Below are positions 1-49,135 of a DNA stretch of 49,135 nucleotides, in pieces. A program made the position numbers and the translations under genes. The stretch is taken from positions 1 to 49,135 of IMG/VR virus record IMGVR_UViG_3300042111_000485; one strand, written 5' to 3'. Source of the DNA: a virus. Numbering within the stretch: the first letter of the stretch is position 1; each line of letters starts with the position of its first letter. Below the pieces are notes generated by a model. The model searched no databases, had not been told where the DNA came from, and was given only the letters and a program-made list of their open reading frames with translations.

Positions 1-1188
1 TTAATCTGCACCAAATAAATCTCGCGTGTAAACCTTATGGGCAACATCATTAAGTTCATCAGATTTTCGATTAGCGATTATTAAGTTTGTTTCTCGCTTA
101 AAGGAGTCCACATCATTGACTACTCTAGAGTGAAAATACCTTGCGCCCTTTAGAGCTGGCTCGTAGACGATTACCTCAAAGCCTTTGGCTTTAATCCGCT
201 TCATCACCCCCTGAATGGCTGAAGCGCGAAAGTTGTCACTCCCCTGTTTCATCACCAGTCGGTAAATACCGACGACTGGCACTTTGCCTGAGCTGCCAAC
301 TTGGCAAAGACGGACCACTTCATTCGCGATGAAGTCCTTGCGCGTGGTGTTGGCGTCGACGATGGCGTGGATTAGGTTTTGGGGCACATCGCGGTAGTTA
401 GCGAGGAGCTGCTTGGTGTCCTTGGGCAGGCAGTAGCCACCGTAGCCGAAGCTTGGATTGTTATAGTGGGTGCCGATCCGCGGGTCAAGGCAGACGCCGC
501 CGATGATCTGGCGCGTGTCCAAGCCGTGGGTTGCGGCGTAGGTATCGAGTTCGTTGAAGTAGGCCACGCGCATGGCGAGGTAAGTGTTGGCAAAGAGCTT
601 GATCGCCTCGGCCTCGGTGCTGTCGGTAAACAGTGTTGGGATGTCCTGCTTGATCGCACCTTGCTGCAGCAGTCGGGCAAAGGTTTCGGCTCGAGCGGAA
701 CGCTCCCCCACGATGATGCGCGAGGGGTGCAGGTTGTCGTAGAGGGCTCGGCCTTCGCGCAGGAACTCAGGCGAGAAAATTAGATTCTGTGTGCCGAGGG
801 CTTCGCGGGTGCGCACCGTATAGCCGACCGGGATGGTGGACTTGATGACCATCACCGCCTGCGGGTTGATGTCCATAACGTCGCGGATGACGGCTTCGAT
901 CGACTTGGTATTGAAGTAATTAGTCTCGGGATCGTAATCGGTCGGCGTGGCGATGATGACGTAGTCGGCACCGGCATAGGCATCCTGCTTGTCGAGGGTC
1001 GCCCGAAAGTTGAGGGGTTTGTGCTGCAGGTAGTCCTCGATTTCGACATCCTCGATCGGCGATTCCTTACGGTTGAGTATCGCAACCTTTTCGGCAACGA
1101 TGTCGAGACAGACCACTTCGTTGTGCTGGGCTAGTAGGACCCCATTGGAGAGACCAACGTAACCGGTTCCAGCAATAGCGATTTTCAC
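1..1188 (-). CDS. ugd: UDP-glucose 6-dehydrogenase
   Basis: Oxidises UDP-glucose to UDP-glucuronate in two NAD-dependent steps, feeding exopolysaccharide or capsule synthesis in the cytoplasm. The 395-residue protein opens with the Rossmann dinucleotide loop GTGYVG (residues 7-12) and carries the family signature GGYCLPKDT with the catalytic Cys near residue 252, plus the [11 protein letters not shown] helix of the central domain. The length suits the short, about 390-aa Ugd class. The start is GTG at 1188, which overlaps the TGA that would end the upstream MarR-type reading frame (GTGA), so the two were translationally coupled. Host gene, not phage. Confidence 0.95.
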
Positions 1189-1256
1189 TGCGGAGCGCCC
1201 TTAAGGGAATTCATCTCGGCTTTCAAGGCCTCGACTTCGGCTCGAAACGTTTCATA

Positions 1257-1556
1257 TTACGCCACTTTGCGCTTCAGAAACTCCACCGTCAGTTTCGACT
1301 TCTGGACCACCCCGGTAGGCTTGAGCAAATAGGCATAGCGCAGCTTGTTCTTGCTCTGACTGAAGTTCTGCATCTTGACCAAGCATTTTTCAACCAGAGC
1401 CTGAAAACAGAAATTGATCGTGCCAAGCCCCACCCCCAGATCCTTGGCTAGCGCGCGCTGACTAACCTGCGGCGTCTGATGCAAACGTCGGAGGACCGCG
1501 GACTGGATTTCCTTTTGGAAACCAGCCAATTTCTGAAGCGGGGATACGAGGCTCAA
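1257..1556 (-). CDS. MarR family EPS-associated regulator, truncated by an in-frame stop
   Basis: A winged-helix regulator of the EPS-associated MarR-like family usually found beside polysaccharide genes. The HTH is visible around VSQRALAKDLGVGLGTINFC (residues 32-51), and the C-terminal part ends FLKRKVA. The TAA at 1257-1259 looks premature: the same frame stays open for 23 more codons (starting YETFRAEVEALKAEM) to a TGA at 1185-1187 that overlaps the ugd start. Homologues typically continue in this charged helix, with a Glu codon where TAA stands, so a GAA-to-TAA change is likely. The DNA-binding domain is intact; loss of the tail may impair dimerisation and the coupling to ugd. Confidence 0.8.
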   Translation of the reverse strand: MSLVSPLQKLAGFQKEIQSAVLRRLHQTPQVSQRALAKDLGVGLGTINFCFQALVEKCLVKMQNFSQSKNKLRYAYLLKPTGVVQKSKLTVEFLKRKVA

Positions 1557-1689
1557 AGTGATTTCGGCACGCTACCGCCGTGCCGTGTCACGATCGGCAA
1601 GCGCGCTAGGGGCCGTTCTGCTGAGAAGCGTTAGTGCGAACTCGCGTGAGTTTACGGTTTTTTGATGAGATTCGAATGCCAGGCGAAAA

Positions 1690-1722
1690 ATATTTATCGA
1701 AAGCATTAGGGTTCTAATGCTT
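1690..1722 (-). terminator. Inverted repeat at the repB-like stop, possible terminator
   Basis: A perfect 9-bp stem (AAGCATTAG, 1701-1709, with CTAATGCTT, 1714-1722) with a 4-nt loop spans the stop codon of the RepB-like gene. Read on the minus strand, the stem is followed within a few bases by an AT-rich stretch containing five T. The stem is AT-rich, so termination strength is uncertain. It also lies near the left prophage boundary. Confidence 0.45.
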
Positions 1723-2755
1723 CGCTGACGTCTGCTGGCGTGGTTTCAGCCTGCTGTTGGACGACGGCTTCTTCCATGCTGACGGTGTTCACGACCCGCT
1801 CAAACTGCTCCAGGATCTCTGGTTCGTGGCGTTGGATGTAACTATTGACCGCTTCGTTGGACAGCAGCTTGGTCAAGTACCCCTTGGCCACCACCAGGTT
1901 GAGCAAGTCTGAGCCGTAGTTCTGCTCTGCATCCTTGTACTGGGTCTGGACCTGGCTCATTTCCTTCTCGAGCTTGACGATTTGCTCGATAGGCGAAGTC
2001 TTGTCACGCTCGGCGGGCTTGAGGTCGGCCCGCTGCTCGGGCGGCGTGGCTTTGAGCAAAGCTTCGGCATGGGCCACGGTGATGGTGTTGCTGGTCACCA
2101 TGAGCTCTACCGCTTCTACCTGCCGGGCAGCCTTCATGTTGCGCAGGATGCGGGTGACATCAGGGGTGAACTGTTTGTCTTGCAGCAGGTCAATGGCTTC
2201 CGGGCAGATGCCTTCGAGCAGATTGATGCGCCGGTTGATGGAACTGAGGTTGACGTTGAATGCTCGGGCCAAGCGTTCGCGGCTGACGCCCCGGTCGATG
2301 GCACGGCGGAGCATGTAGTGCTCCTGTACCGTGGACAGGCGGTTAATGCGGTGGTTGTAGCTGAAGGTTTCGTCGTCTTTGGCCATCAGGCAGGGCGCAG
2401 TTTCCATGCCCAGCTCTTTAAGGGCCAGCACCCGCAGGTGACCGTCGAGCAGCAGGAACTCTGACTTTTTGGGGTCGGGCTGGATGACGGACAGGGGTTC
2501 GATCAAGCCGATTTCGTGGATGGACGAGACCACTTGCTTGTATTTTCGGGTGCTCATGGTGCCGTCCATGATCTTTTTGCTGGGCAGCAGGTGGTCAAGC
2601 GGCACCTGGTAGGTCTCCAGGTCAAAGCCCAGCAGGGTGTTCAGGGGCTGCATAGGCAGGTCTGGCCCACCCTCCCCTTCCGCCTGACTGGCGGACTGGT
2701 AGATGCCAGGGTACATCTCCGCGATTTTGGGTTGGGCGTTGCTGCTGGGGTTCAT
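1706..2755 (-). CDS. ParB/RepB-family partition-like protein
   Basis: A 349-aa ParB-fold protein related to plasmid RepB partition proteins. The N-terminal ParB/Srx domain (about residues 50-150) contains LLDGHLRVLALKELG, equivalent to the box II nucleotide-binding loop, and NRLSTVQEHYMLRRAI, equivalent to box III. An HTH follows (SRERLARAFNVNLSSINRRI) and then a C-terminal region with coiled-coil character. The start ATG overlaps the stop of the upstream ParB gene (ATGA), so the two are co-translated. No ParA ATPase gene is present in the window, so a role in DNA partition is not established; regulation or recombination accessory functions are equally possible. Confidence 0.8.
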   Translation of the reverse strand: MNPSSNAQPKIAEMYPGIYQSASQAEGEGGPDLPMQPLNTLLGFDLETYQVPLDHLLPSKKIMDGTMSTRKYKQVVSSIHEIGLIEPLSVIQPDPKKSEFLLLDGHLRVLALKELGMETAPCLMAKDDETFSYNHRINRLSTVQEHYMLRRAIDRGVSRERLARAFNVNLSSINRRINLLEGICPEAIDLLQDKQFTPDVTRILRNMKAARQVEAVELMVTSNTITVAHAEALLKATPPEQRADLKPAERDKTSPIEQIVKLEKEMSQVQTQYKDAEQNYGSDLLNLVVAKGYLTKLLSNEAVNSYIQRHEPEILEQFERVVNTVSMEEAVVQQQAETTPADVSEALEP

Positions 2756-3693
2756 GCTGGGGCTCCTTCAAAATTAGTGATGCGTTCGGCCAAGTACTTG
2801 GGCAGGGTGTCCAGCCCCTCGGCGCGCAGCAGGGTGACGAAGTTTTCGTCGGCAAAGAGTTTTTTGAGGCCCTGCACTACCAGCAACAGGCGCTGGTGCG
2901 CGTGCTCGGCTTTGAGGACCATCTTGCGCTGGCGCTCCACCTCTTTTTGATAGGTGCGCACCAAGCTGTAGCTGGAGGTGGGCGGTTTGATCTGCGCCGC
3001 ATTGGGTGAAGACGGCCCCAGTTGCTGGCGTTTTTCGATCAGGCGCTTGGCCTCGATGATCTGCCGACCCTTGAGTTGGCCGTTTTCATAGGCCTCTTGC
3101 AGCAGGTCGCCCAGGTTGGAGCCGCCTCCCTCACGCTGCCCCTCCCCATTGGTGTTTTGCGGGTCGTTGGCGCTGGCCCGGGCAATTTCCAAGGCAGTGG
3201 TGAGCGGGATGGAGCCGCGCTGTACACCCTCGATCAGACGCTCTTCGCCCTGCTCGAGCAAAAAGACGATGTCGCGCACGTATTTGGGCGACAAGCCCGT
3301 CTTTTGGATGATGACGTCGGCCGAGTAGCCCCGGTTGCGCAGCAGCTCGATGTCCGCCAGGATCTCCAGCGGACGGTAGCCCCGGCGGGCGATGTTTTCA
3401 GCCAGGCTCATGATGAAGGCGTCTTCATCGCTCACGTCCACCACCAAGGCGGGAATGTGGGTCTCGCCCAAGATGCGGAAGGCGTTCAGGCGCCCTTCCC
3501 CACAGACCAGCACGTATTTGGGCTGACCGTCTTCACCTGGACGCTCGGCCACGGTGATGGGCTTTTTGAGGCCGATAAGCTGGATGCTCTCGACGATCTC
3601 CTCAAAAACCTTCATGTTGCGGTCTCGGGAGTTGAGCACCTCGATGCGTGAAATGGGCACCAGGGTCACGTTTTCTGGGGTGTCGGTCATCAT
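2752..3693 (-). CDS. ParB N-terminal domain protein
   Basis: A 313-aa ParB-family DNA-binding protein. The ParB N-domain has a box II-like loop GEGRLNAFRILGE and box III-like ENIARRGYRPLEI, followed by an HTH (SADVIIQKTGLSPKYVRDIV), the standard order of clamp-type ParB proteins. The arginine pattern of the CTP-binding loop (GERRxRA in canonical ParB) is altered to GEGRLNA. The start at 3693 is preceded by GGAGG at a suitable distance. It is the middle gene of a recombinase-ParB-RepB trio; it overlaps the next gene by 4 nt and is separated from the recombinase by 71 nt. Confidence 0.85.
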   Translation of the reverse strand: MMTDTPENVTLVPISRIEVLNSRDRNMKVFEEIVESIQLIGLKKPITVAERPGEDGQPKYVLVCGEGRLNAFRILGETHIPALVVDVSDEDAFIMSLAENIARRGYRPLEILADIELLRNRGYSADVIIQKTGLSPKYVRDIVFLLEQGEERLIEGVQRGSIPLTTALEIARASANDPQNTNGEGQREGGGSNLGDLLQEAYENGQLKGRQIIEAKRLIEKRQQLGPSSPNAAQIKPPTSSYSLVRTYQKEVERQRKMVLKAEHAHQRLLLVVQGLKKLFADENFVTLLRAEGLDTLPKYLAERITNFEGAPA

Positions 3694-3764
3694 GACGGCC
3701 TCCGCAATGCTGGGTTTGGGGTGGTGTGCATGGATTTGAGTCCTCTCAGGGTGTTGGAGTGGGT

Positions 3765-5396
3765 TTAAAACTTGCGCTGCAAACGTTCGCGCTCGGTCAT
3801 GCCGTAAAAGAAATTCAGGTCATCAAACCGAAAGCACTCGAAGTTCGCGCTGTTGCGGTTGCAGACCCGGATCTCTTGCTCGGGCAGATCCAGGCGGGGC
3901 AAGAGGTAGTAGTCGAGCTCATTGGCGTTTTGTGTATCCAGTCGCACCGCCACAGTGATGTCAGGGTTGAAGCGCTCGGTGTCAAACCGGATGCGCCAGC
4001 GCTGCTGGCCATTGGGTAGGGTTTGACAGCGGGCCAGCACCAGGCTGATGACCAGCTCGTCGTTGAGGGTCAGCAAATCGGTCTTGCCGTCCCGGCGGAC
4101 GCTTCCGCCCAGCTCGGCAATGGTCTCTTCGGTACGGCGCACGATCTCGGGGTGCAATTGGCGCAGCCGCCGGTTGACTTCAATGAAGCCCTGATCGCGC
4201 GAGGTGTGAAAGCCCACTAGCTCGTAGGCCCGGCTGAGGCTGCCAAAGCGGTGTGCGTAGGTAATGGCGCACGGCAACCCAGGGGCCTGGTCGATGAGGA
4301 GACCCGACAAGGTACCGCATTCGGCATACAGGCGCTTGAGGTGAAACAGCAGCTCTTCGTCGCTGTAGCGGCGGGAGCGTTCGGCCAGTACCTCTTGGGC
4401 CTTGAGGAAAGTGTCCAGCGGCACGATGCCTTCAAACGCGCCCTCCTTGCGGATCCACATGGCTGGCGGGTTGTTGACGTGCTTTTTCTTGAGTTTGAAA
4501 GATCGGCGGTTGTAGACGTTGTTGCCGATGTACTTTTCGTTGGTGAGCAGCTGGCGCACGGTGCTGTAGCTCCAAGGTCGGCCGTAGTCAGTGCGGATGC
4601 CTTGGTCGTTAAGCCGCTTGGCGATTTCAGTCAGGGGCACGTCGTCCTGGATGAACCAGGCAAACATCTGCAAGACGGTGGCCACCTCATGGTCAGGGCC
4701 GGGCATGAGGATGACGCGGTCGGTTTGCAGGCTCTTGTGCTCGCCGTTTTTGAGCTCGCCCTTGATGGCACCGGTTTGGTCAATCAGCATGCGGCGCAGA
4801 CCGTAGCCTGCAGGACCTCCTTGGCGAAACCCCATTTCAATGAGCCGGCACTGCCCTGCAAAGACCTTGGCCGAGAGCTCTCGGCTGTATTCACCGGCCA
4901 TGGCCCGCTTGACGCCTTTGACGATGGTCGACACCGGCGAGCCGTCGTTTTCAAACTGCTCGGCCACGTAGGCAACGTGAATGTTCTTGCGCTTGCAGAT
5001 GTACTCGTAATAGGCCGATTCGTCCGCATCCTGAAACCGGCCCCAGCGGCTGACGTCGTAGACCAGGATGAGATTGAAGTCGGTGTTGCCCGATTCGACA
5101 TCGGCAATCAGGCGCTGCAGGGAGGCCCGGCCGTCGATGGACAGCCCGCTTTTGCCCTCGTCGGCATAGGTGCGCACGATCTCGATACCACGCCGGTCAG
5201 CGTATTCCTGGATCTTGTCAGCCTGGTTGTGCGTGGAGTACTGCTGATGCTCGGTGGACATGCGCACGTACTGCGCTGCGCGGAATGTTTTAGGTGAGTC
5301 TTCTGGCGTCATGGGCACTGGTGAACGTCTTGGTTCTGTTTGTTCGGACCATGTTGGCTTCGAAGCGGCAGAGCTATCAAGTTGTTTCTGGCCCAT
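3765..5396 (-). CDS. Large serine recombinase (resolvase-invertase domain)
   Basis: A site-specific DNA recombinase of 543 aa. The N-terminal catalytic domain (about residues 37-190) shows YVRMSTEHQQ with the presumed nucleophile Ser47 and Arg45, the DEGKSGLSIDGR motif, and DVSRWGRFQDADES with the conserved arginines. A recombinase DNA-binding domain follows (TEIAKRLNDQGIRTDYGRPW, LLTNEKYIGNNVYNR). The C-terminal 200 residues do not resemble the usual zinc ribbon. It heads a trio with two ParB-like genes and lies 18 nt after the HTH-NusG gene, so it is probably in one operon. It could move an island of its own or act in phage excision; a separate serine recombinase sits at the right end. Confidence 0.85.
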   Translation of the reverse strand: MGQKQLDSSAASKPTWSEQTEPRRSPVPMTPEDSPKTFRAAQYVRMSTEHQQYSTHNQADKIQEYADRRGIEIVRTYADEGKSGLSIDGRASLQRLIADVESGNTDFNLILVYDVSRWGRFQDADESAYYEYICKRKNIHVAYVAEQFENDGSPVSTIVKGVKRAMAGEYSRELSAKVFAGQCRLIEMGFRQGGPAGYGLRRMLIDQTGAIKGELKNGEHKSLQTDRVILMPGPDHEVATVLQMFAWFIQDDVPLTEIAKRLNDQGIRTDYGRPWSYSTVRQLLTNEKYIGNNVYNRRSFKLKKKHVNNPPAMWIRKEGAFEGIVPLDTFLKAQEVLAERSRRYSDEELLFHLKRLYAECGTLSGLLIDQAPGLPCAITYAHRFGSLSRAYELVGFHTSRDQGFIEVNRRLRQLHPEIVRRTEETIAELGGSVRRDGKTDLLTLNDELVISLVLARCQTLPNGQQRWRIRFDTERFNPDITVAVRLDTQNANELDYYLLPRLDLPEQEIRVCNRNSANFECFRFDDLNFFYGMTERERLQRKF

Positions 5397-5414
5397 CTGC
5401 GCAGACTTTTTCGA

Positions 5415-6356
5415 TCAGCCACATTTACGCAACTTGCCTGTGTCAATGTGCATGGCCACGGGCTTGTTGAGCATGGACAGCAGGATCATGGAGCGCTGCT
5501 CGGCATCCGCTGTTTGGTAGATCGCCTCGATGCCCGCGAAGGGCCCGTCGGTGACGACGACCTTGTCGCCTGGGGCAAAGAGAGCCTGAGGATTGGACTG
5601 CTGCAGTTGCTCGCGCTCGTGAAGGGCCGTGATCAGATCGGCCTCGACCTTGGCGGGGTGGCCACCAAACTTGACCAGATCCCGTACGCCCAAAGTGGAC
5701 CGAATGGGCGACCAACTTTGCCCTTTGATGTTGTCGCTGGTGTCCAGCTGCACAAACACGTAGCTGGGGAACATGGGCTCGGCGACCACCACCGACTTGC
5801 CCCGGCGGACCTTCTCCAAATGAAGCAAGGGCATGTAGCAGCGGAAGTTTTGCCGCTGCAAGTTGGTGATAGCCGTGTCTTCCTGGCGTGCCTTGGTGTG
5901 GACCAGATACCAAGCATGTCCCGGCGGCAAGGTCAGGTCCTGGACCGGTCTAGACTCTGGCTTGGGGGAAGCTCTAGGCGCCGGCTGCGTCGCAAGAACA
6001 GATACTGATGTCGATGTAGATGCTTTGACTCTGGGCGCTGGCTTGAGGTCTTCACGGACCGACGGCTTAAAAACCGTCGGATTCGATTCAACCCCCTGGG
6101 TGTTGACCGCTAGGTCGAGCGATCGGGCTATCGAGCGGATAAGCGGCAGGGGCCGCTCATGCTGCAGCACTTGCCTGAGGAGGTGGCGCACTTCGCGCTG
6201 CTCGAAGGCTTCGAGGTCTTCAAGGCGGTAGTAGACGTCAAGGCCTTGCTGGCAGATGGGCAGGCCATCATCTTGCCAGCGCAGCTGTTGCAGGCTGCCG
6301 GGCGTCAGGCCCAGGCGGTCAGCGGCCTCTTGGGTCGTCAGCAGCCTGGGAGGCAT
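5415..6356 (-). CDS. NusG/RfaH-like antiterminator with fused N-terminal HTH domain
   Basis: The C-terminal half is a NusG-family elongation factor: an NGN domain at about residues 147-250 (HAWYLVHTKARQEDTAITNL, MFPSYVFVQLD) and a KOW domain at about 259-311 (LFAPGDKVVVTDGPFAGIEA). The first 55 residues are an excisionase/MerR-like HTH (RLLTTQEAADRLGLTPGSL), joined by an unstructured linker rich in Pro, Ser and Thr (about 90-145). NusG is about 180 aa and RfaH about 160, so this is an unusual fusion. It would allow sequence-specific recruitment through DNA rather than through an ops-type pause hairpin. It lies between the lysis genes and the recombinase. The start is set at the first HTH Met; a start up to 17 codons upstream is possible. 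Confidence 0.8.
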   Translation of the reverse strand: MPPRLLTTQEAADRLGLTPGSLQQLRWQDDGLPICQQGLDVYYRLEDLEAFEQREVRHLLRQVLQHERPLPLIRSIARSLDLAVNTQGVESNPTVFKPSVREDLKPAPRVKASTSTSVSVLATQPAPRASPKPESRPVQDLTLPPGHAWYLVHTKARQEDTAITNLQRQNFRCYMPLLHLEKVRRGKSVVVAEPMFPSYVFVQLDTSDNIKGQSWSPIRSTLGVRDLVKFGGHPAKVEADLITALHEREQLQQSNPQALFAPGDKVVVTDGPFAGIEAIYQTADAEQRSMILLSMLNKPVAMHIDTGKLRKCG

Positions 6357-6445
6357 AGATCGCGTGTTTGAGCTGTCATGCCTGCATGAACGCTCTGGCC
6401 GGCCCACAAGTCAAGCGAAGGGCAGGCAATATCGGACCCGTATGC

Positions 6446-7018
6446 CTAACGGCCCCTTTCATGGCTCTTGGCCTGTTCGGCGTACCAGCGCTGAAATGAC
6501 AAGACCATGAGCGTGGTCTGGGCGGCATCACTGGTCAATTGCTCACAGCTCACGAGAGCCTGAGCTCTGGCGGGATCAGGTACAGCGTGGGAGGGGGCTG
6601 CATCAACACCGGTGGCATGCTCGGCATGGGCGGACACGGGGCTGGAACGGTCACTATCGGGCGCTGGTGTGCACAAGCGGTGAGCATCAGTGCCATCGCC
6701 AACAGCCACAGGCGGAGCAGGTATTGCAGGGCGGGGCCCTTGACGGGGCTGCCACAGGCGATGGAGTTGGGTCTTGCGGGCGTCATGGTCGGCGGCGATG
6801 GTCTGGTTGATCTGGTCTTGCCTGTTTTGAATTTGGAGTACTTGCTGCGCTTGCTGCAAAGCGGCGGCCTGCTGCTGGATTCGCTCGACGTCCCACGCCT
6901 GTTGAACACCCTGCTGCCCCAGCCGGTGGCCGGCCCAAAACAGGCCCGCAGCCACCAGGCTTGAAAACATCCATCTCAGGGACAAGGCGCCGAGCCAGGG
7001 AAGGAGACCAACACTCAT
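6446..7018 (-). CDS. i-spanin (Rz-like)
   Basis: Inner-membrane spanin subunit that helps fuse inner and outer membranes at the end of lysis. One N-terminal membrane segment (about residues 12-28, SLRWMFSSLVAAGLFWAG) is followed by a Gln-rich helix with coiled-coil character (QQQAAALQQAQQVLQIQNRQ) in the periplasm. The chosen ATG at 7018 overlaps the endolysin stop by 4 nt and has GGGAGG just upstream. The gene contains an Rz1-like lipoprotein gene in another frame, the classical embedded spanin arrangement. Confidence 0.8.
   Translation of the reverse strand: MSVGLLPWLGALSLRWMFSSLVAAGLFWAGHRLGQQGVQQAWDVERIQQQAAALQQAQQVLQIQNRQDQINQTIAADHDARKTQLHRLWQPRQGPRPAIPAPPVAVGDGTDAHRLCTPAPDSDRSSPVSAHAEHATGVDAAPSHAVPDPARAQALVSCEQLTSDAAQTTLMVLSFQRWYAEQAKSHERGR
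6550..6786 (-). CDS. o-spanin (Rz1-like lipoprotein), embedded in Rz
   Basis: Outer-membrane lipoprotein spanin. A hydrophobic signal (YLLRLWLLAMALM) is followed by the lipobox LTAC, then a short proline-rich mature chain (APCPPMPSMPPVLMQPPP), exactly the Rz1 character. It lies wholly inside the Rz gene in a different frame. The start is uncertain: the only nearby ATG (6786) lacks a clear ribosome site. Confidence 0.75.
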   Translation of the reverse strand: MTPARPNSIACGSPVKGPALQYLLRLWLLAMALMLTACAHQRPIVTVPAPCPPMPSMPPVLMQPPPTLYLIPPELRLS

Positions 7019-7485
7019 GTAGCCTCCCACGGCAGGTCCAGCCGTTCAAGCTGGTATTTGTCGATCATGGCGATCAACTTGTCGGCATAGCGTGGGTCGG
7101 TTGCGTAGCCTGCCTGAGCGACGGCTTGTGCAAAGGTCTTGCCCGTGGTGCAGGCAAAGCAAGCGGCGTAGCGCTTGTTGCGACGCAAAAATTGACCGTG
7201 GTCCACCAGACACGCTTGCCAGTCGGGGTAGGCACGCCAGTCGGCCGGGATCACCACCCATTGCTGATTCAAAAACTCCCGGGTCTTGAGCGTGATGCGC
7301 TGGCCGGTCCAGCTCCGATCGGCCTTGATGCCAAAGAGGTTCTTGGCCCGCCTGGCCAGGCCCGACTCACCCCAACCGGATTCCAGAGCGGCTTGGGCGA
7401 CCACAATGCTGGCCGGAATGCCCGTGTGCAAGCGACTGGCCTGCGCCGAAGGGCCAATGAGCGCAATGAAGTCGTGTGGTTTCAC
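7015..7485 (-). CDS. Endolysin, GH73/FlgJ-like glucosaminidase
   Basis: Peptidoglycan hydrolase of 156 aa with the glycoside hydrolase family 73 pattern: GIPASIVVAQAALESGWGES, with the likely catalytic Glu in ALESGWG, then NLFGIK, the fold hallmark. It has no signal peptide or SAR helix, so release would depend on the holin encoded immediately upstream, with which it overlaps by 4 nt (ATGA). The next gene is the Rz-like spanin. Confidence 0.87.
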   Translation of the reverse strand: MKPHDFIALIGPSAQASRLHTGIPASIVVAQAALESGWGESGLARRAKNLFGIKADRSWTGQRITLKTREFLNQQWVVIPADWRAYPDWQACLVDHGQFLRRNKRYAACFACTTGKTFAQAVAQAGYATDPRYADKLIAMIDKYQLERLDLPWEAT

Positions 7486-7865
7486 AGCATCTCCTTCACA
7501 TCTTTGGCCACCTGGTCAATGGAGGCGTCGCGGCGCTGGCCGATGAAGTTGAACACCCAGCGCACCACGGCCCAGCCGGGCAGACCACAGGCGAACATGA
7601 GCCCGCCCAGAGCGCACAGGCCCACGGTAGAGAACGCCCAGTGGTGCAGTTGTAGGTACTCCACCGTGATGGCACCTCCCCCAATGCTGGAGACCACTGT
7701 GCTGATCAGGCCCACGGCCCATTCGCGTTTGTCCCGCGGCGGCGTCATGAGCATCACCACCACCGCGGCCAGGGTGGCGCCACTGGCCAGTGCCGCCGCT
7801 GTGCCGCCGAAGGCCTTGTAAGCAGCAGCCGCTCCGGCCATGCCAGAGCTTGTCGGTTCGGGCAT
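7482..7865 (-). CDS. Holin-like membrane protein
   Basis: A 127-aa protein with about three membrane segments (roughly residues 17-40, 52-72 and 77-106) and a charged C-terminal tail ending in VAKDVKEML. Its size, topology and position directly before the endolysin indicate a holin that permeabilises the inner membrane. The start at 7865 has TTGGAG six bases upstream. The upstream terminator at 7880-7911 separates it from the tail genes, so lysis probably has its own promoter or depends on antitermination. Confidence 0.75.
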   Translation of the reverse strand: MPEPTSSGMAGAAAAYKAFGGTAAALASGATLAAVVVMLMTPPRDKREWAVGLISTVVSSIGGGAITVEYLQLHHWAFSTVGLCALGGLMFACGLPGWAVVRWVFNFIGQRRDASIDQVAKDVKEML

Positions 7866-7879
7866 ACGAGTCTCCAAGT

Positions 7880-7911
7880 AAAAAGCCCGTCCGGATGGCT
7901 CCAGGACGGGC
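7880..7911 (-). terminator. Rho-independent terminator after the tail operon
   Basis: On the minus strand an 8-bp perfect GC-rich stem (GCCCGTCC/GGACGGGC, 7904-7911 and 7885-7892) with an 11-nt loop is followed by five T. It sits 46 nt after the tip-protein stop and before the holin ribosome site, so it ends or attenuates late transcription before the lysis genes. Confidence 0.85.
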
Positions 7912-7956
7912 GGGTTGAGGAAGTGAGAGGGAAAAAGATGCGCGCTGGGCTGGCGG

Positions 7957-10257
7957 CTAGCTGAAGTCGGCGGTGTGCACGGCGGCATCTTCTGCCACGC
8001 AGGTGATCTCCACCTGCTCGCCTCGGGGGCGCAGCGACATGACGCGCGCCAGCTGGCTCCAACTTTGACCAGCGCCGAAGGTAAAAAGCGCTCGTCCTGA
8101 ACCCATGGCATCGGTCACCTCAGGCCATGCCGGCGCAGGAACCACAGCGTGCTGGTCCGACGCTCCGCGGGTCACGTAGAAGGGTCCTGTAACGGAGCCC
8201 TCCGACATGCGCAGCACCAGCTGGTGAGCTCGGCCGTCCACCCAGGGCAAGGGCTCCGATGCCACCAAGGACCGCGTCACCGGCTCAAGCCCCACGATCT
8301 CCCCGCTGGTTCCCCAACTGGGCATGTCGTGGCTGATGGCGATCAAGTCGCCATAGGTCGGAATCAGCCCTTCCATCTCGGTCGTGAAAGTGATGAGCCG
8401 CCTTCGGTAGCGATTGGCTGCAGCGATGTACTTGCCCTCGCGCACAGCCTGCGCATGGCTGGTGCAGCCAAAAAGCGTCACCTTGGCCTCCCTCGTTCCA
8501 TCTGCTCCCGGCAGGCTCACAGCGACCTCATCGGATTTCCAGGTCTTGGGGTTGAGGTAGCCCATTACGACGGTGTCGGCCGTTTCTTCACCAGGCATGA
8601 CGTACTGAATCTTGAGGCTGCCCCTGACAATGTTGCGCATCGAGAATAAGGCCACTGGCAAGGTCTTGGGCTCATCGCGCACGATCCGAACAACGCCGCC
8701 CTGCAGGAACGGAACGGCCCGGCCGCACCGGGCAATTCGGCCGAGCGCCTCCCAAACAGTCAGGCCTTGGTCAAACACAGCGTCAAAGTGGTCACCCCGA
8801 ACCGCCCATTGCTGGTCCAGCCGGTAAAGCGCCTGCAGGTCAATGCGCGAGTCGGCCAGCCCTGCCCCGTATTCCGCGCGCAGGGCATCGGCAAAGGCCC
8901 AGGCGATGGAACGCGTGGGCACTGGGCTGGACCAACCCGATTGTGGAGACCAGGTGGGTAACTTTCGGGTGACCAGGCAGTTGACCAGCCGGCTTGAGCG
9001 CTGCGAAAGGTTGTCGGTGGCCTTCATACGCAGGGCCAGCAGGGTCATGTGCTGCGGCAGTCTCGCGCCAGCCAAGTAGCCCCGCACCTCGCCCCAACGC
9101 AGTTCGTGCCCTGCCCTACTACTCAAATCCTTGCTGTCCAGCCGGCTCATCCGCACCTGGTACCGGCCAGGGGCTACCGCATACTTGTAGGACAGCCGCT
9201 GGGCCTCGCCACTGGCTGCGCTGTGCTCGCCTTCAGCCAGCATCCACCAGCCCGAAACAGCCTCTCCTGCGTCATCAACCCGCCGAAGCTCCACCCGCCA
9301 CTGCACCGCCTTGGCCGAGAGACTTCCGTCGTCGTTGGCGTAGTACAGGCCTCTGAGCATCAGCACGTCGATGCCAATGTGGCTGACCTGCGTCTGCGGC
9401 GGGTTCACCGTGAAAGGCCCCACCAGCGCGCCCCTAGCATCGGCCAGTGCAATCAACTCCTGCCCGGCCACTTCGGGAGCGGTCACGACATCGTGATTGA
9501 AGAGCGTATTGACGCCACCTGGCAAGATCACCTGGGCCTGGATGTCGGAAAAGGACGTAATCGGCGTGTCTTCGATCCGGACCTCGTGCACCTCGTGGTC
9601 CCCCATGCCGATCACATGAAGCTGGTGCAGGTACTGGTCATGGTCGACATACTCCGCATACGGCGTGGAAGCAAAGTCGGGAAAGACCAGATGGTGGCCG
9701 TAGACCACCGGAATCGGCTGGCTCAAACGCGCATAGTTGCCCTGCGCCTGCAGGGAATACGTCGGGCTTGGACTGTTCAAGCTGCCGGCTGTGGGCACAT
9801 TGGGCGTCGGCAAGGGCACGAGGGCGTTGACCAGGACAGAGCCGGCCAAGGCAATGCCCGCAGACGCCACAGCGGTTCCCAACGAGCCGGCAAACCCGAG
9901 CGTCGAAGCCAGCGGCCCGCCATAGACATTGGCCACCACCATCACGGCAATCATCAGGACGGTGCGCAAGGGGTTTTTGCCACCCCCGCCACCACCGCCC
10001 TGGGGCAGGGCCACGAAGAGGATGGCGCCTTCGATCTTGGTCTGCGCCCAGTCAGCTCTGAGCACGGGCTGGCCGTTTTTGAGGCAAATCGTCGGCTGTG
10101 AGCTCACCGCCATGCGAACTCCTGCGTCCTGGCACTCAAGCCACTGAGTAATGCTTGAGTTGGCTGGGATATTGAACACCTCCCGGTCCGCTGGCACGAA
10201 CGGGTTGCGCAGCAGGATGACGCAGGCGGCTGGGTCTTCAATTGCGGCTGTGTTCAT
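7957..10257 (-). CDS. Tail tip / host specificity protein (gpJ-like)
   Basis: A 766-aa baseplate-hub/tip protein that organises the tail tip and contacts the receptor. The N-terminal part resembles the lambda I/J type: a short beta-grasp-like region, a glycine run (GGGGGGG, about residue 87-93) followed by a hydrophobic stretch (LRTVLMIAVMVVANVYGG), then PIPVVYGHH and the TipJ-type core. It is shorter than lambda gpJ (1132 aa) and lacks the long C-terminal fibronectin region, so receptor binding may rest mainly on the separate fibres encoded upstream. It overlaps the NlpC gene by 4 nt. Confidence 0.85.
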   Translation of the reverse strand: MNTAAIEDPAACVILLRNPFVPADREVFNIPANSSITQWLECQDAGVRMAVSSQPTICLKNGQPVLRADWAQTKIEGAILFVALPQGGGGGGGKNPLRTVLMIAVMVVANVYGGPLASTLGFAGSLGTAVASAGIALAGSVLVNALVPLPTPNVPTAGSLNSPSPTYSLQAQGNYARLSQPIPVVYGHHLVFPDFASTPYAEYVDHDQYLHQLHVIGMGDHEVHEVRIEDTPITSFSDIQAQVILPGGVNTLFNHDVVTAPEVAGQELIALADARGALVGPFTVNPPQTQVSHIGIDVLMLRGLYYANDDGSLSAKAVQWRVELRRVDDAGEAVSGWWMLAEGEHSAASGEAQRLSYKYAVAPGRYQVRMSRLDSKDLSSRAGHELRWGEVRGYLAGARLPQHMTLLALRMKATDNLSQRSSRLVNCLVTRKLPTWSPQSGWSSPVPTRSIAWAFADALRAEYGAGLADSRIDLQALYRLDQQWAVRGDHFDAVFDQGLTVWEALGRIARCGRAVPFLQGGVVRIVRDEPKTLPVALFSMRNIVRGSLKIQYVMPGEETADTVVMGYLNPKTWKSDEVAVSLPGADGTREAKVTLFGCTSHAQAVREGKYIAAANRYRRRLITFTTEMEGLIPTYGDLIAISHDMPSWGTSGEIVGLEPVTRSLVASEPLPWVDGRAHQLVLRMSEGSVTGPFYVTRGASDQHAVVPAPAWPEVTDAMGSGRALFTFGAGQSWSQLARVMSLRPRGEQVEITCVAEDAAVHTADFS

Positions 10258-10691
10258 TGAACCTCTTTGAACCGGTAAATGCCCTCGACCTGCCAGCCGT
10301 GCAGCGCCAAGTTCTCAATGCGCTGAAAAACCACCCCGGCACCCTGCATGCAATGGAGCACCCCGCCCCCATCGACGCCCAGCCACACCCCCACGTGGAC
10401 GGGGTAGCGAGACTGGCGCATCAGCACGGCATCACCGTCAACACGATCGTGCGGGTGGGCAACGGCCGCCCAACGTTGGCGCTCCGGATGCGACTGAAAA
10501 CCCTTGAGGACGGCACGCAGGTTGGTGGCGTCCACCGGAATTTCCGGCAGTTCCCGGCCAAAGCACACACGCTGGACATGCAAAAACAGGCCCCAGCAGT
10601 CGAACTCATGCGGCCCCCTGCCTCCGGCGACCCAGGGGCGCCCAATGCACTCGTTGACCAGGTACAGGTGGCTCACCTCGATTCTCTTCAT
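10254..10691 (-). CDS. NlpC/P60 tail peptidase (lambda K-like)
   Basis: A 145-aa cysteine peptidase of the NlpC/P60 fold, as in tail-tip protein K, thought to cleave peptidoglycan cross-links during DNA entry. The likely catalytic Cys lies in FDCWGLF (about residue 32) and the His in VHVGVWLG (about residue 99). The start overlaps the stop of the DUF1833 gene (ATGA), and its end overlaps the tip gene start in the same way. Confidence 0.85.
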   Translation of the reverse strand: MKRIEVSHLYLVNECIGRPWVAGGRGPHEFDCWGLFLHVQRVCFGRELPEIPVDATNLRAVLKGFQSHPERQRWAAVAHPHDRVDGDAVLMRQSRYPVHVGVWLGVDGGGVLHCMQGAGVVFQRIENLALHGWQVEGIYRFKEVQ

Positions 10692-11230
10692 CGGGTCAGC
10701 CCAGGAAACTCTTTGGCGGTGTAAGTCCGCCCCGGAAAGGCCTTGTTGCCGATGTCCACCATGCGCGCCCGGGCTGTGATGCGAAGCGGATGGGCCTCCA
10801 CAAAGCTCAAGACCAACGTCAGCGGCGGATCCATCTGCGGGCCCGACAAGTCGTTGGAAAGATACGGCCGATAGGTCACCTCGATCATCTGCTGTGACTG
10901 CACGGCCGCATCTAGGTGCCGCATGACCTCTCGCGTCACGTTGTCCAGGGTGATTTCCACCTCCGGGACAGGCATGCTGTCGACCGCCGGCAGGTTCAGA
11001 TCAAAGGCCATGGCCACAAAGCGCACTTCCTCGCCTGGATGCAGCGGCGCAGAACTTTCCAGATGCGCAAAGAGATCGACCCGATCACGAACCACGCGAA
11101 TCGCTGTGAGAGCTCCTTGTTCATCCACGAAGTCCGGGTGGCGCAACTCCAGGGTGTGCAAGATCACCACATCGCTGGGCGCGCTGGCATAGGCCTCCCG
11201 AATGGCCTCAGAAAGCGACGCATCAGGCAT
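10688..11230 (-). CDS. DUF1833-family tail protein
   Basis: A 180-aa protein of the DUF1833 family, found in siphovirus tail-tip clusters before NlpC/P60; the mid-part SSDVVILHTLELRHP-like segment and the terminal GRTYTAKEFPGLTR are typical. It is probably a distal-tail structural component. The ATG at 11230 has AGGAG six bases upstream and lies inside the 3' end of the radical SAM gene (8-nt overlap), so the modification enzyme is co-translated with essential tail genes. Confidence 0.75.
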   Translation of the reverse strand: MPDASLSEAIREAYASAPSDVVILHTLELRHPDFVDEQGALTAIRVVRDRVDLFAHLESSAPLHPGEEVRFVAMAFDLNLPAVDSMPVPEVEITLDNVTREVMRHLDAAVQSQQMIEVTYRPYLSNDLSGPQMDPPLTLVLSFVEAHPLRITARARMVDIGNKAFPGRTYTAKEFPGLTR

Positions 11231-12638
11231 GAGTGGCTCCTGCGTTTTCTGCGCCTGCTGAAGCAGGCCTGGTGTCCACCTCGATCGGGATGACCTTGCG
11301 GGCAGGCTTTTGCACCGGACGCCCGGCCCTGCCAAAGACGTCCATGCGATCCTGGGGCAGATCACCGTCCTGCGACTCGATGCGAAACACGGCACATCCC
11401 GTCAAGTGCTCAATGGCCGCCACGAAGAACGGGATGTGGTCCGAGTAGGCGTTGTCACAAGCCGCCTGCCAAAGCGGGCCCTCCAGGAACATACAAGCGC
11501 CCTTGCAGGCTTGCAGCACCGGGCAAGTGGGGCATTCCGTGCGATGAGACCAATGCGTTGAGGTGTTCAGCGCGACCCCCGCGAGGTCCGCAAGGTGGCC
11601 CACGTGGTGGGACTGCCCGTTGGGGGCGACGGAGACGGAACTGACGTTCTGGCAGGTCAGCACTTGGCCTTTGAGGTCCACGGCCAGCTGGTCTGGCCGG
11701 TCCATGCCGCACTTTTGACCGAGGCCTTGGGCCGGGCGTCTTTCCAAAATGCTGCCTGCCCACTCCTGCATCCGCTGGCGGGCCACGTCCATGTGAACGA
11801 TGCGCCCGCGGCGGATCTCTTCCAACGATTGACGCCGAAAGGACACGGCATCGGCGGTTGACTGGAGGGAGTGAGCCAGACCGCCCGCGTCGTACGGATC
11901 CACAAAGGCGCCCTCCCCGATGGACAGGGATGGGTCCCCCGTGAGCTGCAGGAAGAACTTGGTGATCGCCTCGCGGCTGGTGTTGGTCCTGTGCACCATG
12001 GCATTGAAGGAAATACGCCCTTGCGGTGCCAGCCGCTGGTACAGATCCAAGATGCCTGCGCGGCTGGCTTCGTCTTCCAAAGGGTCTGGCCCCCGGGCGG
12101 CCTGGCCCGGGCCGTCATGGCTGATCCCCACACCAAAGCCCATGTCGTCCAGCCAGGCGTTGACTTCCCGGTTGAGCAAGGAGCCATTGGTGATGATGCT
12201 CAAGGCTGCGGCCGGGTAGCGCTTGCGCAATCCCTCGGCCAAGGGGCGCAGGGTCTTGATGTAGACCAGCGGCTCGCCGCCCCAGAACTCAATGCGCTGC
12301 GGGGGCTGGGGCAGGTTTTCGGCCAAGAGCGCCAAGAACGCCGGCACATCGGCCTGGGTGGTTTCAAGCGCGTGCGGCACAAAGCGCTGGCTGCAATAGT
12401 CACATGAATAGTTGCAAGACAGGCCCAGCTGGATCTTGAGCACCTTGGGCGCTTTCTTACGGCCAGGGTGGTGCACGCTGATCGCTTCGATGTGCCCAGA
12501 CGACCAGGTCTTTTCCACATAGGGCAAGGGCCAGTGCGTCAGATCCCCGGCGAGCAGCTCGCTCGTTTGGTTGTCATAGATGAGCGTCACCGGCTCGTTG
12601 GCACGGTTATGCGCACGCAAGGTGAACCGGGCCATCAC
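11223..12638 (-). CDS. Radical SAM/SPASM peptide-modifying enzyme
   Basis: A 471-aa radical S-adenosylmethionine enzyme. The cluster-binding motif CxxxCxxC is at Cys75, Cys79 and Cys82 (LSCNYSCDYC); GGEP for SAM binding is at 120-123. The C-terminus has the full seven-Cys SPASM pattern: C310, G324-x4-C329, C369-x2-C372-x5-C378-x3-C382, C394, which binds two auxiliary 4Fe-4S clusters and in known relatives marks enzymes acting on ribosomal peptides or proteins. About 70 residues precede the SAM domain and could bind substrate. It lies in the phage late operon, coupled on both sides (GTGA with the 77-aa gene, 8-nt overlap with DUF1833). The substrate is unknown; the Asn-Cys array of the tail protein at 14986-15546 is the obvious candidate. 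Start GTG 12638 or ATG 12635. Confidence 0.9.
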   Translation of the reverse strand: MMARFTLRAHNRANEPVTLIYDNQTSELLAGDLTHWPLPYVEKTWSSGHIEAISVHHPGRKKAPKVLKIQLGLSCNYSCDYCSQRFVPHALETTQADVPAFLALLAENLPQPPQRIEFWGGEPLVYIKTLRPLAEGLRKRYPAAALSIITNGSLLNREVNAWLDDMGFGVGISHDGPGQAARGPDPLEDEASRAGILDLYQRLAPQGRISFNAMVHRTNTSREAITKFFLQLTGDPSLSIGEGAFVDPYDAGGLAHSLQSTADAVSFRRQSLEEIRRGRIVHMDVARQRMQEWAGSILERRPAQGLGQKCGMDRPDQLAVDLKGQVLTCQNVSSVSVAPNGQSHHVGHLADLAGVALNTSTHWSHRTECPTCPVLQACKGACMFLEGPLWQAACDNAYSDHIPFFVAAIEHLTGCAVFRIESQDGDLPQDRMDVFGRAGRPVQKPARKVIPIEVDTRPASAGAENAGATHA

Positions 12639-12868
12639 TGACCCCCTGCTTGGGGGTCGTCACCGGCAAAGGCTTCGGGACAGGCCTGGCGGCAAACTTC
12701 CTCGGCACTTTGGTGTGGGAACTTGGCCAGGTGGTACTGGCGGCGCGAGCGAATGCGCTCGCCATCCATCACCGTCACGGTGAGCAAGACGTGCTCGTCG
12801 TCCAGCACTTCGATGGTTTTTTCGATCATGGCGGTTTTATTCAGGGCTTTACAGGGTGAGAGCTTCAC
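12635..12868 (-). CDS. 77-aa protein of the tail-modification cassette
   Basis: Not recognised. A small acidic/basic mixed protein with a predicted beta-hairpin region (EVLDDEHVLLTVTVMDGERI) and two Cys in the C-terminal half (VCRQACPEAF). The start is a GTG at 12868 overlapping the dioxygenase stop (GTGA), and the end overlaps the radical SAM start, so it is translated between two enzymes. A discrete RRE-like carrier or a structural/chaperone partner for the radical SAM enzyme would fit the position, but nothing in the sequence proves either. Confidence 0.65.
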   Translation of the reverse strand: MKLSPCKALNKTAMIEKTIEVLDDEHVLLTVTVMDGERIRSRRQYHLAKFPHQSAEEVCRQACPEAFAGDDPQAGGQ

Positions 12869-13530
12869 AGCGGGGTATAAAGCTCGGTGTAGTTGTGGGA
12901 CGCGACGCGCAGAGTCACGACGAGTAACACGCGCTCGCCGCTGGGGGCGTTAAAGGGATTGGTCTCGTGCCACACCCGGGCGGGGTGCAGGACAGCCAGG
13001 CCCGGGTAGGTTTCGACGGCGCGAACCTTCTCCCAAAAAGGAAACCCCGCCATGGGGCGGGGGTCCTGGAGAAGCAATTCACCGTCACCGACGGCCCAGT
13101 CACGGTCTTCAGGAGGACTTCGGCCCTGGCCGCAATCGAGGTACAGACACAGCACATGGTCGCCCGTGTGGTGATAGTGGGGTTGGGCTCGCATGCCCTG
13201 CCGGTAGCAGACCGGGATGCAGCGGGCGAGCACGGCCAGCTCATGGGCGTTGCCCACCGCATGGGCCTCCTGCAGATAGCGCCGATAGGTTCTGTCGACC
13301 CAGCCCTTGAAGTCACCCCAGACTTTGGGAGCCAGCGCCTCATGCGCGGGCTGGAACAAGTTCAGCTGCGTGCGCAATTTCACCGGCACCTCGGGAAGGC
13401 CATGCGTCGGTGGATGGGCCTTGTGGTGGACAAACCGCTCGGTGGTGAACTGCTTGAGTTCAGCAAGCTGCTCCGGGCCAAAGGGCGATGGCTCGTGCAG
13501 AACCGGCGTGGTCCACAGATGCTCAAGCAT
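12865..13530 (-). CDS. Fe(II)/2-oxoglutarate-dependent dioxygenase (first, HxH type)
   Basis: A 221-aa double-stranded beta-helix oxygenase, of the type common in phages. Candidate Fe ligands are H118 and H120 (QPHYHH), with H188 (RVWHETNPF) as the distal histidine, and R200 (SGERVLLVV) as the 2-oxoglutarate-binding arginine. The spacing resembles the TIGR02466-like group, in which the usual HxD is HxH or similar. Such enzymes hydroxylate amino-acid side chains or nucleobases. A strong GGAGGTGG ribosome site sits inside the end of the preceding oxygenase gene (8-nt overlap). Its place between the tail protein and the radical SAM gene suggests a protein substrate. Confidence 0.8.
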   Translation of the reverse strand: MLEHLWTTPVLHEPSPFGPEQLAELKQFTTERFVHHKAHPPTHGLPEVPVKLRTQLNLFQPAHEALAPKVWGDFKGWVDRTYRRYLQEAHAVGNAHELAVLARCIPVCYRQGMRAQPHYHHTGDHVLCLYLDCGQGRSPPEDRDWAVGDGELLLQDPRPMAGFPFWEKVRAVETYPGLAVLHPARVWHETNPFNAPSGERVLLVVTLRVASHNYTELYTPL

Positions 13531-14146
13531 GGTCCACCTCCAGCCCTTCTCCGCTCACCACTTCCGTGGCGAACGAGACGGCGATCCTCAGTTCACCGCA
13601 GTACCGCGAGATCGGCCGAGCGGTGTGGGTCTGGGTGCCGTTAAATACCAGCAAGCGATTGGGCTTGACCAGAGCGCAGGCATCGACCTCCCCTTGCGAG
13701 TCCAGGGTCACGAAGTCCCCGCCCCAGTCCCGCTCCCACCGGCTGACGGGGTACCAGACTGCCGTTCGGGCACAGGATGCGAATTGCGCCGGGAAATCCT
13801 GGTGAAACGCCGACTCGTCCCCAAACGACTGGAAATTGGCCCAGATGCGCGTGAACGATTCGTTATCAAAGTACTGGTGGCAAACGATTTGAGCGACCTG
13901 GGCCAAGGGGCTGCCTGCAGCCACAAAAGCCTCGTACGTCATCGCAGGGTTCCACGCACCCTGGTCGTAGTGATGCGGGCGGGTGCCCGGCAGCACAAAG
14001 TTGCGGTGCCAAAACGCCCCTGGTGCCTTGGCGTGGGCTTTCCAGCCGAACACAGCGGTTTGGCCCAGCAACCAGCGCCGGCAGGCCTGCGCCAGAGACG
14101 GCGGCACCGGCTCGTCAACGATCTGGATCCCTGAGTTGGCCGTCAT
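13523..14146 (-). CDS. Fe(II)/2-oxoglutarate-dependent dioxygenase (second, prolyl-hydroxylase-like)
   Basis: A 207-aa oxygenase with a complete 2OG-Fe(II) facial triad: H115 and D117 (FHQDF), H174 (THTARPIS), and R187 (ELRIAVSF) for the co-substrate carboxylate. WGGDFVTLD and PNRLLVFNG are the expected core strands of the prolyl 4-hydroxylase-like family. It differs clearly from the neighbouring oxygenase, so the two are not recent duplicates and may act on different residues. It overlaps the upstream gene by 4 nt (ATGA) and the downstream one by 8. Confidence 0.88.
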   Translation of the reverse strand: MTANSGIQIVDEPVPPSLAQACRRWLLGQTAVFGWKAHAKAPGAFWHRNFVLPGTRPHHYDQGAWNPAMTYEAFVAAGSPLAQVAQIVCHQYFDNESFTRIWANFQSFGDESAFHQDFPAQFASCARTAVWYPVSRWERDWGGDFVTLDSQGEVDACALVKPNRLLVFNGTQTHTARPISRYCGELRIAVSFATEVVSGEGLEVDHA

Positions 14147-14970
14147 GACAAAGTCACCTGTGCATCGTCCAAGCCCGGGTAGAACTTAAAACCCGCCTTG
14201 AGCCGAACCACGTCCCCGCGCTCCAGGCCCAGGGGCAGCACTTTGACCTGCGCGCGACCTGACTGGGTCATCACGCGGGCCTTGGGCAGGTAGCCATTGA
14301 CGGTTTCACAAAAAACCTCGGCATCCCGATCGGAAATGGGCTGTGCCTGCCCGTCCAGCAGTTGAAGATCGAAGACGACCGGCGCATCCGGACTTGCCGC
14401 CCGTGGAGCTTTGACCTGCACCGACGGAAACTTCATCTCCCGGGTGATTTCATGGGATTGATAGCCCAGCTCCTCGACGTCTTCCCCGGCCACACCTTCG
14501 ACCACGCAGCCTCCCAGGCTCGGATGCAGGTTCACGGTCACGAAACACTCCTCAAAGCTTGCGCTGGCAAAGGGAACGTTCAAGCCCAGCATGAAGTTGT
14601 CCTTGGTGATGCGGTACATCTGCATCATCTCGAAGCCGGTAAACCGCGTGGGCATGGAGAACGTGTACGACGGGAAAGGCGCCAACCACTTGCGCAAGCG
14701 CCAATCGAAGGAGCAGTTAAAGACCTGGCGGTCCGACCAGCTGCGGCTTTGGCGAAGGGTGGCCAGATCCAGCGTGATCGCATCCATGGCGTAGTAGGCC
14801 TTGCCTTCGATCTCAAATGCAGGTGTGGCGCCTTGAGCTCCACCCTCGCCATGGATCAAAGGCGTGGCAAACAGCGCATGAATTTCCTGGCGCTGGGCGT
14901 CGACCTGGACTCGGATGGCATAGTCCTGCGCCGGCGCCATGTAGGGAGAGCGGTTGAGATAGACCTTCAT
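14143..14970 (-). CDS. Unknown protein of the tail-modification cassette
   Basis: Not recognised. The 275-aa protein has no signal peptide or membrane segment. The middle is rich in aromatic residues (PFPSYTFSMPTRFTGFEMMQMY) and the last third (from about residue 185) reads like a beta-sandwich/Ig-like domain. It has few Cys and no Asn-Cys repeats. It starts 15 nt after the Asn-Cys tail protein, with AAGGGGG upstream, and overlaps the oxygenase gene by 4 nt. It may be a fibre-tip partner or the folding/attachment chaperone of the modified protein. Confidence 0.7.
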   Translation of the reverse strand: MKVYLNRSPYMAPAQDYAIRVQVDAQRQEIHALFATPLIHGEGGAQGATPAFEIEGKAYYAMDAITLDLATLRQSRSWSDRQVFNCSFDWRLRKWLAPFPSYTFSMPTRFTGFEMMQMYRITKDNFMLGLNVPFASASFEECFVTVNLHPSLGGCVVEGVAGEDVEELGYQSHEITREMKFPSVQVKAPRAASPDAPVVFDLQLLDGQAQPISDRDAEVFCETVNGYLPKARVMTQSGRAQVKVLPLGLERGDVVRLKAGFKFYPGLDDAQVTLS

Positions 14971-14985
14971 GACTGCGCCCCCTTT

Positions 14986-15546
14986 TCAGCAGCAGCCGCA
15001 GCAGGCGCAGTTGCAGTTGCAATTGCAATTGGTGCGGCAGTTGAAGGCGCCGCAGTTGCAGTTGCGAAACCACCGGCGAAACTCCGAGCCGCCGATTTCA
15101 TTGGCCGCTTCGTAGTAACCGTCGTAGTTAAAACCCACAGATACTGCGTTGAAGGCCTGGGTGGTACCACCGGCGCCGTCGTAGCTGCTCCAGTTGGCGC
15201 AGTTGCTCGTGGGAACACCACTGACGCCCCAGGTCCACCAGTTGCCATTGGGCGGGCTCCAAGTGCTGTTGCCTGCGCAGTTGCCGCTGGGCAGGTAGCC
15301 ATTGCAGTTGCCCGCCCGGTCGTCGTAGTACTGGCTCCATCGGTTCATCTCCCCGATGTCCTGACCATCTCCCATCTTGTAGCCGGTGTTGCGGGCGTCA
15401 TCGCCGGTCACGCTGCTTTTGATGACGGCGCCATTGGTCATGGTGATGGCGCCGGTCATGGTGCCACCGGTCTTGTCCAGCTTGCCGCTCAGCTCCGACT
15501 GCAAAGCATCGTCCAGCCCCGCTTTGGGGATGCGTGTGATGGGCAT
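14986..15546 (-). CDS. Tail-fibre-like protein with C-terminal Asn-Cys array
   Basis: A 186-aa protein. The N-terminus (PITRIPKAGLDDALQSEL, then a GGTMTGAITM motif) is typical of phage tail-fibre proteins. The middle (residues 75-150) is rich in Gly, Asn, Trp and Tyr. The last 24 residues contain 11 Cys (163, 165, 170, 174, 176, 178, 180, 182, 183, 185, 186), including NCNCNCNC and a terminal ACCGCC. Every one of the first ten Cys in the protein (81, 90 and 116 as well) directly follows Asn. It has a strong AGAGGAG site, lies 12 nt after the long fibre gene, and heads the operon carrying two oxygenases and a radical SAM enzyme. I infer a structural virion protein whose tip is post-translationally modified or metal-bound. 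Confidence 0.85.
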   Translation of the reverse strand: MPITRIPKAGLDDALQSELSGKLDKTGGTMTGAITMTNGAVIKSSVTGDDARNTGYKMGDGQDIGEMNRWSQYYDDRAGNCNGYLPSGNCAGNSTWSPPNGNWWTWGVSGVPTSNCANWSSYDGAGGTTQAFNAVSVGFNYDGYYEAANEIGGSEFRRWFRNCNCGAFNCRTNCNCNCNCACCGCC

Positions 15547-15558
15547 GGTTGCTCCTCT

Positions 15559-17877
15559 TTAGATGTAACGCACCACGATCCGCGCGTTGGAAGCGGGTGC
15601 AGATGTAAATCGCAATGTCGATCCCGAGTTGGCCAGGATGTAGGCATCCAGCGAGTCCTGGACCACGTAGTTGACGGTTACGATCAGCTTGTGAACGCTG
15701 GAGGCGGCCGTGCTCAAGCCAAAGTCTGTGGCCGATCCATTCCCACTGAACACTTGGGGCGCCACATTGGAGCCACCGGCGGCAGCGGCATAGCCCTGGG
15801 CCTGGTTCATGTAACTCAGCGTCTGGGTGGCAGACGCCGCCGAGGCAGTGGCCGAATTGGCCGACGCCGTGGCACTGTTGCTGGCCGCCGTCGCCGAGCT
15901 CGCGGCATGGCTCGCTTGCTGGCTGGCCGTCACCGCATCGGCAGCGATGGACTGGGCGTAATACTTGGCGGAGTACTCCGCCGCACCAGAGACCGGGCCC
16001 GCCGTCTTGTTGGCCCACTCCTGGGCCGCTGCCGCGCCCGACTGGGCTTCCTTGTCCAGATAGCGAACGCTAATCACCACGCCGCTCGCTGGCGCAGACG
16101 TAAAGCGCAGCGTGGTCGCAGCTGGCGTCGTGTAAGCGTCCAGGGGCGCCTGCGGAACGCCGGCCACCGTGACGAGGATCGCGCCCGGGTAACCCACGGG
16201 CCGGCTGATCGTGAAATCCGTCCTGACGCCGTCGCCCGTGAACACATCGGCCGGGATGACGGTATTGGCCGTGACTGCAGCGGCAGATCCTGCCGCCTGA
16301 CCGGCCCAGTACTTGGCCGAATACCCGGTCCCATCGACGGTGCCCGTGGTCTTTTGCGCCCAGTCCGCCGCCATGGCTGCCTGAGCCTGTGCGGCGATCA
16401 GGGACGCGGCAGCCCCTGTGGCGCTGCTGGAGGCGCTGGCGGCTGAGTTGGCAGCCGCTTGGGCACTGCCCGATGCGTCCGCGACTTTGCTCGACGCGGC
16501 CCAAGCCGAGTTGGAGGCAGCTGCAGCAGAAGTTGCCGCCTGGGCTGCACTGGTGCTGGCGCTGCCCGCTGCCGTCGCCGCAGAACTGGCGCTGGCCGAT
16601 GCATCGGCTGCTTTGCTGACGGCTGTAGCGGCGGATGCCGCAGCCGCAGTGGCCGCGCTGGCCGCGTTGGTGGCAGAGCCAGATGCCGCCGCCGCTTGCG
16701 TGCCGGCGGTGCTGGCCGAGGCAGAGGCGCTGACAGCTGAGGTCGAGGCCTCCGTGGCCTTGGCCGCTGCAGTAGAGGCCGACCCAGCAGAGGCGGCGGC
16801 GCTGCCCGATGCAGACACTGCGGCGCTCGAAGCCGCGGCAACGCTGGCCGATGCCGCCTGTGCGTGATGTTTGGCGGAAAACTCCGTGCTTCCCGAAACC
16901 GCGCCACCGGTCTTGATGGCCCATTCCTGGGCAGCCGCAGCCCCGGACTGCGCTTCCTTGTCCAGATAGCGGGCACTGATCGCCACGCCTGCAGGTGGGG
17001 CAGCGGTAAAACGCAGCGTCGTTGAGGCCGGCACCGAATAGGCATCGATGGGCGCCTGCGGAACGCCGGCGACCGTCACGAGCACGGCGCCCGGGTAGGC
17101 AACGGGATGACTCAGCGTGAAATCGGTCTTCACCCCATCACCGGTAAAGACTTCGGCAGGGATCACCGTGTTGGTGGTCACCACGGCCGCCGAATTGGCC
17201 GCTTGAGCCGCCCAGTATTTGGCGGAGTAAGCAGATCCTTCGACCGGAGCTGCTGTTTTTTGGGCCCAATCGGATGCAAGCTGCGCCTGCCCCTGGGCAG
17301 ATGCAAGCGCGCTTTGGGCTTCTGCGGCCTTGTGGGTGGCGCTCGATGCAGAAGCGGCAGAGGCAGCAGCGCTTTGAGCCGACTCGCTGGCCTTTTGCGC
17401 GGCCGTGGTGGCGGAGGCTTCCGATACCGCAGCCGAGCTGGCTGCGTGGGTGGCGCTGGTTGCGGCGCTCGCCTGCGAGTTCGCCGCTGCGGCTTGACTG
17501 CTGCTGGCCTCGCTGGCTTTGCTCCTGGCCATGACAGCGGATGCTGCGGCGGCGGTGGCAGACGTGGCGGCGCTCAGGGCCGAGTCGTTCGCAGCTGTTG
17601 CCCGGCTGATGGCCGCATCGCTTGAGGCGGATGCGCTGGCAGCAGACTGAGCCGCGTTACTGGCCTGCTGCGTGGCGGTGGCCACCTGCTCGGTCAGCTC
17701 CTGGCGGGATGCGTCAAGCTCCAGGCTTGTTTGCCGAATGACGTGGGCCACCGTTTTCACTGGACCACCCTCGGTGGCCACGGTCATCTGATCGCCCCCA
17801 TGGACGATCTGGTGAAGCAGCTTCGCATCCCCCTCGAGCGTTCCTACCGCCTCATCGAGCCGGGTCTTGAGGGTCAT
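15559..17877 (-). CDS. Long Ala/Ser-rich tail fibre protein
   Basis: A 772-aa side or central fibre. It alternates long Ala/Ser/Thr helical stretches of presumed trimeric coiled coil (about residues 55-200, 340-500, 645-700) with compact beta modules (203-340, 505-642, partial at 708-772). The two full modules share DWAQKT, SAKYWA, TNTVIPAEVFTGDGV-like and YLDKEAQSGAAAAQEWA segments, so they arose by duplication. AAGGAAG precedes the ATG. The fibre ends 12 nt before the Asn-Cys protein, which may cap it. Confidence 0.85.
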   Translation of the reverse strand: MTLKTRLDEAVGTLEGDAKLLHQIVHGGDQMTVATEGGPVKTVAHVIRQTSLELDASRQELTEQVATATQQASNAAQSAASASASSDAAISRATAANDSALSAATSATAAAASAVMARSKASEASSSQAAAANSQASAATSATHAASSAAVSEASATTAAQKASESAQSAAASAASASSATHKAAEAQSALASAQGQAQLASDWAQKTAAPVEGSAYSAKYWAAQAANSAAVVTTNTVIPAEVFTGDGVKTDFTLSHPVAYPGAVLVTVAGVPQAPIDAYSVPASTTLRFTAAPPAGVAISARYLDKEAQSGAAAAQEWAIKTGGAVSGSTEFSAKHHAQAASASVAAASSAAVSASGSAAASAGSASTAAAKATEASTSAVSASASASTAGTQAAAASGSATNAASAATAAAASAATAVSKAADASASASSAATAAGSASTSAAQAATSAAAASNSAWAASSKVADASGSAQAAANSAASASSSATGAAASLIAAQAQAAMAADWAQKTTGTVDGTGYSAKYWAGQAAGSAAAVTANTVIPADVFTGDGVRTDFTISRPVGYPGAILVTVAGVPQAPLDAYTTPAATTLRFTSAPASGVVISVRYLDKEAQSGAAAAQEWANKTAGPVSGAAEYSAKYYAQSIAADAVTASQQASHAASSATAASNSATASANSATASAASATQTLSYMNQAQGYAAAAGGSNVAPQVFSGNGSATDFGLSTAASSVHKLIVTVNYVVQDSLDAYILANSGSTLRFTSAPASNARIVVRYI
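15952..16365 (-). repeat. Fibre module copy 2
   Basis: Codes for residues 505-642 of the long fibre and matches the copy at 16858-17271 closely at both protein and DNA level, indicating an internal duplication. A shorter, more diverged third copy is at the fibre C-terminus. Confidence 0.7.
16858..17271 (-). repeat. Fibre module copy 1
   Basis: Codes for residues 203-340 of the long fibre, the first of two near-identical beta modules that separate Ala/Ser helical stretches. Confidence 0.7.
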
Positions 17878-17939
17878 GTCTTCTTCCTTTTTGGAATCTC
17901 TGGCCTGGGTTCGCCTTGGCTGCGCGTGACCTTCCTTGG

Positions 17940-18449
17940 CTACCAGTAGTCCGTGGCGGCCAAGGACTCATGCAGCCAGGCATGCAAGCGAGTGCCGATG
18001 TCGATCGCTGCAGGCCCGAGCGCTGCCGCCACTTGCGTTTCATCCGCTGACAGGCGGGGTAAGTCCTGAACTTCCAGTTGGGCCTTGACCTGCCAACGGC
18101 CACCGGCAAGAAGCTCGCTGTCCCAAGCGTCGGCGAAACGGGCCTGCACCAACTGAACACCCAATCCTGCGGTCAGCGGCATGGCAAACCAGGCCACGCC
18201 TTGGTTCAGCTGGTGAAACCACCAGGCATCAAACACCGCAAAGGCCTCTGGGCTAAAGCGCCACTGAGCCTGTACCTTGTAGATAAGGGCTTGGGAGCGC
18301 AGCCGCACGCGGGCAGCGCCAGCTTCGAGCTCGGTTCTCAAGGTGTTGGGCTGCGCCGAAAGCGCATAGCCGTCGACCCGGGGCAAGGGCAAGGTGTCCG
18401 GCCAAATGGCCAGGTTCGCGCTGGGGAGACTGGACGCCCCCGTACTCAT
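17940..18449 (-). CDS. Minor tail protein, unknown family
   Basis: A 169-aa protein between tape measure and fibre genes, overlapping the tape-measure stop by 4 nt (ATGA). The aromatic segment FSPEAFAVFDAWWFHQLNQG and WFAMPLTAG recall distal-tail minor proteins that occupy this place in other siphoviruses. I assign it by position; no catalytic motif is visible. Confidence 0.65.
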   Translation of the reverse strand: MSTGASSLPSANLAIWPDTLPLPRVDGYALSAQPNTLRTELEAGAARVRLRSQALIYKVQAQWRFSPEAFAVFDAWWFHQLNQGVAWFAMPLTAGLGVQLVQARFADAWDSELLAGGRWQVKAQLEVQDLPRLSADETQVAAALGPAAIDIGTRLHAWLHESLAATDYW

Positions 18450-21088
18450 CGGTACACCCCCGCCGCCGGATTGAGACCATAGCGACGCTCAAGCGTCGGA
18501 GCCAGGCCACTGCCGATGGCGATGGAGCGGGACAGGTAGGCTTCGATTTTTTCGACGATCACATCCAGCCGGGTGCTTCCATCGGCTTGTTGTTGCTCTT
18601 CCACCCGAGTCTGGATGCCGGGCGCCCGGTTGATGACATTGACCTGGACGTTGACAGCAGGCCGACCGGCGGCGCCTCCAGTCACTCCCCCCAACGCACG
18701 AAGCTGCCCCGGCGTAAAAACGGCCTCTCCTTCTCGCGCAATGATGGGCACCTCGCCCGCCACCAAGCCGCCCGTGTGAAAGCGCCTGGCCCGGGCAAAG
18801 TGGGCTGCGCTGACCTGCCGGCCGGGCAGTGAATCACTACCCAACACGCCGCCGGTGTGGGCCACATGGGCGTTGATGTCAACGAGATCGCCAGAGCCCA
18901 AGGGAAAGTCCGAAGTTGCAGCCGGACTCAATGTAGGGGTCAACAACCCTGCGGCCCAGTTGGCCAGCGGCAAAGTGATGGCCCGCTGGATCTGGATGCG
19001 CACCAGGTCCGCGATGATGGAGTCGGCCAAGCTTTTGAAGTCGAGCTTGCCGGTCATCACAAAGCGCGTGAGCGCATCTTCCATGGAGCGAAAGGCGTTG
19101 ACCGTGACCTGCTGGGCGCGCTTGGCGGCATGGGTCGCATCGTCGATGTAAGAGCGCAGAGCCGACTTGGTGCCGTACTCGAAGCTGCGCTGGTAATCGG
19201 CGTTCGCCCTGACCAACTCTTGGGCGATGGGCAGCTGACGGGCCAAGGCGTCGTTGATGGCGTCTAAGGTCTGCGCCCGCAGGCCGGCGTCTTCGATCTG
19301 GTGGGCTTCCTTGCGCGCGGTGGTAGCGGCTTTTTCCAGATCGGTGCGCGCTTGCAAGGCGGCGCGCTCGGTCTCCGTCAGATCCAGCATCTGGCGCTGC
19401 AGCTGCAGGGCTTCGATGCGTTGTCGGTTGCTGCCGATCAGGCCTTCGGTGATCTTGCGGGAGGCCGCTTCATCTTTTTCAAAGGCATCAAAGGCTTTGT
19501 TGGCCTCCTTCTGACGCTCAATGGCTTCGAGCACCTGGATGTAACGCTCAGCCTCTGCTGCCACGCCCTTGTAGCCCTTGGCCTCGATCTGCAAGGCCCG
19601 GGCACGCAGCTCGGCAGCCTCACCCTCCTGGGTGCGGGTCAGGCGCAGGCGCAGCTGGTTCATGAAGGCTTCGCCTTCATTCACCTTCTCGGCAGCGCTT
19701 GGCTTTTGAAAGCCCGCAAGGTCCAGTTCCGACCGAGGCTTGCGCGGCAGCGTCGGCAAGAACTTGTCGTAGATGGCCTGCACTTGCCTGGCCTGGGCTT
19801 CGGTGTCGAGCACGAACTTTTGGCCCATGATGCGTATCGTGCGGCGCTGCTCGTCGAAGAAATGGGTCACCCGGTCGACATAACCCGGGTTCTGGTTGAT
19901 GTTGAAGAGCCGGTCGTTGGCGGCGCGCACATAGTCATCCCGCGCGTCCTGAAGCTTCGCGATCTCCGCATCGATGACCTTGGGGTCGAACCCCATGGAC
20001 TTCATCGAGCGCAGCAAATCGGTCTTCAACCAGGTCTCGATGTCCTTGCCTACGACCGACAGGCTGTCCAAGGGCTGCGCGATCACCCGCTTGGCCAGCA
20101 CGGCCGACTCGGCGATGAAGGCCAGACCCGAGGCGACGGACTCCAGAAATGAAAGCGTCGCCTCCCGGTTGGATGTGATGCGCTGCAGCTCGTTGCTGAA
20201 ACTTCCCGTTTCGCTCTGCGCCAGGATCACCTGCTCGGTGAAGTCGGCGAGTATCGGGATGACGGCAGCACCGATCTGGCGCTGCACGCCTTCAAAGATG
20301 GCTGACAGGCGCGTGAGGTTGTCGTTGAAGGCCTCCGAAGCCCGCGCCACGTCCTCAGACATGACCAGGCCCAGGCGCTTTGCTTCTTCCATCAGCGCCG
20401 CAATGCCTTCGCGTCCTTGGTTCAGGAACGGGATGATGGCTAGGCCCTCTTTGCCAAAGAGCTTGACCGCCAGAGCCGCCTTGTCCGCGCCATCGGGCAT
20501 GGCCGAGAACTTGTCGGCCAGATCCAGCAGCACCTGCTCGGTCGGGCGGATCTGCCCATGCACATCGGTGGCTGAGACCCCCAGCGCTTTCAAGGCGGCA
20601 CTGCCCTCTTCGCCGTTGACCTGGGCATCGAACATGGCCACCGAGAGCTTTTGCAGCGCCTTGGTCAGGCCTTCGGTGCTGACATCCGACAGTTTGGCGG
20701 CGTAGTCCAGGGCGGTGATCGCCTCGACCGAGACGCCAGTTTTTTGCGAGAACTTGAAGAACTCATCGCCCACGCGCGCCACGGGCATGACCAGGGCCGT
20801 GATACCCACACCCAGGGCGGCGACACTGGCCCCGGCGATGAGCCCCGCGGGACCGAGCTTGCCCAGCACCGAGCCCAGCAGCCCCAAGCGCTCGGTCGCA
20901 GCTTCCAGTTGGAACTTGGCATCGTTGGCGGCGCTGGACAGAAGCTTCAGTCCACTGGATGCAGGGGTCGCGGCCGCTTCGATCTTTTTGAGCGCGCGCT
21001 CCCCCTTCTCACCGAGCTCGGACAGCTCAGCCTTGACCTTGCCGCCGTCGACGACGGACAGGCGAATGGAGAGCTTGCGTTCGGCCAT
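18446..21088 (-). CDS. Tape measure protein
   Basis: An 880-aa tail-length ruler. The N-terminus is typical (RKLSIRLSVVDGGKVKAELS), followed by a hydrophobic stretch (about residues 80-105, GPAGLIAGASVAALGVGITA), a segment with the GVSVEAITALDYAAKLS motif of lambda-type tape measures, and long helical Gln/Glu/Arg-rich stretches. The C-terminal part (AMEDALTRFVMTGKLDFKSL) matches the lambda H C-terminal domain. It follows the G/GT chaperone genes as expected, but a TacAT pair on the opposite strand has been inserted between them. Confidence 0.92.
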   Translation of the reverse strand: MAERKLSIRLSVVDGGKVKAELSELGEKGERALKKIEAAATPASSGLKLLSSAANDAKFQLEAATERLGLLGSVLGKLGPAGLIAGASVAALGVGITALVMPVARVGDEFFKFSQKTGVSVEAITALDYAAKLSDVSTEGLTKALQKLSVAMFDAQVNGEEGSAALKALGVSATDVHGQIRPTEQVLLDLADKFSAMPDGADKAALAVKLFGKEGLAIIPFLNQGREGIAALMEEAKRLGLVMSEDVARASEAFNDNLTRLSAIFEGVQRQIGAAVIPILADFTEQVILAQSETGSFSNELQRITSNREATLSFLESVASGLAFIAESAVLAKRVIAQPLDSLSVVGKDIETWLKTDLLRSMKSMGFDPKVIDAEIAKLQDARDDYVRAANDRLFNINQNPGYVDRVTHFFDEQRRTIRIMGQKFVLDTEAQARQVQAIYDKFLPTLPRKPRSELDLAGFQKPSAAEKVNEGEAFMNQLRLRLTRTQEGEAAELRARALQIEAKGYKGVAAEAERYIQVLEAIERQKEANKAFDAFEKDEAASRKITEGLIGSNRQRIEALQLQRQMLDLTETERAALQARTDLEKAATTARKEAHQIEDAGLRAQTLDAINDALARQLPIAQELVRANADYQRSFEYGTKSALRSYIDDATHAAKRAQQVTVNAFRSMEDALTRFVMTGKLDFKSLADSIIADLVRIQIQRAITLPLANWAAGLLTPTLSPAATSDFPLGSGDLVDINAHVAHTGGVLGSDSLPGRQVSAAHFARARRFHTGGLVAGEVPIIAREGEAVFTPGQLRALGGVTGGAAGRPAVNVQVNVINRAPGIQTRVEEQQQADGSTRLDVIVEKIEAYLSRSIAIGSGLAPTLERRYGLNPAAGVYR

Positions 21089-21114
21089 GGATGTTCTGCC
21101 TCATCTAGGATGTG

Positions 21115-21165
21115 TTGACATCAGCTACACACTGAGCCCATAATTCGTGTATCTAATGCATACAC
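21115..21165 (+). promoter_or_regulatory. Promoter and operator palindromes of the TacAT-like pair
   Basis: TTGACA (21115-21120) and CATAAT (21139-21144), spaced 18 nt, form a good sigma70 promoter. A palindrome GTGTAT-N7-ATACAC (21147-21165) lies just downstream, at the likely start site, and a looser TGTGT...ACACA repeat covers the -35 region. These are probable binding sites for the ribbon-helix-helix antitoxin, giving autorepression. Confidence 0.65.
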
Positions 21166-21176
21166 AGGAGGTCGCC

Positions 21177-21449
21177 ATGCGTGACGCCGCCATCAACCTC
21201 AGAGCCCTGCCCGAGCAGCGCGACCTCATCGACCAGGCCGCATCGGCCTTGGGCAAGAACCGCTCGGACTTCATGCTGGAGGCCGCCTGCGAGCGCGCCC
21301 TGTCGGTGCTGCTGGATCAGGTGTTTTTCCGGCTGGACGCCGACAAGTTCGAGCAGTTCGCAGCTCTGCTCGATGCCCCGCCCCAACCCAATGCAGGATT
21401 GGAGCGGCTCATGGCCGTCAAGGCACCTTGGGATGCAAACGCTGCATGA
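21177..21449 (+). CDS. TacA-like antitoxin (DUF1778, ribbon-helix-helix)
   Basis: A 90-aa antitoxin of the DUF1778/TacA family that neutralises an acetyltransferase toxin and represses its own promoter. The RHH is seen in AAINLRALPEQRDLIDQAAS and GKNRSDFMLEAACERA. A neutralising C-terminal tail follows (FRLDADKFEQFAALLDAPPQ). The ATG at 21177 has AGGAGG five bases upstream, which decides the start over earlier in-frame ATGs. It overlaps the toxin gene by 4 nt. Confidence 0.88.
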   Translation: MRDAAINLRALPEQRDLIDQAASALGKNRSDFMLEAACERALSVLLDQVFFRLDADKFEQFAALLDAPPQPNAGLERLMAVKAPWDANAA

Positions 21450-21943
21450 GCCCCAAGCTCTTGCCGCCACAGCCGCTGGCTGCTGAGCATCGACTGGAGG
21501 GCTTTTCCTGCGGGGAATCAACGCTCGATGAGTGGCTGCGCCGTCGGGCGCTGATCAATCAAACCAGCGGCGCGAGCCGCACCTTTGTGGTGACCGACGA
21601 GGCGCAGCAGGTGCTCTCCTACTACGCGCTGGCTGCGGGCGCCGTGACGCACCAGGAATCACCGGGCAGCATTCGCCGCAACATGCCCGACCCTGTGCCT
21701 GTGATGGTCCTGGCCCGTTTGGCGGTTGACCAACGCGTGCAGGGGCGGCAAGTGGGTGGCACCATGCTCAAAGATGCCCTGCAACGCGCCGTGTCCGTGG
21801 CGCACAACATCGGTGTACGCGCCCTGCTGGTACACGCCCTCAACGATCGGGCCCGTCAGTTTTACAGCCACTACGGCTTTGTGCCATCACCGGCCAACCC
21901 CATGACGCTGATGCTGCCCCTGCATGGCAAGCAGGCGCATTGA
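21446..21943 (+). CDS. TacT-like GNAT toxin
   Basis: A 165-aa GNAT acetyltransferase; family members acetylate the amino group of charged aminoacyl-tRNAs and stop translation. The acetyl-CoA loop is in RLAVDQRVQGRQVGGTML, and the C-terminal ARQFYSHYGFVPSP contains the conserved Tyr. FSCGESTLDEWLRRRA is the usual N-terminal family motif. It is coupled to the antitoxin by ATGA. The pair lies antisense to the late operon, between the GT and tape-measure genes, as an independently controlled accessory cassette. Confidence 0.88.
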   Translation: MSPKLLPPQPLAAEHRLEGFSCGESTLDEWLRRRALINQTSGASRTFVVTDEAQQVLSYYALAAGAVTHQESPGSIRRNMPDPVPVMVLARLAVDQRVQGRQVGGTMLKDALQRAVSVAHNIGVRALLVHALNDRARQFYSHYGFVPSPANPMTLMLPLHGKQAH

Positions 21944-22002
21944 TGGATTGATTGGTTGATTTGCTGGAAAGCGCGGAGATTGCGAACAAGCCAGCCCGTC
22001 GG

Positions 22003-22218
22003 TCAATCCTCCGTGGCTATTCCTGACATCAGGCCCGCCTCGACCGCTGGGAACAGATCGATCGCGGTGGCCCTGTCCAGCCCGTTGCTCTCGCAGGCCA
22101 GCATCCACGCGTTCAGATCCAGCCCGACCACGCGGCCCTGGGCCATGCGCAACTGGCTGGCGCAGACGTCAATCGCACTGGCGGCTTGCCACCCGTCCAG
22201 GCTTTGGGGAGCGTTCAT
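22003..22218 (-). CDS. T-like part of tail chaperone GT
   Basis: A 71-aa segment (MNAPQSLDGW to GLMSGIATED) with helical character. It has an ATG, but no good ribosome site; the open -1 frame upstream means it is more likely expressed as the C-terminal part of the GT fusion than alone. Position between G and the tape measure is canonical for siphoviruses. Confidence 0.6.
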   Translation of the reverse strand: MNAPQSLDGWQAASAIDVCASQLRMAQGRVVGLDLNAWMLACESNGLDRATAIDLFPAVEAGLMSGIATED

Positions 22219-22652
22219 GGTGTATGGGCACTCAAGACACGGTTCAGGACAAGCACTGCAATAGCTCGGCCCGCCACCGAAGTGCCAGGCGGTGCGGGCC
22301 TTCAGGCGTTTTTTTCTGCATCCAGGGCGTAGAGGCCGGCCAGGTACTCGCGCTCGAAAGCATCGGCCAGCAGCCAGTGCTCCATCAGGGCAGCCACGCC
22401 CTGGGGAGTGACGGCCGCGGGTTTGCCTTTGTCGTCGGCCACACCTTCCCAGGCCAAGACAGCCAACTTGGCAAGCTCGGTGATGAGGGTGGCGGTGCGC
22501 TCGCCGGCAGCCGCCGTGTCGGTACCGGCCACTTTGGAGGCAGCATGGCGCGCGGCCATGACGAGCGCGGTGGTGGCGGGACGCACCTGCAGGCGCACGC
22601 CTGCAGCCAGCGTGATCCAGTGCGGCTCACGCGGAAGGTTCAGTTTGATCAT
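22003..22652 (-). CDS. Tail assembly chaperone G-GT fusion by -1 frameshift
   Basis: Predicted 216-aa fusion made by a -1 shift at the A-AAA-AAC heptamer (22308-22314) near the end of the G-like gene. After the shift the frame stays open through 30 codons and runs directly into the frame of the 71-aa T-like ORF (22003-22218), as in lambda G/GT. The linking segment contains a Cys cluster CSACPEPCLEC (CxxC-x3-CxxC), absent from the unshifted product. G and GT chaperones load tail tube subunits around the tape measure and are not in the mature virion. Confidence 0.75.
22302..22652 (-). CDS. Tail assembly chaperone (G-like)
   Basis: A 116-aa chaperone following the tail tube gene. MIKLNLPREPHWITLAAGVR begins a fold seen in G-type chaperones; the end is YALDAEKNA, where the slippery heptamer lies just before the stop. 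The ATG at 22652 has GAGG upstream. In the same family, a few percent of ribosomes shift frame to make the longer GT. Confidence 0.8.
   Translation of the reverse strand: MIKLNLPREPHWITLAAGVRLQVRPATTALVMAARHAASKVAGTDTAAAGERTATLITELAKLAVLAWEGVADDKGKPAAVTPQGVAALMEHWLLADAFEREYLAGLYALDAEKNA
22308..22314 (-). promoter_or_regulatory. -1 ribosomal frameshift site
   Basis: The heptamer A-AAA-AAC is in the correct phase (0-frame codons GAA AAA AAC GCC TGA) and two codons before the stop. This is one of the most efficient bacterial -1 slippery sequences. No obvious strong pseudoknot was worked out downstream, although the following 60 nt are GC-rich. Confidence 0.75.
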
Positions 22653-22669
22653 GAGAGACCTCGGAGTAA

Positions 22670-23608
22670 TCAGTAGGCGGTGACGTCGTTCACCAGCTCG
22701 ACGGTCAACATGCGCGCCACACCGGCGGCCTTGGCGGCTTGCCACTCGAAGGTGGCCTGGATACCGCCGGGGCCGGAGATGGACAGCTTGGGCTTGGGGA
22801 GGTAAACCTCGTGCGCGATGAAGGTCAGGCGCCGATCGGCGTCGATGGCGTAGCCGAAGGTCAGCTCCAGCGGCGTGTTGTTGGTGGCAGCATCGATCAG
22901 CGTCGTGTCGGCAAAGCGCACCTCGAGGTTGCCGGTGAGGCTGGCCACTGTGGGATCGGCGCCGTCGATCTTGCCGTCCGAGCGGATGGTCTCGATGCGC
23001 TCCAGGTTGTTGGAATAGGTCAGCTGCGCCGACACCACGTTGCCCAGCGCCGCCCCGCCTTGTTTGATAGAGCCTTGGAACTGGTTGAAACGGATCAAAT
23101 CTCGCGTGGCGGGTGTGGCGTCGAGCGTGGCGGCCTGCTTGGCCTCGCCCTGGGCGATCAAACCCACCGTGGTATTGGCCGCGCCAGATCGCGCAAAGCC
23201 CACCTGCAGGCTGTTTACCATCACGCCCGAGGCCACAAACCAGGCCGGGATGTCCGGCAGGCCTGTCTCGAGCGTCAGGCTGGGCAGGCTGGGTTTGCCG
23301 GAGGTGAAGGTGTGCGTGACCACGCCAGCACCACTGGTGCTGGCATCGCCCAGCAGGGCTTTGAGCCAGATGCCGATGTTGCGCACATCAATGGGTACGA
23401 CGATGTCGCCCTCGACCTTGATCACGTCGCGGATCGGGGCACTGGGGTCACGCCCCAGGCCGATCAAGTCGTTGGCAATGAGCCCTTGCTCGGAGCCCAG
23501 GGTGGTGGAGACAAAGGGCAGCTTCCAGTGGTCGCCCACTGGGTGGCTGCCGTAGGTGGTCTCGAACGCGGCCAAGAGGCTGGCGTTGGCGCCATAGGCA
23601 CGGGCCAT
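22670..23608 (-). CDS. Major tail tube protein
   Basis: A 312-aa tail tube subunit. The start ARAYGANASLLAAFETTYG and the C-terminal GPGGIQATFEWQAAKAAG fit the phage tail tube family of lambda V-like or related siphoviruses. It precedes the G-like chaperone by 17 nt. A strong GGAGAAACC sequence lies before the ATG. Confidence 0.85.
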   Translation of the reverse strand: MARAYGANASLLAAFETTYGSHPVGDHWKLPFVSTTLGSEQGLIANDLIGLGRDPSAPIRDVIKVEGDIVVPIDVRNIGIWLKALLGDASTSGAGVVTHTFTSGKPSLPSLTLETGLPDIPAWFVASGVMVNSLQVGFARSGAANTTVGLIAQGEAKQAATLDATPATRDLIRFNQFQGSIKQGGAALGNVVSAQLTYSNNLERIETIRSDGKIDGADPTVASLTGNLEVRFADTTLIDAATNNTPLELTFGYAIDADRRLTFIAHEVYLPKPKLSISGPGGIQATFEWQAAKAAGVARMLTVELVNDVTAY

Positions 23609-23632
23609 GAGGTTTCTCCTTCGGGATGGGTT

Positions 23633-24064
23633 TCAGTTCAGCGGACCCGAGCTGCTGTAGTGCAGGACCACGGGCAGCAAGCAGGCCTTGATGCCGCTGC
23701 TGCCCTCGGCCGCCAGCTCGTCGAACCTGGGCGGGCCGATCTCGGCGTACTCGATGACGCCACCCAGGGTCCGGTCGGCCTCGATCAGGGCGGATAGCTC
23801 TACCAACAGAGCGTCCATGCGGGCATCGCGCGCACTCCCATCCGGGTCAGCCACGAACAATTCGATGGCCACCTGGTGCTGCCAGTGGTAGGTCAGTGGG
23901 GAAAGCGACACCTCGGGTTCGCCCATCTCGCCGTCACGCAAGATGGCCATGGCATGGTCCGAGACTCGCTCGGGCAAGGCGGAGTTGCGTTTGACGGTGG
24001 CGCCGAGGGACAAGTGGCCAAGCAGTACAAACAAAGCGCCGATGGCGTTTTCGCGTTGACTCAT
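23633..24064 (-). CDS. Tail terminator protein (gpU-like position)
   Basis: A 143-aa protein (MSQRENAIGALFVLLGHLSL to HYSSSGPLN). The small alpha/beta make-up and the position between the DUF6441 gene and the tail tube gene fit a tail terminator that caps the tube and joins it to the head. The ATG at 24064 overlaps the stop of the upstream gene by 4 nt, which fixes the start against a much longer open frame. Confidence 0.72.
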   Translation of the reverse strand: MSQRENAIGALFVLLGHLSLGATVKRNSALPERVSDHAMAILRDGEMGEPEVSLSPLTYHWQHQVAIELFVADPDGSARDARMDALLVELSALIEADRTLGGVIEYAEIGPPRFDELAAEGSSGIKACLLPVVLHYSSSGPLN

Positions 24065-24723
24065 GTGGTTGCACCTTTGCGTTCCGCCTCGTCGAAGCGG
24101 TGGCCGATCCGATTGGCCAGGGTGCTGACCCAACGGCGCGAGGCACTGTCGATGTCGAGTTTCTTCTTCAGGGTCACCTGGGGCACAAGCAGGAACATTG
24201 GTACCGTGACCAGGCCTTGCCCAGTGGTTTGCGCCTTCTGCGACGCCACCGAGAAACCGCCGCGCTGACCCTGGCGGGCACGCTGGTTTTCTGCGACGAG
24301 GAGCGAAGGCTTGCCCCGGCGGTAGACGAAGCGCAGGCGCTGGCCGCGGAGTTTTTCCCAAAGGCCGGGGGTCATGCGTTTGCCACGCGGGCCTTTGCCA
24401 GCAGCAGGTAGCGGGATCGCCAGCCAAAAGCCGTCCTTGGAACGGATGGTCGTGCCCTGGTCATGGGCACCCACCACCTCAGGGGCCCGGCTGTAGACCA
24501 GGCCCGCCGCCTTGATGCTCATCTGGCCCTTGGGGTAGACCTCACCACGCCAGATGTTGGCCAGGCGCTGACCCAAGCCGGCGCCCGTGATCTGGTTGCG
24601 CAGTTCGGTCTTGAGCCCGTCGGTGACTTCGCGGATCGAGTGCGTCACGGCCTGCTCGGCAATGCGCACCTCTTCAAGCAGCATCCGGTCCAGGTCACCG
24701 GACAAAGCCGCCATCAGCCTCAT
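24061..24723 (-). CDS. DUF6441-family minor tail protein (gpZ-like position)
   Basis: A 220-aa protein of the DUF6441 family, found between head-tail joining and tail terminator genes. Basic segment GKGPRGKRMTPGLWEKLRGQ and VPMFLLVPQVTLKKKLDID are characteristic. Its position matches lambda Z, which is needed for tail completion. Overlaps by 4 nt on both sides. Confidence 0.75.
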   Translation of the reverse strand: MRLMAALSGDLDRMLLEEVRIAEQAVTHSIREVTDGLKTELRNQITGAGLGQRLANIWRGEVYPKGQMSIKAAGLVYSRAPEVVGAHDQGTTIRSKDGFWLAIPLPAAGKGPRGKRMTPGLWEKLRGQRLRFVYRRGKPSLLVAENQRARQGQRGGFSVASQKAQTTGQGLVTVPMFLLVPQVTLKKKLDIDSASRRWVSTLANRIGHRFDEAERKGATT

Positions 24724-25028
24724 ACCGGTGCTCCGGTCAGCGTCCAGATCAGTCTGTGGCGATCGGCCAGCGGCTCCCCCACGACCTGGTAGGTCTGATC
24801 AGCCACGGTGAAACGTTCCCCCTCGCGGGGTGATGCCACGGCACTGGCCATCACATCAAACCGGTGGGTGGCCAGTGCCAACCGGGTATCGCCAAAGGAT
24901 TCGACAATGTCGGCCTGCTTGGCGATGAACCGGATGGCGACTTCTCGGCCATCGGCCAGACGGTAGGTGCCAAGCACCCCCAGCCGGGCAAAGAGCCGCG
25001 AGATCGCTCGCTCAAAGGCAGCATGCAT
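24720..25028 (-). CDS. Head-tail joining protein (gpFII-like)
   Basis: A 102-aa protein with the small beta-rich make-up of lambda FII-type attachment proteins (FERAISRLFARLGVLGTYRL, then FTVADQTYQVVGEPLADRHRL). It begins directly after the capsid gene (stop at 25032, start at 25028) and overlaps the next gene by 4 nt. Confidence 0.75.
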   Translation of the reverse strand: MHAAFERAISRLFARLGVLGTYRLADGREVAIRFIAKQADIVESFGDTRLALATHRFDVMASAVASPREGERFTVADQTYQVVGEPLADRHRLIWTLTGAPV

Positions 25029-25031
25029 GAA

Positions 25032-26033
25032 TCAAGCCGTCAGTTTGATCAGCACGCCGGGACGATGGCACATCGGCAGCGGGTTGCTCTGCGTGTGCAG
25101 GTCGGTGCCCCGGTCGAACTGGCGTGGCGCCTGCTTGGCATAGACCGGCTGGCCCAGGGTGTTGACCGTCTCGTTGAAGTCCGCGGGCGCAAAGTAGGTG
25201 CCAAAGGTGTCCACTGTGCCGACGGGGAAGCAATGCGCTTCGCCGTCCGCGATGAACTTGCGCACCGTGCCATCGGCCGAGCTGGCCTGGCCCCGGTACT
25301 CCTCGAAGGTGATGCCGCCGTAGGTAAAACCTGTGCGCACATCCTCGCGCAGCCAGGCGCCTTCCTGGAACCGGGAGTAGGACTCCACGACGTTGGCGTG
25401 GCCGGTCAGCGCCTCGAAGAAAGACGGCGAGCACAGGCAGCGCACGCCGGTCATGAATTCGCCTTGCAGAGCCTTTTCCATTTCGCCGAGGACCTTGACG
25501 CACTTGCTGCGGATGTTGGTCTTGGCATCTGCCAGACCCAGCGACAGGGTGGTCGCCTCGATGCCAAACTCGTCGTAGAGGTTGTAGATGGTCGAGCCAT
25601 CGGCATCCAGGATCTCTCCCTTCAAGGCGCCCATGCGCAGGTGCTCCAGCGTGATGGCGTGCTTGTTGCGCATGGTCTCCAGGTGCCGAGCCAGCACGCC
25701 AGCCAGGGTTTCGAGCTCGGTTTCCGAGCCAAAGGCGCGGATACCCTGGACCTCTTCGGGCAGCACCACGTCGTCGTGCGGGATGTGGGGGATGACGAAG
25801 GAGCGGACCTTGCGCTTGCCACGGGTGCCCACGGTGCCGGGCGAGCCTGGGGGCATGGTGGGCAGCAGGTTCAGAACGCCGTTGCGCTCTTCGATGATGA
25901 TTTGCCGAAAGCGCGTGGGCTTGGCCGGGAAAAGGTTGAGGTCTTCCAGCCGGCCGTAGCGGTTGGGCACCAGGTTGATGGCGGCCGTGAGGTTGGCCAT
26001 GCTGAAGGCCGGGTTGGCAAAGAGGTTCTGCAT
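25032..26033 (-). CDS. Major capsid protein (gpE-like)
   Basis: A 333-aa HK97-fold capsid protein of the lambda E family (341 aa in lambda). Typical segments are LFPAKPTRFRQIIIEERNGV, FVIPHIPHDDVVLPEEVQG (both near the N-terminus) and DGEAHCFPVGTVDTFGTYFA in the C-terminal part. The ATG at 26033 (MQNLFANPAF) has CTGGAG upstream. It follows the gpD-like decoration protein, the same order as in lambda. Confidence 0.93.
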   Translation of the reverse strand: MQNLFANPAFSMANLTAAINLVPNRYGRLEDLNLFPAKPTRFRQIIIEERNGVLNLLPTMPPGSPGTVGTRGKRKVRSFVIPHIPHDDVVLPEEVQGIRAFGSETELETLAGVLARHLETMRNKHAITLEHLRMGALKGEILDADGSTIYNLYDEFGIEATTLSLGLADAKTNIRSKCVKVLGEMEKALQGEFMTGVRCLCSPSFFEALTGHANVVESYSRFQEGAWLREDVRTGFTYGGITFEEYRGQASSADGTVRKFIADGEAHCFPVGTVDTFGTYFAPADFNETVNTLGQPVYAKQAPRQFDRGTDLHTQSNPLPMCHRPGVLIKLTA

Positions 26034-26052
26034 GTGAAACTCCAGAAATGAC

Positions 26053-26085
26053 AAAACCCGCACAAGCCAAACGGCTAAGGCGGGG
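26053..26085 (-). terminator. Terminator-like hairpin between decoration and capsid genes
   Basis: On the minus strand the stem CCCGC/GCGGG (26080-26084 and 26057-26061) with an inner AGCC/GGCT pairing is followed by TTTT. It sits 20 nt before the capsid start. It could attenuate transcription, protect an mRNA end or act on capsid translation. Located inside an essential operon, it cannot terminate fully. Confidence 0.5.
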
Positions 26086-26132
26086 TCAAGAGGGTGGGCT
26101 GGACGGGGTACGGGTGGGTCAGGCGCCGGGGT

Positions 26133-26510
26133 TTAAGCGCTGGCGCGCACCAGCACGCCACGCTCGGCCAGTTGCTGCTCGTAAGCGGTGCGCTGGGCAC
26201 CGGTGAGCGCGATCGGCCAGACCAGCGCGGTCTTGGCCACGATGGCGTGACGCGTGATCAAGATGGCATCCGTGTGATCGGCATTGGTCGCATCGACGGC
26301 GTTGGCCAGCACGCCCATGGCGAGCTGGGTGCCGTCGGTGGCCGCAGGGTCGATGGCGTAGTGCTTGCCGTCGCTGGCACTGCGCCCCAGCACCGTGCCC
26401 AGGGGCAGGTTTTGGCCGGCGGCGACGGTGGCCACCTCGCGGGAATAACGGTTGGGCGCTTCGTACTTCAAGAGATCGCCCAGGTTGTTTTGCTCGGTGA
26501 TGACGGGCAT
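26133..26510 (-). CDS. Head decoration protein (gpD-like)
   Basis: A 125-aa capsid-stabilising trimer protein like lambda gpD (110 aa). LGDLLKYEAPNRYSREVATV, then LPLGTVLGR and the ILITRHAIVAKTAL segment match the family. AAAGGA lies before the ATG. Placed between the protease/scaffold and capsid genes. Confidence 0.88.
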   Translation of the reverse strand: MPVITEQNNLGDLLKYEAPNRYSREVATVAAGQNLPLGTVLGRSASDGKHYAIDPAATDGTQLAMGVLANAVDATNADHTDAILITRHAIVAKTALVWPIALTGAQRTAYEQQLAERGVLVRASA

Positions 26511-26524
26511 GGCTGATTCCTTTC

Positions 26525-26896
26525 TCAGGCTTGGGCGGTGAGCTTTTTGACGGCCGCCACGATGGGCGAGGCCTCGGGGCGATCCGGTAACTGGGTGCCC
26601 GCGTTCACGGTGATCGTGGAGCGGATGTCGGCTGCCTCGGATTGCGCGGCACGGGCGTCAATGAGGACGCGGCGCACATCGGCTTGGGATTTGCCCGCGG
26701 CGATGAACTCGGCCGCACGGTCGGGGCAGCCCGCGAGCAGGCACAGCTCGGCGATGGCCTGCGCCGCGAGGCTTACCTCGAGCTTGGCGTTGGCAACAAG
26801 CTTTTCAGCGTCGACCAAACCGATCGTGTCGGGCGCGGGGTTGTTGGGGACGGCGGGGTTGTCGGGGGTGTCGGGGATGTCCTGGGGATCAGGCAT
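26525..26896 (-). CDS. Capsid scaffold protein from internal start (Nu3-like)
   Basis: In-frame internal start at residue 306 of the protease gene: MPDPQDIPDTPDNP, with AAGGAG exactly six bases upstream, as good as any ribosome site in the late operon. The product of 123 aa would equal the scaffold domain alone, copying the lambda C/Nu3 nested arrangement. Confidence 0.7.
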   Translation of the reverse strand: MPDPQDIPDTPDNPAVPNNPAPDTIGLVDAEKLVANAKLEVSLAAQAIAELCLLAGCPDRAAEFIAAGKSQADVRRVLIDARAAQSEAADIRSTITVNAGTQLPDRPEASPIVAAVKKLTAQA

Positions 26897-27811
26897 GGAG
26901 AGCTCCTTGAGGGGATGTGCCGCCTCAGCACGGATGACGCCCCGCACCTGAGACGGCGGATGGGCAAGGACGTTGTGATGGGAGTGGAGAAACTGATCAA
27001 ATTCGGCCAACGTTGCCTCCAGCGTCTGAACCCCGTCGGCCAAGCCCTGATCCACGGCACGGCTGCCAAAGAACAACCCCGCCTCGGTGGCGCGCACATC
27101 ACCTAGATCCAGTCCGCGCATGGCGGACACGTGCTCAGTGAAGATCGCGTAGAGACGATCGACCTCGCCTTGAAGTTCTGTCTTAGCCGTATCCGTCAGC
27201 GGCTCGTGGGGTGAGTAGTCGTTTTTGTGGGCCCCCGCCGTGATCGCGGTGTAACGGTAGCCGTCTTTGGCGTCCTTGACCGACTGGTCCACATGCAATG
27301 CAATCACGCCGATGGAGCCGACACCACCCGTTTCCGTCACGAACAGGCGTTTAGCGCTGGCGGCGATGGCATAGGCGGCGGAATACGCCGCGTCATTGGC
27401 CACCGCCCAGACGGGTTTGCGAGCCGCCACCTCGCGCACCCGTCGGGCCAACTCAAAACTGCCCGAGGCCTCGCCTCCGGGCGAGTCGATGTCCAGCAAG
27501 ATGCCACTGACCTGGGGATTGGCCAGGGCAGCGTCGAGCATCGCTGCGATCTCGCCATAGGAGGTCAGACCCGAGGCGGCCTCCACACCGAGCGCGCGCT
27601 TGACCATTGAGCCGTGGATTGGGATCACGGCAATCCCCGCCGGGGCTGCAACGGACGACGGGCGCGGGAAGGCAGTCATGTCCATCATCGGTATCGCTGG
27701 CACGTCGGCCATGCCAATGCGCGGCCCGACCACGGACAGGATCACGTCCAGCTTGGGGCGGTGGATGAGCAAGGGCGTCTCAATAAGGCGAGAGGCCAGC
27801 AAAGTCAGCAT
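26525..27811 (-). CDS. Prohead protease with scaffold tail (S49 family, lambda C-like)
   Basis: A 428-aa capsid maturation protease. The S49/ClpP-like fold shows IDSPGGEASGS (about 108-118), the likely nucleophile Ser144 in YSAAYAIA and a candidate general-base Lys196, with the dyad spacing (52) expected for phage S49 proteases, plus GGVGSIGVIALH. The C-terminal 120 residues (Pro/Asp-rich linker then an Ala-rich helix) are the scaffold. The ATG follows AAGGAG by nine bases. Confidence 0.9.
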   Translation of the reverse strand: MLTLLASRLIETPLLIHRPKLDVILSVVGPRIGMADVPAIPMMDMTAFPRPSSVAAPAGIAVIPIHGSMVKRALGVEAASGLTSYGEIAAMLDAALANPQVSGILLDIDSPGGEASGSFELARRVREVAARKPVWAVANDAAYSAAYAIAASAKRLFVTETGGVGSIGVIALHVDQSVKDAKDGYRYTAITAGAHKNDYSPHEPLTDTAKTELQGEVDRLYAIFTEHVSAMRGLDLGDVRATEAGLFFGSRAVDQGLADGVQTLEATLAEFDQFLHSHHNVLAHPPSQVRGVIRAEAAHPLKELSMPDPQDIPDTPDNPAVPNNPAPDTIGLVDAEKLVANAKLEVSLAAQAIAELCLLAGCPDRAAEFIAAGKSQADVRRVLIDARAAQSEAADIRSTITVNAGTQLPDRPEASPIVAAVKKLTAQA

Positions 27812-27815
27812 GGGG

Positions 27816-27847
27816 TTGAACTCCTTGCACAGGCTTACTACAATTGT
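27816..27847 (+). promoter_or_regulatory. Promoter of the ParDE-like pair
   Basis: TTGAAC (27816-27821) and TACAAT (27839-27844) are spaced 17 nt. The 8-bp palindrome ACAATTGT (27840-27847) overlaps the -10 box and may be an antitoxin operator. Confidence 0.6.
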
Positions 27848-27873
27848 GGAAAAGATCGATTGCGGGTAATGCC

Positions 27874-28149
27874 ATGACCACGTCCACCTCCACGTCCACC
27901 TCCACGTCTACCTCCACGTCCACTTCCATCTCGATACGGATCGACCAGTCGCTTTACGACCAGGCACGCAGCGAAGCTGCGGTGGAGCACCGAACCATTG
28001 CAGGTCAGGTCGAGTACTGGGCCAAGATCGGCCGCGCCGCCCTGGACAACCCTGACCTTCCCGTCAGCTTCCTTGCTGAGTCCTTGGCCTCGATGGCCGA
28101 GCCGCGCGAGACAACCACGCCGTTTGTGCCCAGAAGCCGCCGGCAATGA
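27874..28149 (+). CDS. ParD-like antitoxin
   Basis: A 91-aa antitoxin. The N-terminus is a Thr-Ser repeat encoded by a 12-bp unit (ACGTCCACCTCC type) repeated several times, then a ribbon-helix-helix (SISIRIDQSLYDQARSEAAV) and HRTIAGQVEYWAKIGRAAL, typical of ParD-like antitoxins. It overlaps the toxin gene by 4 nt (ATGA) and sits antisense between protease and portal genes. The Thr-Ser tract is probably variable in length through replication slippage. Confidence 0.8.
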   Translation: MTTSTSTSTSTSTSTSTSISIRIDQSLYDQARSEAAVEHRTIAGQVEYWAKIGRAALDNPDLPVSFLAESLASMAEPRETTTPFVPRSRRQ

Positions 28150-28427
28150 GCTATCAGCTGGCGCAAACCCGCCGATTCGCGCGCGCTTACAAAAAACTTC
28201 AGGACAACGTCGCCGCCGATGTGGACGCGGCAGCGGCGCAGGTTTCACTCGACCCCTCGATCGGCGAGCGCAAAAAAGGGGACTTGGCGGCTTTGCAGGT
28301 GTACAAGTTCCGCAGCCAAGGCCAGCTGTACCTGCTGGGCTACACCGTCGATGACCACATCCGCCTGGTCTACCTCGAGGCCGTGGGGCCTCACGAAAAC
28401 TTCTATCGCGACCTCAAGCGCTCTTAG
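28146..28427 (+). CDS. RelE/ParE-family toxin
   Basis: A 93-aa toxin of the RelE/ParE superfamily; members cleave ribosome-bound mRNA or poison gyrase. FARAYKKLQDN begins the fold and the C-terminal LYLLGYTV, LVYLEAVGPHENFYRDLKR is the family signature. Its 3' end overlaps the 3' end of the convergent portal gene by 14 nt. Confidence 0.85.
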   Translation: MSYQLAQTRRFARAYKKLQDNVAADVDAAAAQVSLDPSIGERKKGDLAALQVYKFRSQGQLYLLGYTVDDHIRLVYLEAVGPHENFYRDLKRS

Positions 28428-29925
28428 CCGCATCGTCGGCAAGGACATCCGGCACTGCCCCCACCGACCCGACACCGAGATCTGGTGCTTGGTCGTGCCG
28501 GGCATCGGAGTCAAAGACCAGTCCCAGTGCATCGGCCCGGGCGTTGTCAGCGGCGATTTCGCGGTCCACGTCTTCGGCGTCGTAGCCGTTGCCAGAGATG
28601 GCTTCTGATCGGCTCATGAGGCCCGCCCGGATGGCGAGCTTCATGGCGTTGAACTCCTTTTGCGGATCGACCCAGCTCCAGCCCTGCGGGATCCACTTGG
28701 CGGTCTGGTAGGTGCGGCGATCCTTCCTGTAACCGGGTAGATCAATCGCCCCTTCCAGCACCGCCTGGTCCATCCAGGCCCTCCAGATGGGTCGGCACAG
28801 CTGGTGCACGAGCACGCCGTGCTGTAGGGCCTCGCAGCGGCGTCGAAACTCCAGCAAACCCGCCCGGATGGAGGAGTAGTTCACCTGCGTCAGGTCCCCG
28901 GTGAGCATCTCGTAGGTGATCCCCATGGCAGCGGCCACCGCACGGAACTGCTGGCGCATGAATTCGGCATAAGAACTGCCGACATCAGCGGGCGCCGAGA
29001 ACTTGATGTCCTCCCCGGGCTCCAGGAGCTGAAGCGTGCCAGGCTCCATGCCCGCAAGTGCCACGCCATGGGCGTCGGCCGCCGACTCGCCCAGGAGGTT
29101 GTCTTCCGGGGCCATGCGGGTGATGAAGCCCGCGAACATCGCGGCCGTCTTCTTGCGCACCAGCTCAGCGTCGTCGTACTGGTCCAGTTCATTGAGTTTG
29201 ACCAACGCCCGGGTGAGCCAGGGCTCGCCCCGGATCTGCCCGGGCCTCAAGGGGCGAAACAGGTGAATCACTTCACGGGCATCCACCCGCACGGTGTCCA
29301 TCCCACCCTGGCTGGACATCGGCGCCAACAGCCCGTCGTTCGGGTGGGATCGGTACAGGTGGTACGCCAGCCGGCGCCCCAGCCGATCAAATTCGATCCC
29401 CGCCCGAATGACATTACCGCCGGACAGATCCCGGTTCATGGTGGTCGGCAGGTGCTCGGCTTCGAGCACCTGGATCTGCAGGGCCACCGGCAGGCCATCT
29501 TCAACGCGGCGGTAACGCAGCCGAACGAGTGCCTCGCCGCCTTCGAGCATGGCCCGGGTGGCCAGGGCCTGCAGGCCGTAAAAGTCGGTCAAGCTGGCGG
29601 CGTCCGCTTGCTCGCACCAGTCCCACCACAGGCTCTGGATCGCCTCCCGGGTGGTTTGATCTGACACCATGCTCTGCGGCTTGATACCCGTGCCGATGGC
29701 GTTGGCCACAAAGGCCTCCATCCCCGCGGCGGCCCAGGCGTTGCGCCGCACCAGGTCGCGGCTTTTGGCGCGCAATTCGTCCTGCGCCAGGGACAGGGCC
29801 GCTACAGCCCCCGGGTTGCTGGGCATCCAAGACAGCGCCCTGCGCCCTCCCCCTCCCCCGGCGCCGTCGTAGACCGGCGGCGCGCCAAAGAGCCGGCGCC
29901 TCAATTGTCCGAGCCACGCCATCAC
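28414..29925 (-). CDS. Portal protein (lambda family)
   Basis: A 503-aa portal subunit of the dodecameric DNA gate. Family motifs: RDLVRRNAWAAAGMEAFVAN, the GIEFDRLGRRLAYHLYRSHP segment, IHLFRPLRPGQIRGEPWLT, and GITYEMLTGDLTQVNYSSIR. Overlaps gpW by 4 nt. Length near lambda B (533 aa). Confidence 0.93.
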   Translation of the reverse strand: MMAWLGQLRRRLFGAPPVYDGAGGGGGRRALSWMPSNPGAVAALSLAQDELRAKSRDLVRRNAWAAAGMEAFVANAIGTGIKPQSMVSDQTTREAIQSLWWDWCEQADAASLTDFYGLQALATRAMLEGGEALVRLRYRRVEDGLPVALQIQVLEAEHLPTTMNRDLSGGNVIRAGIEFDRLGRRLAYHLYRSHPNDGLLAPMSSQGGMDTVRVDAREVIHLFRPLRPGQIRGEPWLTRALVKLNELDQYDDAELVRKKTAAMFAGFITRMAPEDNLLGESAADAHGVALAGMEPGTLQLLEPGEDIKFSAPADVGSSYAEFMRQQFRAVAAAMGITYEMLTGDLTQVNYSSIRAGLLEFRRRCEALQHGVLVHQLCRPIWRAWMDQAVLEGAIDLPGYRKDRRTYQTAKWIPQGWSWVDPQKEFNAMKLAIRAGLMSRSEAISGNGYDAEDVDREIAADNARADALGLVFDSDARHDQAPDLGVGSVGAVPDVLADDAAKSA

Positions 29926-30179
29926 AGCCCCTTGGCGGTGAGAACGCGAATCTGCCGCGTTTTGACTCGACCGGCCTGGCTGGCCAGTGCGGACTGCACC
30001 TGGGCAATGGCGGCCTGGAGGTCCGCGACGCTGCGGTATTCGACGCTTTTGCCGTCGTAGGCCACGCGCTGCTCACCACTGGCCAGTGCCTCTTGCAGGG
30101 CCTCCAGATGCCGCGGCGTAAAGCCAGCAGTGCCTCCAGATGAATCGGTTCCAGACGGACGGGTCATGGGTGCTTTCAT
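29922..30179 (-). CDS. Head completion protein (gpW-like)
   Basis: An 85-aa protein. SVEYRSVADLQAAIAQVQSAL is the gpW core that binds the portal and completes the head. ATGA overlaps on both sides (terminase and portal). A Ser/Thr/Gly-rich N-terminal extension precedes the core. Confidence 0.8.
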   Translation of the reverse strand: MKAPMTRPSGTDSSGGTAGFTPRHLEALQEALASGEQRVAYDGKSVEYRSVADLQAAIAQVQSALASQAGRVKTRQIRVLTAKGL

Positions 30180-32443
30180 TTCATCCAGTTGCTGCGGATC
30201 ACCCGCCGAGAAGGGGTGGCCACCGCCGGGGTTGTGGACAGAGCAGAGCCTGCCATCCCAGGCCGAAGCCTCAGGGGCAGTGCAAGGGGCTGAACGGGTC
30301 CCAGGTCATTGGCTTGCGTTTGCGGGTGGGAGGCATTGGCTGCTGGAACAGCCCCTTCAGAGCTCAAGGCATCTTGCGATTCCGAGTCGCCGCTCACCCC
30401 CGCCGCCTCACGACCTTCACCCTGCGGGGAAGGCAACGAGCCTGGCACTTCAGAAAGTGGCGCCGGCCCGCTTTGCTGCGCCATCAAGAACTCGGGCGTC
30501 TCAAAGCCGGGCCGCACCGGAAACAGCCCGTCCATGCGCAGCTCAGGCGGCTCCGGGCCCACCGGTATGCCCAGCTGGCGTTCGAGCTCGAGCCAGTGGC
30601 GCTCCTCAAAGCGGTCCAGGCCCGCCAAGTTCGCGGCTGCGCGGGCGTAGACGTAGCAGTCCAGCGCCTCATTGCGCTCGCGGATCTTTTGCCACTCACG
30701 GAAGGGAAATCCATTGCGATCGCGCCGGGTGATGAGTTGCTCAGAGCACAGCTGCTGCACATACTCCGCATCCACCTGCGGCAGGTGCACATAGCCCTTG
30801 GGAAAAACAATCTCGCCGTCTTCGGTCACCTCCACGCTGGCGCGCAGGTGATTGAAGAGCTCCAGCTTGGCAATGCCGCCCACCACCGCATAGACCCTCA
30901 GGCCCCGGCGCAGGCGCTTGCCGCCCGTGGTCATGTCCACCGCGGTAGGCAGCCCCACCAAGGCAGCACCTCGTGCGACACCCTTCATCGGCAACAGCCG
31001 CGGATCGCGCTGGGTGCGGGTAAAGAAGTAGGCCTCCTGGGTGGCGTAGCCGGTGTCCAGGCCCATGCGCACCAGGCGCATCGTCACGCCACTGGCATGA
31101 GTCCAGCTTTCTTGCAGCATCTCGCCCAGGCGCCGCCACACCGAATCGCGTGCGGTGTCCCCTCCGAGCACCCGGTGCTCGATGAGCCAGGCGTGTTGCT
31201 GGCGGCCAAAGCCCCAGACGGACACCTCGATCCGGTCCTTTTGAACGTCAATGCCTGCCGTCAGCAGCAAGGCGCCGTAGGGGACGGTGCCGATGCGGTA
31301 GCTTTCTCTGCGCTCCAGGAGGCGCTGCCACTCGGGGGTCTCCCCCTGCTCCACCCAGGTTTCACCCAACTCGGTGTTCTTAAACGCTTTGAGCGCCACC
31401 GCAGAGCCCTGGGCCGTCTCCCAGGCCTGGGCGATTTCCTTCCAGCTGCGCCAGCCAATGGGGCTGTAAAGACTGGAGAGGTGAAATCCAGCCGTTCGGC
31501 CCTGCCCGGGGCAGGTGGCTACCCACCGACCCGACTCCAGCATCTGCGTTTTGGCATGCTCCTCAATCGGGGCCTCACAAGCCTCACACAGGTAGTGCGC
31601 CGTCTCGGGCCGCCCCCGGGTCCAGCTCAGGCGCTCAAAGCGAAGCCGCTGCTCATGCCCGCAGTGCGGACAGGGCACCAGAAAGTGACGCTGGTCCGAC
31701 TGCTCGTACTCGCGCTCGATGCGCGAGGCCCCGGCAATCGTGGGCGTCGAGACAATGAAGATCTTTCGGCGGGCAAACGTGCGGGTCCTGGCTTCGGCCA
31801 GCGAAATGGCATCGCCCTCGCCTTCGACGTCGCCGGGGTAGCCATCGACCTCATCCAAAAACAGGTAGCGCACCGGCATGGAGCGCAGGCCGACGGCGCT
31901 GTTGGCACCGGTGAGCACCAGCACCCCGCCACGAAACTCCTTGGACAGCACCGTGTTGCCCGAGTCGCGCGATCGCGCCGGCGAGATCAATGAAGAAAGC
32001 GTCTGGCTTTCTTCGATCAAGGGATCAATGCGCTGCTTGGAGTTGCGCTTGGCCATCTCCACCGTGGGAGCCACGGCCATCATGGGGCCCGGGGCCATGT
32101 GGATCACATAGCCGATCCAGTTGTTGCCCGCCTCGGTGCCGCCGATTTGCGCGCCTTTCATGAAGACCACGCGCTCGACGGGCGAGGACGGCGAGAGGCA
32201 GTCCATGATCTCCCGCAGGTAGGGCGTGCGCGCCGTGCGCCAGCGCCCAGGCTCTGAGGCCGACTTGGCCGAGAGCATCCGGTACTGATCGGCCCATTCG
32301 GAGACGCTCAGCAGCGGGTCGGGGGTCAGCCCTTCGCGCCAAGCTTGCGCGATCGCCTCCCAGCCGTCGTAGTGATCCGGCACATCGGTGTTCCCAAAAA
32401 GTTCCAGGCGAAGGACCTGCGCCTGCAAAAAGCCAGGCGCCAC
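30176..32443 (-). CDS. Terminase large subunit (GpA family)
   Basis: A 755-aa ATP-driven DNA packaging motor and nuclease. The ATPase part has FMKGAQIGGTEAGNNWIG (Walker A-like, about residue 95-110) and YLFLDEVDGYPGD (Walker B, about residue 195). A zinc-finger-like CPHCGHEQ...CEAC segment follows, then the nuclease part with GIDVQKDRIEVSVWGFGR. The last 120 residues are Pro/Ala-rich. The start is taken at GTG 32443; a downstream start is possible as no ribosome site is clear. Confidence 0.93.
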   Translation of the reverse strand: MAPGFLQAQVLRLELFGNTDVPDHYDGWEAIAQAWREGLTPDPLLSVSEWADQYRMLSAKSASEPGRWRTARTPYLREIMDCLSPSSPVERVVFMKGAQIGGTEAGNNWIGYVIHMAPGPMMAVAPTVEMAKRNSKQRIDPLIEESQTLSSLISPARSRDSGNTVLSKEFRGGVLVLTGANSAVGLRSMPVRYLFLDEVDGYPGDVEGEGDAISLAEARTRTFARRKIFIVSTPTIAGASRIEREYEQSDQRHFLVPCPHCGHEQRLRFERLSWTRGRPETAHYLCEACEAPIEEHAKTQMLESGRWVATCPGQGRTAGFHLSSLYSPIGWRSWKEIAQAWETAQGSAVALKAFKNTELGETWVEQGETPEWQRLLERRESYRIGTVPYGALLLTAGIDVQKDRIEVSVWGFGRQQHAWLIEHRVLGGDTARDSVWRRLGEMLQESWTHASGVTMRLVRMGLDTGYATQEAYFFTRTQRDPRLLPMKGVARGAALVGLPTAVDMTTGGKRLRRGLRVYAVVGGIAKLELFNHLRASVEVTEDGEIVFPKGYVHLPQVDAEYVQQLCSEQLITRRDRNGFPFREWQKIRERNEALDCYVYARAAANLAGLDRFEERHWLELERQLGIPVGPEPPELRMDGLFPVRPGFETPEFLMAQQSGPAPLSEVPGSLPSPQGEGREAAGVSGDSESQDALSSEGAVPAANASHPQTQANDLGPVQPLALPLRLRPGMAGSALSTTPAVATPSRRVIRSNWMK

Positions 32444-32461
32444 CCCAGGAGGTGCGGCGGA

Positions 32462-33055
32462 TCAATCGACCTGTACGGACAACTCGCCGATGTCGATGAG
32501 CTGCTGGCGCACCGCGCCTTCGAGCAGTGTGTACATGCGGTGCGGCGGCACCTGCAGGTCCGAGGCCATCTGAAGCGCCACGCGCGCAGGCCAGTTGAGC
32601 CAGGCCTCCCGCTCGGCACGGGCCAGGCGGTACACATGGGCCACGGCCTCGGCGCGATCGACCAACTCGCCTTTTAAGCGGGCCAGGCGCACTTTGCTGG
32701 TCTGCGCCTTGAGCACCTCGTTGGCGGTGCGGGCCTGCAGCAGCGTGGTGCCGCCGCTGGTAAAGGCCCCCGGATGGCTGTTCGCCGCAGCCGAGCCCGC
32801 GGGGCCAACCGCCTCCCCCAAGGCCTCCCGAACGCTTTGGATGGCCTCGTTGGGCACAGGCCGTTGCAGGGCGCGCTGCGCGCCGCGCTGCTGCGCGGCA
32901 TCGGTGTTGCGCTGCCAATCCTCATCGGCCCTTTGCACATCAATGCTGCCATCGGGGTTGGCGGTGATGCGCCCGGTGGCCACGGCTTTGCGCACAGCCC
33001 CCTCGGATACCCCCCTGTGGCGTGCGTAGGCGCGCATCGAAAGAGCTTGGCTCAT
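32462..33055 (-). CDS. Terminase small subunit (Nu1-like)
   Basis: A 197-aa DNA-recognition subunit. The N-terminal winged HTH (MRAYARHRGVSEGAVRKAVA) and IDVQRADEDWQRNTD are typical Nu1-type features, followed by an Ala/Gln-rich linker and a C-terminal helix that would bind the large subunit. AAAGGTG lies upstream of the chosen ATG. Confidence 0.85.
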   Translation of the reverse strand: MSQALSMRAYARHRGVSEGAVRKAVATGRITANPDGSIDVQRADEDWQRNTDAAQQRGAQRALQRPVPNEAIQSVREALGEAVGPAGSAAANSHPGAFTSGGTTLLQARTANEVLKAQTSKVRLARLKGELVDRAEAVAHVYRLARAEREAWLNWPARVALQMASDLQVPPHRMYTLLEGAVRQQLIDIGELSVQVD

Positions 33056-33357
33056 GGCTGGCACCTTTTGCGAGCGCGTTCAAAGGTCAAGGGCTAAGCC
33101 TGAAAGGAGCCCAGCAGATGACGCCACCCCCGACGCGACCCATCCACTTCCGTGGTGTGTGATGAGGGTTTTGGCGTGATTTGAAGGGCATGCGCGGGCC
33201 AGTGCGGGCGTGCGAGGCCATGCCGGCCCGAGTGCCCGAGTGAATCCGTCTGAGACTTGCCCCGACTTGATGTATCCGGGAAATGAAGCGTTCATAGCGC
33301 TGTCGATCAACGCGACTGCATCCATCCACCTCGCAAGCCACTTTTTTGGAGCATTCA
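33056..33357. other. Divergent intergenic region between terminase and accessory genes
   Basis: 302 bases with no credible gene. It separates the leftward late operon from the rightward DUF6900 gene and should hold a late promoter and possibly the cos or pac site, but I see no clear -35/-10 pair or known site. Confidence 0.5.
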
Positions 33358-33669
33358 ATGAGCCCCCACCGCAAAGACCCTGTCACCCCAGTCACACCCC
33401 TGACCCCCGCCCCCAACGAACTGCTGGAGGCGATCGCCCGAGAGCATCTGCATGTCGAGACGCTTGAGACCCGCCACTGGGACCGGCTGGATTTTCATGA
33501 GGTGGCGGTGTGGGGGATTCGCTCGGCCTTGCAAGCGGCCTACGAAGCCGGTTGCCAAGCCACGCAAAGCGCAGGAAAGGCAGCCAACGCGGCAGCTGAG
33601 CGCCCCAATCGCGCGAAACGCGCCAAGGCAGATGCCCGGGCGTCTGCAGCCGCTGCCGCAGCGCTTTGA
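33358..33669 (+). CDS. DUF6900-like accessory protein
   Basis: A 103-aa protein with the segment LLEAIAREHLHVETLETRHWDRLDF, which matches DUF6900 proteins common in phages and plasmids of betaproteobacteria. The C-terminal third is Ala/Lys/Arg-rich. GGAG sits before the ATG at 33358. First of three plus-strand accessory genes; role unknown. Confidence 0.7.
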   Translation: MSPHRKDPVTPVTPLTPAPNELLEAIAREHLHVETLETRHWDRLDFHEVAVWGIRSALQAAYEAGCQATQSAGKAANAAAERPNRAKRAKADARASAAAAAAL

Positions 33670-33716
33670 AGAAAGTCGCAAGTCGCGTCATTGCCAACAC
33701 TCCCAAAGGAAATTCC

Positions 33717-34205
33717 ATGTCCCTGAGCCCATCCCAACGACAAGTCCTTGAAGCCGCCCTGGGCAATCCGGAGCGCCTGGTGGTTCATTTTCCAGACCAC
33801 CTCAAAGGTGGGGCCCGCGGCAAGGTCCTATCGGCCCTGCACAGCGCAGGCTTGATCACCCTGCACCAGGCATCCACAGCGTCCTTACCCGTCTACGCCG
33901 TGAGCGACGCAGGCCTGGCAGCGCTGGGCATCGAGCCACCTGCCCTGACACCCGACCCCGATCACGCCAGTGATCCAGACTCGTTGAGCGCTCCTCAGCG
34001 CATGCGCGAGGGCACCAAGCAGGCGGCACTGATGGCCCTACTGAAGAAGCCGCAAGGCGCAAGCCTGAGCGAGATGGCTCAGGTCAGTGGCTGGCAGGCG
34101 CACACCCTCCGCGGATTCATCGCCGGCAGCCTCAAAAAGAAGCGGGGCCTGGCAGTCACCTCCGAAAAGGCCCCGGGCCAGGAACGCCGCTACCGCATCG
34201 CCTGA
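33717..34205 (+). CDS. DUF3489 protein
   Basis: A 162-aa protein. The C-terminal half (REGTKQAALMALLKKPQGAS, MAQVSGWQAHTLRGFIAG, KKKRGLAVTSEKAPGQERRY) is a DUF3489 winged-helix-like domain; the first half is another small wHTH-like segment. Probable DNA-binding accessory protein. AAAGGA precedes the ATG at 33717, which rules out the longer reading frame. Confidence 0.8.
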   Translation: MSLSPSQRQVLEAALGNPERLVVHFPDHLKGGARGKVLSALHSAGLITLHQASTASLPVYAVSDAGLAALGIEPPALTPDPDHASDPDSLSAPQRMREGTKQAALMALLKKPQGASLSEMAQVSGWQAHTLRGFIAGSLKKKRGLAVTSEKAPGQERRYRIA

Positions 34206-34232
34206 AGCACCTTCATCCCAAGACCATCTGCC

Positions 34233-34676
34233 ATGACCATCAAAACCAAAGCCATGACCACAACCATGACTGCGACCAATGCCAATTCGGGGGCCCTCGC
34301 CGAGTCCAGACCCAAGGGCCAGGCCCTGGTGCTGACCATTGAACGCAAACCTCTGACTTTGGAGCTGGACGGGCAGCCCATCGAGGTCGAAGAGCTGGGG
34401 ATCCGACTGCCCTTTGCCCGCAAACCCGCCAACCTGGCCGACCTGTGTGCCAGTGGCCACTACATCGTCTACATCACGCAGACCCGGCTGATGACCCCCG
34501 AGGAGTTCGATGGGTTTTCGATGAACCTCATGGCGTCCCGCGATTGGCTCTCGGGCCAAGGCGGCTACGTGGGCCAGGGCCGGCTGTGCGTCGAAGTTCA
34601 CGCGCCAGGCCGGCCGTACCTCTATGTCGATCCGTCCGGCTCGGACTATGCGCGCTATGTCGCTCGGCTGGGTTGA
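34233..34676 (+). CDS. Unknown accessory protein
   Basis: Not recognised. A 147-aa protein with a Thr/Met-rich start, an ALVLTIERKPLTLELDGQPI beta-rich stretch and an aromatic C-terminus (GRPYLYVDPSGSDYARYVAR). It follows the DUF3489 gene by 27 nt. Its 3' end overlaps the 3' end of the convergent methyltransferase gene by 22 nt, so antisense pairing of the two messages is possible. Confidence 0.65.
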   Translation: MTIKTKAMTTTMTATNANSGALAESRPKGQALVLTIERKPLTLELDGQPIEVEELGIRLPFARKPANLADLCASGHYIVYITQTRLMTPEEFDGFSMNLMASRDWLSGQGGYVGQGRLCVEVHAPGRPYLYVDPSGSDYARYVARLG

Positions 34677-35923
34677 TCGACCACCGAAGCCAGCTGCCTG
34701 GCTTCGCTCAGGGTCAGGCCATCACGCTGGCGCACCGCCTGTTTGCCGCTGTAGTCCTGCCAGCGCTGGATGGTCACATCCACAAACTTGGGCTCGAGCT
34801 CCATCACAAAAGCGTGACGATCGAGCTTTTCGCAGGCGATCAGCGTGGTGCCCGAGCCGCCGAACATATCCAGCACCGTGTCCCGGCTCTTGGATGAGTT
34901 TTTAAGCGCACGCTCGACCAGTTCCACAGGCTTCATGGTCGGGTGCAAGTCGTTGACCCGAGGCTTGTTGTAGAACCAAACGTCCGACTGGTCTCGGTCC
35001 CCGCACCAAAAGTGGTCCGAGCCCTGCTTCCAGCCGTACAGGATGGGCTCGTACTGGCGCTGGTAGTCCGCACGCCCCAGCGTAAAAGCATTCTTGGCCC
35101 AAATCACAAACGTCGACCATTTGCCCCCTGCATCGAGCCAGGCCTTTTGCAAGGTGTGCAGCTCCGATGAGCTCATGCACACATAGCAGGCACCCTTGGT
35201 CACGGCCAGCAGGTTCTGACAGGCGTCATGCAGGAATTGATAAAAGCCCTCGCCCAAGGCATCGTTAAGGATGCGCCGGTCTTTGCCGCGCAGCTTGTCC
35301 TTGGCGCTGTTGCCGTAGTCAACGTTGTAGGGCGGATCGGTAAAGGCCATGTCCGCAAGCTGCCCGGCCATCAGGGTTTGCACGTCCGCAGAGACCGTGG
35401 CATCACCACACAGCAGCCGGTGGTTGCCCAGGATCCACAGGTCCCCTTGCCGGGAAACCGGCTGCAGAGGTGTCTCTGGAACCGCGTCGTCCTCGGTCAA
35501 GCCACCACTTGCCTGCCCGTCATCGAGTAAGCCGTCCAGCTCCTCTGGGCTAAAGCCAATGACGGAGAGGTCATAGTCCATCGACTGCAGCTCTGCGAGT
35601 TCCAATTTCAGGAGCTCCTGATCCCACCCGGCGTTTTCTGCAATACGGTTGTCGGCCAGGATGTAGGCCTTCTTTTGCTCAGGGGTCAGGTGCGCCAGCT
35701 CAATGACAGGCACCTCTTTAACGCCCAGCTTTCTGGCCGCCATCAAGCGCCCATGGCCAGCGATGACGCCCTTGTCCCCATCCGTGAGGATGGGGTTGGT
35801 CCAGCCGTACTCCACGATGGACGCGGCAATCTGGGCCACCTGGGCATCGCTGTGCGTGCGTGCGTTGCGTGCATAGGGAATGAGCGCGTCAATGGCGACC
35901 ATCCGGATCTGAGGATGCTGCAT
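34655..35923 (-). CDS. ParB-domain DNA methyltransferase
   Basis: A 422-aa phage DNA modification enzyme. The N-terminal ParB-like domain (RMVAIDALIPYARNARTHSD, VIAGHGRLMAARKLG, NRIAENAGWD) is fused to a methyltransferase with motif IV TDPPYNVDYG and motif I DMFGGSGTTLIA, so the order is IV then I, the beta-class adenine/N4-cytosine type. The target cannot be read from sequence. Likely protects phage DNA or regulates it. The start at ATG 35923 is by domain onset; a longer frame upstream is low-quality sequence. Confidence 0.88.
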   Translation of the reverse strand: MQHPQIRMVAIDALIPYARNARTHSDAQVAQIAASIVEYGWTNPILTDGDKGVIAGHGRLMAARKLGVKEVPVIELAHLTPEQKKAYILADNRIAENAGWDQELLKLELAELQSMDYDLSVIGFSPEELDGLLDDGQASGGLTEDDAVPETPLQPVSRQGDLWILGNHRLLCGDATVSADVQTLMAGQLADMAFTDPPYNVDYGNSAKDKLRGKDRRILNDALGEGFYQFLHDACQNLLAVTKGACYVCMSSSELHTLQKAWLDAGGKWSTFVIWAKNAFTLGRADYQRQYEPILYGWKQGSDHFWCGDRDQSDVWFYNKPRVNDLHPTMKPVELVERALKNSSKSRDTVLDMFGGSGTTLIACEKLDRHAFVMELEPKFVDVTIQRWQDYSGKQAVRQRDGLTLSEARQLASVVDQPSRAT

Positions 35924-36355
35924 CTCTTGCCTGTGAACATGCACCGGTGCTCGGGCCGGTGTGGACTGGTGTGGGGTAAACGGGTGGCGCCGCGCCTGCA
36001 GGTGCGGATCTGGAATGGGCCCTGCGTACCCGGTGCGTACGCGTACCCGGATTTCGGGACTATCGGTAGCGAAATCTCGCGCTGTTGCCCCCCGCATAGC
36101 ATCTTGGCCAGGAAGGACCCGTGCCATTTCGCAGAGAGCGGTCAAGGCCAGAGGAAGTGAGGCCCTAAGCGCGGTGCTTGAACGGAAAAGAGGGTGAGGC
36201 TTTGAATGCTTGACCGCCTGGGGTTGCGCTCAAAACCTCACCGTAGCCGAAAATGTAGCGCTGAATCGCCCAAATGTTGCAGGGCCCAAGCTGCCCTCAA
36301 ACCCGCGCATTCCCCCAGCGATTTCAATAGCGCCGCGCACGCGATTTAAAACACG
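35924..36355. other. 432-bp intergenic region with a 10-bp direct repeat
   Basis: No credible gene. The direct repeat GCGTACCCGG occurs at 36024-36033 and 36041-36050, with GTGCGTAC between. It could be a protein-binding site or part of an origin for the nearby primase-helicase; nothing more is visible. Confidence 0.4.
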
Positions 36356-36748
36356 CTAATTTCCTCCGCGCGTCTGGTTGAGCCGGTCGGCAATCACCTG
36401 CATGTCGCGCTTCCAGCGCCTCCAGGCCGTGGTGCGGTCGCAGGCAAAGCGCCTGCCGATCTCCTGCCAGTCGTAGCGCTTGGCGCGCATCCACACCAGC
36501 AATCGCTCATCGACCTCGAGCACCTGCACCCAGCGCATGGCTTCGAGCATGAGCTCAACGTCCTTAGGCGAGGGCGGGGGCAGGCGATAGAGCCGGTCTC
36601 GGTCCGGGTAACCCTCAAACTCCCCGCGCACGATCACGGGCCAGGCACTCACGTAGCCCTGCACTGCCACACGGGGCAAGCGCCTGGCGGTGCGGGCCGC
36701 CTCGGTGAACCGGTCGGCCACGGCCTCCAAGGTCCAAGGCTCATCCAT
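36356..36748 (-). CDS. DUF6362-family HTH protein
   Basis: A 130-aa protein. ARRLPRVAVQGYVSAWPVI and the C-terminal HTH (DWQEIGRRFACDRTTAWRRW) match DUF6362, a phage family with a putative sigma-like or DNA-binding role. AAGGAGA lies before the ATG (36748). Overlaps the upstream gene by 8 nt. Confidence 0.78.
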   Translation of the reverse strand: MDEPWTLEAVADRFTEAARTARRLPRVAVQGYVSAWPVIVRGEFEGYPDRDRLYRLPPPSPKDVELMLEAMRWVQVLEVDERLLVWMRAKRYDWQEIGRRFACDRTTAWRRWKRDMQVIADRLNQTRGGN

Positions 36749-36989
36749 GGCAGTCTCCTTGCGCTGGCCGCTGGCCATAGGGTCGCTGGCCATGTAGCCG
36801 CTCGCCATACAGCCGCTCGCCGATGCTGTGAATCAACTCGCGCTCCCATGGGCTCAGGCGCCTGTCGTCCTGGGCGATGACGAGGATGTGCTGCTCGCGC
36901 CAGCCTTGGCGCTTGGTCGCTTCCACGTCCATGGTCGTGGCTTGCATGCGCCCCAGGGGCGAGGGGTAACGGGCCTCAGGGCACTTCAT
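36741..36989 (-). CDS. Small phage protein, unknown
   Basis: An 82-aa protein (MKCPEARYPSPLGRMQA...). The core ATKRQGWREQHILVIAQDDR and PWERELIHSIGERLYGERL occurs in small phage genes beside DUF6362. GGGAGG is six bases before the ATG. The C-terminus carries GERLYGERLHGQRPYGQRP, an imperfect short repeat. Function unknown. Confidence 0.65.
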   Translation of the reverse strand: MKCPEARYPSPLGRMQATTMDVEATKRQGWREQHILVIAQDDRRLSPWERELIHSIGERLYGERLHGQRPYGQRPAQGDCHG

Positions 36990-37236
36990 GCGCGGCCTCC
37001 CAGCGTCATGTGGCAAGGTGCCGCCGATCCGTTCAGGCCGGCTGTAGCCGGCTTGAACCCATGGGGCAAAAGCGCCAGAACTGCCGATCTGGCGCAGGGC
37101 TCCGACGCAGACGACGCGGCAAAACACAGCTCTTCTATATGCGCGTACGCACGCCCGCGTAGAGAACTACTGTTTTGAACCGTCAGTTGTGTCAGGACGC
37201 AAAGATGGGTGGGGGCTCTCATGGTCTGTTTGCCTC

Positions 37237-39585
37237 TTAGTCGTCGTTGTTGTAGGGATAGGTGCGGGCAGGCAAGGCGGTGGGGGTTTTGAGATCCAGT
37301 CCCACGTAGCCACGCACGCCCATGGGGTTGCGCCACTTGTCAAACCGCCGGGCGAGCAAGGCGTCGGCGAAGCGGCGTTGGGTACCCACGTACTCGCCAC
37401 TGACCTCGGCCCACTGCTTCCAGTCGGCAAAGAGCGTGGCTGTCAGCGCCTTGCTGTTGGCGCCTAAGTTGCAGCGCTCGGCCAGCCACCGGCCCATGGC
37501 GTCCTCGGCCTCGAAGTACTCCTCGGTGGCCTGGACCACGGACTGGGGCTGCTTGAGGCCCTGGACCTGCCACAGCAGGCAGCCCTCCAGCGCCCAGGCC
37601 AAGATCCCGTCTCGTTCGGCCAAGAGCTTGTCGGTGAGCAGCGGATCGCGCTGTTCGGCGGGCACCGTGATCGTGAAAGGAATGAGGTGCATGCGGCGGC
37701 GCATGGCCTCATCGATGTTTCGGATCGCAGGCTTGTGGTTGCCGGCAATGAGCAGCTTGAACTGAGGCCGGTAGGTGAAAAAGTCCTGGTGCATCAGGCG
37801 CGCTGTGATGTCGTCGCCACCCGTGATCGCCTTGATCTTGGACTCATTCCAGCGCCTGCCCTGCTCCGTCTCCGTGGCCGAGACAAAGCGGGCGCCCCGA
37901 AGGCCAGCCAGGTCCGTGGGGTGGCGGTCGGTGCGCGTTTCCATGAAGGTGTCCATGGGCGCGTTGGCCGCGTAGTCGCCGAGGACCGTGGAGATCACGT
38001 TGACGAACACCGACTTGCCGTTGGCGCCCGTTCCGTACAGGAAAAACAGCGCGTGGGTGCTGATGTCGCCCGTCAGGCAGTAGCCCACCACCCGCTGCAG
38101 GTAGTGCTGCAGCTCCTCGTCGCCTCCGGTGACGTTGACCAAAAAGCTGCGCCACACCGGGCACGCCCCCTGGGGCGTAGCCGTGGTCACCTTGGTCATG
38201 CGCTGCTGGCGGTTGTGCGGCCCGCGGGTGCCGGTTTTGAGATCAACGATGCCGCCCGGGGTGTTCAAAAGCCACGGGTTGGCGTCCCACTCCTCGACCG
38301 TGGCGCTGTGCCGGGGGTCGGAGCGCACGATGCGCTCGATGGCCGACATGGTGCCGGCGCTCGCAAGCCGGGACTTTTGCTTGGCACCGTCTGCAAAGAA
38401 CGAGCCCACGCGCGCCACCTTGCGGCACAGGTGCTGCACATAAAGGGCCTTGTCCACGTTCCAGCGCACGCCGTTCCACACGAGCCACTTGCCCCAGGGC
38501 GCGCAGTAGCGCCAGTCCTCGGCAAACTCGTGCGTGAACGCCAGCGCCAGGCCGTCTTCGGTGCCGTAGTCGATGCCCTCGATCGGCAGGGGCACATCCT
38601 GCGGGTCCACCTGTCGCACCACGGGCAAGCGCTCGCCGACGGCCAAAAAGCCTGCGATGTCAAAGCCGTCGTGCACGGCGTCGGCGACGTCCCAGCCCTC
38701 GGGTTTTTCTGAAGGAGGCTGCAAGATGGCGCAGCTGATCGCTCCGGCCTTGAGGATGGCCTGGGAGGCGTGGTCGGCGTAGTGCCAGCCGGGCTTGTCG
38801 CGGTCGGGCCAGATGAGGACGTGTTTGCCTGAAAGTGGCGTCCAGTCCGTCTTGTCCACCGGCGCGTTGGCCCCATGCATGGCGGTCGTGGCGCACACGC
38901 CCAGATCGATCAGGGCCTGGGCGCACTTTTCTCCTTCGACCAGCACCACCTGCTCGGCCTTGAGAAGGCCCGGCTGGTTGTAAAGCGGCCGTGGGTCGGG
39001 TGGCGCCATCTTGCGACGGCGCACATCCCAGGGCCGAAACTCCTTGCGCCCGGGCTGCGGGTCGTAGCGGTAGACCACGGCCACCAGCTTGCCGGCTGCG
39101 TCCAGGTAATCCCACTTGGCTGTGGCCGGACCCAGCTCGTCCACCGGGGGCGCTTTGGCTTTGATTGGAGCCGCCATCTCCTGGGCTGCCATCTCCTGGA
39201 CGGCCGCAGCGGGGAAAGTAGCCACCCGGCCGAGCCACTCGCGGGCCTTTTGCATGACCTCAGTAAACTGGCCTTGCACGTCCAGGCGGTGGAAGCGTGC
39301 CACCAGGTCAAAGACGTCACCGCCGTCGCCCGTGGCCCGGTCGGTCCACAGGCCCGCCTTGGGGCCGGCCAGGAGCAGCTCCAGGCTGTCGCCGGCACCG
39401 CCCGCCACATCGCCAATCAAGAACTTGTTGTGCCGGCGCTTACCTTCGGGCCAGATTTGGGGCACCAGCACCGCAAGGCGTGCCACGAGCGCCTCACGGA
39501 CTTCTGACTTTTCCTGAAGAAGCTGGGCGGGATCTGGGGCGGGTTTTTTGAATGGGGGCTTGGCCGCATCGTTGAAATCAAGCAT
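37237..39585 (-). CDS. Phage primase-helicase (P4/D5 type)
   Basis: A 782-aa replication initiator. The N-terminal half has a Toprim-like region (VVLVEGEKCAQALIDLG, VLIWPDRDKPG), and the C-terminal half is an SF3-like D5/P4 helicase: Walker A YGTGANGKSVF (about residue 515-525), SATETEQGRRWNE, and MHLIPFTITVP. It would synthesise primers and unwind DNA at the phage origin. Overlaps the upstream HTH gene by 8 nt. The nearest gap of size after it is 37128-37236. Confidence 0.92.
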   Translation of the reverse strand: MLDFNDAAKPPFKKPAPDPAQLLQEKSEVREALVARLAVLVPQIWPEGKRRHNKFLIGDVAGGAGDSLELLLAGPKAGLWTDRATGDGGDVFDLVARFHRLDVQGQFTEVMQKAREWLGRVATFPAAAVQEMAAQEMAAPIKAKAPPVDELGPATAKWDYLDAAGKLVAVVYRYDPQPGRKEFRPWDVRRRKMAPPDPRPLYNQPGLLKAEQVVLVEGEKCAQALIDLGVCATTAMHGANAPVDKTDWTPLSGKHVLIWPDRDKPGWHYADHASQAILKAGAISCAILQPPSEKPEGWDVADAVHDGFDIAGFLAVGERLPVVRQVDPQDVPLPIEGIDYGTEDGLALAFTHEFAEDWRYCAPWGKWLVWNGVRWNVDKALYVQHLCRKVARVGSFFADGAKQKSRLASAGTMSAIERIVRSDPRHSATVEEWDANPWLLNTPGGIVDLKTGTRGPHNRQQRMTKVTTATPQGACPVWRSFLVNVTGGDEELQHYLQRVVGYCLTGDISTHALFFLYGTGANGKSVFVNVISTVLGDYAANAPMDTFMETRTDRHPTDLAGLRGARFVSATETEQGRRWNESKIKAITGGDDITARLMHQDFFTYRPQFKLLIAGNHKPAIRNIDEAMRRRMHLIPFTITVPAEQRDPLLTDKLLAERDGILAWALEGCLLWQVQGLKQPQSVVQATEEYFEAEDAMGRWLAERCNLGANSKALTATLFADWKQWAEVSGEYVGTQRRFADALLARRFDKWRNPMGVRGYVGLDLKTPTALPARTYPYNNDD

Positions 39586-39874
39586 GCACGGCGCCCTCCT
39601 CGGCCGAGCCTGGAAAGCCTGTGTGCGGGGCGCGCTGCTCAGGCGCGCTGGCCAGGCTCGCTGACATGCCCACCTGCCATCGGTGCAACTCGTCGAGGCG
39701 GTACCGGACCAATCGGTTGATGCTGTAAAACGGGATACCCAGCGCCTGGCGCTTGTAGGTGTTGACGAAAAAGTAAAGGGGCAGGTTCAAGGCGGCCGCC
39801 GCTTGCTGGGCGTTGAGGAAGGTGTCCGCTCGCTTGGCGCTGGCGTGCTGGAGCTGCGTGATCTCACAATTCAT
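39578..39874 (-). CDS. HTH DNA-binding protein (excisionase/MerR-like)
   Basis: A 98-aa protein with ADTFLNAQQAAAALNLPLYFFV and YSINRLVRYRLDELHRW, an excisionase-like wHTH and wing. AGGGAGAA precedes the ATG at 39874, deciding against an upstream start. Overlaps the primase by 8 nt; may regulate replication or aid excision. Confidence 0.72.
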   Translation of the reverse strand: MNCEITQLQHASAKRADTFLNAQQAAAALNLPLYFFVNTYKRQALGIPFYSINRLVRYRLDELHRWQVGMSASLASAPEQRAPHTGFPGSAEEGAVHA

Positions 39875-39942
39875 GACAAAGGTTCTCCCTGCAGGCCGCC
39901 TGGCAGCGGCCCGCATTGGTTGATGTTGGGGGTTGAAAAGCT

Positions 39943-40401
39943 CTACCCGAAGGTGGACGAGCCGGTGGGACTTGTTACCACCTCGGGCGCCAGGTTCATG
40001 CGCACGGGCGGGTACTTGCTGCGTTCATGCTCTTGGACCATGGCTTCCACATAGGCCGTGACGACGGCATCGATCAGCTGCAGGGCCTCGTCTTGGCTGT
40101 AGTGACCCAAGGGCTTGTCCATGCCAATCACACCGGCAGCCTGCCCCAGGGGTTTGAAGCAAGCCCGTCGGGCAGAAAGCTCAGCGTGTGTGGCGTTCAT
40201 GGCCGCACCTGGGTTCGCTTGGAGGCCGCGCTCCAGGCTTTGGATGCCCTTGAGGTACAGCCTGTGAAAGCACGCCTGGCATCGCCGCGAGCAAAACACC
40301 CAGTCGATCGGGTAGCGCTGGGCATGGCCCACCCGAAACCGGATGTCTACGTGCCCATAGCCCCGGGCCTCGCGGCAGCAGATCCAGCACATCATGGCCA
40401 T
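39943..40401 (-). CDS. DUF6511-like zinc-binding protein
   Basis: A 152-aa protein. The N-terminal CWICCREARGYGH and FCSRRCQACFH pattern gives a four-to-six-Cys zinc-binding site, matching DUF6511-type phage proteins. The C-terminal part ends in a predicted helix (YSQDEALQLIDAVVTAYVEA). Function unknown; part of the replication operon. Confidence 0.7.
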   Translation of the reverse strand: MAMMCWICCREARGYGHVDIRFRVGHAQRYPIDWVFCSRRCQACFHRLYLKGIQSLERGLQANPGAAMNATHAELSARRACFKPLGQAAGVIGMDKPLGHYSQDEALQLIDAVVTAYVEAMVQEHERSKYPPVRMNLAPEVVTSPTGSSTFG

Positions 40402-40407
40402 GGTTCA

Positions 40408-41163
40408 TCACTGCGCCCATGCCGGCGGCCCTTGCGTGGTGTGGGGGGCCGGCACGCGGCTGGCATGACCAACAGCAGGTGGCTGGGGCGCGTATGCGGA
40501 TGGGAAAGCAAGCATGGGGGCCGCCATGGCCGGCGCCCCACTTGCGCCACCGGGACCTCCAGTGCCGGGTCCTCCGGCGCCAGGACTGCCATCACGCACC
40601 ATCTTGAGCTCCACCAGCTCGGCGTAAGCCGGGTGGTCCGGCTCAATCACCAGCCGAATGAGGTTGCGCTGCTCACCCTTGGAGTCTTTCTCGACCCCGA
40701 TGCGCGCGCCAAACACCAGCCCGTCGAGTTCGGCAAAGCCTCGGATCTGCCGGGCGCGCAGCGCCTCTAGGGAGTGGTCGTCGGGGTGGATGCCGCGCGA
40801 GCTGTTGAGCACTGCCTTGATGAAGCTGCGCCCCATCTGACCCCAGGTGGGGCCTTTGTTGGAATGCAAGCCCACATTGCTCCACACCTTGCGCTTGGCA
40901 TACGGGCCGCTGAGTAAGACGAACTCACAGGCCAAAAACACAGCGCCGGTTTCTTCGGAGGCGGTGGCATAGCCGCCGGTCCATCCCTTGCTCGGGTCGT
41001 CGTAGCCGCCCGGCTTGATGGTCATGCGCACGAGCGCCTGGGTCCCTTTGGGGATGAGGTCAAAGCCGCCTTGCTGGGCATCGGCGTCATTGAAGTCACA
41101 CCAGTTGACGCTGCCTGTCGGGCTGGGGTGGTGAATTGAGGCGGGGTAAGAGTCTTGGTTCAT
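40408..41163 (-). CDS. Putative ssDNA-binding-like replication protein
   Basis: A 251-aa protein. A beta-rich core (GFDLIPKGTQALVRMTIKPG, KRKVWSNVGLHSNKG, FIKAVLNSSRG, ALRARQIRGFAELDGLVFG) is followed by a flexible Gly/Pro/Ala-rich tail, the shape of phage single-strand-binding and DUF669-like proteins. The assignment is tentative. It lies in the replication operon, upstream of the primase-helicase. Confidence 0.6.
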   Translation of the reverse strand: MNQDSYPASIHHPSPTGSVNWCDFNDADAQQGGFDLIPKGTQALVRMTIKPGGYDDPSKGWTGGYATASEETGAVFLACEFVLLSGPYAKRKVWSNVGLHSNKGPTWGQMGRSFIKAVLNSSRGIHPDDHSLEALRARQIRGFAELDGLVFGARIGVEKDSKGEQRNLIRLVIEPDHPAYAELVELKMVRDGSPGAGGPGTGGPGGASGAPAMAAPMLAFPSAYAPQPPAVGHASRVPAPHTTQGPPAWAQ

Positions 41164-41216
41164 GGGTGGATGTCGGTTGTCGTTTGAATGCAGGGGATGG
41201 CCGGGAGTGGCCGGAC

Positions 41217-41696
41217 TCACGGGGGGCTGGACAGCTGGGTGGACCCGGCCCAACGAATGCAGAACTGGGGCTCACCCAGGCGCACCTGGCGCGCCGGCTC
41301 GAAGGCGGCCTTGAGCATCGGATGCCAGCGCGCGTAGTCGGCTTCGGCGACCGACAGCTGGATCTGCATGAAGTCCTGCACGCGGTCACCGGCGGCCACC
41401 ATCCGATCGGCAATCTCGGACAAGTGCCGCTGGTCCCAGAGGACCTCGGTGGGCTGATTCATTTCGATCTGCAGGTCGCCGTCGTCGATGCACAGGCTGC
41501 GGTCACTGCTGCGCCCAAGCTGCTCGGCGTAGCGGATTTCCATGGCGCGGTTGATGCGCGCGCGCATCTGCTCGCTCCAGCGCTGCAGCTGCTCGACAGA
41601 GCCGCTGAAGTGAGCCAGCTCGTCTTTTGCCAAGCGGCTGATCTGGCCTTCGGAGAGGTCGGGCAGGGCCGCCTCGTTCAATTGAAGATGGTTCAT
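41217..41696 (-). CDS. Unknown phage early protein
   Basis: A 159-aa protein, mostly helical and acidic (SEGQISRLAKDELAHFSGSV, RWSEQMRARINRAMEIRYAE). AAAGGGGG is seven bases before the chosen ATG at 41696; an ATG at 41714 overlapping the previous stop is the alternative. Not recognised. Confidence 0.65.
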   Translation of the reverse strand: MNHLQLNEAALPDLSEGQISRLAKDELAHFSGSVEQLQRWSEQMRARINRAMEIRYAEQLGRSSDRSLCIDDGDLQIEMNQPTEVLWDQRHLSEIADRMVAAGDRVQDFMQIQLSVAEADYARWHPMLKAAFEPARQVRLGEPQFCIRWAGSTQLSSPP

Positions 41697-41710
41697 GGCG
41701 CAGCCCCCTT

Positions 41711-41983
41711 TCACACGTTGGCTTTTTGGGAGGTGGAGACGTGCTGGACGCCGTTTTCAAAGGCGACCACCGCCTTGAGCGGGTAGCTCACCCGCTTGCC
41801 CAGCTTGAGGTAATGAGGGCCGCGCCCTTCCATGCGCCAGCGCTGCAGGGTCTTGGGGCTCATGCCCCAGCGCGAAGCCAGGTCGGCTTCAGTGAGGACC
41901 AACTTGTCAGGCAGCGAGGCCTGGGTGGCGGGGATGACGTGAAGCGGCTGGGACGCTCCGGGCGCTGGTGTTGCAAGCAGCAT
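41711..41983 (-). CDS. AlpA-like HTH protein
   Basis: A 90-aa regulator. LTEADLASRWGMSPKTLQRW and LKLGKRVSYPLKAVVAFE give the AlpA/HTH_17 excisionase-type winged helix. AAAGGAG is six bases before the ATG at 41983. A large inverted repeat lies 55-115 nt upstream, a candidate operator. May act as excisionase or early transcription regulator. Confidence 0.8.
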   Translation of the reverse strand: MLLATPAPGASQPLHVIPATQASLPDKLVLTEADLASRWGMSPKTLQRWRMEGRGPHYLKLGKRVSYPLKAVVAFENGVQHVSTSQKANV

Positions 41984-42037
41984 GTTCACTCCTTTCAGTG
42001 ACGAGGGGGACAACGCTGCTATTGCAAAAAATCATCC

Positions 42038-42096
42038 AAGAACTGATAAGGAGGCAATCAAAGAACTGGGGGCGGTATTGGCAGTTCTTTGATTGC
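42038..42096. promoter_or_regulatory. 15-bp perfect inverted repeat plus third half-site
   Basis: GCAATCAAAGAACTG (42054-42068) and its exact reverse complement (42082-42096) are separated by 13 nt. A further direct copy AAGAACTG is at 42038-42045. The site lies between the zinc-ribbon gene and the AlpA-like gene, both leftward. It may be an operator or the binding site of a replication or recombination protein. It lacks a T-run, so it is not an intrinsic terminator. Confidence 0.65.
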
Positions 42097-42138
42097 GCAG
42101 AACCTGAAATCATGGAAGCGGCCCTGCCCCCAACTGCA

Positions 42139-43113
42139 TCAGACAGCCCATATCAGTTGATACAGCCCCAAGCGCCTCTGCCGCACCACCAAGCGTTCAT
42201 AGGCATGCAGCGGCCCCTCATAGGCGAGATCGCCGCGGTTGGTCCTCTTGATCTTGAAAAGATCGATCGGCCGGTCGCTGGACAGACTCGCCTGCCGCAT
42301 GAGGAACTCGGCCGATTGCGCCTCGGCCCGCTGCCGCCAAAGGACCGCAAACAACTGGGCCTGTGCCGCCGTCAGCCGGATCGGGCCGTGTGGCCAGTCA
42401 TCCAGCAAGACTTGGCTGAAATCGGCCGTGAACGGCCCGTGCACGGCATACACGGCAGACACCGCTGCAGGCTCCCGCACTTCAGCGCCCTCACCCTCAC
42501 CCTGCGCCTGAGAGACATGCCGCAGGGCCAGCCCATGGAGGGCAAAGCGCTCTTCCAGGTGCCACCAGGTCGCTGTGCCGGCCAGAGGCTGGGCGGGGAC
42601 CTTCCCCAGTGGGCGCGGTGTGATGACCCAGCTGCTGCGCCGTGGCGTGTGCCCATGAAAGATCTGAAGCGCGTTCAACAAGATCCCATGGATGCTGCGT
42701 CCGAGCACCACGGATCGTCGCCGGTGCAGGCCGATGTCCCACACCCCATCGGCCAGGGGTGTGATGGGGTCACGAGTATTGATGTCCAAAGCGCCTCGCA
42801 GCTTGCGAATGAGCCACTGCTCGTCAAAGCGCCAGCGGCGCAAGGCTGCGGCCTCCACGGGCGCCAAACCGCACTCCGGGCACTCCACCATGAGCCCCTC
42901 GTGGGATCGAGCCACCCGACCGCTGTGAAGGCCGCAGTAATCGCACAGGGCGTACTGGGCCTGCGCGGCAAGAGGCACAACCGCCTTGACCTCGCAAAGC
43001 AGCCCCAGGGCTTTTGTCTGCCCCGGCGGCAGTGAGCTCTCCAGCCAAGCGCCTTGCCGCAGGAAAAGCATGCCCGCCAGGCCCATGGCCTGTTGATGAA
43101 CGGTACCTGCCAC
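42139..43113 (-). CDS. Zinc-ribbon early protein, unknown
   Basis: A 324-aa protein with one zinc ribbon in CDYCGLHSGRVARSH...ECPECG (about residues 55-83). The rest is unrecognised, with basic and aromatic content (RRSVVLGRSIHGILLNALQI) and an end resembling a helical domain. The start is uncertain: GTG at 43113 lies 8 nt after the previous stop; a more upstream frame overlaps the previous gene and looks spurious. May bind DNA with the neighbouring 414-aa protein. Confidence 0.6.
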   Translation of the reverse strand: MAGTVHQQAMGLAGMLFLRQGAWLESSLPPGQTKALGLLCEVKAVVPLAAQAQYALCDYCGLHSGRVARSHEGLMVECPECGLAPVEAAALRRWRFDEQWLIRKLRGALDINTRDPITPLADGVWDIGLHRRRSVVLGRSIHGILLNALQIFHGHTPRRSSWVITPRPLGKVPAQPLAGTATWWHLEERFALHGLALRHVSQAQGEGEGAEVREPAAVSAVYAVHGPFTADFSQVLLDDWPHGPIRLTAAQAQLFAVLWRQRAEAQSAEFLMRQASLSSDRPIDLFKIKRTNRGDLAYEGPLHAYERLVVRQRRLGLYQLIWAV

Positions 43114-43120
43114 ACGGGCC

Positions 43121-44365
43121 TCAGCCGAACAAGTCGCTGCGCTGGATGCTTCCCGCCGACGGTGGCAATGCGCTGGTCTCCAGCAGCTGATTGGGCTGCA
43201 AGATGCCCAGCTGCACCAAGTAGCCTTCGAGCTGGGCGCGCAGCTTTTCATCAAACTTGTGCAGGTTCAGCCGCCCGCGGCTGGTGACCTCCACACTCAC
43301 GACCGCGCAGCGGCTGCGCCCCGGCTCGGGCGCCAGGAAAAAGTTCAGGGTCGCCGCCTGGATGGACCAACCCAGGCTCAAGGGGTTGCGCACGCCCAGG
43401 CAGTCATGCAGCAGCTCGGTCACGCAGCGCTGGTCGCTTGCGGCGCTGGCCACGCACTCCATCTTGAGCCGGCCGCACTCGCTGACCACCACCAGGGTTT
43501 TGACCTGGAAGGCCACAAAGCCGTCGTCCAGCGCCTTGGGAACATTCAGGCCCAGGCGCAGTGAGGATAAATCCAGCCGGGGCGTCGGGATGCGCTGCGC
43601 CTGGGTGAAGGCACCCAGCAAATGCCGAGCGAACGCCTCGCAGAGCATGGCGTGGTACCGAAAGCCGCCGCGGATGATGGTTCGGGCCACGCCCGTGGCA
43701 GGCGAGTACTCGAGCACCATGTGAATGTTGGGGCTGCCCACCCGCCGCTGCAGCTCGCTGCCTTCGAACTCCAGCCGCGCCGTGGCCAGGTCCTTAGCGT
43801 GGATGGAAATGAGCTGCACACCCCGGGCGCGCTCGAGCACGTGAATGACGCACACCTCTCCGCAGCCGAGCTCACGCTGGTAAAAGCCCTTGATGGCTTC
43901 GGCAAAGGCAGCCAGCGATCCTTCATCGCGCGCCACGGGCCGGCTGATGCCCAAATCGTGCTGCTGGGCCTGCTGCTCGTGGTGATCCAGGTACTCGATC
44001 TCGGTGGCAGCCTCGAACAGCGCGGGGTGATGGACGTAGAGCCAAAAGGCGCGGTGCATGTCGCTTTTGCAGGCGATGAGCCCGACCAGCTCGGTGGCAC
44101 TGGCGTGGGCCGCCTGGAACATGGCCTGCTTGCCCAAGGGGTGCGCCAGCAAGGCGCTGGCATGGAGCCCCGCCACGATGCGGTCGCGTGCGGCGATGTC
44201 GGGGTGGCTTTGCACCAAGGCGATCAGACGCCGGGAGGTGCTGACGTTGTCCGTCCATTGCCAGTCCGGCGGCAGGGGAAGGCCCTGGCGTTCCAAAAAT
44301 GTCTTGAGCGTTTCGTCAACGGGCAGACTCAGCAAGATGTCTGCATAGGTCAGTGGCTTGCTCAC
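43121..44365 (-). CDS. Unknown early operon leader protein
   Basis: A 414-aa protein, first gene of the early operon. The GTG at 44365 has AAGGAGGAG seven bases upstream, which outweighs a more upstream ATG whose extra 31 codons are Arg-rich and poor coding sequence. The protein is a helical N-terminal half (LTYADILLSLPVDETLKTFL) and a beta-rich C-terminal half (VSVEVTSRGRLNLHKFDEKL). I do not recognise it. Promoter and LexA-like box are at 44474-44508, so it should be among the first genes expressed on induction. Confidence 0.7.
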   Translation of the reverse strand: MSKPLTYADILLSLPVDETLKTFLERQGLPLPPDWQWTDNVSTSRRLIALVQSHPDIAARDRIVAGLHASALLAHPLGKQAMFQAAHASATELVGLIACKSDMHRAFWLYVHHPALFEAATEIEYLDHHEQQAQQHDLGISRPVARDEGSLAAFAEAIKGFYQRELGCGEVCVIHVLERARGVQLISIHAKDLATARLEFEGSELQRRVGSPNIHMVLEYSPATGVARTIIRGGFRYHAMLCEAFARHLLGAFTQAQRIPTPRLDLSSLRLGLNVPKALDDGFVAFQVKTLVVVSECGRLKMECVASAASDQRCVTELLHDCLGVRNPLSLGWSIQAATLNFFLAPEPGRSRCAVVSVEVTSRGRLNLHKFDEKLRAQLEGYLVQLGILQPNQLLETSALPPSAGSIQRSDLFG

Positions 44366-44695
44366 CGCGCGTCTCCTCCTTCTCCTTCGGTCCATGCCTT
44401 CTGTACCCGGGGCCTCCCACCCCAGCTTGGACGGCCCCGTCTGTGCGGTGCTCGTTTCCATCTTTTACAAATGCTGGATGAATATACAGTATTTGGATGA
44501 GCTGTCAAAAGGCAGCCATCAGGCCTGTGTGCCATCGCATCCCCAAGGCGATCTGGCCAATTGAAGGGGGGCTGCCGGGCCGATGGCTCCCCCTTCCCCC
44601 TCATTGGCCCGCGTTCAACCGCCAAAACGCGTTACGCATGAAGGGCGGCGTTTTTACGATCTGGCGGTGTTTTTTCTCCGTCACCCAAGCCCGCC
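44366..44695. other. Divergent control region between early and integration operons
   Basis: 330 bases without a credible gene. It contains the leftward early promoter with the LexA-like box, and the upstream region of the rightward integrase operon, for which I see no clear -35/-10 pair. Confidence 0.6.
44474..44508 (-). promoter_or_regulatory. Early promoter overlapped by a LexA-like (SOS) box
   Basis: On the minus strand TTGACA (44508-44503), 16 nt, TATATT (44486-44481) form a near-consensus promoter reading into the early operon. The sequence CTGTATATTCATCCAG (44489-44474) overlaps the -10 box and matches the CTGT-N8-ACAG LexA consensus except for one base (CCAG). TGGATGA is directly repeated at 44475-44481 and 44494-44500. 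Confidence 0.75.
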
Positions 44696-44956
44696 ATGCA
44701 TTCCCATTTCAGCCCTTCCACGAACAGCGCGCATCCAGGCATTGACAGTCCTCCTGGGCGCCCCACGCGCAGCCTTCACCTGAGCCTGGAGCAGATCGCA
44801 GGCCACATCAGCAAGGCCCTGGTCAATGAGCGCCGCACCCTCGCGCATGAACACCGCAGTCGGCTTTATGCGACTGACCTGGACGAGTTTCTCGACATCG
44901 TTGGCCACCAGAGCGTCAATGCGAACCCGTCTTGCCACTCAGGAGAACCACGATGA
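44696..44956 (+). CDS. Small protein upstream of the integrase operon
   Basis: An 86-aa protein. The second half (LSLEQIAGHISKALVNERRT, LYATDLDEFLDIVGHQS) looks helical and genuine; the first 25 residues are Ser/Pro-rich. Its stop overlaps the start of the DUF2924 gene by 4 nt. Not recognised; translation start uncertain. Confidence 0.5.
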   Translation: MHSHFSPSTNSAHPGIDSPPGRPTRSLHLSLEQIAGHISKALVNERRTLAHEHRSRLYATDLDEFLDIVGHQSVNANPSCHSGEPR

Positions 44957-45441
44957 CCACTCCCACCCCTTACCCAAGCACCCGGCCCGTCCGATCGGCC
45001 GCCAAAACCCTGCAAATCACCCAGCAGATCGCAGCCCTGCCGGGCCTACCCATGCCAGAGCTTTGGAAGCTGTGGGACCAGCACTTTTCCAACCGTCCCA
45101 CCCACCCCAACCGCCGGCACCTGGAGTCCAGGCTCGCCTACCGGATGCAAGAGGCGGTCTTTGGCGGACTGCCCCTTCCCACCAAGAGCTTGCTGACCGA
45201 GTTTGGGGAGCGCCTTTCCAAGATCCGGTCCAGCCCGCGCAAGCCTGACGCGCTCCTGCCAGGCACCGTCCTGCTGCGCGAGTTCGATGGCCAGGAGTTC
45301 CGGGTCACCGTCTTGGCCGATGGGCGCTATGAGATTGGCGGCAAGGTCTACAAAAGCCTGTCCGGCATCGCCCGCATGATCACCGGCACCAATTGGTCTG
45401 GGCGGTCGTTCTTCAGGCTCAAAGAAAAGACCCCGTCATGA
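44953..45441 (+). CDS. DUF2924 protein
   Basis: A 162-aa protein with the DUF2924 features: ALPGLPMPELWKLWDQHF, RRHLESRLAYRMQEA, LLPGTVLLREFDGQEFRVTV, and GKVYKSLSGIARMITGTNWS. Genes of this family lie directly before serine recombinases in many phages and islands and probably assist recombination. AGGAGA precedes the ATG; ATGA overlaps the recombinase. Confidence 0.85.
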   Translation: MTTPTPYPSTRPVRSAAKTLQITQQIAALPGLPMPELWKLWDQHFSNRPTHPNRRHLESRLAYRMQEAVFGGLPLPTKSLLTEFGERLSKIRSSPRKPDALLPGTVLLREFDGQEFRVTVLADGRYEIGGKVYKSLSGIARMITGTNWSGRSFFRLKEKTPS

Positions 45442-46781
45442 GCCCCGCAGCTGAAAAAGTCACGCCTAAGCGCTGCGCGGTCTACTGCCGCGTGTCTTCG
45501 GACGAACGCCTGGACCAGACCTTCAACTCCATCGATGCCCAGCGCGAGGCAGGGGCGGCCTTTGTGGCCAGCCAAAAGGCCGAGGGCTGGAGCCTGGTGC
45601 CTGATACCTATGAGGATGCGGGCTTTTCCGGTGGAAACATGGACCGCCCGGGCCTCAAACGCTTGCTGGCTGACATCAAGGCCGGCAAGGTCGACATCAT
45701 CGTGGTCTACAAGATCGACCGGCTGTCGCGGTCCCTGGCCGACTTTGCCAAGATGGTCGAGCTCTTTGACCAGCACAAGGTGAGCTTTAGCTCGGTGACG
45801 CAGCAGATCAACTCGGCCACCTCCATGGGCCGGCTCATGCTCAATGTGCTGCTGTCCTTTGCCCAGTTCGAGCGCGAGGTCACGAGCGAGCGCATCCGCG
45901 ACAAGATCACGGCCTCCAAGCGCAAGGGCCTGTGGATGGGCGGGGTCGTGCCCCTGGGCTACACGGTGGTCAACCGCAAGCTGGTCATTGAGCCCAAGGA
46001 GGCCGAGACCGTGCGGTGGATCTTTGATGCGTTTTTGCAAACGCACTCGACCACGCACATGGTCAAAAAGCTCGCCGATGAAGGCGTGCGCAGCAAGCGA
46101 GGGGCCCTGCTGTCCAAGCAGACCATCTACAAAATCCTGCACAACCGCATGTACCTGGGCATGCTCAACCACAAGGGCGCGCACTATCCCGGCGAGCATC
46201 CGCCCATCGTGGAGCAGGCCATTTGGGACAAGGTCCAGGCCATCATGGCGGTCGACCCCAAAAAGCGCCACCGCCAGTCCCATGGCGTGGCGAGTGACCA
46301 TTTGCTGCGCGGGATGCTCTACACCGAGCAAGGCGAGCTTTACCTGCCCACCAGCACCCGAAAGCGCGGAGGCCCCACCTACCGGTACTACGTGGTCAAC
46401 AAGAACCACAACATGGGTGCCGGCATGGGCTCCACCGGGAACTTGGTCGCAGCCACCATCGAGACCGCCGTGATGCAGCAGGTGCTGGAGGTGCTCACCA
46501 CCGGCCACATGGTGCACCGCTACTGGCAGCACATTCAGGCGGTCAACCCGGAGCTGACCGAGCCGGAGGTGGTGGTCACGCTGTTCCAGCGCACGGCCGC
46601 TGTTTGGAACCAGCTCTTTCCGGATGTGAAAAGGGAGATCGTCAGGAGCCTGCTCAAGCGCGTGACGGTGCACAAGGATGGCTTGGCCCTGAACTGGCGC
46701 TACGAGGCCTGGGGCGCGTTCATCGGGGAGCTCAAGCCCGGGACCACGGCCAGGGAACTCAACGAATTGGAGTTCGCATGA
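45438..46781 (+). CDS. Phage integrase, large serine recombinase
   Basis: A 447-aa site-specific recombinase. Catalytic domain (residues 11-150): YCRVSSDERLDQTFNS with Ser20, DAGFSGGNMDRPGLKRLL, VYKIDRLSRSLADF. Recombinase domain: EAETVRWIFDAFLQTHSTTH and LSKQTIYKILHNRMYLGMLN. The following region, where many relatives have a Cys4 zinc ribbon, has no cysteines (LLRGMLYTEQGELYLPTSTR), as in the DUF2924-associated subfamily. Position at the right end and operon with DUF2924 and an HTH protein make it the likely integrase. Confidence 0.9.
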   Translation: MSPAAEKVTPKRCAVYCRVSSDERLDQTFNSIDAQREAGAAFVASQKAEGWSLVPDTYEDAGFSGGNMDRPGLKRLLADIKAGKVDIIVVYKIDRLSRSLADFAKMVELFDQHKVSFSSVTQQINSATSMGRLMLNVLLSFAQFEREVTSERIRDKITASKRKGLWMGGVVPLGYTVVNRKLVIEPKEAETVRWIFDAFLQTHSTTHMVKKLADEGVRSKRGALLSKQTIYKILHNRMYLGMLNHKGAHYPGEHPPIVEQAIWDKVQAIMAVDPKKRHRQSHGVASDHLLRGMLYTEQGELYLPTSTRKRGGPTYRYYVVNKNHNMGAGMGSTGNLVAATIETAVMQQVLEVLTTGHMVHRYWQHIQAVNPELTEPEVVVTLFQRTAAVWNQLFPDVKREIVRSLLKRVTVHKDGLALNWRYEAWGAFIGELKPGTTARELNELEFA

Positions 46782-47233
46782 AAAAGCTGCGATCCGAGCA
46801 AACGCCCGTCGCAAGGCCCGAACCCAGGCCCGACTTTGACCCGCCGACCACCTTTGTGCCGATGCGCTTTGCAAGGCGTGGGGGCAAGTCAGCGGTCATT
46901 CGGCCGGAAGAAGAAGCGGCCAAGCTGGCAGAGTTCCCGGCCCTGCCCAACAACGCCTTGCTGACCGCCCTTGCCCGCGCGCTCTACTGGCAAAAGCTGC
47001 TCGATGAAGGGCTGGTTCAAAGCGGCAGTGACATTGCCCGCAAGGAAGGGCTGGACGTGAGCACTGTCAACGAGCTGCTGCGCCTGACGCTGCTGGATCC
47101 GTACATCGTTGACGACATCATGGCCGGCCGCCAGCCGCCCGAATTGACGGCCCACTGGTTCTGCAGCCACCCTCTGCCGGTGAACTGGCATGAGCAGCAG
47201 ATGTTGGTGGCTCAGGTGGGGCCGCGGTGGTGA
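46778..47233 (+). CDS. HTH protein of the integrase operon
   Basis: A 151-aa protein. The core is an HTH (SDIARKEGLDVSTVNELLRL) with ALARALYWQKLLDEG and LDPYIVDDIMAGRQPPELTA, a pattern seen in genes following DUF2924-linked recombinases. Overlaps the recombinase by 4 nt. May be a directionality or accessory factor. Confidence 0.8.
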   Translation: MKKLRSEQTPVARPEPRPDFDPPTTFVPMRFARRGGKSAVIRPEEEAAKLAEFPALPNNALLTALARALYWQKLLDEGLVQSGSDIARKEGLDVSTVNELLRLTLLDPYIVDDIMAGRQPPELTAHWFCSHPLPVNWHEQQMLVAQVGPRW

Positions 47234-47494
47234 GTGGCGGGCGCCAGCTTTGAAAGCGTGAGGCAGGTTAGCAGCGGTGGCGGTGGTTGTCACCCCCGTA
47301 TACAACGACAGCTACCGGCCAAGAGCAAACACCGCACCTTGTAGCCGAAAGCAGTCACTTCATCCCTCTTTTTTTGGCGGGGGAGAGGTCGCTAAGGCTT
47401 CGCACCCTAGAATTTGCAGCGGTTCATCGTGCTGCACCAGTAACCGCGCAAGCCCGTGAACTCAAACTTTAGTCGCCGAATAGGAAATTTCTCT

Positions 47495-47773
47495 ATGACT
47501 GGTATTTCCGACGTTGAAAAGCAAAAGGTGCTCGAGGCTCTCGACGAAGCGGGAGCAAATCTGCCCTGCCCTCGGTGCGGAAATGGCCAGTTCTCGCTCG
47601 TCGATGGTTACTTTAACCATCCAATTCAAACTTCACTTGGTGGGCTAGTGATTGGAGGCCCAAGCGTTCCGTCAGTGGTCGTGGTCTGCAATAAATGTGG
47701 TTTCATCTCCCAGCATGCGTTGGGGGCGTTGAATCTACTGCCCAAGACGCCAGAACCCGGAGAGGTCAAATAG
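47495..47773 (+). CDS. Zinc-ribbon protein
   Basis: A 92-aa protein with two CxxC pairs (CPRCGNGQFS and CNKCGF) 40 residues apart, separated by a hydrophobic, Gly/Pro-rich hairpin (SLGGLVIGGPSVPSVVVV). The start at 47495 follows AGGA; a start 13 codons upstream is possible. More AT-rich than the prophage. It precedes a membrane protein gene by 2 nt, so they form a pair. Function unknown. Confidence 0.65.
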   Translation: MTGISDVEKQKVLEALDEAGANLPCPRCGNGQFSLVDGYFNHPIQTSLGGLVIGGPSVPSVVVVCNKCGFISQHALGALNLLPKTPEPGEVK

Positions 47774-47775
47774 CC

Positions 47776-48186
47776 ATGGCTACAAAACCCACCTCCACAG
47801 AAGTAATGACAACCGCGCTTACCAATCAGTTAGCGCAGAACACGCGAGTCCATTTCAACCTCGATCAAAACGCGATCATCACGACTGAAGACAAAGTCCG
47901 ATTGGTCCTGCTAACGCACCTCTCTATCCTTGAACAGAAGAAGTCATGGATTGCCCCTGCGGGCGTATTTATCACGATCCTGACTTCATTCGTCACAACC
48001 AATTTCAAAGACTTTTTGCTCCCGGCCTCCACTTGGGAAGCGATCTTCCTTTTATCCGGTGTGGCTTCGTTTGTATGGTTGGTCGTTGCTCTAAAGCAGG
48101 CATACAGCGCGCCCAGCGTTGATGACATTGTTTCCGAGTTGAAGACATCAGGGCAAAGTAACCCCGGGGTGCCAATCAGTGGCTAA
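47776..48186 (+). CDS. Two-helix membrane protein
   Basis: A 136-aa protein with two predicted membrane segments (about residues 59-76, IAPAGVFITILTSFV, and 87-106, WEAIFLLSGVASFVWLVVAL). The N-terminal half is soluble. AGGTC-like sequence precedes the ATG. Its partner is the zinc-ribbon gene directly upstream. Could be a small effector or immunity pair carried at the prophage edge; not recognised. Confidence 0.65.
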   Translation: MATKPTSTEVMTTALTNQLAQNTRVHFNLDQNAIITTEDKVRLVLLTHLSILEQKKSWIAPAGVFITILTSFVTTNFKDFLLPASTWEAIFLLSGVASFVWLVVALKQAYSAPSVDDIVSELKTSGQSNPGVPISG

Positions 48187-48445
48187 CCCACTGCTATGTA
48201 GGGGCGCTACGCCGACAAGCGGGCTTCGCGCCTCTGAGCTAGCACGTTGAGGATCCGCTTTCCCAGTCGCTGACCGACAGCAACGGGTCGAAACCAGCCG
48301 GTCAGTAGCCTCTGATCAAAGGGCAGGTCTCGACCCGAAGCGGGCATTTGGCCGCACTCCATAGCGACCGTTCGTTTGGTCAATTGACCGCCGCCATCGG
48401 CCGTCTCGATAAATCCAGCGATACGCGGCGGGCTAAGTGCGATGG
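48187..48445. other. Intergenic region, possible decayed dispersed element
   Basis: 259 bases without a convincing gene. Read on the minus strand, ACGGTCGCTATGGAGTGCGG and CCGCTTCGGGTCGAGACCTG resemble a short repetitive sequence that I associate with intergenic regions in Burkholderiales, but I cannot confirm a copy elsewhere from this window. Confidence 0.3.
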
Positions 48446-49135
48446 TCAGCCCAGCGACCAACCGCCGGAGCCTTGAACCAACTGGAACTTCGTTGGATCG
48501 ACGTTGATCACTGTGTTGTTCTTGTAATTCTCAGGGTCAAATTCCTTGCGTAAATTGGCGTCGATAGGCGCCAGGACGCGCCCACTTCCAGCGCTGGGCT
48601 CGATCGGCGAGTACAAATACACGCCGTCGAAGGGATGTTTCTCTCGATCCAAAAAGACGCGCACAAGGTTGATCAAACTCTCGCTTGGCGTGAAGCCCCA
48701 GTGCGTGATGTAGGTGAGCAGATGGAGCGCTCTTCCAATGCGGCCCGAGTACCGAACTGCCTTCTTCATGATCATGGCAGTAATGATTTTTGCCAGGTCG
48801 TAAGGCTTATATGCGGCGGGCACTTTGTCGTAACCCCCGAAGAGTTCTAACGGTGCGATCTCCATGAGCTCAAGCCATGCCTTGTTCCCATTAGGCAAAG
48901 TGATCGTGAAATCGAAGTCGTTTTCTGAGTTCTGTACCGGTTCAGACATGAACCATTTCATGCCGCTTTGCGACATCAACATGTTCATCGATGAGATGAA
49001 GTCGCTGACCATCAGCACTTCGACTGCGTCCTTCTCTTTCGGGAAGACGATCTTCTCGAAGGAGTGACTCACAGTTCCGTCCGTCTTAACTGTCAACTTG
49101 TTTGGGCCTAGTATCCCTGTCGGTTTCTTCGCCAT
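48446..49135 (-). CDS. Unknown protein, possibly cut at the window edge
   Basis: A 229-aa protein read from an ATG at the very last three bases, so the true start may lie outside. Lower GC than the phage. A mixed alpha/beta protein (FDFTITLPNGNKAWLELMEI, YDLAKIITAMIMKKAVRYSG); ELMEI after a beta pair could suggest a nuclease-like fold, but no motif is convincing. Probably host or an island gene. Confidence 0.6.
   Translation of the reverse strand: MAKKPTGILGPNKLTVKTDGTVSHSFEKIVFPKEKDAVEVLMVSDFISSMNMLMSQSGMKWFMSEPVQNSENDFDFTITLPNGNKAWLELMEIAPLELFGGYDKVPAAYKPYDLAKIITAMIMKKAVRYSGRIGRALHLLTYITHWGFTPSESLINLVRVFLDREKHPFDGVYLYSPIEPSAGSGRVLAPIDANLRKEFDPENYKNNTVINVDPTKFQLVQGSGGWSLG

Follow-up and report, generated by a model that had tools for sequence, protein, structure and literature searches.

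The window, that is, the whole 49-kb stretch of IMGVR_UViG_3300042111_000485 that was analyzed, belongs to a temperate siphovirus-type tailed phage in which an integrase, terminase, portal, head protease, tape measure, and J-like tail protein were recognized. Six genes on its minus strand were found to form a cassette between a long tail fibre gene and a gene for a DUF1833 minor tail protein. These genes and their profile matches are as follows:

15559..17877, minus strand: long tail fibre/stalk, upstream; context, outside the conserved cassette (PF03906 above its cut-off; phrog_3279, tail fiber)
14986..15546, minus strand: tail-fibre-like array protein of 186 aa ending in NCNCGAFNCRTNCNCNCNCACCGCC; proposed substrate
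14143..14970, minus strand: 275-aa partner protein, with an N-terminal domain of unknown fold and a C-terminal Ig-like domain
13523..14146, minus strand: 2OG-Fe(II) oxygenase A (HxD...H, R), accessory (PF13640, E = 4e-5; NF052475, FlmC-like, E = 8e-11, far below its cut-off)
12865..13530, minus strand: 2OG-Fe(II) oxygenase B (Hx[H/E/D]...H), accessory (PF13759, E = 4e-4; phrog_81)
12635..12868, minus strand: 77-aa protein, accessory, for which an internal ATG is possible (about 26 relatives among the loci compared)
11223..12638, minus strand: radical SAM/SPASM enzyme of 471 aa, cassette core (phrog_1802, E = 4e-57; PF04055; TIGR04085)
10688..11230, minus strand: DUF1833 minor tail protein; context (PF08875, E = 2e-39; phrog_396)

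The order, strand, and coordinates of this six-gene tail operon had been given in the original prediction and were borne out. From the 275-aa gene down to DUF1833, neighboring genes overlap by 4, 8, 4, 4, and 8 nt, and the last of these overlaps (DUF1833 ATG at 11230) couples the radical SAM gene to the tail gene, as had been proposed. Overlaps of 4 or 8 nt had also been described correctly; only the supposed overlap of 15 nt at most proved to be a 15-nt gap, located between the array gene and the 275-aa gene. No exporter, leader peptidase, or precursor peptide had been noticed, and we likewise detected no short precursor with a leader, peptidase, or exporter among the operon genes, which means that the criteria for a RiPP cluster are not met. 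The label RiPP-like thus survives as an analogy only: a large virion-type protein remains the proposed substrate, and the parts of a RiPP system are missing.

The first cassette gene was confirmed to encode a tail-fibre-like protein that ends in an array of Asn-Cys (N-C) units. A profile of the array family matched a phage tail-fibre protein of solved structure (PDB 8jov, E = 4e-4) over a "DTMTG" segment; by this similarity and its place in the tail operon between the fibre and DUF1833/J genes, the protein meets the criteria for a tail-fibre or tail-tip protein. The best explanation, based on sequence alone, is that it is a putative tail-fibre or tail-tip subunit, its presence in the virion being inferred. 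A tblastn search with this protein against GenBank phages returned no match, and its AlphaFold2 model (pLDDT 43) was not used. Codons within the array are mixed (AAC/AAT and TGC/TGT), which rules out DNA slippage as its origin. Across all loci, the proposed substrates are proteins of 67-686 aa, most of which are fibre-like.

The last cassette gene encodes an enzyme with a CxxxCxxC motif (C75, C79, and C82), a WGGEP motif, and a SPASM pattern of the form C310-x13-G-x4-C329 ... C369-x2-C372-x5-C378-x3-C382 ... C394. The three core Cys, the seven SPASM Cys, and GGE are invariant in 49 aligned members that are 33-57% identical to the window enzyme, and TIGR04085 (SPASM) scored above its cut-off. 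Thus, the motifs and Cys spacing that had been read from the sequence were upheld, and membership in the radical SAM/SPASM enzymes is met, with radical chemistry on a protein remaining an inference. A scan of the window record with PF13186, another SPASM model, gave no match; considering that TIGR04085 does match, this miss is not evidence that the SPASM domain is absent. Among the relatives of the enzyme with solved structures are 5wgg and anaerobic sulfatase maturases (4k36).

Among curated models, the PapB and QhpD profiles are the best matches across the family, matching all 49 members with the best E-values, all far below the cut-offs. The window enzyme itself scored 50.5 bits against PapB (NF047865, cut-off 340) and 50.9 bits against QhpD (TIGR03906, cut-off 453), and membership in either family is therefore not met. 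Viperin (48 bits) and geopeptide maturase models scored nearly as high on the same protein; viperins are not known to carry a SPASM domain. Because the PapB and QhpD scores are so far below their cut-offs and are almost equaled by these other models, the type of reaction is only weakly supported.

To examine the association between arrays and the enzyme without circularity, IMG/VR DNA was sampled for NCNC[ND]CxC arrays using two patterns that make no reference to the enzyme. Among the matches listed, 113 arrays lie no more than 13 residues from a C-terminus or immediately precede a Hint domain, and 92 of these have the enzyme in the same stretch, on the same strand every time, downstream in 88 cases and with a median gap of 1.36 kb. 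Searching the whole records of the other 21 listed arrays revealed the enzyme in 12 more. The nine that remained sit 0.16-1.13 kb from a contig end, closer than the usual 1.36-kb gap, and cannot be tested; thus, among the matches listed, all testable arrays (104/104) have the enzyme in the same record, a link beyond chance, and 48 of the 51 array clusters (tails <60% identical) contain a testable case. As a control, unrelated small Cys-rich phage proteins that match the pattern (CKNCNCHC type) were considered, and the enzyme accompanied none of the 43 among the matches listed.

The same association was observed when starting from the enzyme. Relatives are encoded by 372 candidate IMG/VR stretches, 80 of which were kept with upstream DNA, and in most of these 80 a nearby protein ends in an N-C array. 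When the 27 enzyme clusters with enough flanking DNA were considered, 25 had an array up to 4.5 kb upstream or up to 4 kb downstream, and the other two had one further upstream in the same stretch; hence, an array was found with every evaluable enzyme cluster. The linkage persists in clusters down to about 25% identity and on unrelated carrier proteins. In addition, two fibre bodies stripped of their arrays were used as queries. All 79 testable loci recovered have the enzyme, and in every one the fibre terminates with an array, a short array, or an array-Hint fusion, so that the outcome named as a refutation, fibre homologs occurring widely without the enzymes, was not seen; the relatives are fairly close, which limits the weight of this result. 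No array is visible with some ten enzyme relatives of greater divergence that come from bacterial genomes (36-44% identity; e.g., L375, L379, and L381), indicating that part of the wider enzyme family may act otherwise.

The remaining genes are associated with the enzyme less strictly. 2OG oxygenases were found near 15 of the 27 enzyme clusters (none to three per locus) and are accessories; thus, the cassette core is the array protein plus the radical SAM enzyme, usually joined by the 275-aa family. Of the expectation that both enzyme types always adjoin the fibre gene, the radical SAM part held throughout the loci above and the 2OG part did not. Both window oxygenases match 2OG-Fe(II) Pfam families below the curated cut-offs. 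They had been described as having complete metal and 2OG residues, which applies to oxygenase A: its H115-x-D117...H174 and R187 are conserved in 95-100% of 20 relatives and meet the facial triad criterion, Hx(D/E)...H, of 2OG-Fe(II) oxygenases. Oxygenase B has a less standard triad: across 143 relatives, its two His, H118 and H188, never vary, and the ligand between them can be H, E, or D, with H present in the window.

The 275-aa family, which the original prediction did not name, is the usual third member, being found near 20 of the 27 enzyme clusters. Its AlphaFold2 model (pLDDT 91.7) matched only unnamed phage proteins, both over the whole length and for the N-terminal domain, and structure comparison related the C-terminal part to Big-1/Ig domains. 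A tblastn search of GenBank phages with the 275-aa protein found no match. The family was not detected in several cassettes, including those of Achromobacter phages JWF and 2-1, and JWF gp29, when compared with it, did not match; thus, the 275-aa member is not universal.

To characterize the N-C unit, 60 nonredundant array tails (<60% identity) were analyzed. Of 392 Cys, 262 are preceded by Asn, 42 by Asp, and 41 by Ala, and the spacing between Cys is nearly always 2 (274 of the spacings). The same bias was observed in the protein bodies outside the array, where Asn precedes 67% of 227 Cys, a 7.7-fold enrichment relative to background, and this is the sole fixed position between -5 and +5. By comparison, Asn occupies this position for 0-4% of Cys in other cassette proteins (3.6% in the 275-aa protein) and for 7% in large phage ORFs. 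Considering that the bias extends from arrays to bodies, it is inferred from these sequences that the enzymes most likely recognize the Asn-Cys unit.

A Hint domain, which begins with CFPAGT, comes immediately after the array in Achromobacter phages JWF and 2-1, Burkholderia paludis MSh1, several Rhodospirillales, and some IMG/VR phages. The Hint criterion is met for JWF gp28 (PF05203, 47.5 bits vs. a cut-off of 32.1); other array-Hint fusions score below this cut-off and have the same junction. An S74 chaperone domain comes after the array in L215 and in two contigs whose tail is identical to it (22.5 vs. 22 bits). Both Hint and S74 domains are generally self-cleaving. Self-cleavage of a Hint domain placed directly after the array would therefore leave the array at the mature C-terminus, and the Hint/S74 placement points to possible selection for an exposed array end.

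JWF and 2-1, both isolated, are the nearest cultured phages in GenBank. The cassette was also found in named bacterial genomes, presumably as prophage, including Limnohabitans (several strains), Burkholderia paludis, Paraburkholderia, Polynucleobacter, Rhodobacterales, and Rhodospirillales.

Based on these observations, we propose that the locus is a cassette with which the phage matures a tail-tip protein and in which the radical SAM enzyme modifies N-C units, most likely by forming thioether cross-links (probability about 0.7). The firmest part of this proposal is that the enzyme acts on the array protein, which we consider very probable, although it is inferred without biochemical or mass data. 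A Cys thioether cross-link as the reaction is put forward tentatively, with chances somewhat short of even. The tail-tip subunit, once mature, would end in consecutive [N/D/A]-C units and carry additional N-C units in its body, and the enzyme would act on N-C units inside the infected cell, either while the tail is being assembled or earlier. Joining of Cys sulfur to carbon may create a rigid, reduction-proof cap or a special receptor-binding surface; a role in adsorption or puncture is inferred. Where present, 2OG oxygenases might then hydroxylate Asn/Asp or neighboring residues. The 275-aa Ig-domain protein could be a companion, either an adaptor or a virion component that attaches to the completed tip, and a Hint or S74 domain after the array would cleave itself off to make the array terminal.

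The chemistry of this proposal is only weakly supported. The enzyme may act on the array by some route other than a thioether, such as epimerization, a C-C or C-N link, Cbeta functionalization, or a backbone change at Asn-Cys, and this possibility, while we do not favor it, has to be taken seriously; it overlaps our explanation because it disputes the chemistry and not the substrate. PapB needs an acidic acceptor at a fixed spacing (CX3D), which counts against a PapB-like thioether since only Asn -1 is fixed here: Asp occurs at +4 of body Cys in 10%, and the criterion for a PapB-type substrate is not met. Thioethers between adjacent residues would also be strained, and SPASM enzymes catalyze many reactions, several of which are represented by models that score similarly on the window enzyme. 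On the other hand, Cys is invariant in every unit, and it is the thioether-forming PapB and QhpD families that match every aligned member best.

A different view is that the array serves chiefly as a tip that binds metal or Fe-S or forms disulfides, with CxC-type ligands, like metal-tipped phage spikes, and that the enzyme makes a minor change or loads metal. Such dense CxC spacing is typical of metal-binding sequences, and both radical SAM and 2OG proteins are iron enzymes. However, a metal or disulfide tip leaves unexplained the Asn before body Cys and the fact that the enzyme is missing from none of the testable arrays listed, and the metallothionein-like phage proteins with similar motifs in our control lack the enzyme in every listed case. 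We therefore regard this view as unlikely. It is also improbable that the array is no more than a passive partner and that the enzyme really acts on some other protein, such as one on the host surface or the 275-aa protein. The 275-aa family is common enough to suggest such a role, but its Cys show no N-C bias and it escapes detection in several cassettes, whereas the array occurs with every evaluable cluster. Finally, it is very improbable that chance insertion brought genes for defence (viperin-like) or for auxiliary metabolism (LPS or cofactors) into a tail operon. In favor of this reading, Campylobacter phage radical SAM genes have been read as metabolic (PMC2853527) and the viperin model scores as noted; it was rejected because the linkage, invariant among the testable arrays listed, is to a sequence feature of one structural protein, and the enzyme has a SPASM domain whose Cys are all conserved.

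The usual view is that virion proteins of phages mature through folding, chaperones, and proteolysis. With slightly better than even odds, the cassette defines a widespread class of tailed phages whose host-contacting tip is an Asn-Cys array remodeled by a dedicated radical SAM enzyme, possibly through new chemistry; within that reading, and held with the same modest preference, such maturation of a virion protein would be of a kind not previously described. If true, many phages that infect common freshwater and marine bacteria chemically alter the very structure that probably makes the first contact with the host. A function would be given to phrog_1802, which in most cases carries only the label "radical SAM, other" or a metabolic interpretation, and a large natural substrate set would become available for a radical SAM reaction, accessible in the cultured Achromobacter phages and in prophages of named strains.

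It had been stated that no system of such composition is known, and our literature search, from which subscription journals were outside scope, agrees with this: no description of a tail-tip system with an N-C array, 275-aa protein, oxygenases, and Hint domain was found. The family annotation of phrog_1802 ("radical SAM domain-containing protein"), to which the cassette's enzyme belongs, links it to no substrate, array, Hint domain, or partner. In pelagimyophages, radical SAM cassettes vary within the host recognition cluster, in the tail-fibre region as here, with no function given (PMC7029224); no substrate, array, Hint, or partner has been linked to them, and a shared family is not established. 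Both enzyme types of the cassette are present in the NCBIfam families FlmC (2OG) and FlmE/OhkG (radical SAM/SPASM). FlmE/OhkG matches 44 of the 49 enzymes, and oxygenase A reaches 42 bits against FlmC, with a cut-off of 240; no paper on this system was found in the literature search.

Radical SAM/SPASM maturation of proteins is already known, and it is a phage tail-tip system of such composition that appears undescribed. PapB and QhpD are thioether formers that join Cys sulfur to an Asp/Glu side-chain carbon (PMC8172795). The PapB-family ranthipeptide maturases (NF047865) resemble the cassette's enzyme in a full-length profile match (residues 67-383) shared by all 49 relatives and in acting on Cys-rich repetitive substrates; the phage cassette differs in having no precursor peptide, in Asn at -1 instead of CX3D, and in targeting, as proposed, a phage structural protein. 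QhpD/QhpC, of quinohemoprotein amine dehydrogenase maturation (TIGR03906), offers further likenesses, as a radical SAM/SPASM enzyme gene lies beside its substrate gene, the substrate is a protein of some size and not a short RiPP, and Cys thioethers are made to Asp/Glu methylene carbons (PMC8172795). In the phage cassette, by contrast, the proposed substrate is a tail protein with N-C arrays, often accompanied by 2OG oxygenases and the 275-aa partner.

Following the Asn-Cys array, two of the array proteins contain approximately 170 amino acids of an unrecognised domain (SKI[IV]C.KL...), which occupies the position held by Hint or S74 in other array proteins:

L111, 41-934: array followed by unrecognised domain
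L208, 4636-5631: array followed by unrecognised domain

The post-array domain of L208, the one of the two that was tested, had no match in Pfam.

An extra radical SAM relative of 332-388 amino acids was found to adjoin the full-length radical SAM/SPASM enzyme in several of the compared loci (L024, L121, L151, L235, and L338), and is in each case shorter than its neighbor. No array was visible near more distant relatives of the enzyme (L375, L377, L379, L381, L350, L354, L362, L364, L365, and L369), which occur in Variovorax, Ramlibacter, Sulfuricella, and others. These loci may either mark the limit of the system or encode enzymes that act on another substrate.

Oxygenase A, the accessory 2OG-Fe(II) oxygenase (13523-14146, minus strand), matches phrog_274 (E = 5e-13), which is annotated in PHROG as "DNA endonuclease V". 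This label looks wrong because the match spans the 2OG domain.

Cys-rich ORFs were also observed in two named phages:

L382, 5103-5495 and 5506-5910: Cys-rich ORF pair, Salmonella phage SPN3US (NC_027402.1)
L383, 15887-16258: Cys-repeat protein gp032, Campylobacter phage CP220

CP220 gp032 (123 amino acids) has Cys repeats of the NC/KNC/INC/SNC type, and 11 radical SAM proteins have been reported in this phage (PMC2853527). The SPN3US ORFs (130-134 amino acids, 20-21 Cys arranged as Ser/Gly-Cys repeats) lie in a frame that has no annotation in the record, the deposited gp100 using a different one. They are flanked by a virion structural gene on one side and the radical SAM genes gp102 and gp103 on the other. 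It is possible that these ORFs, together with gp102 and gp103, represent a parallel system in a well-studied phage.
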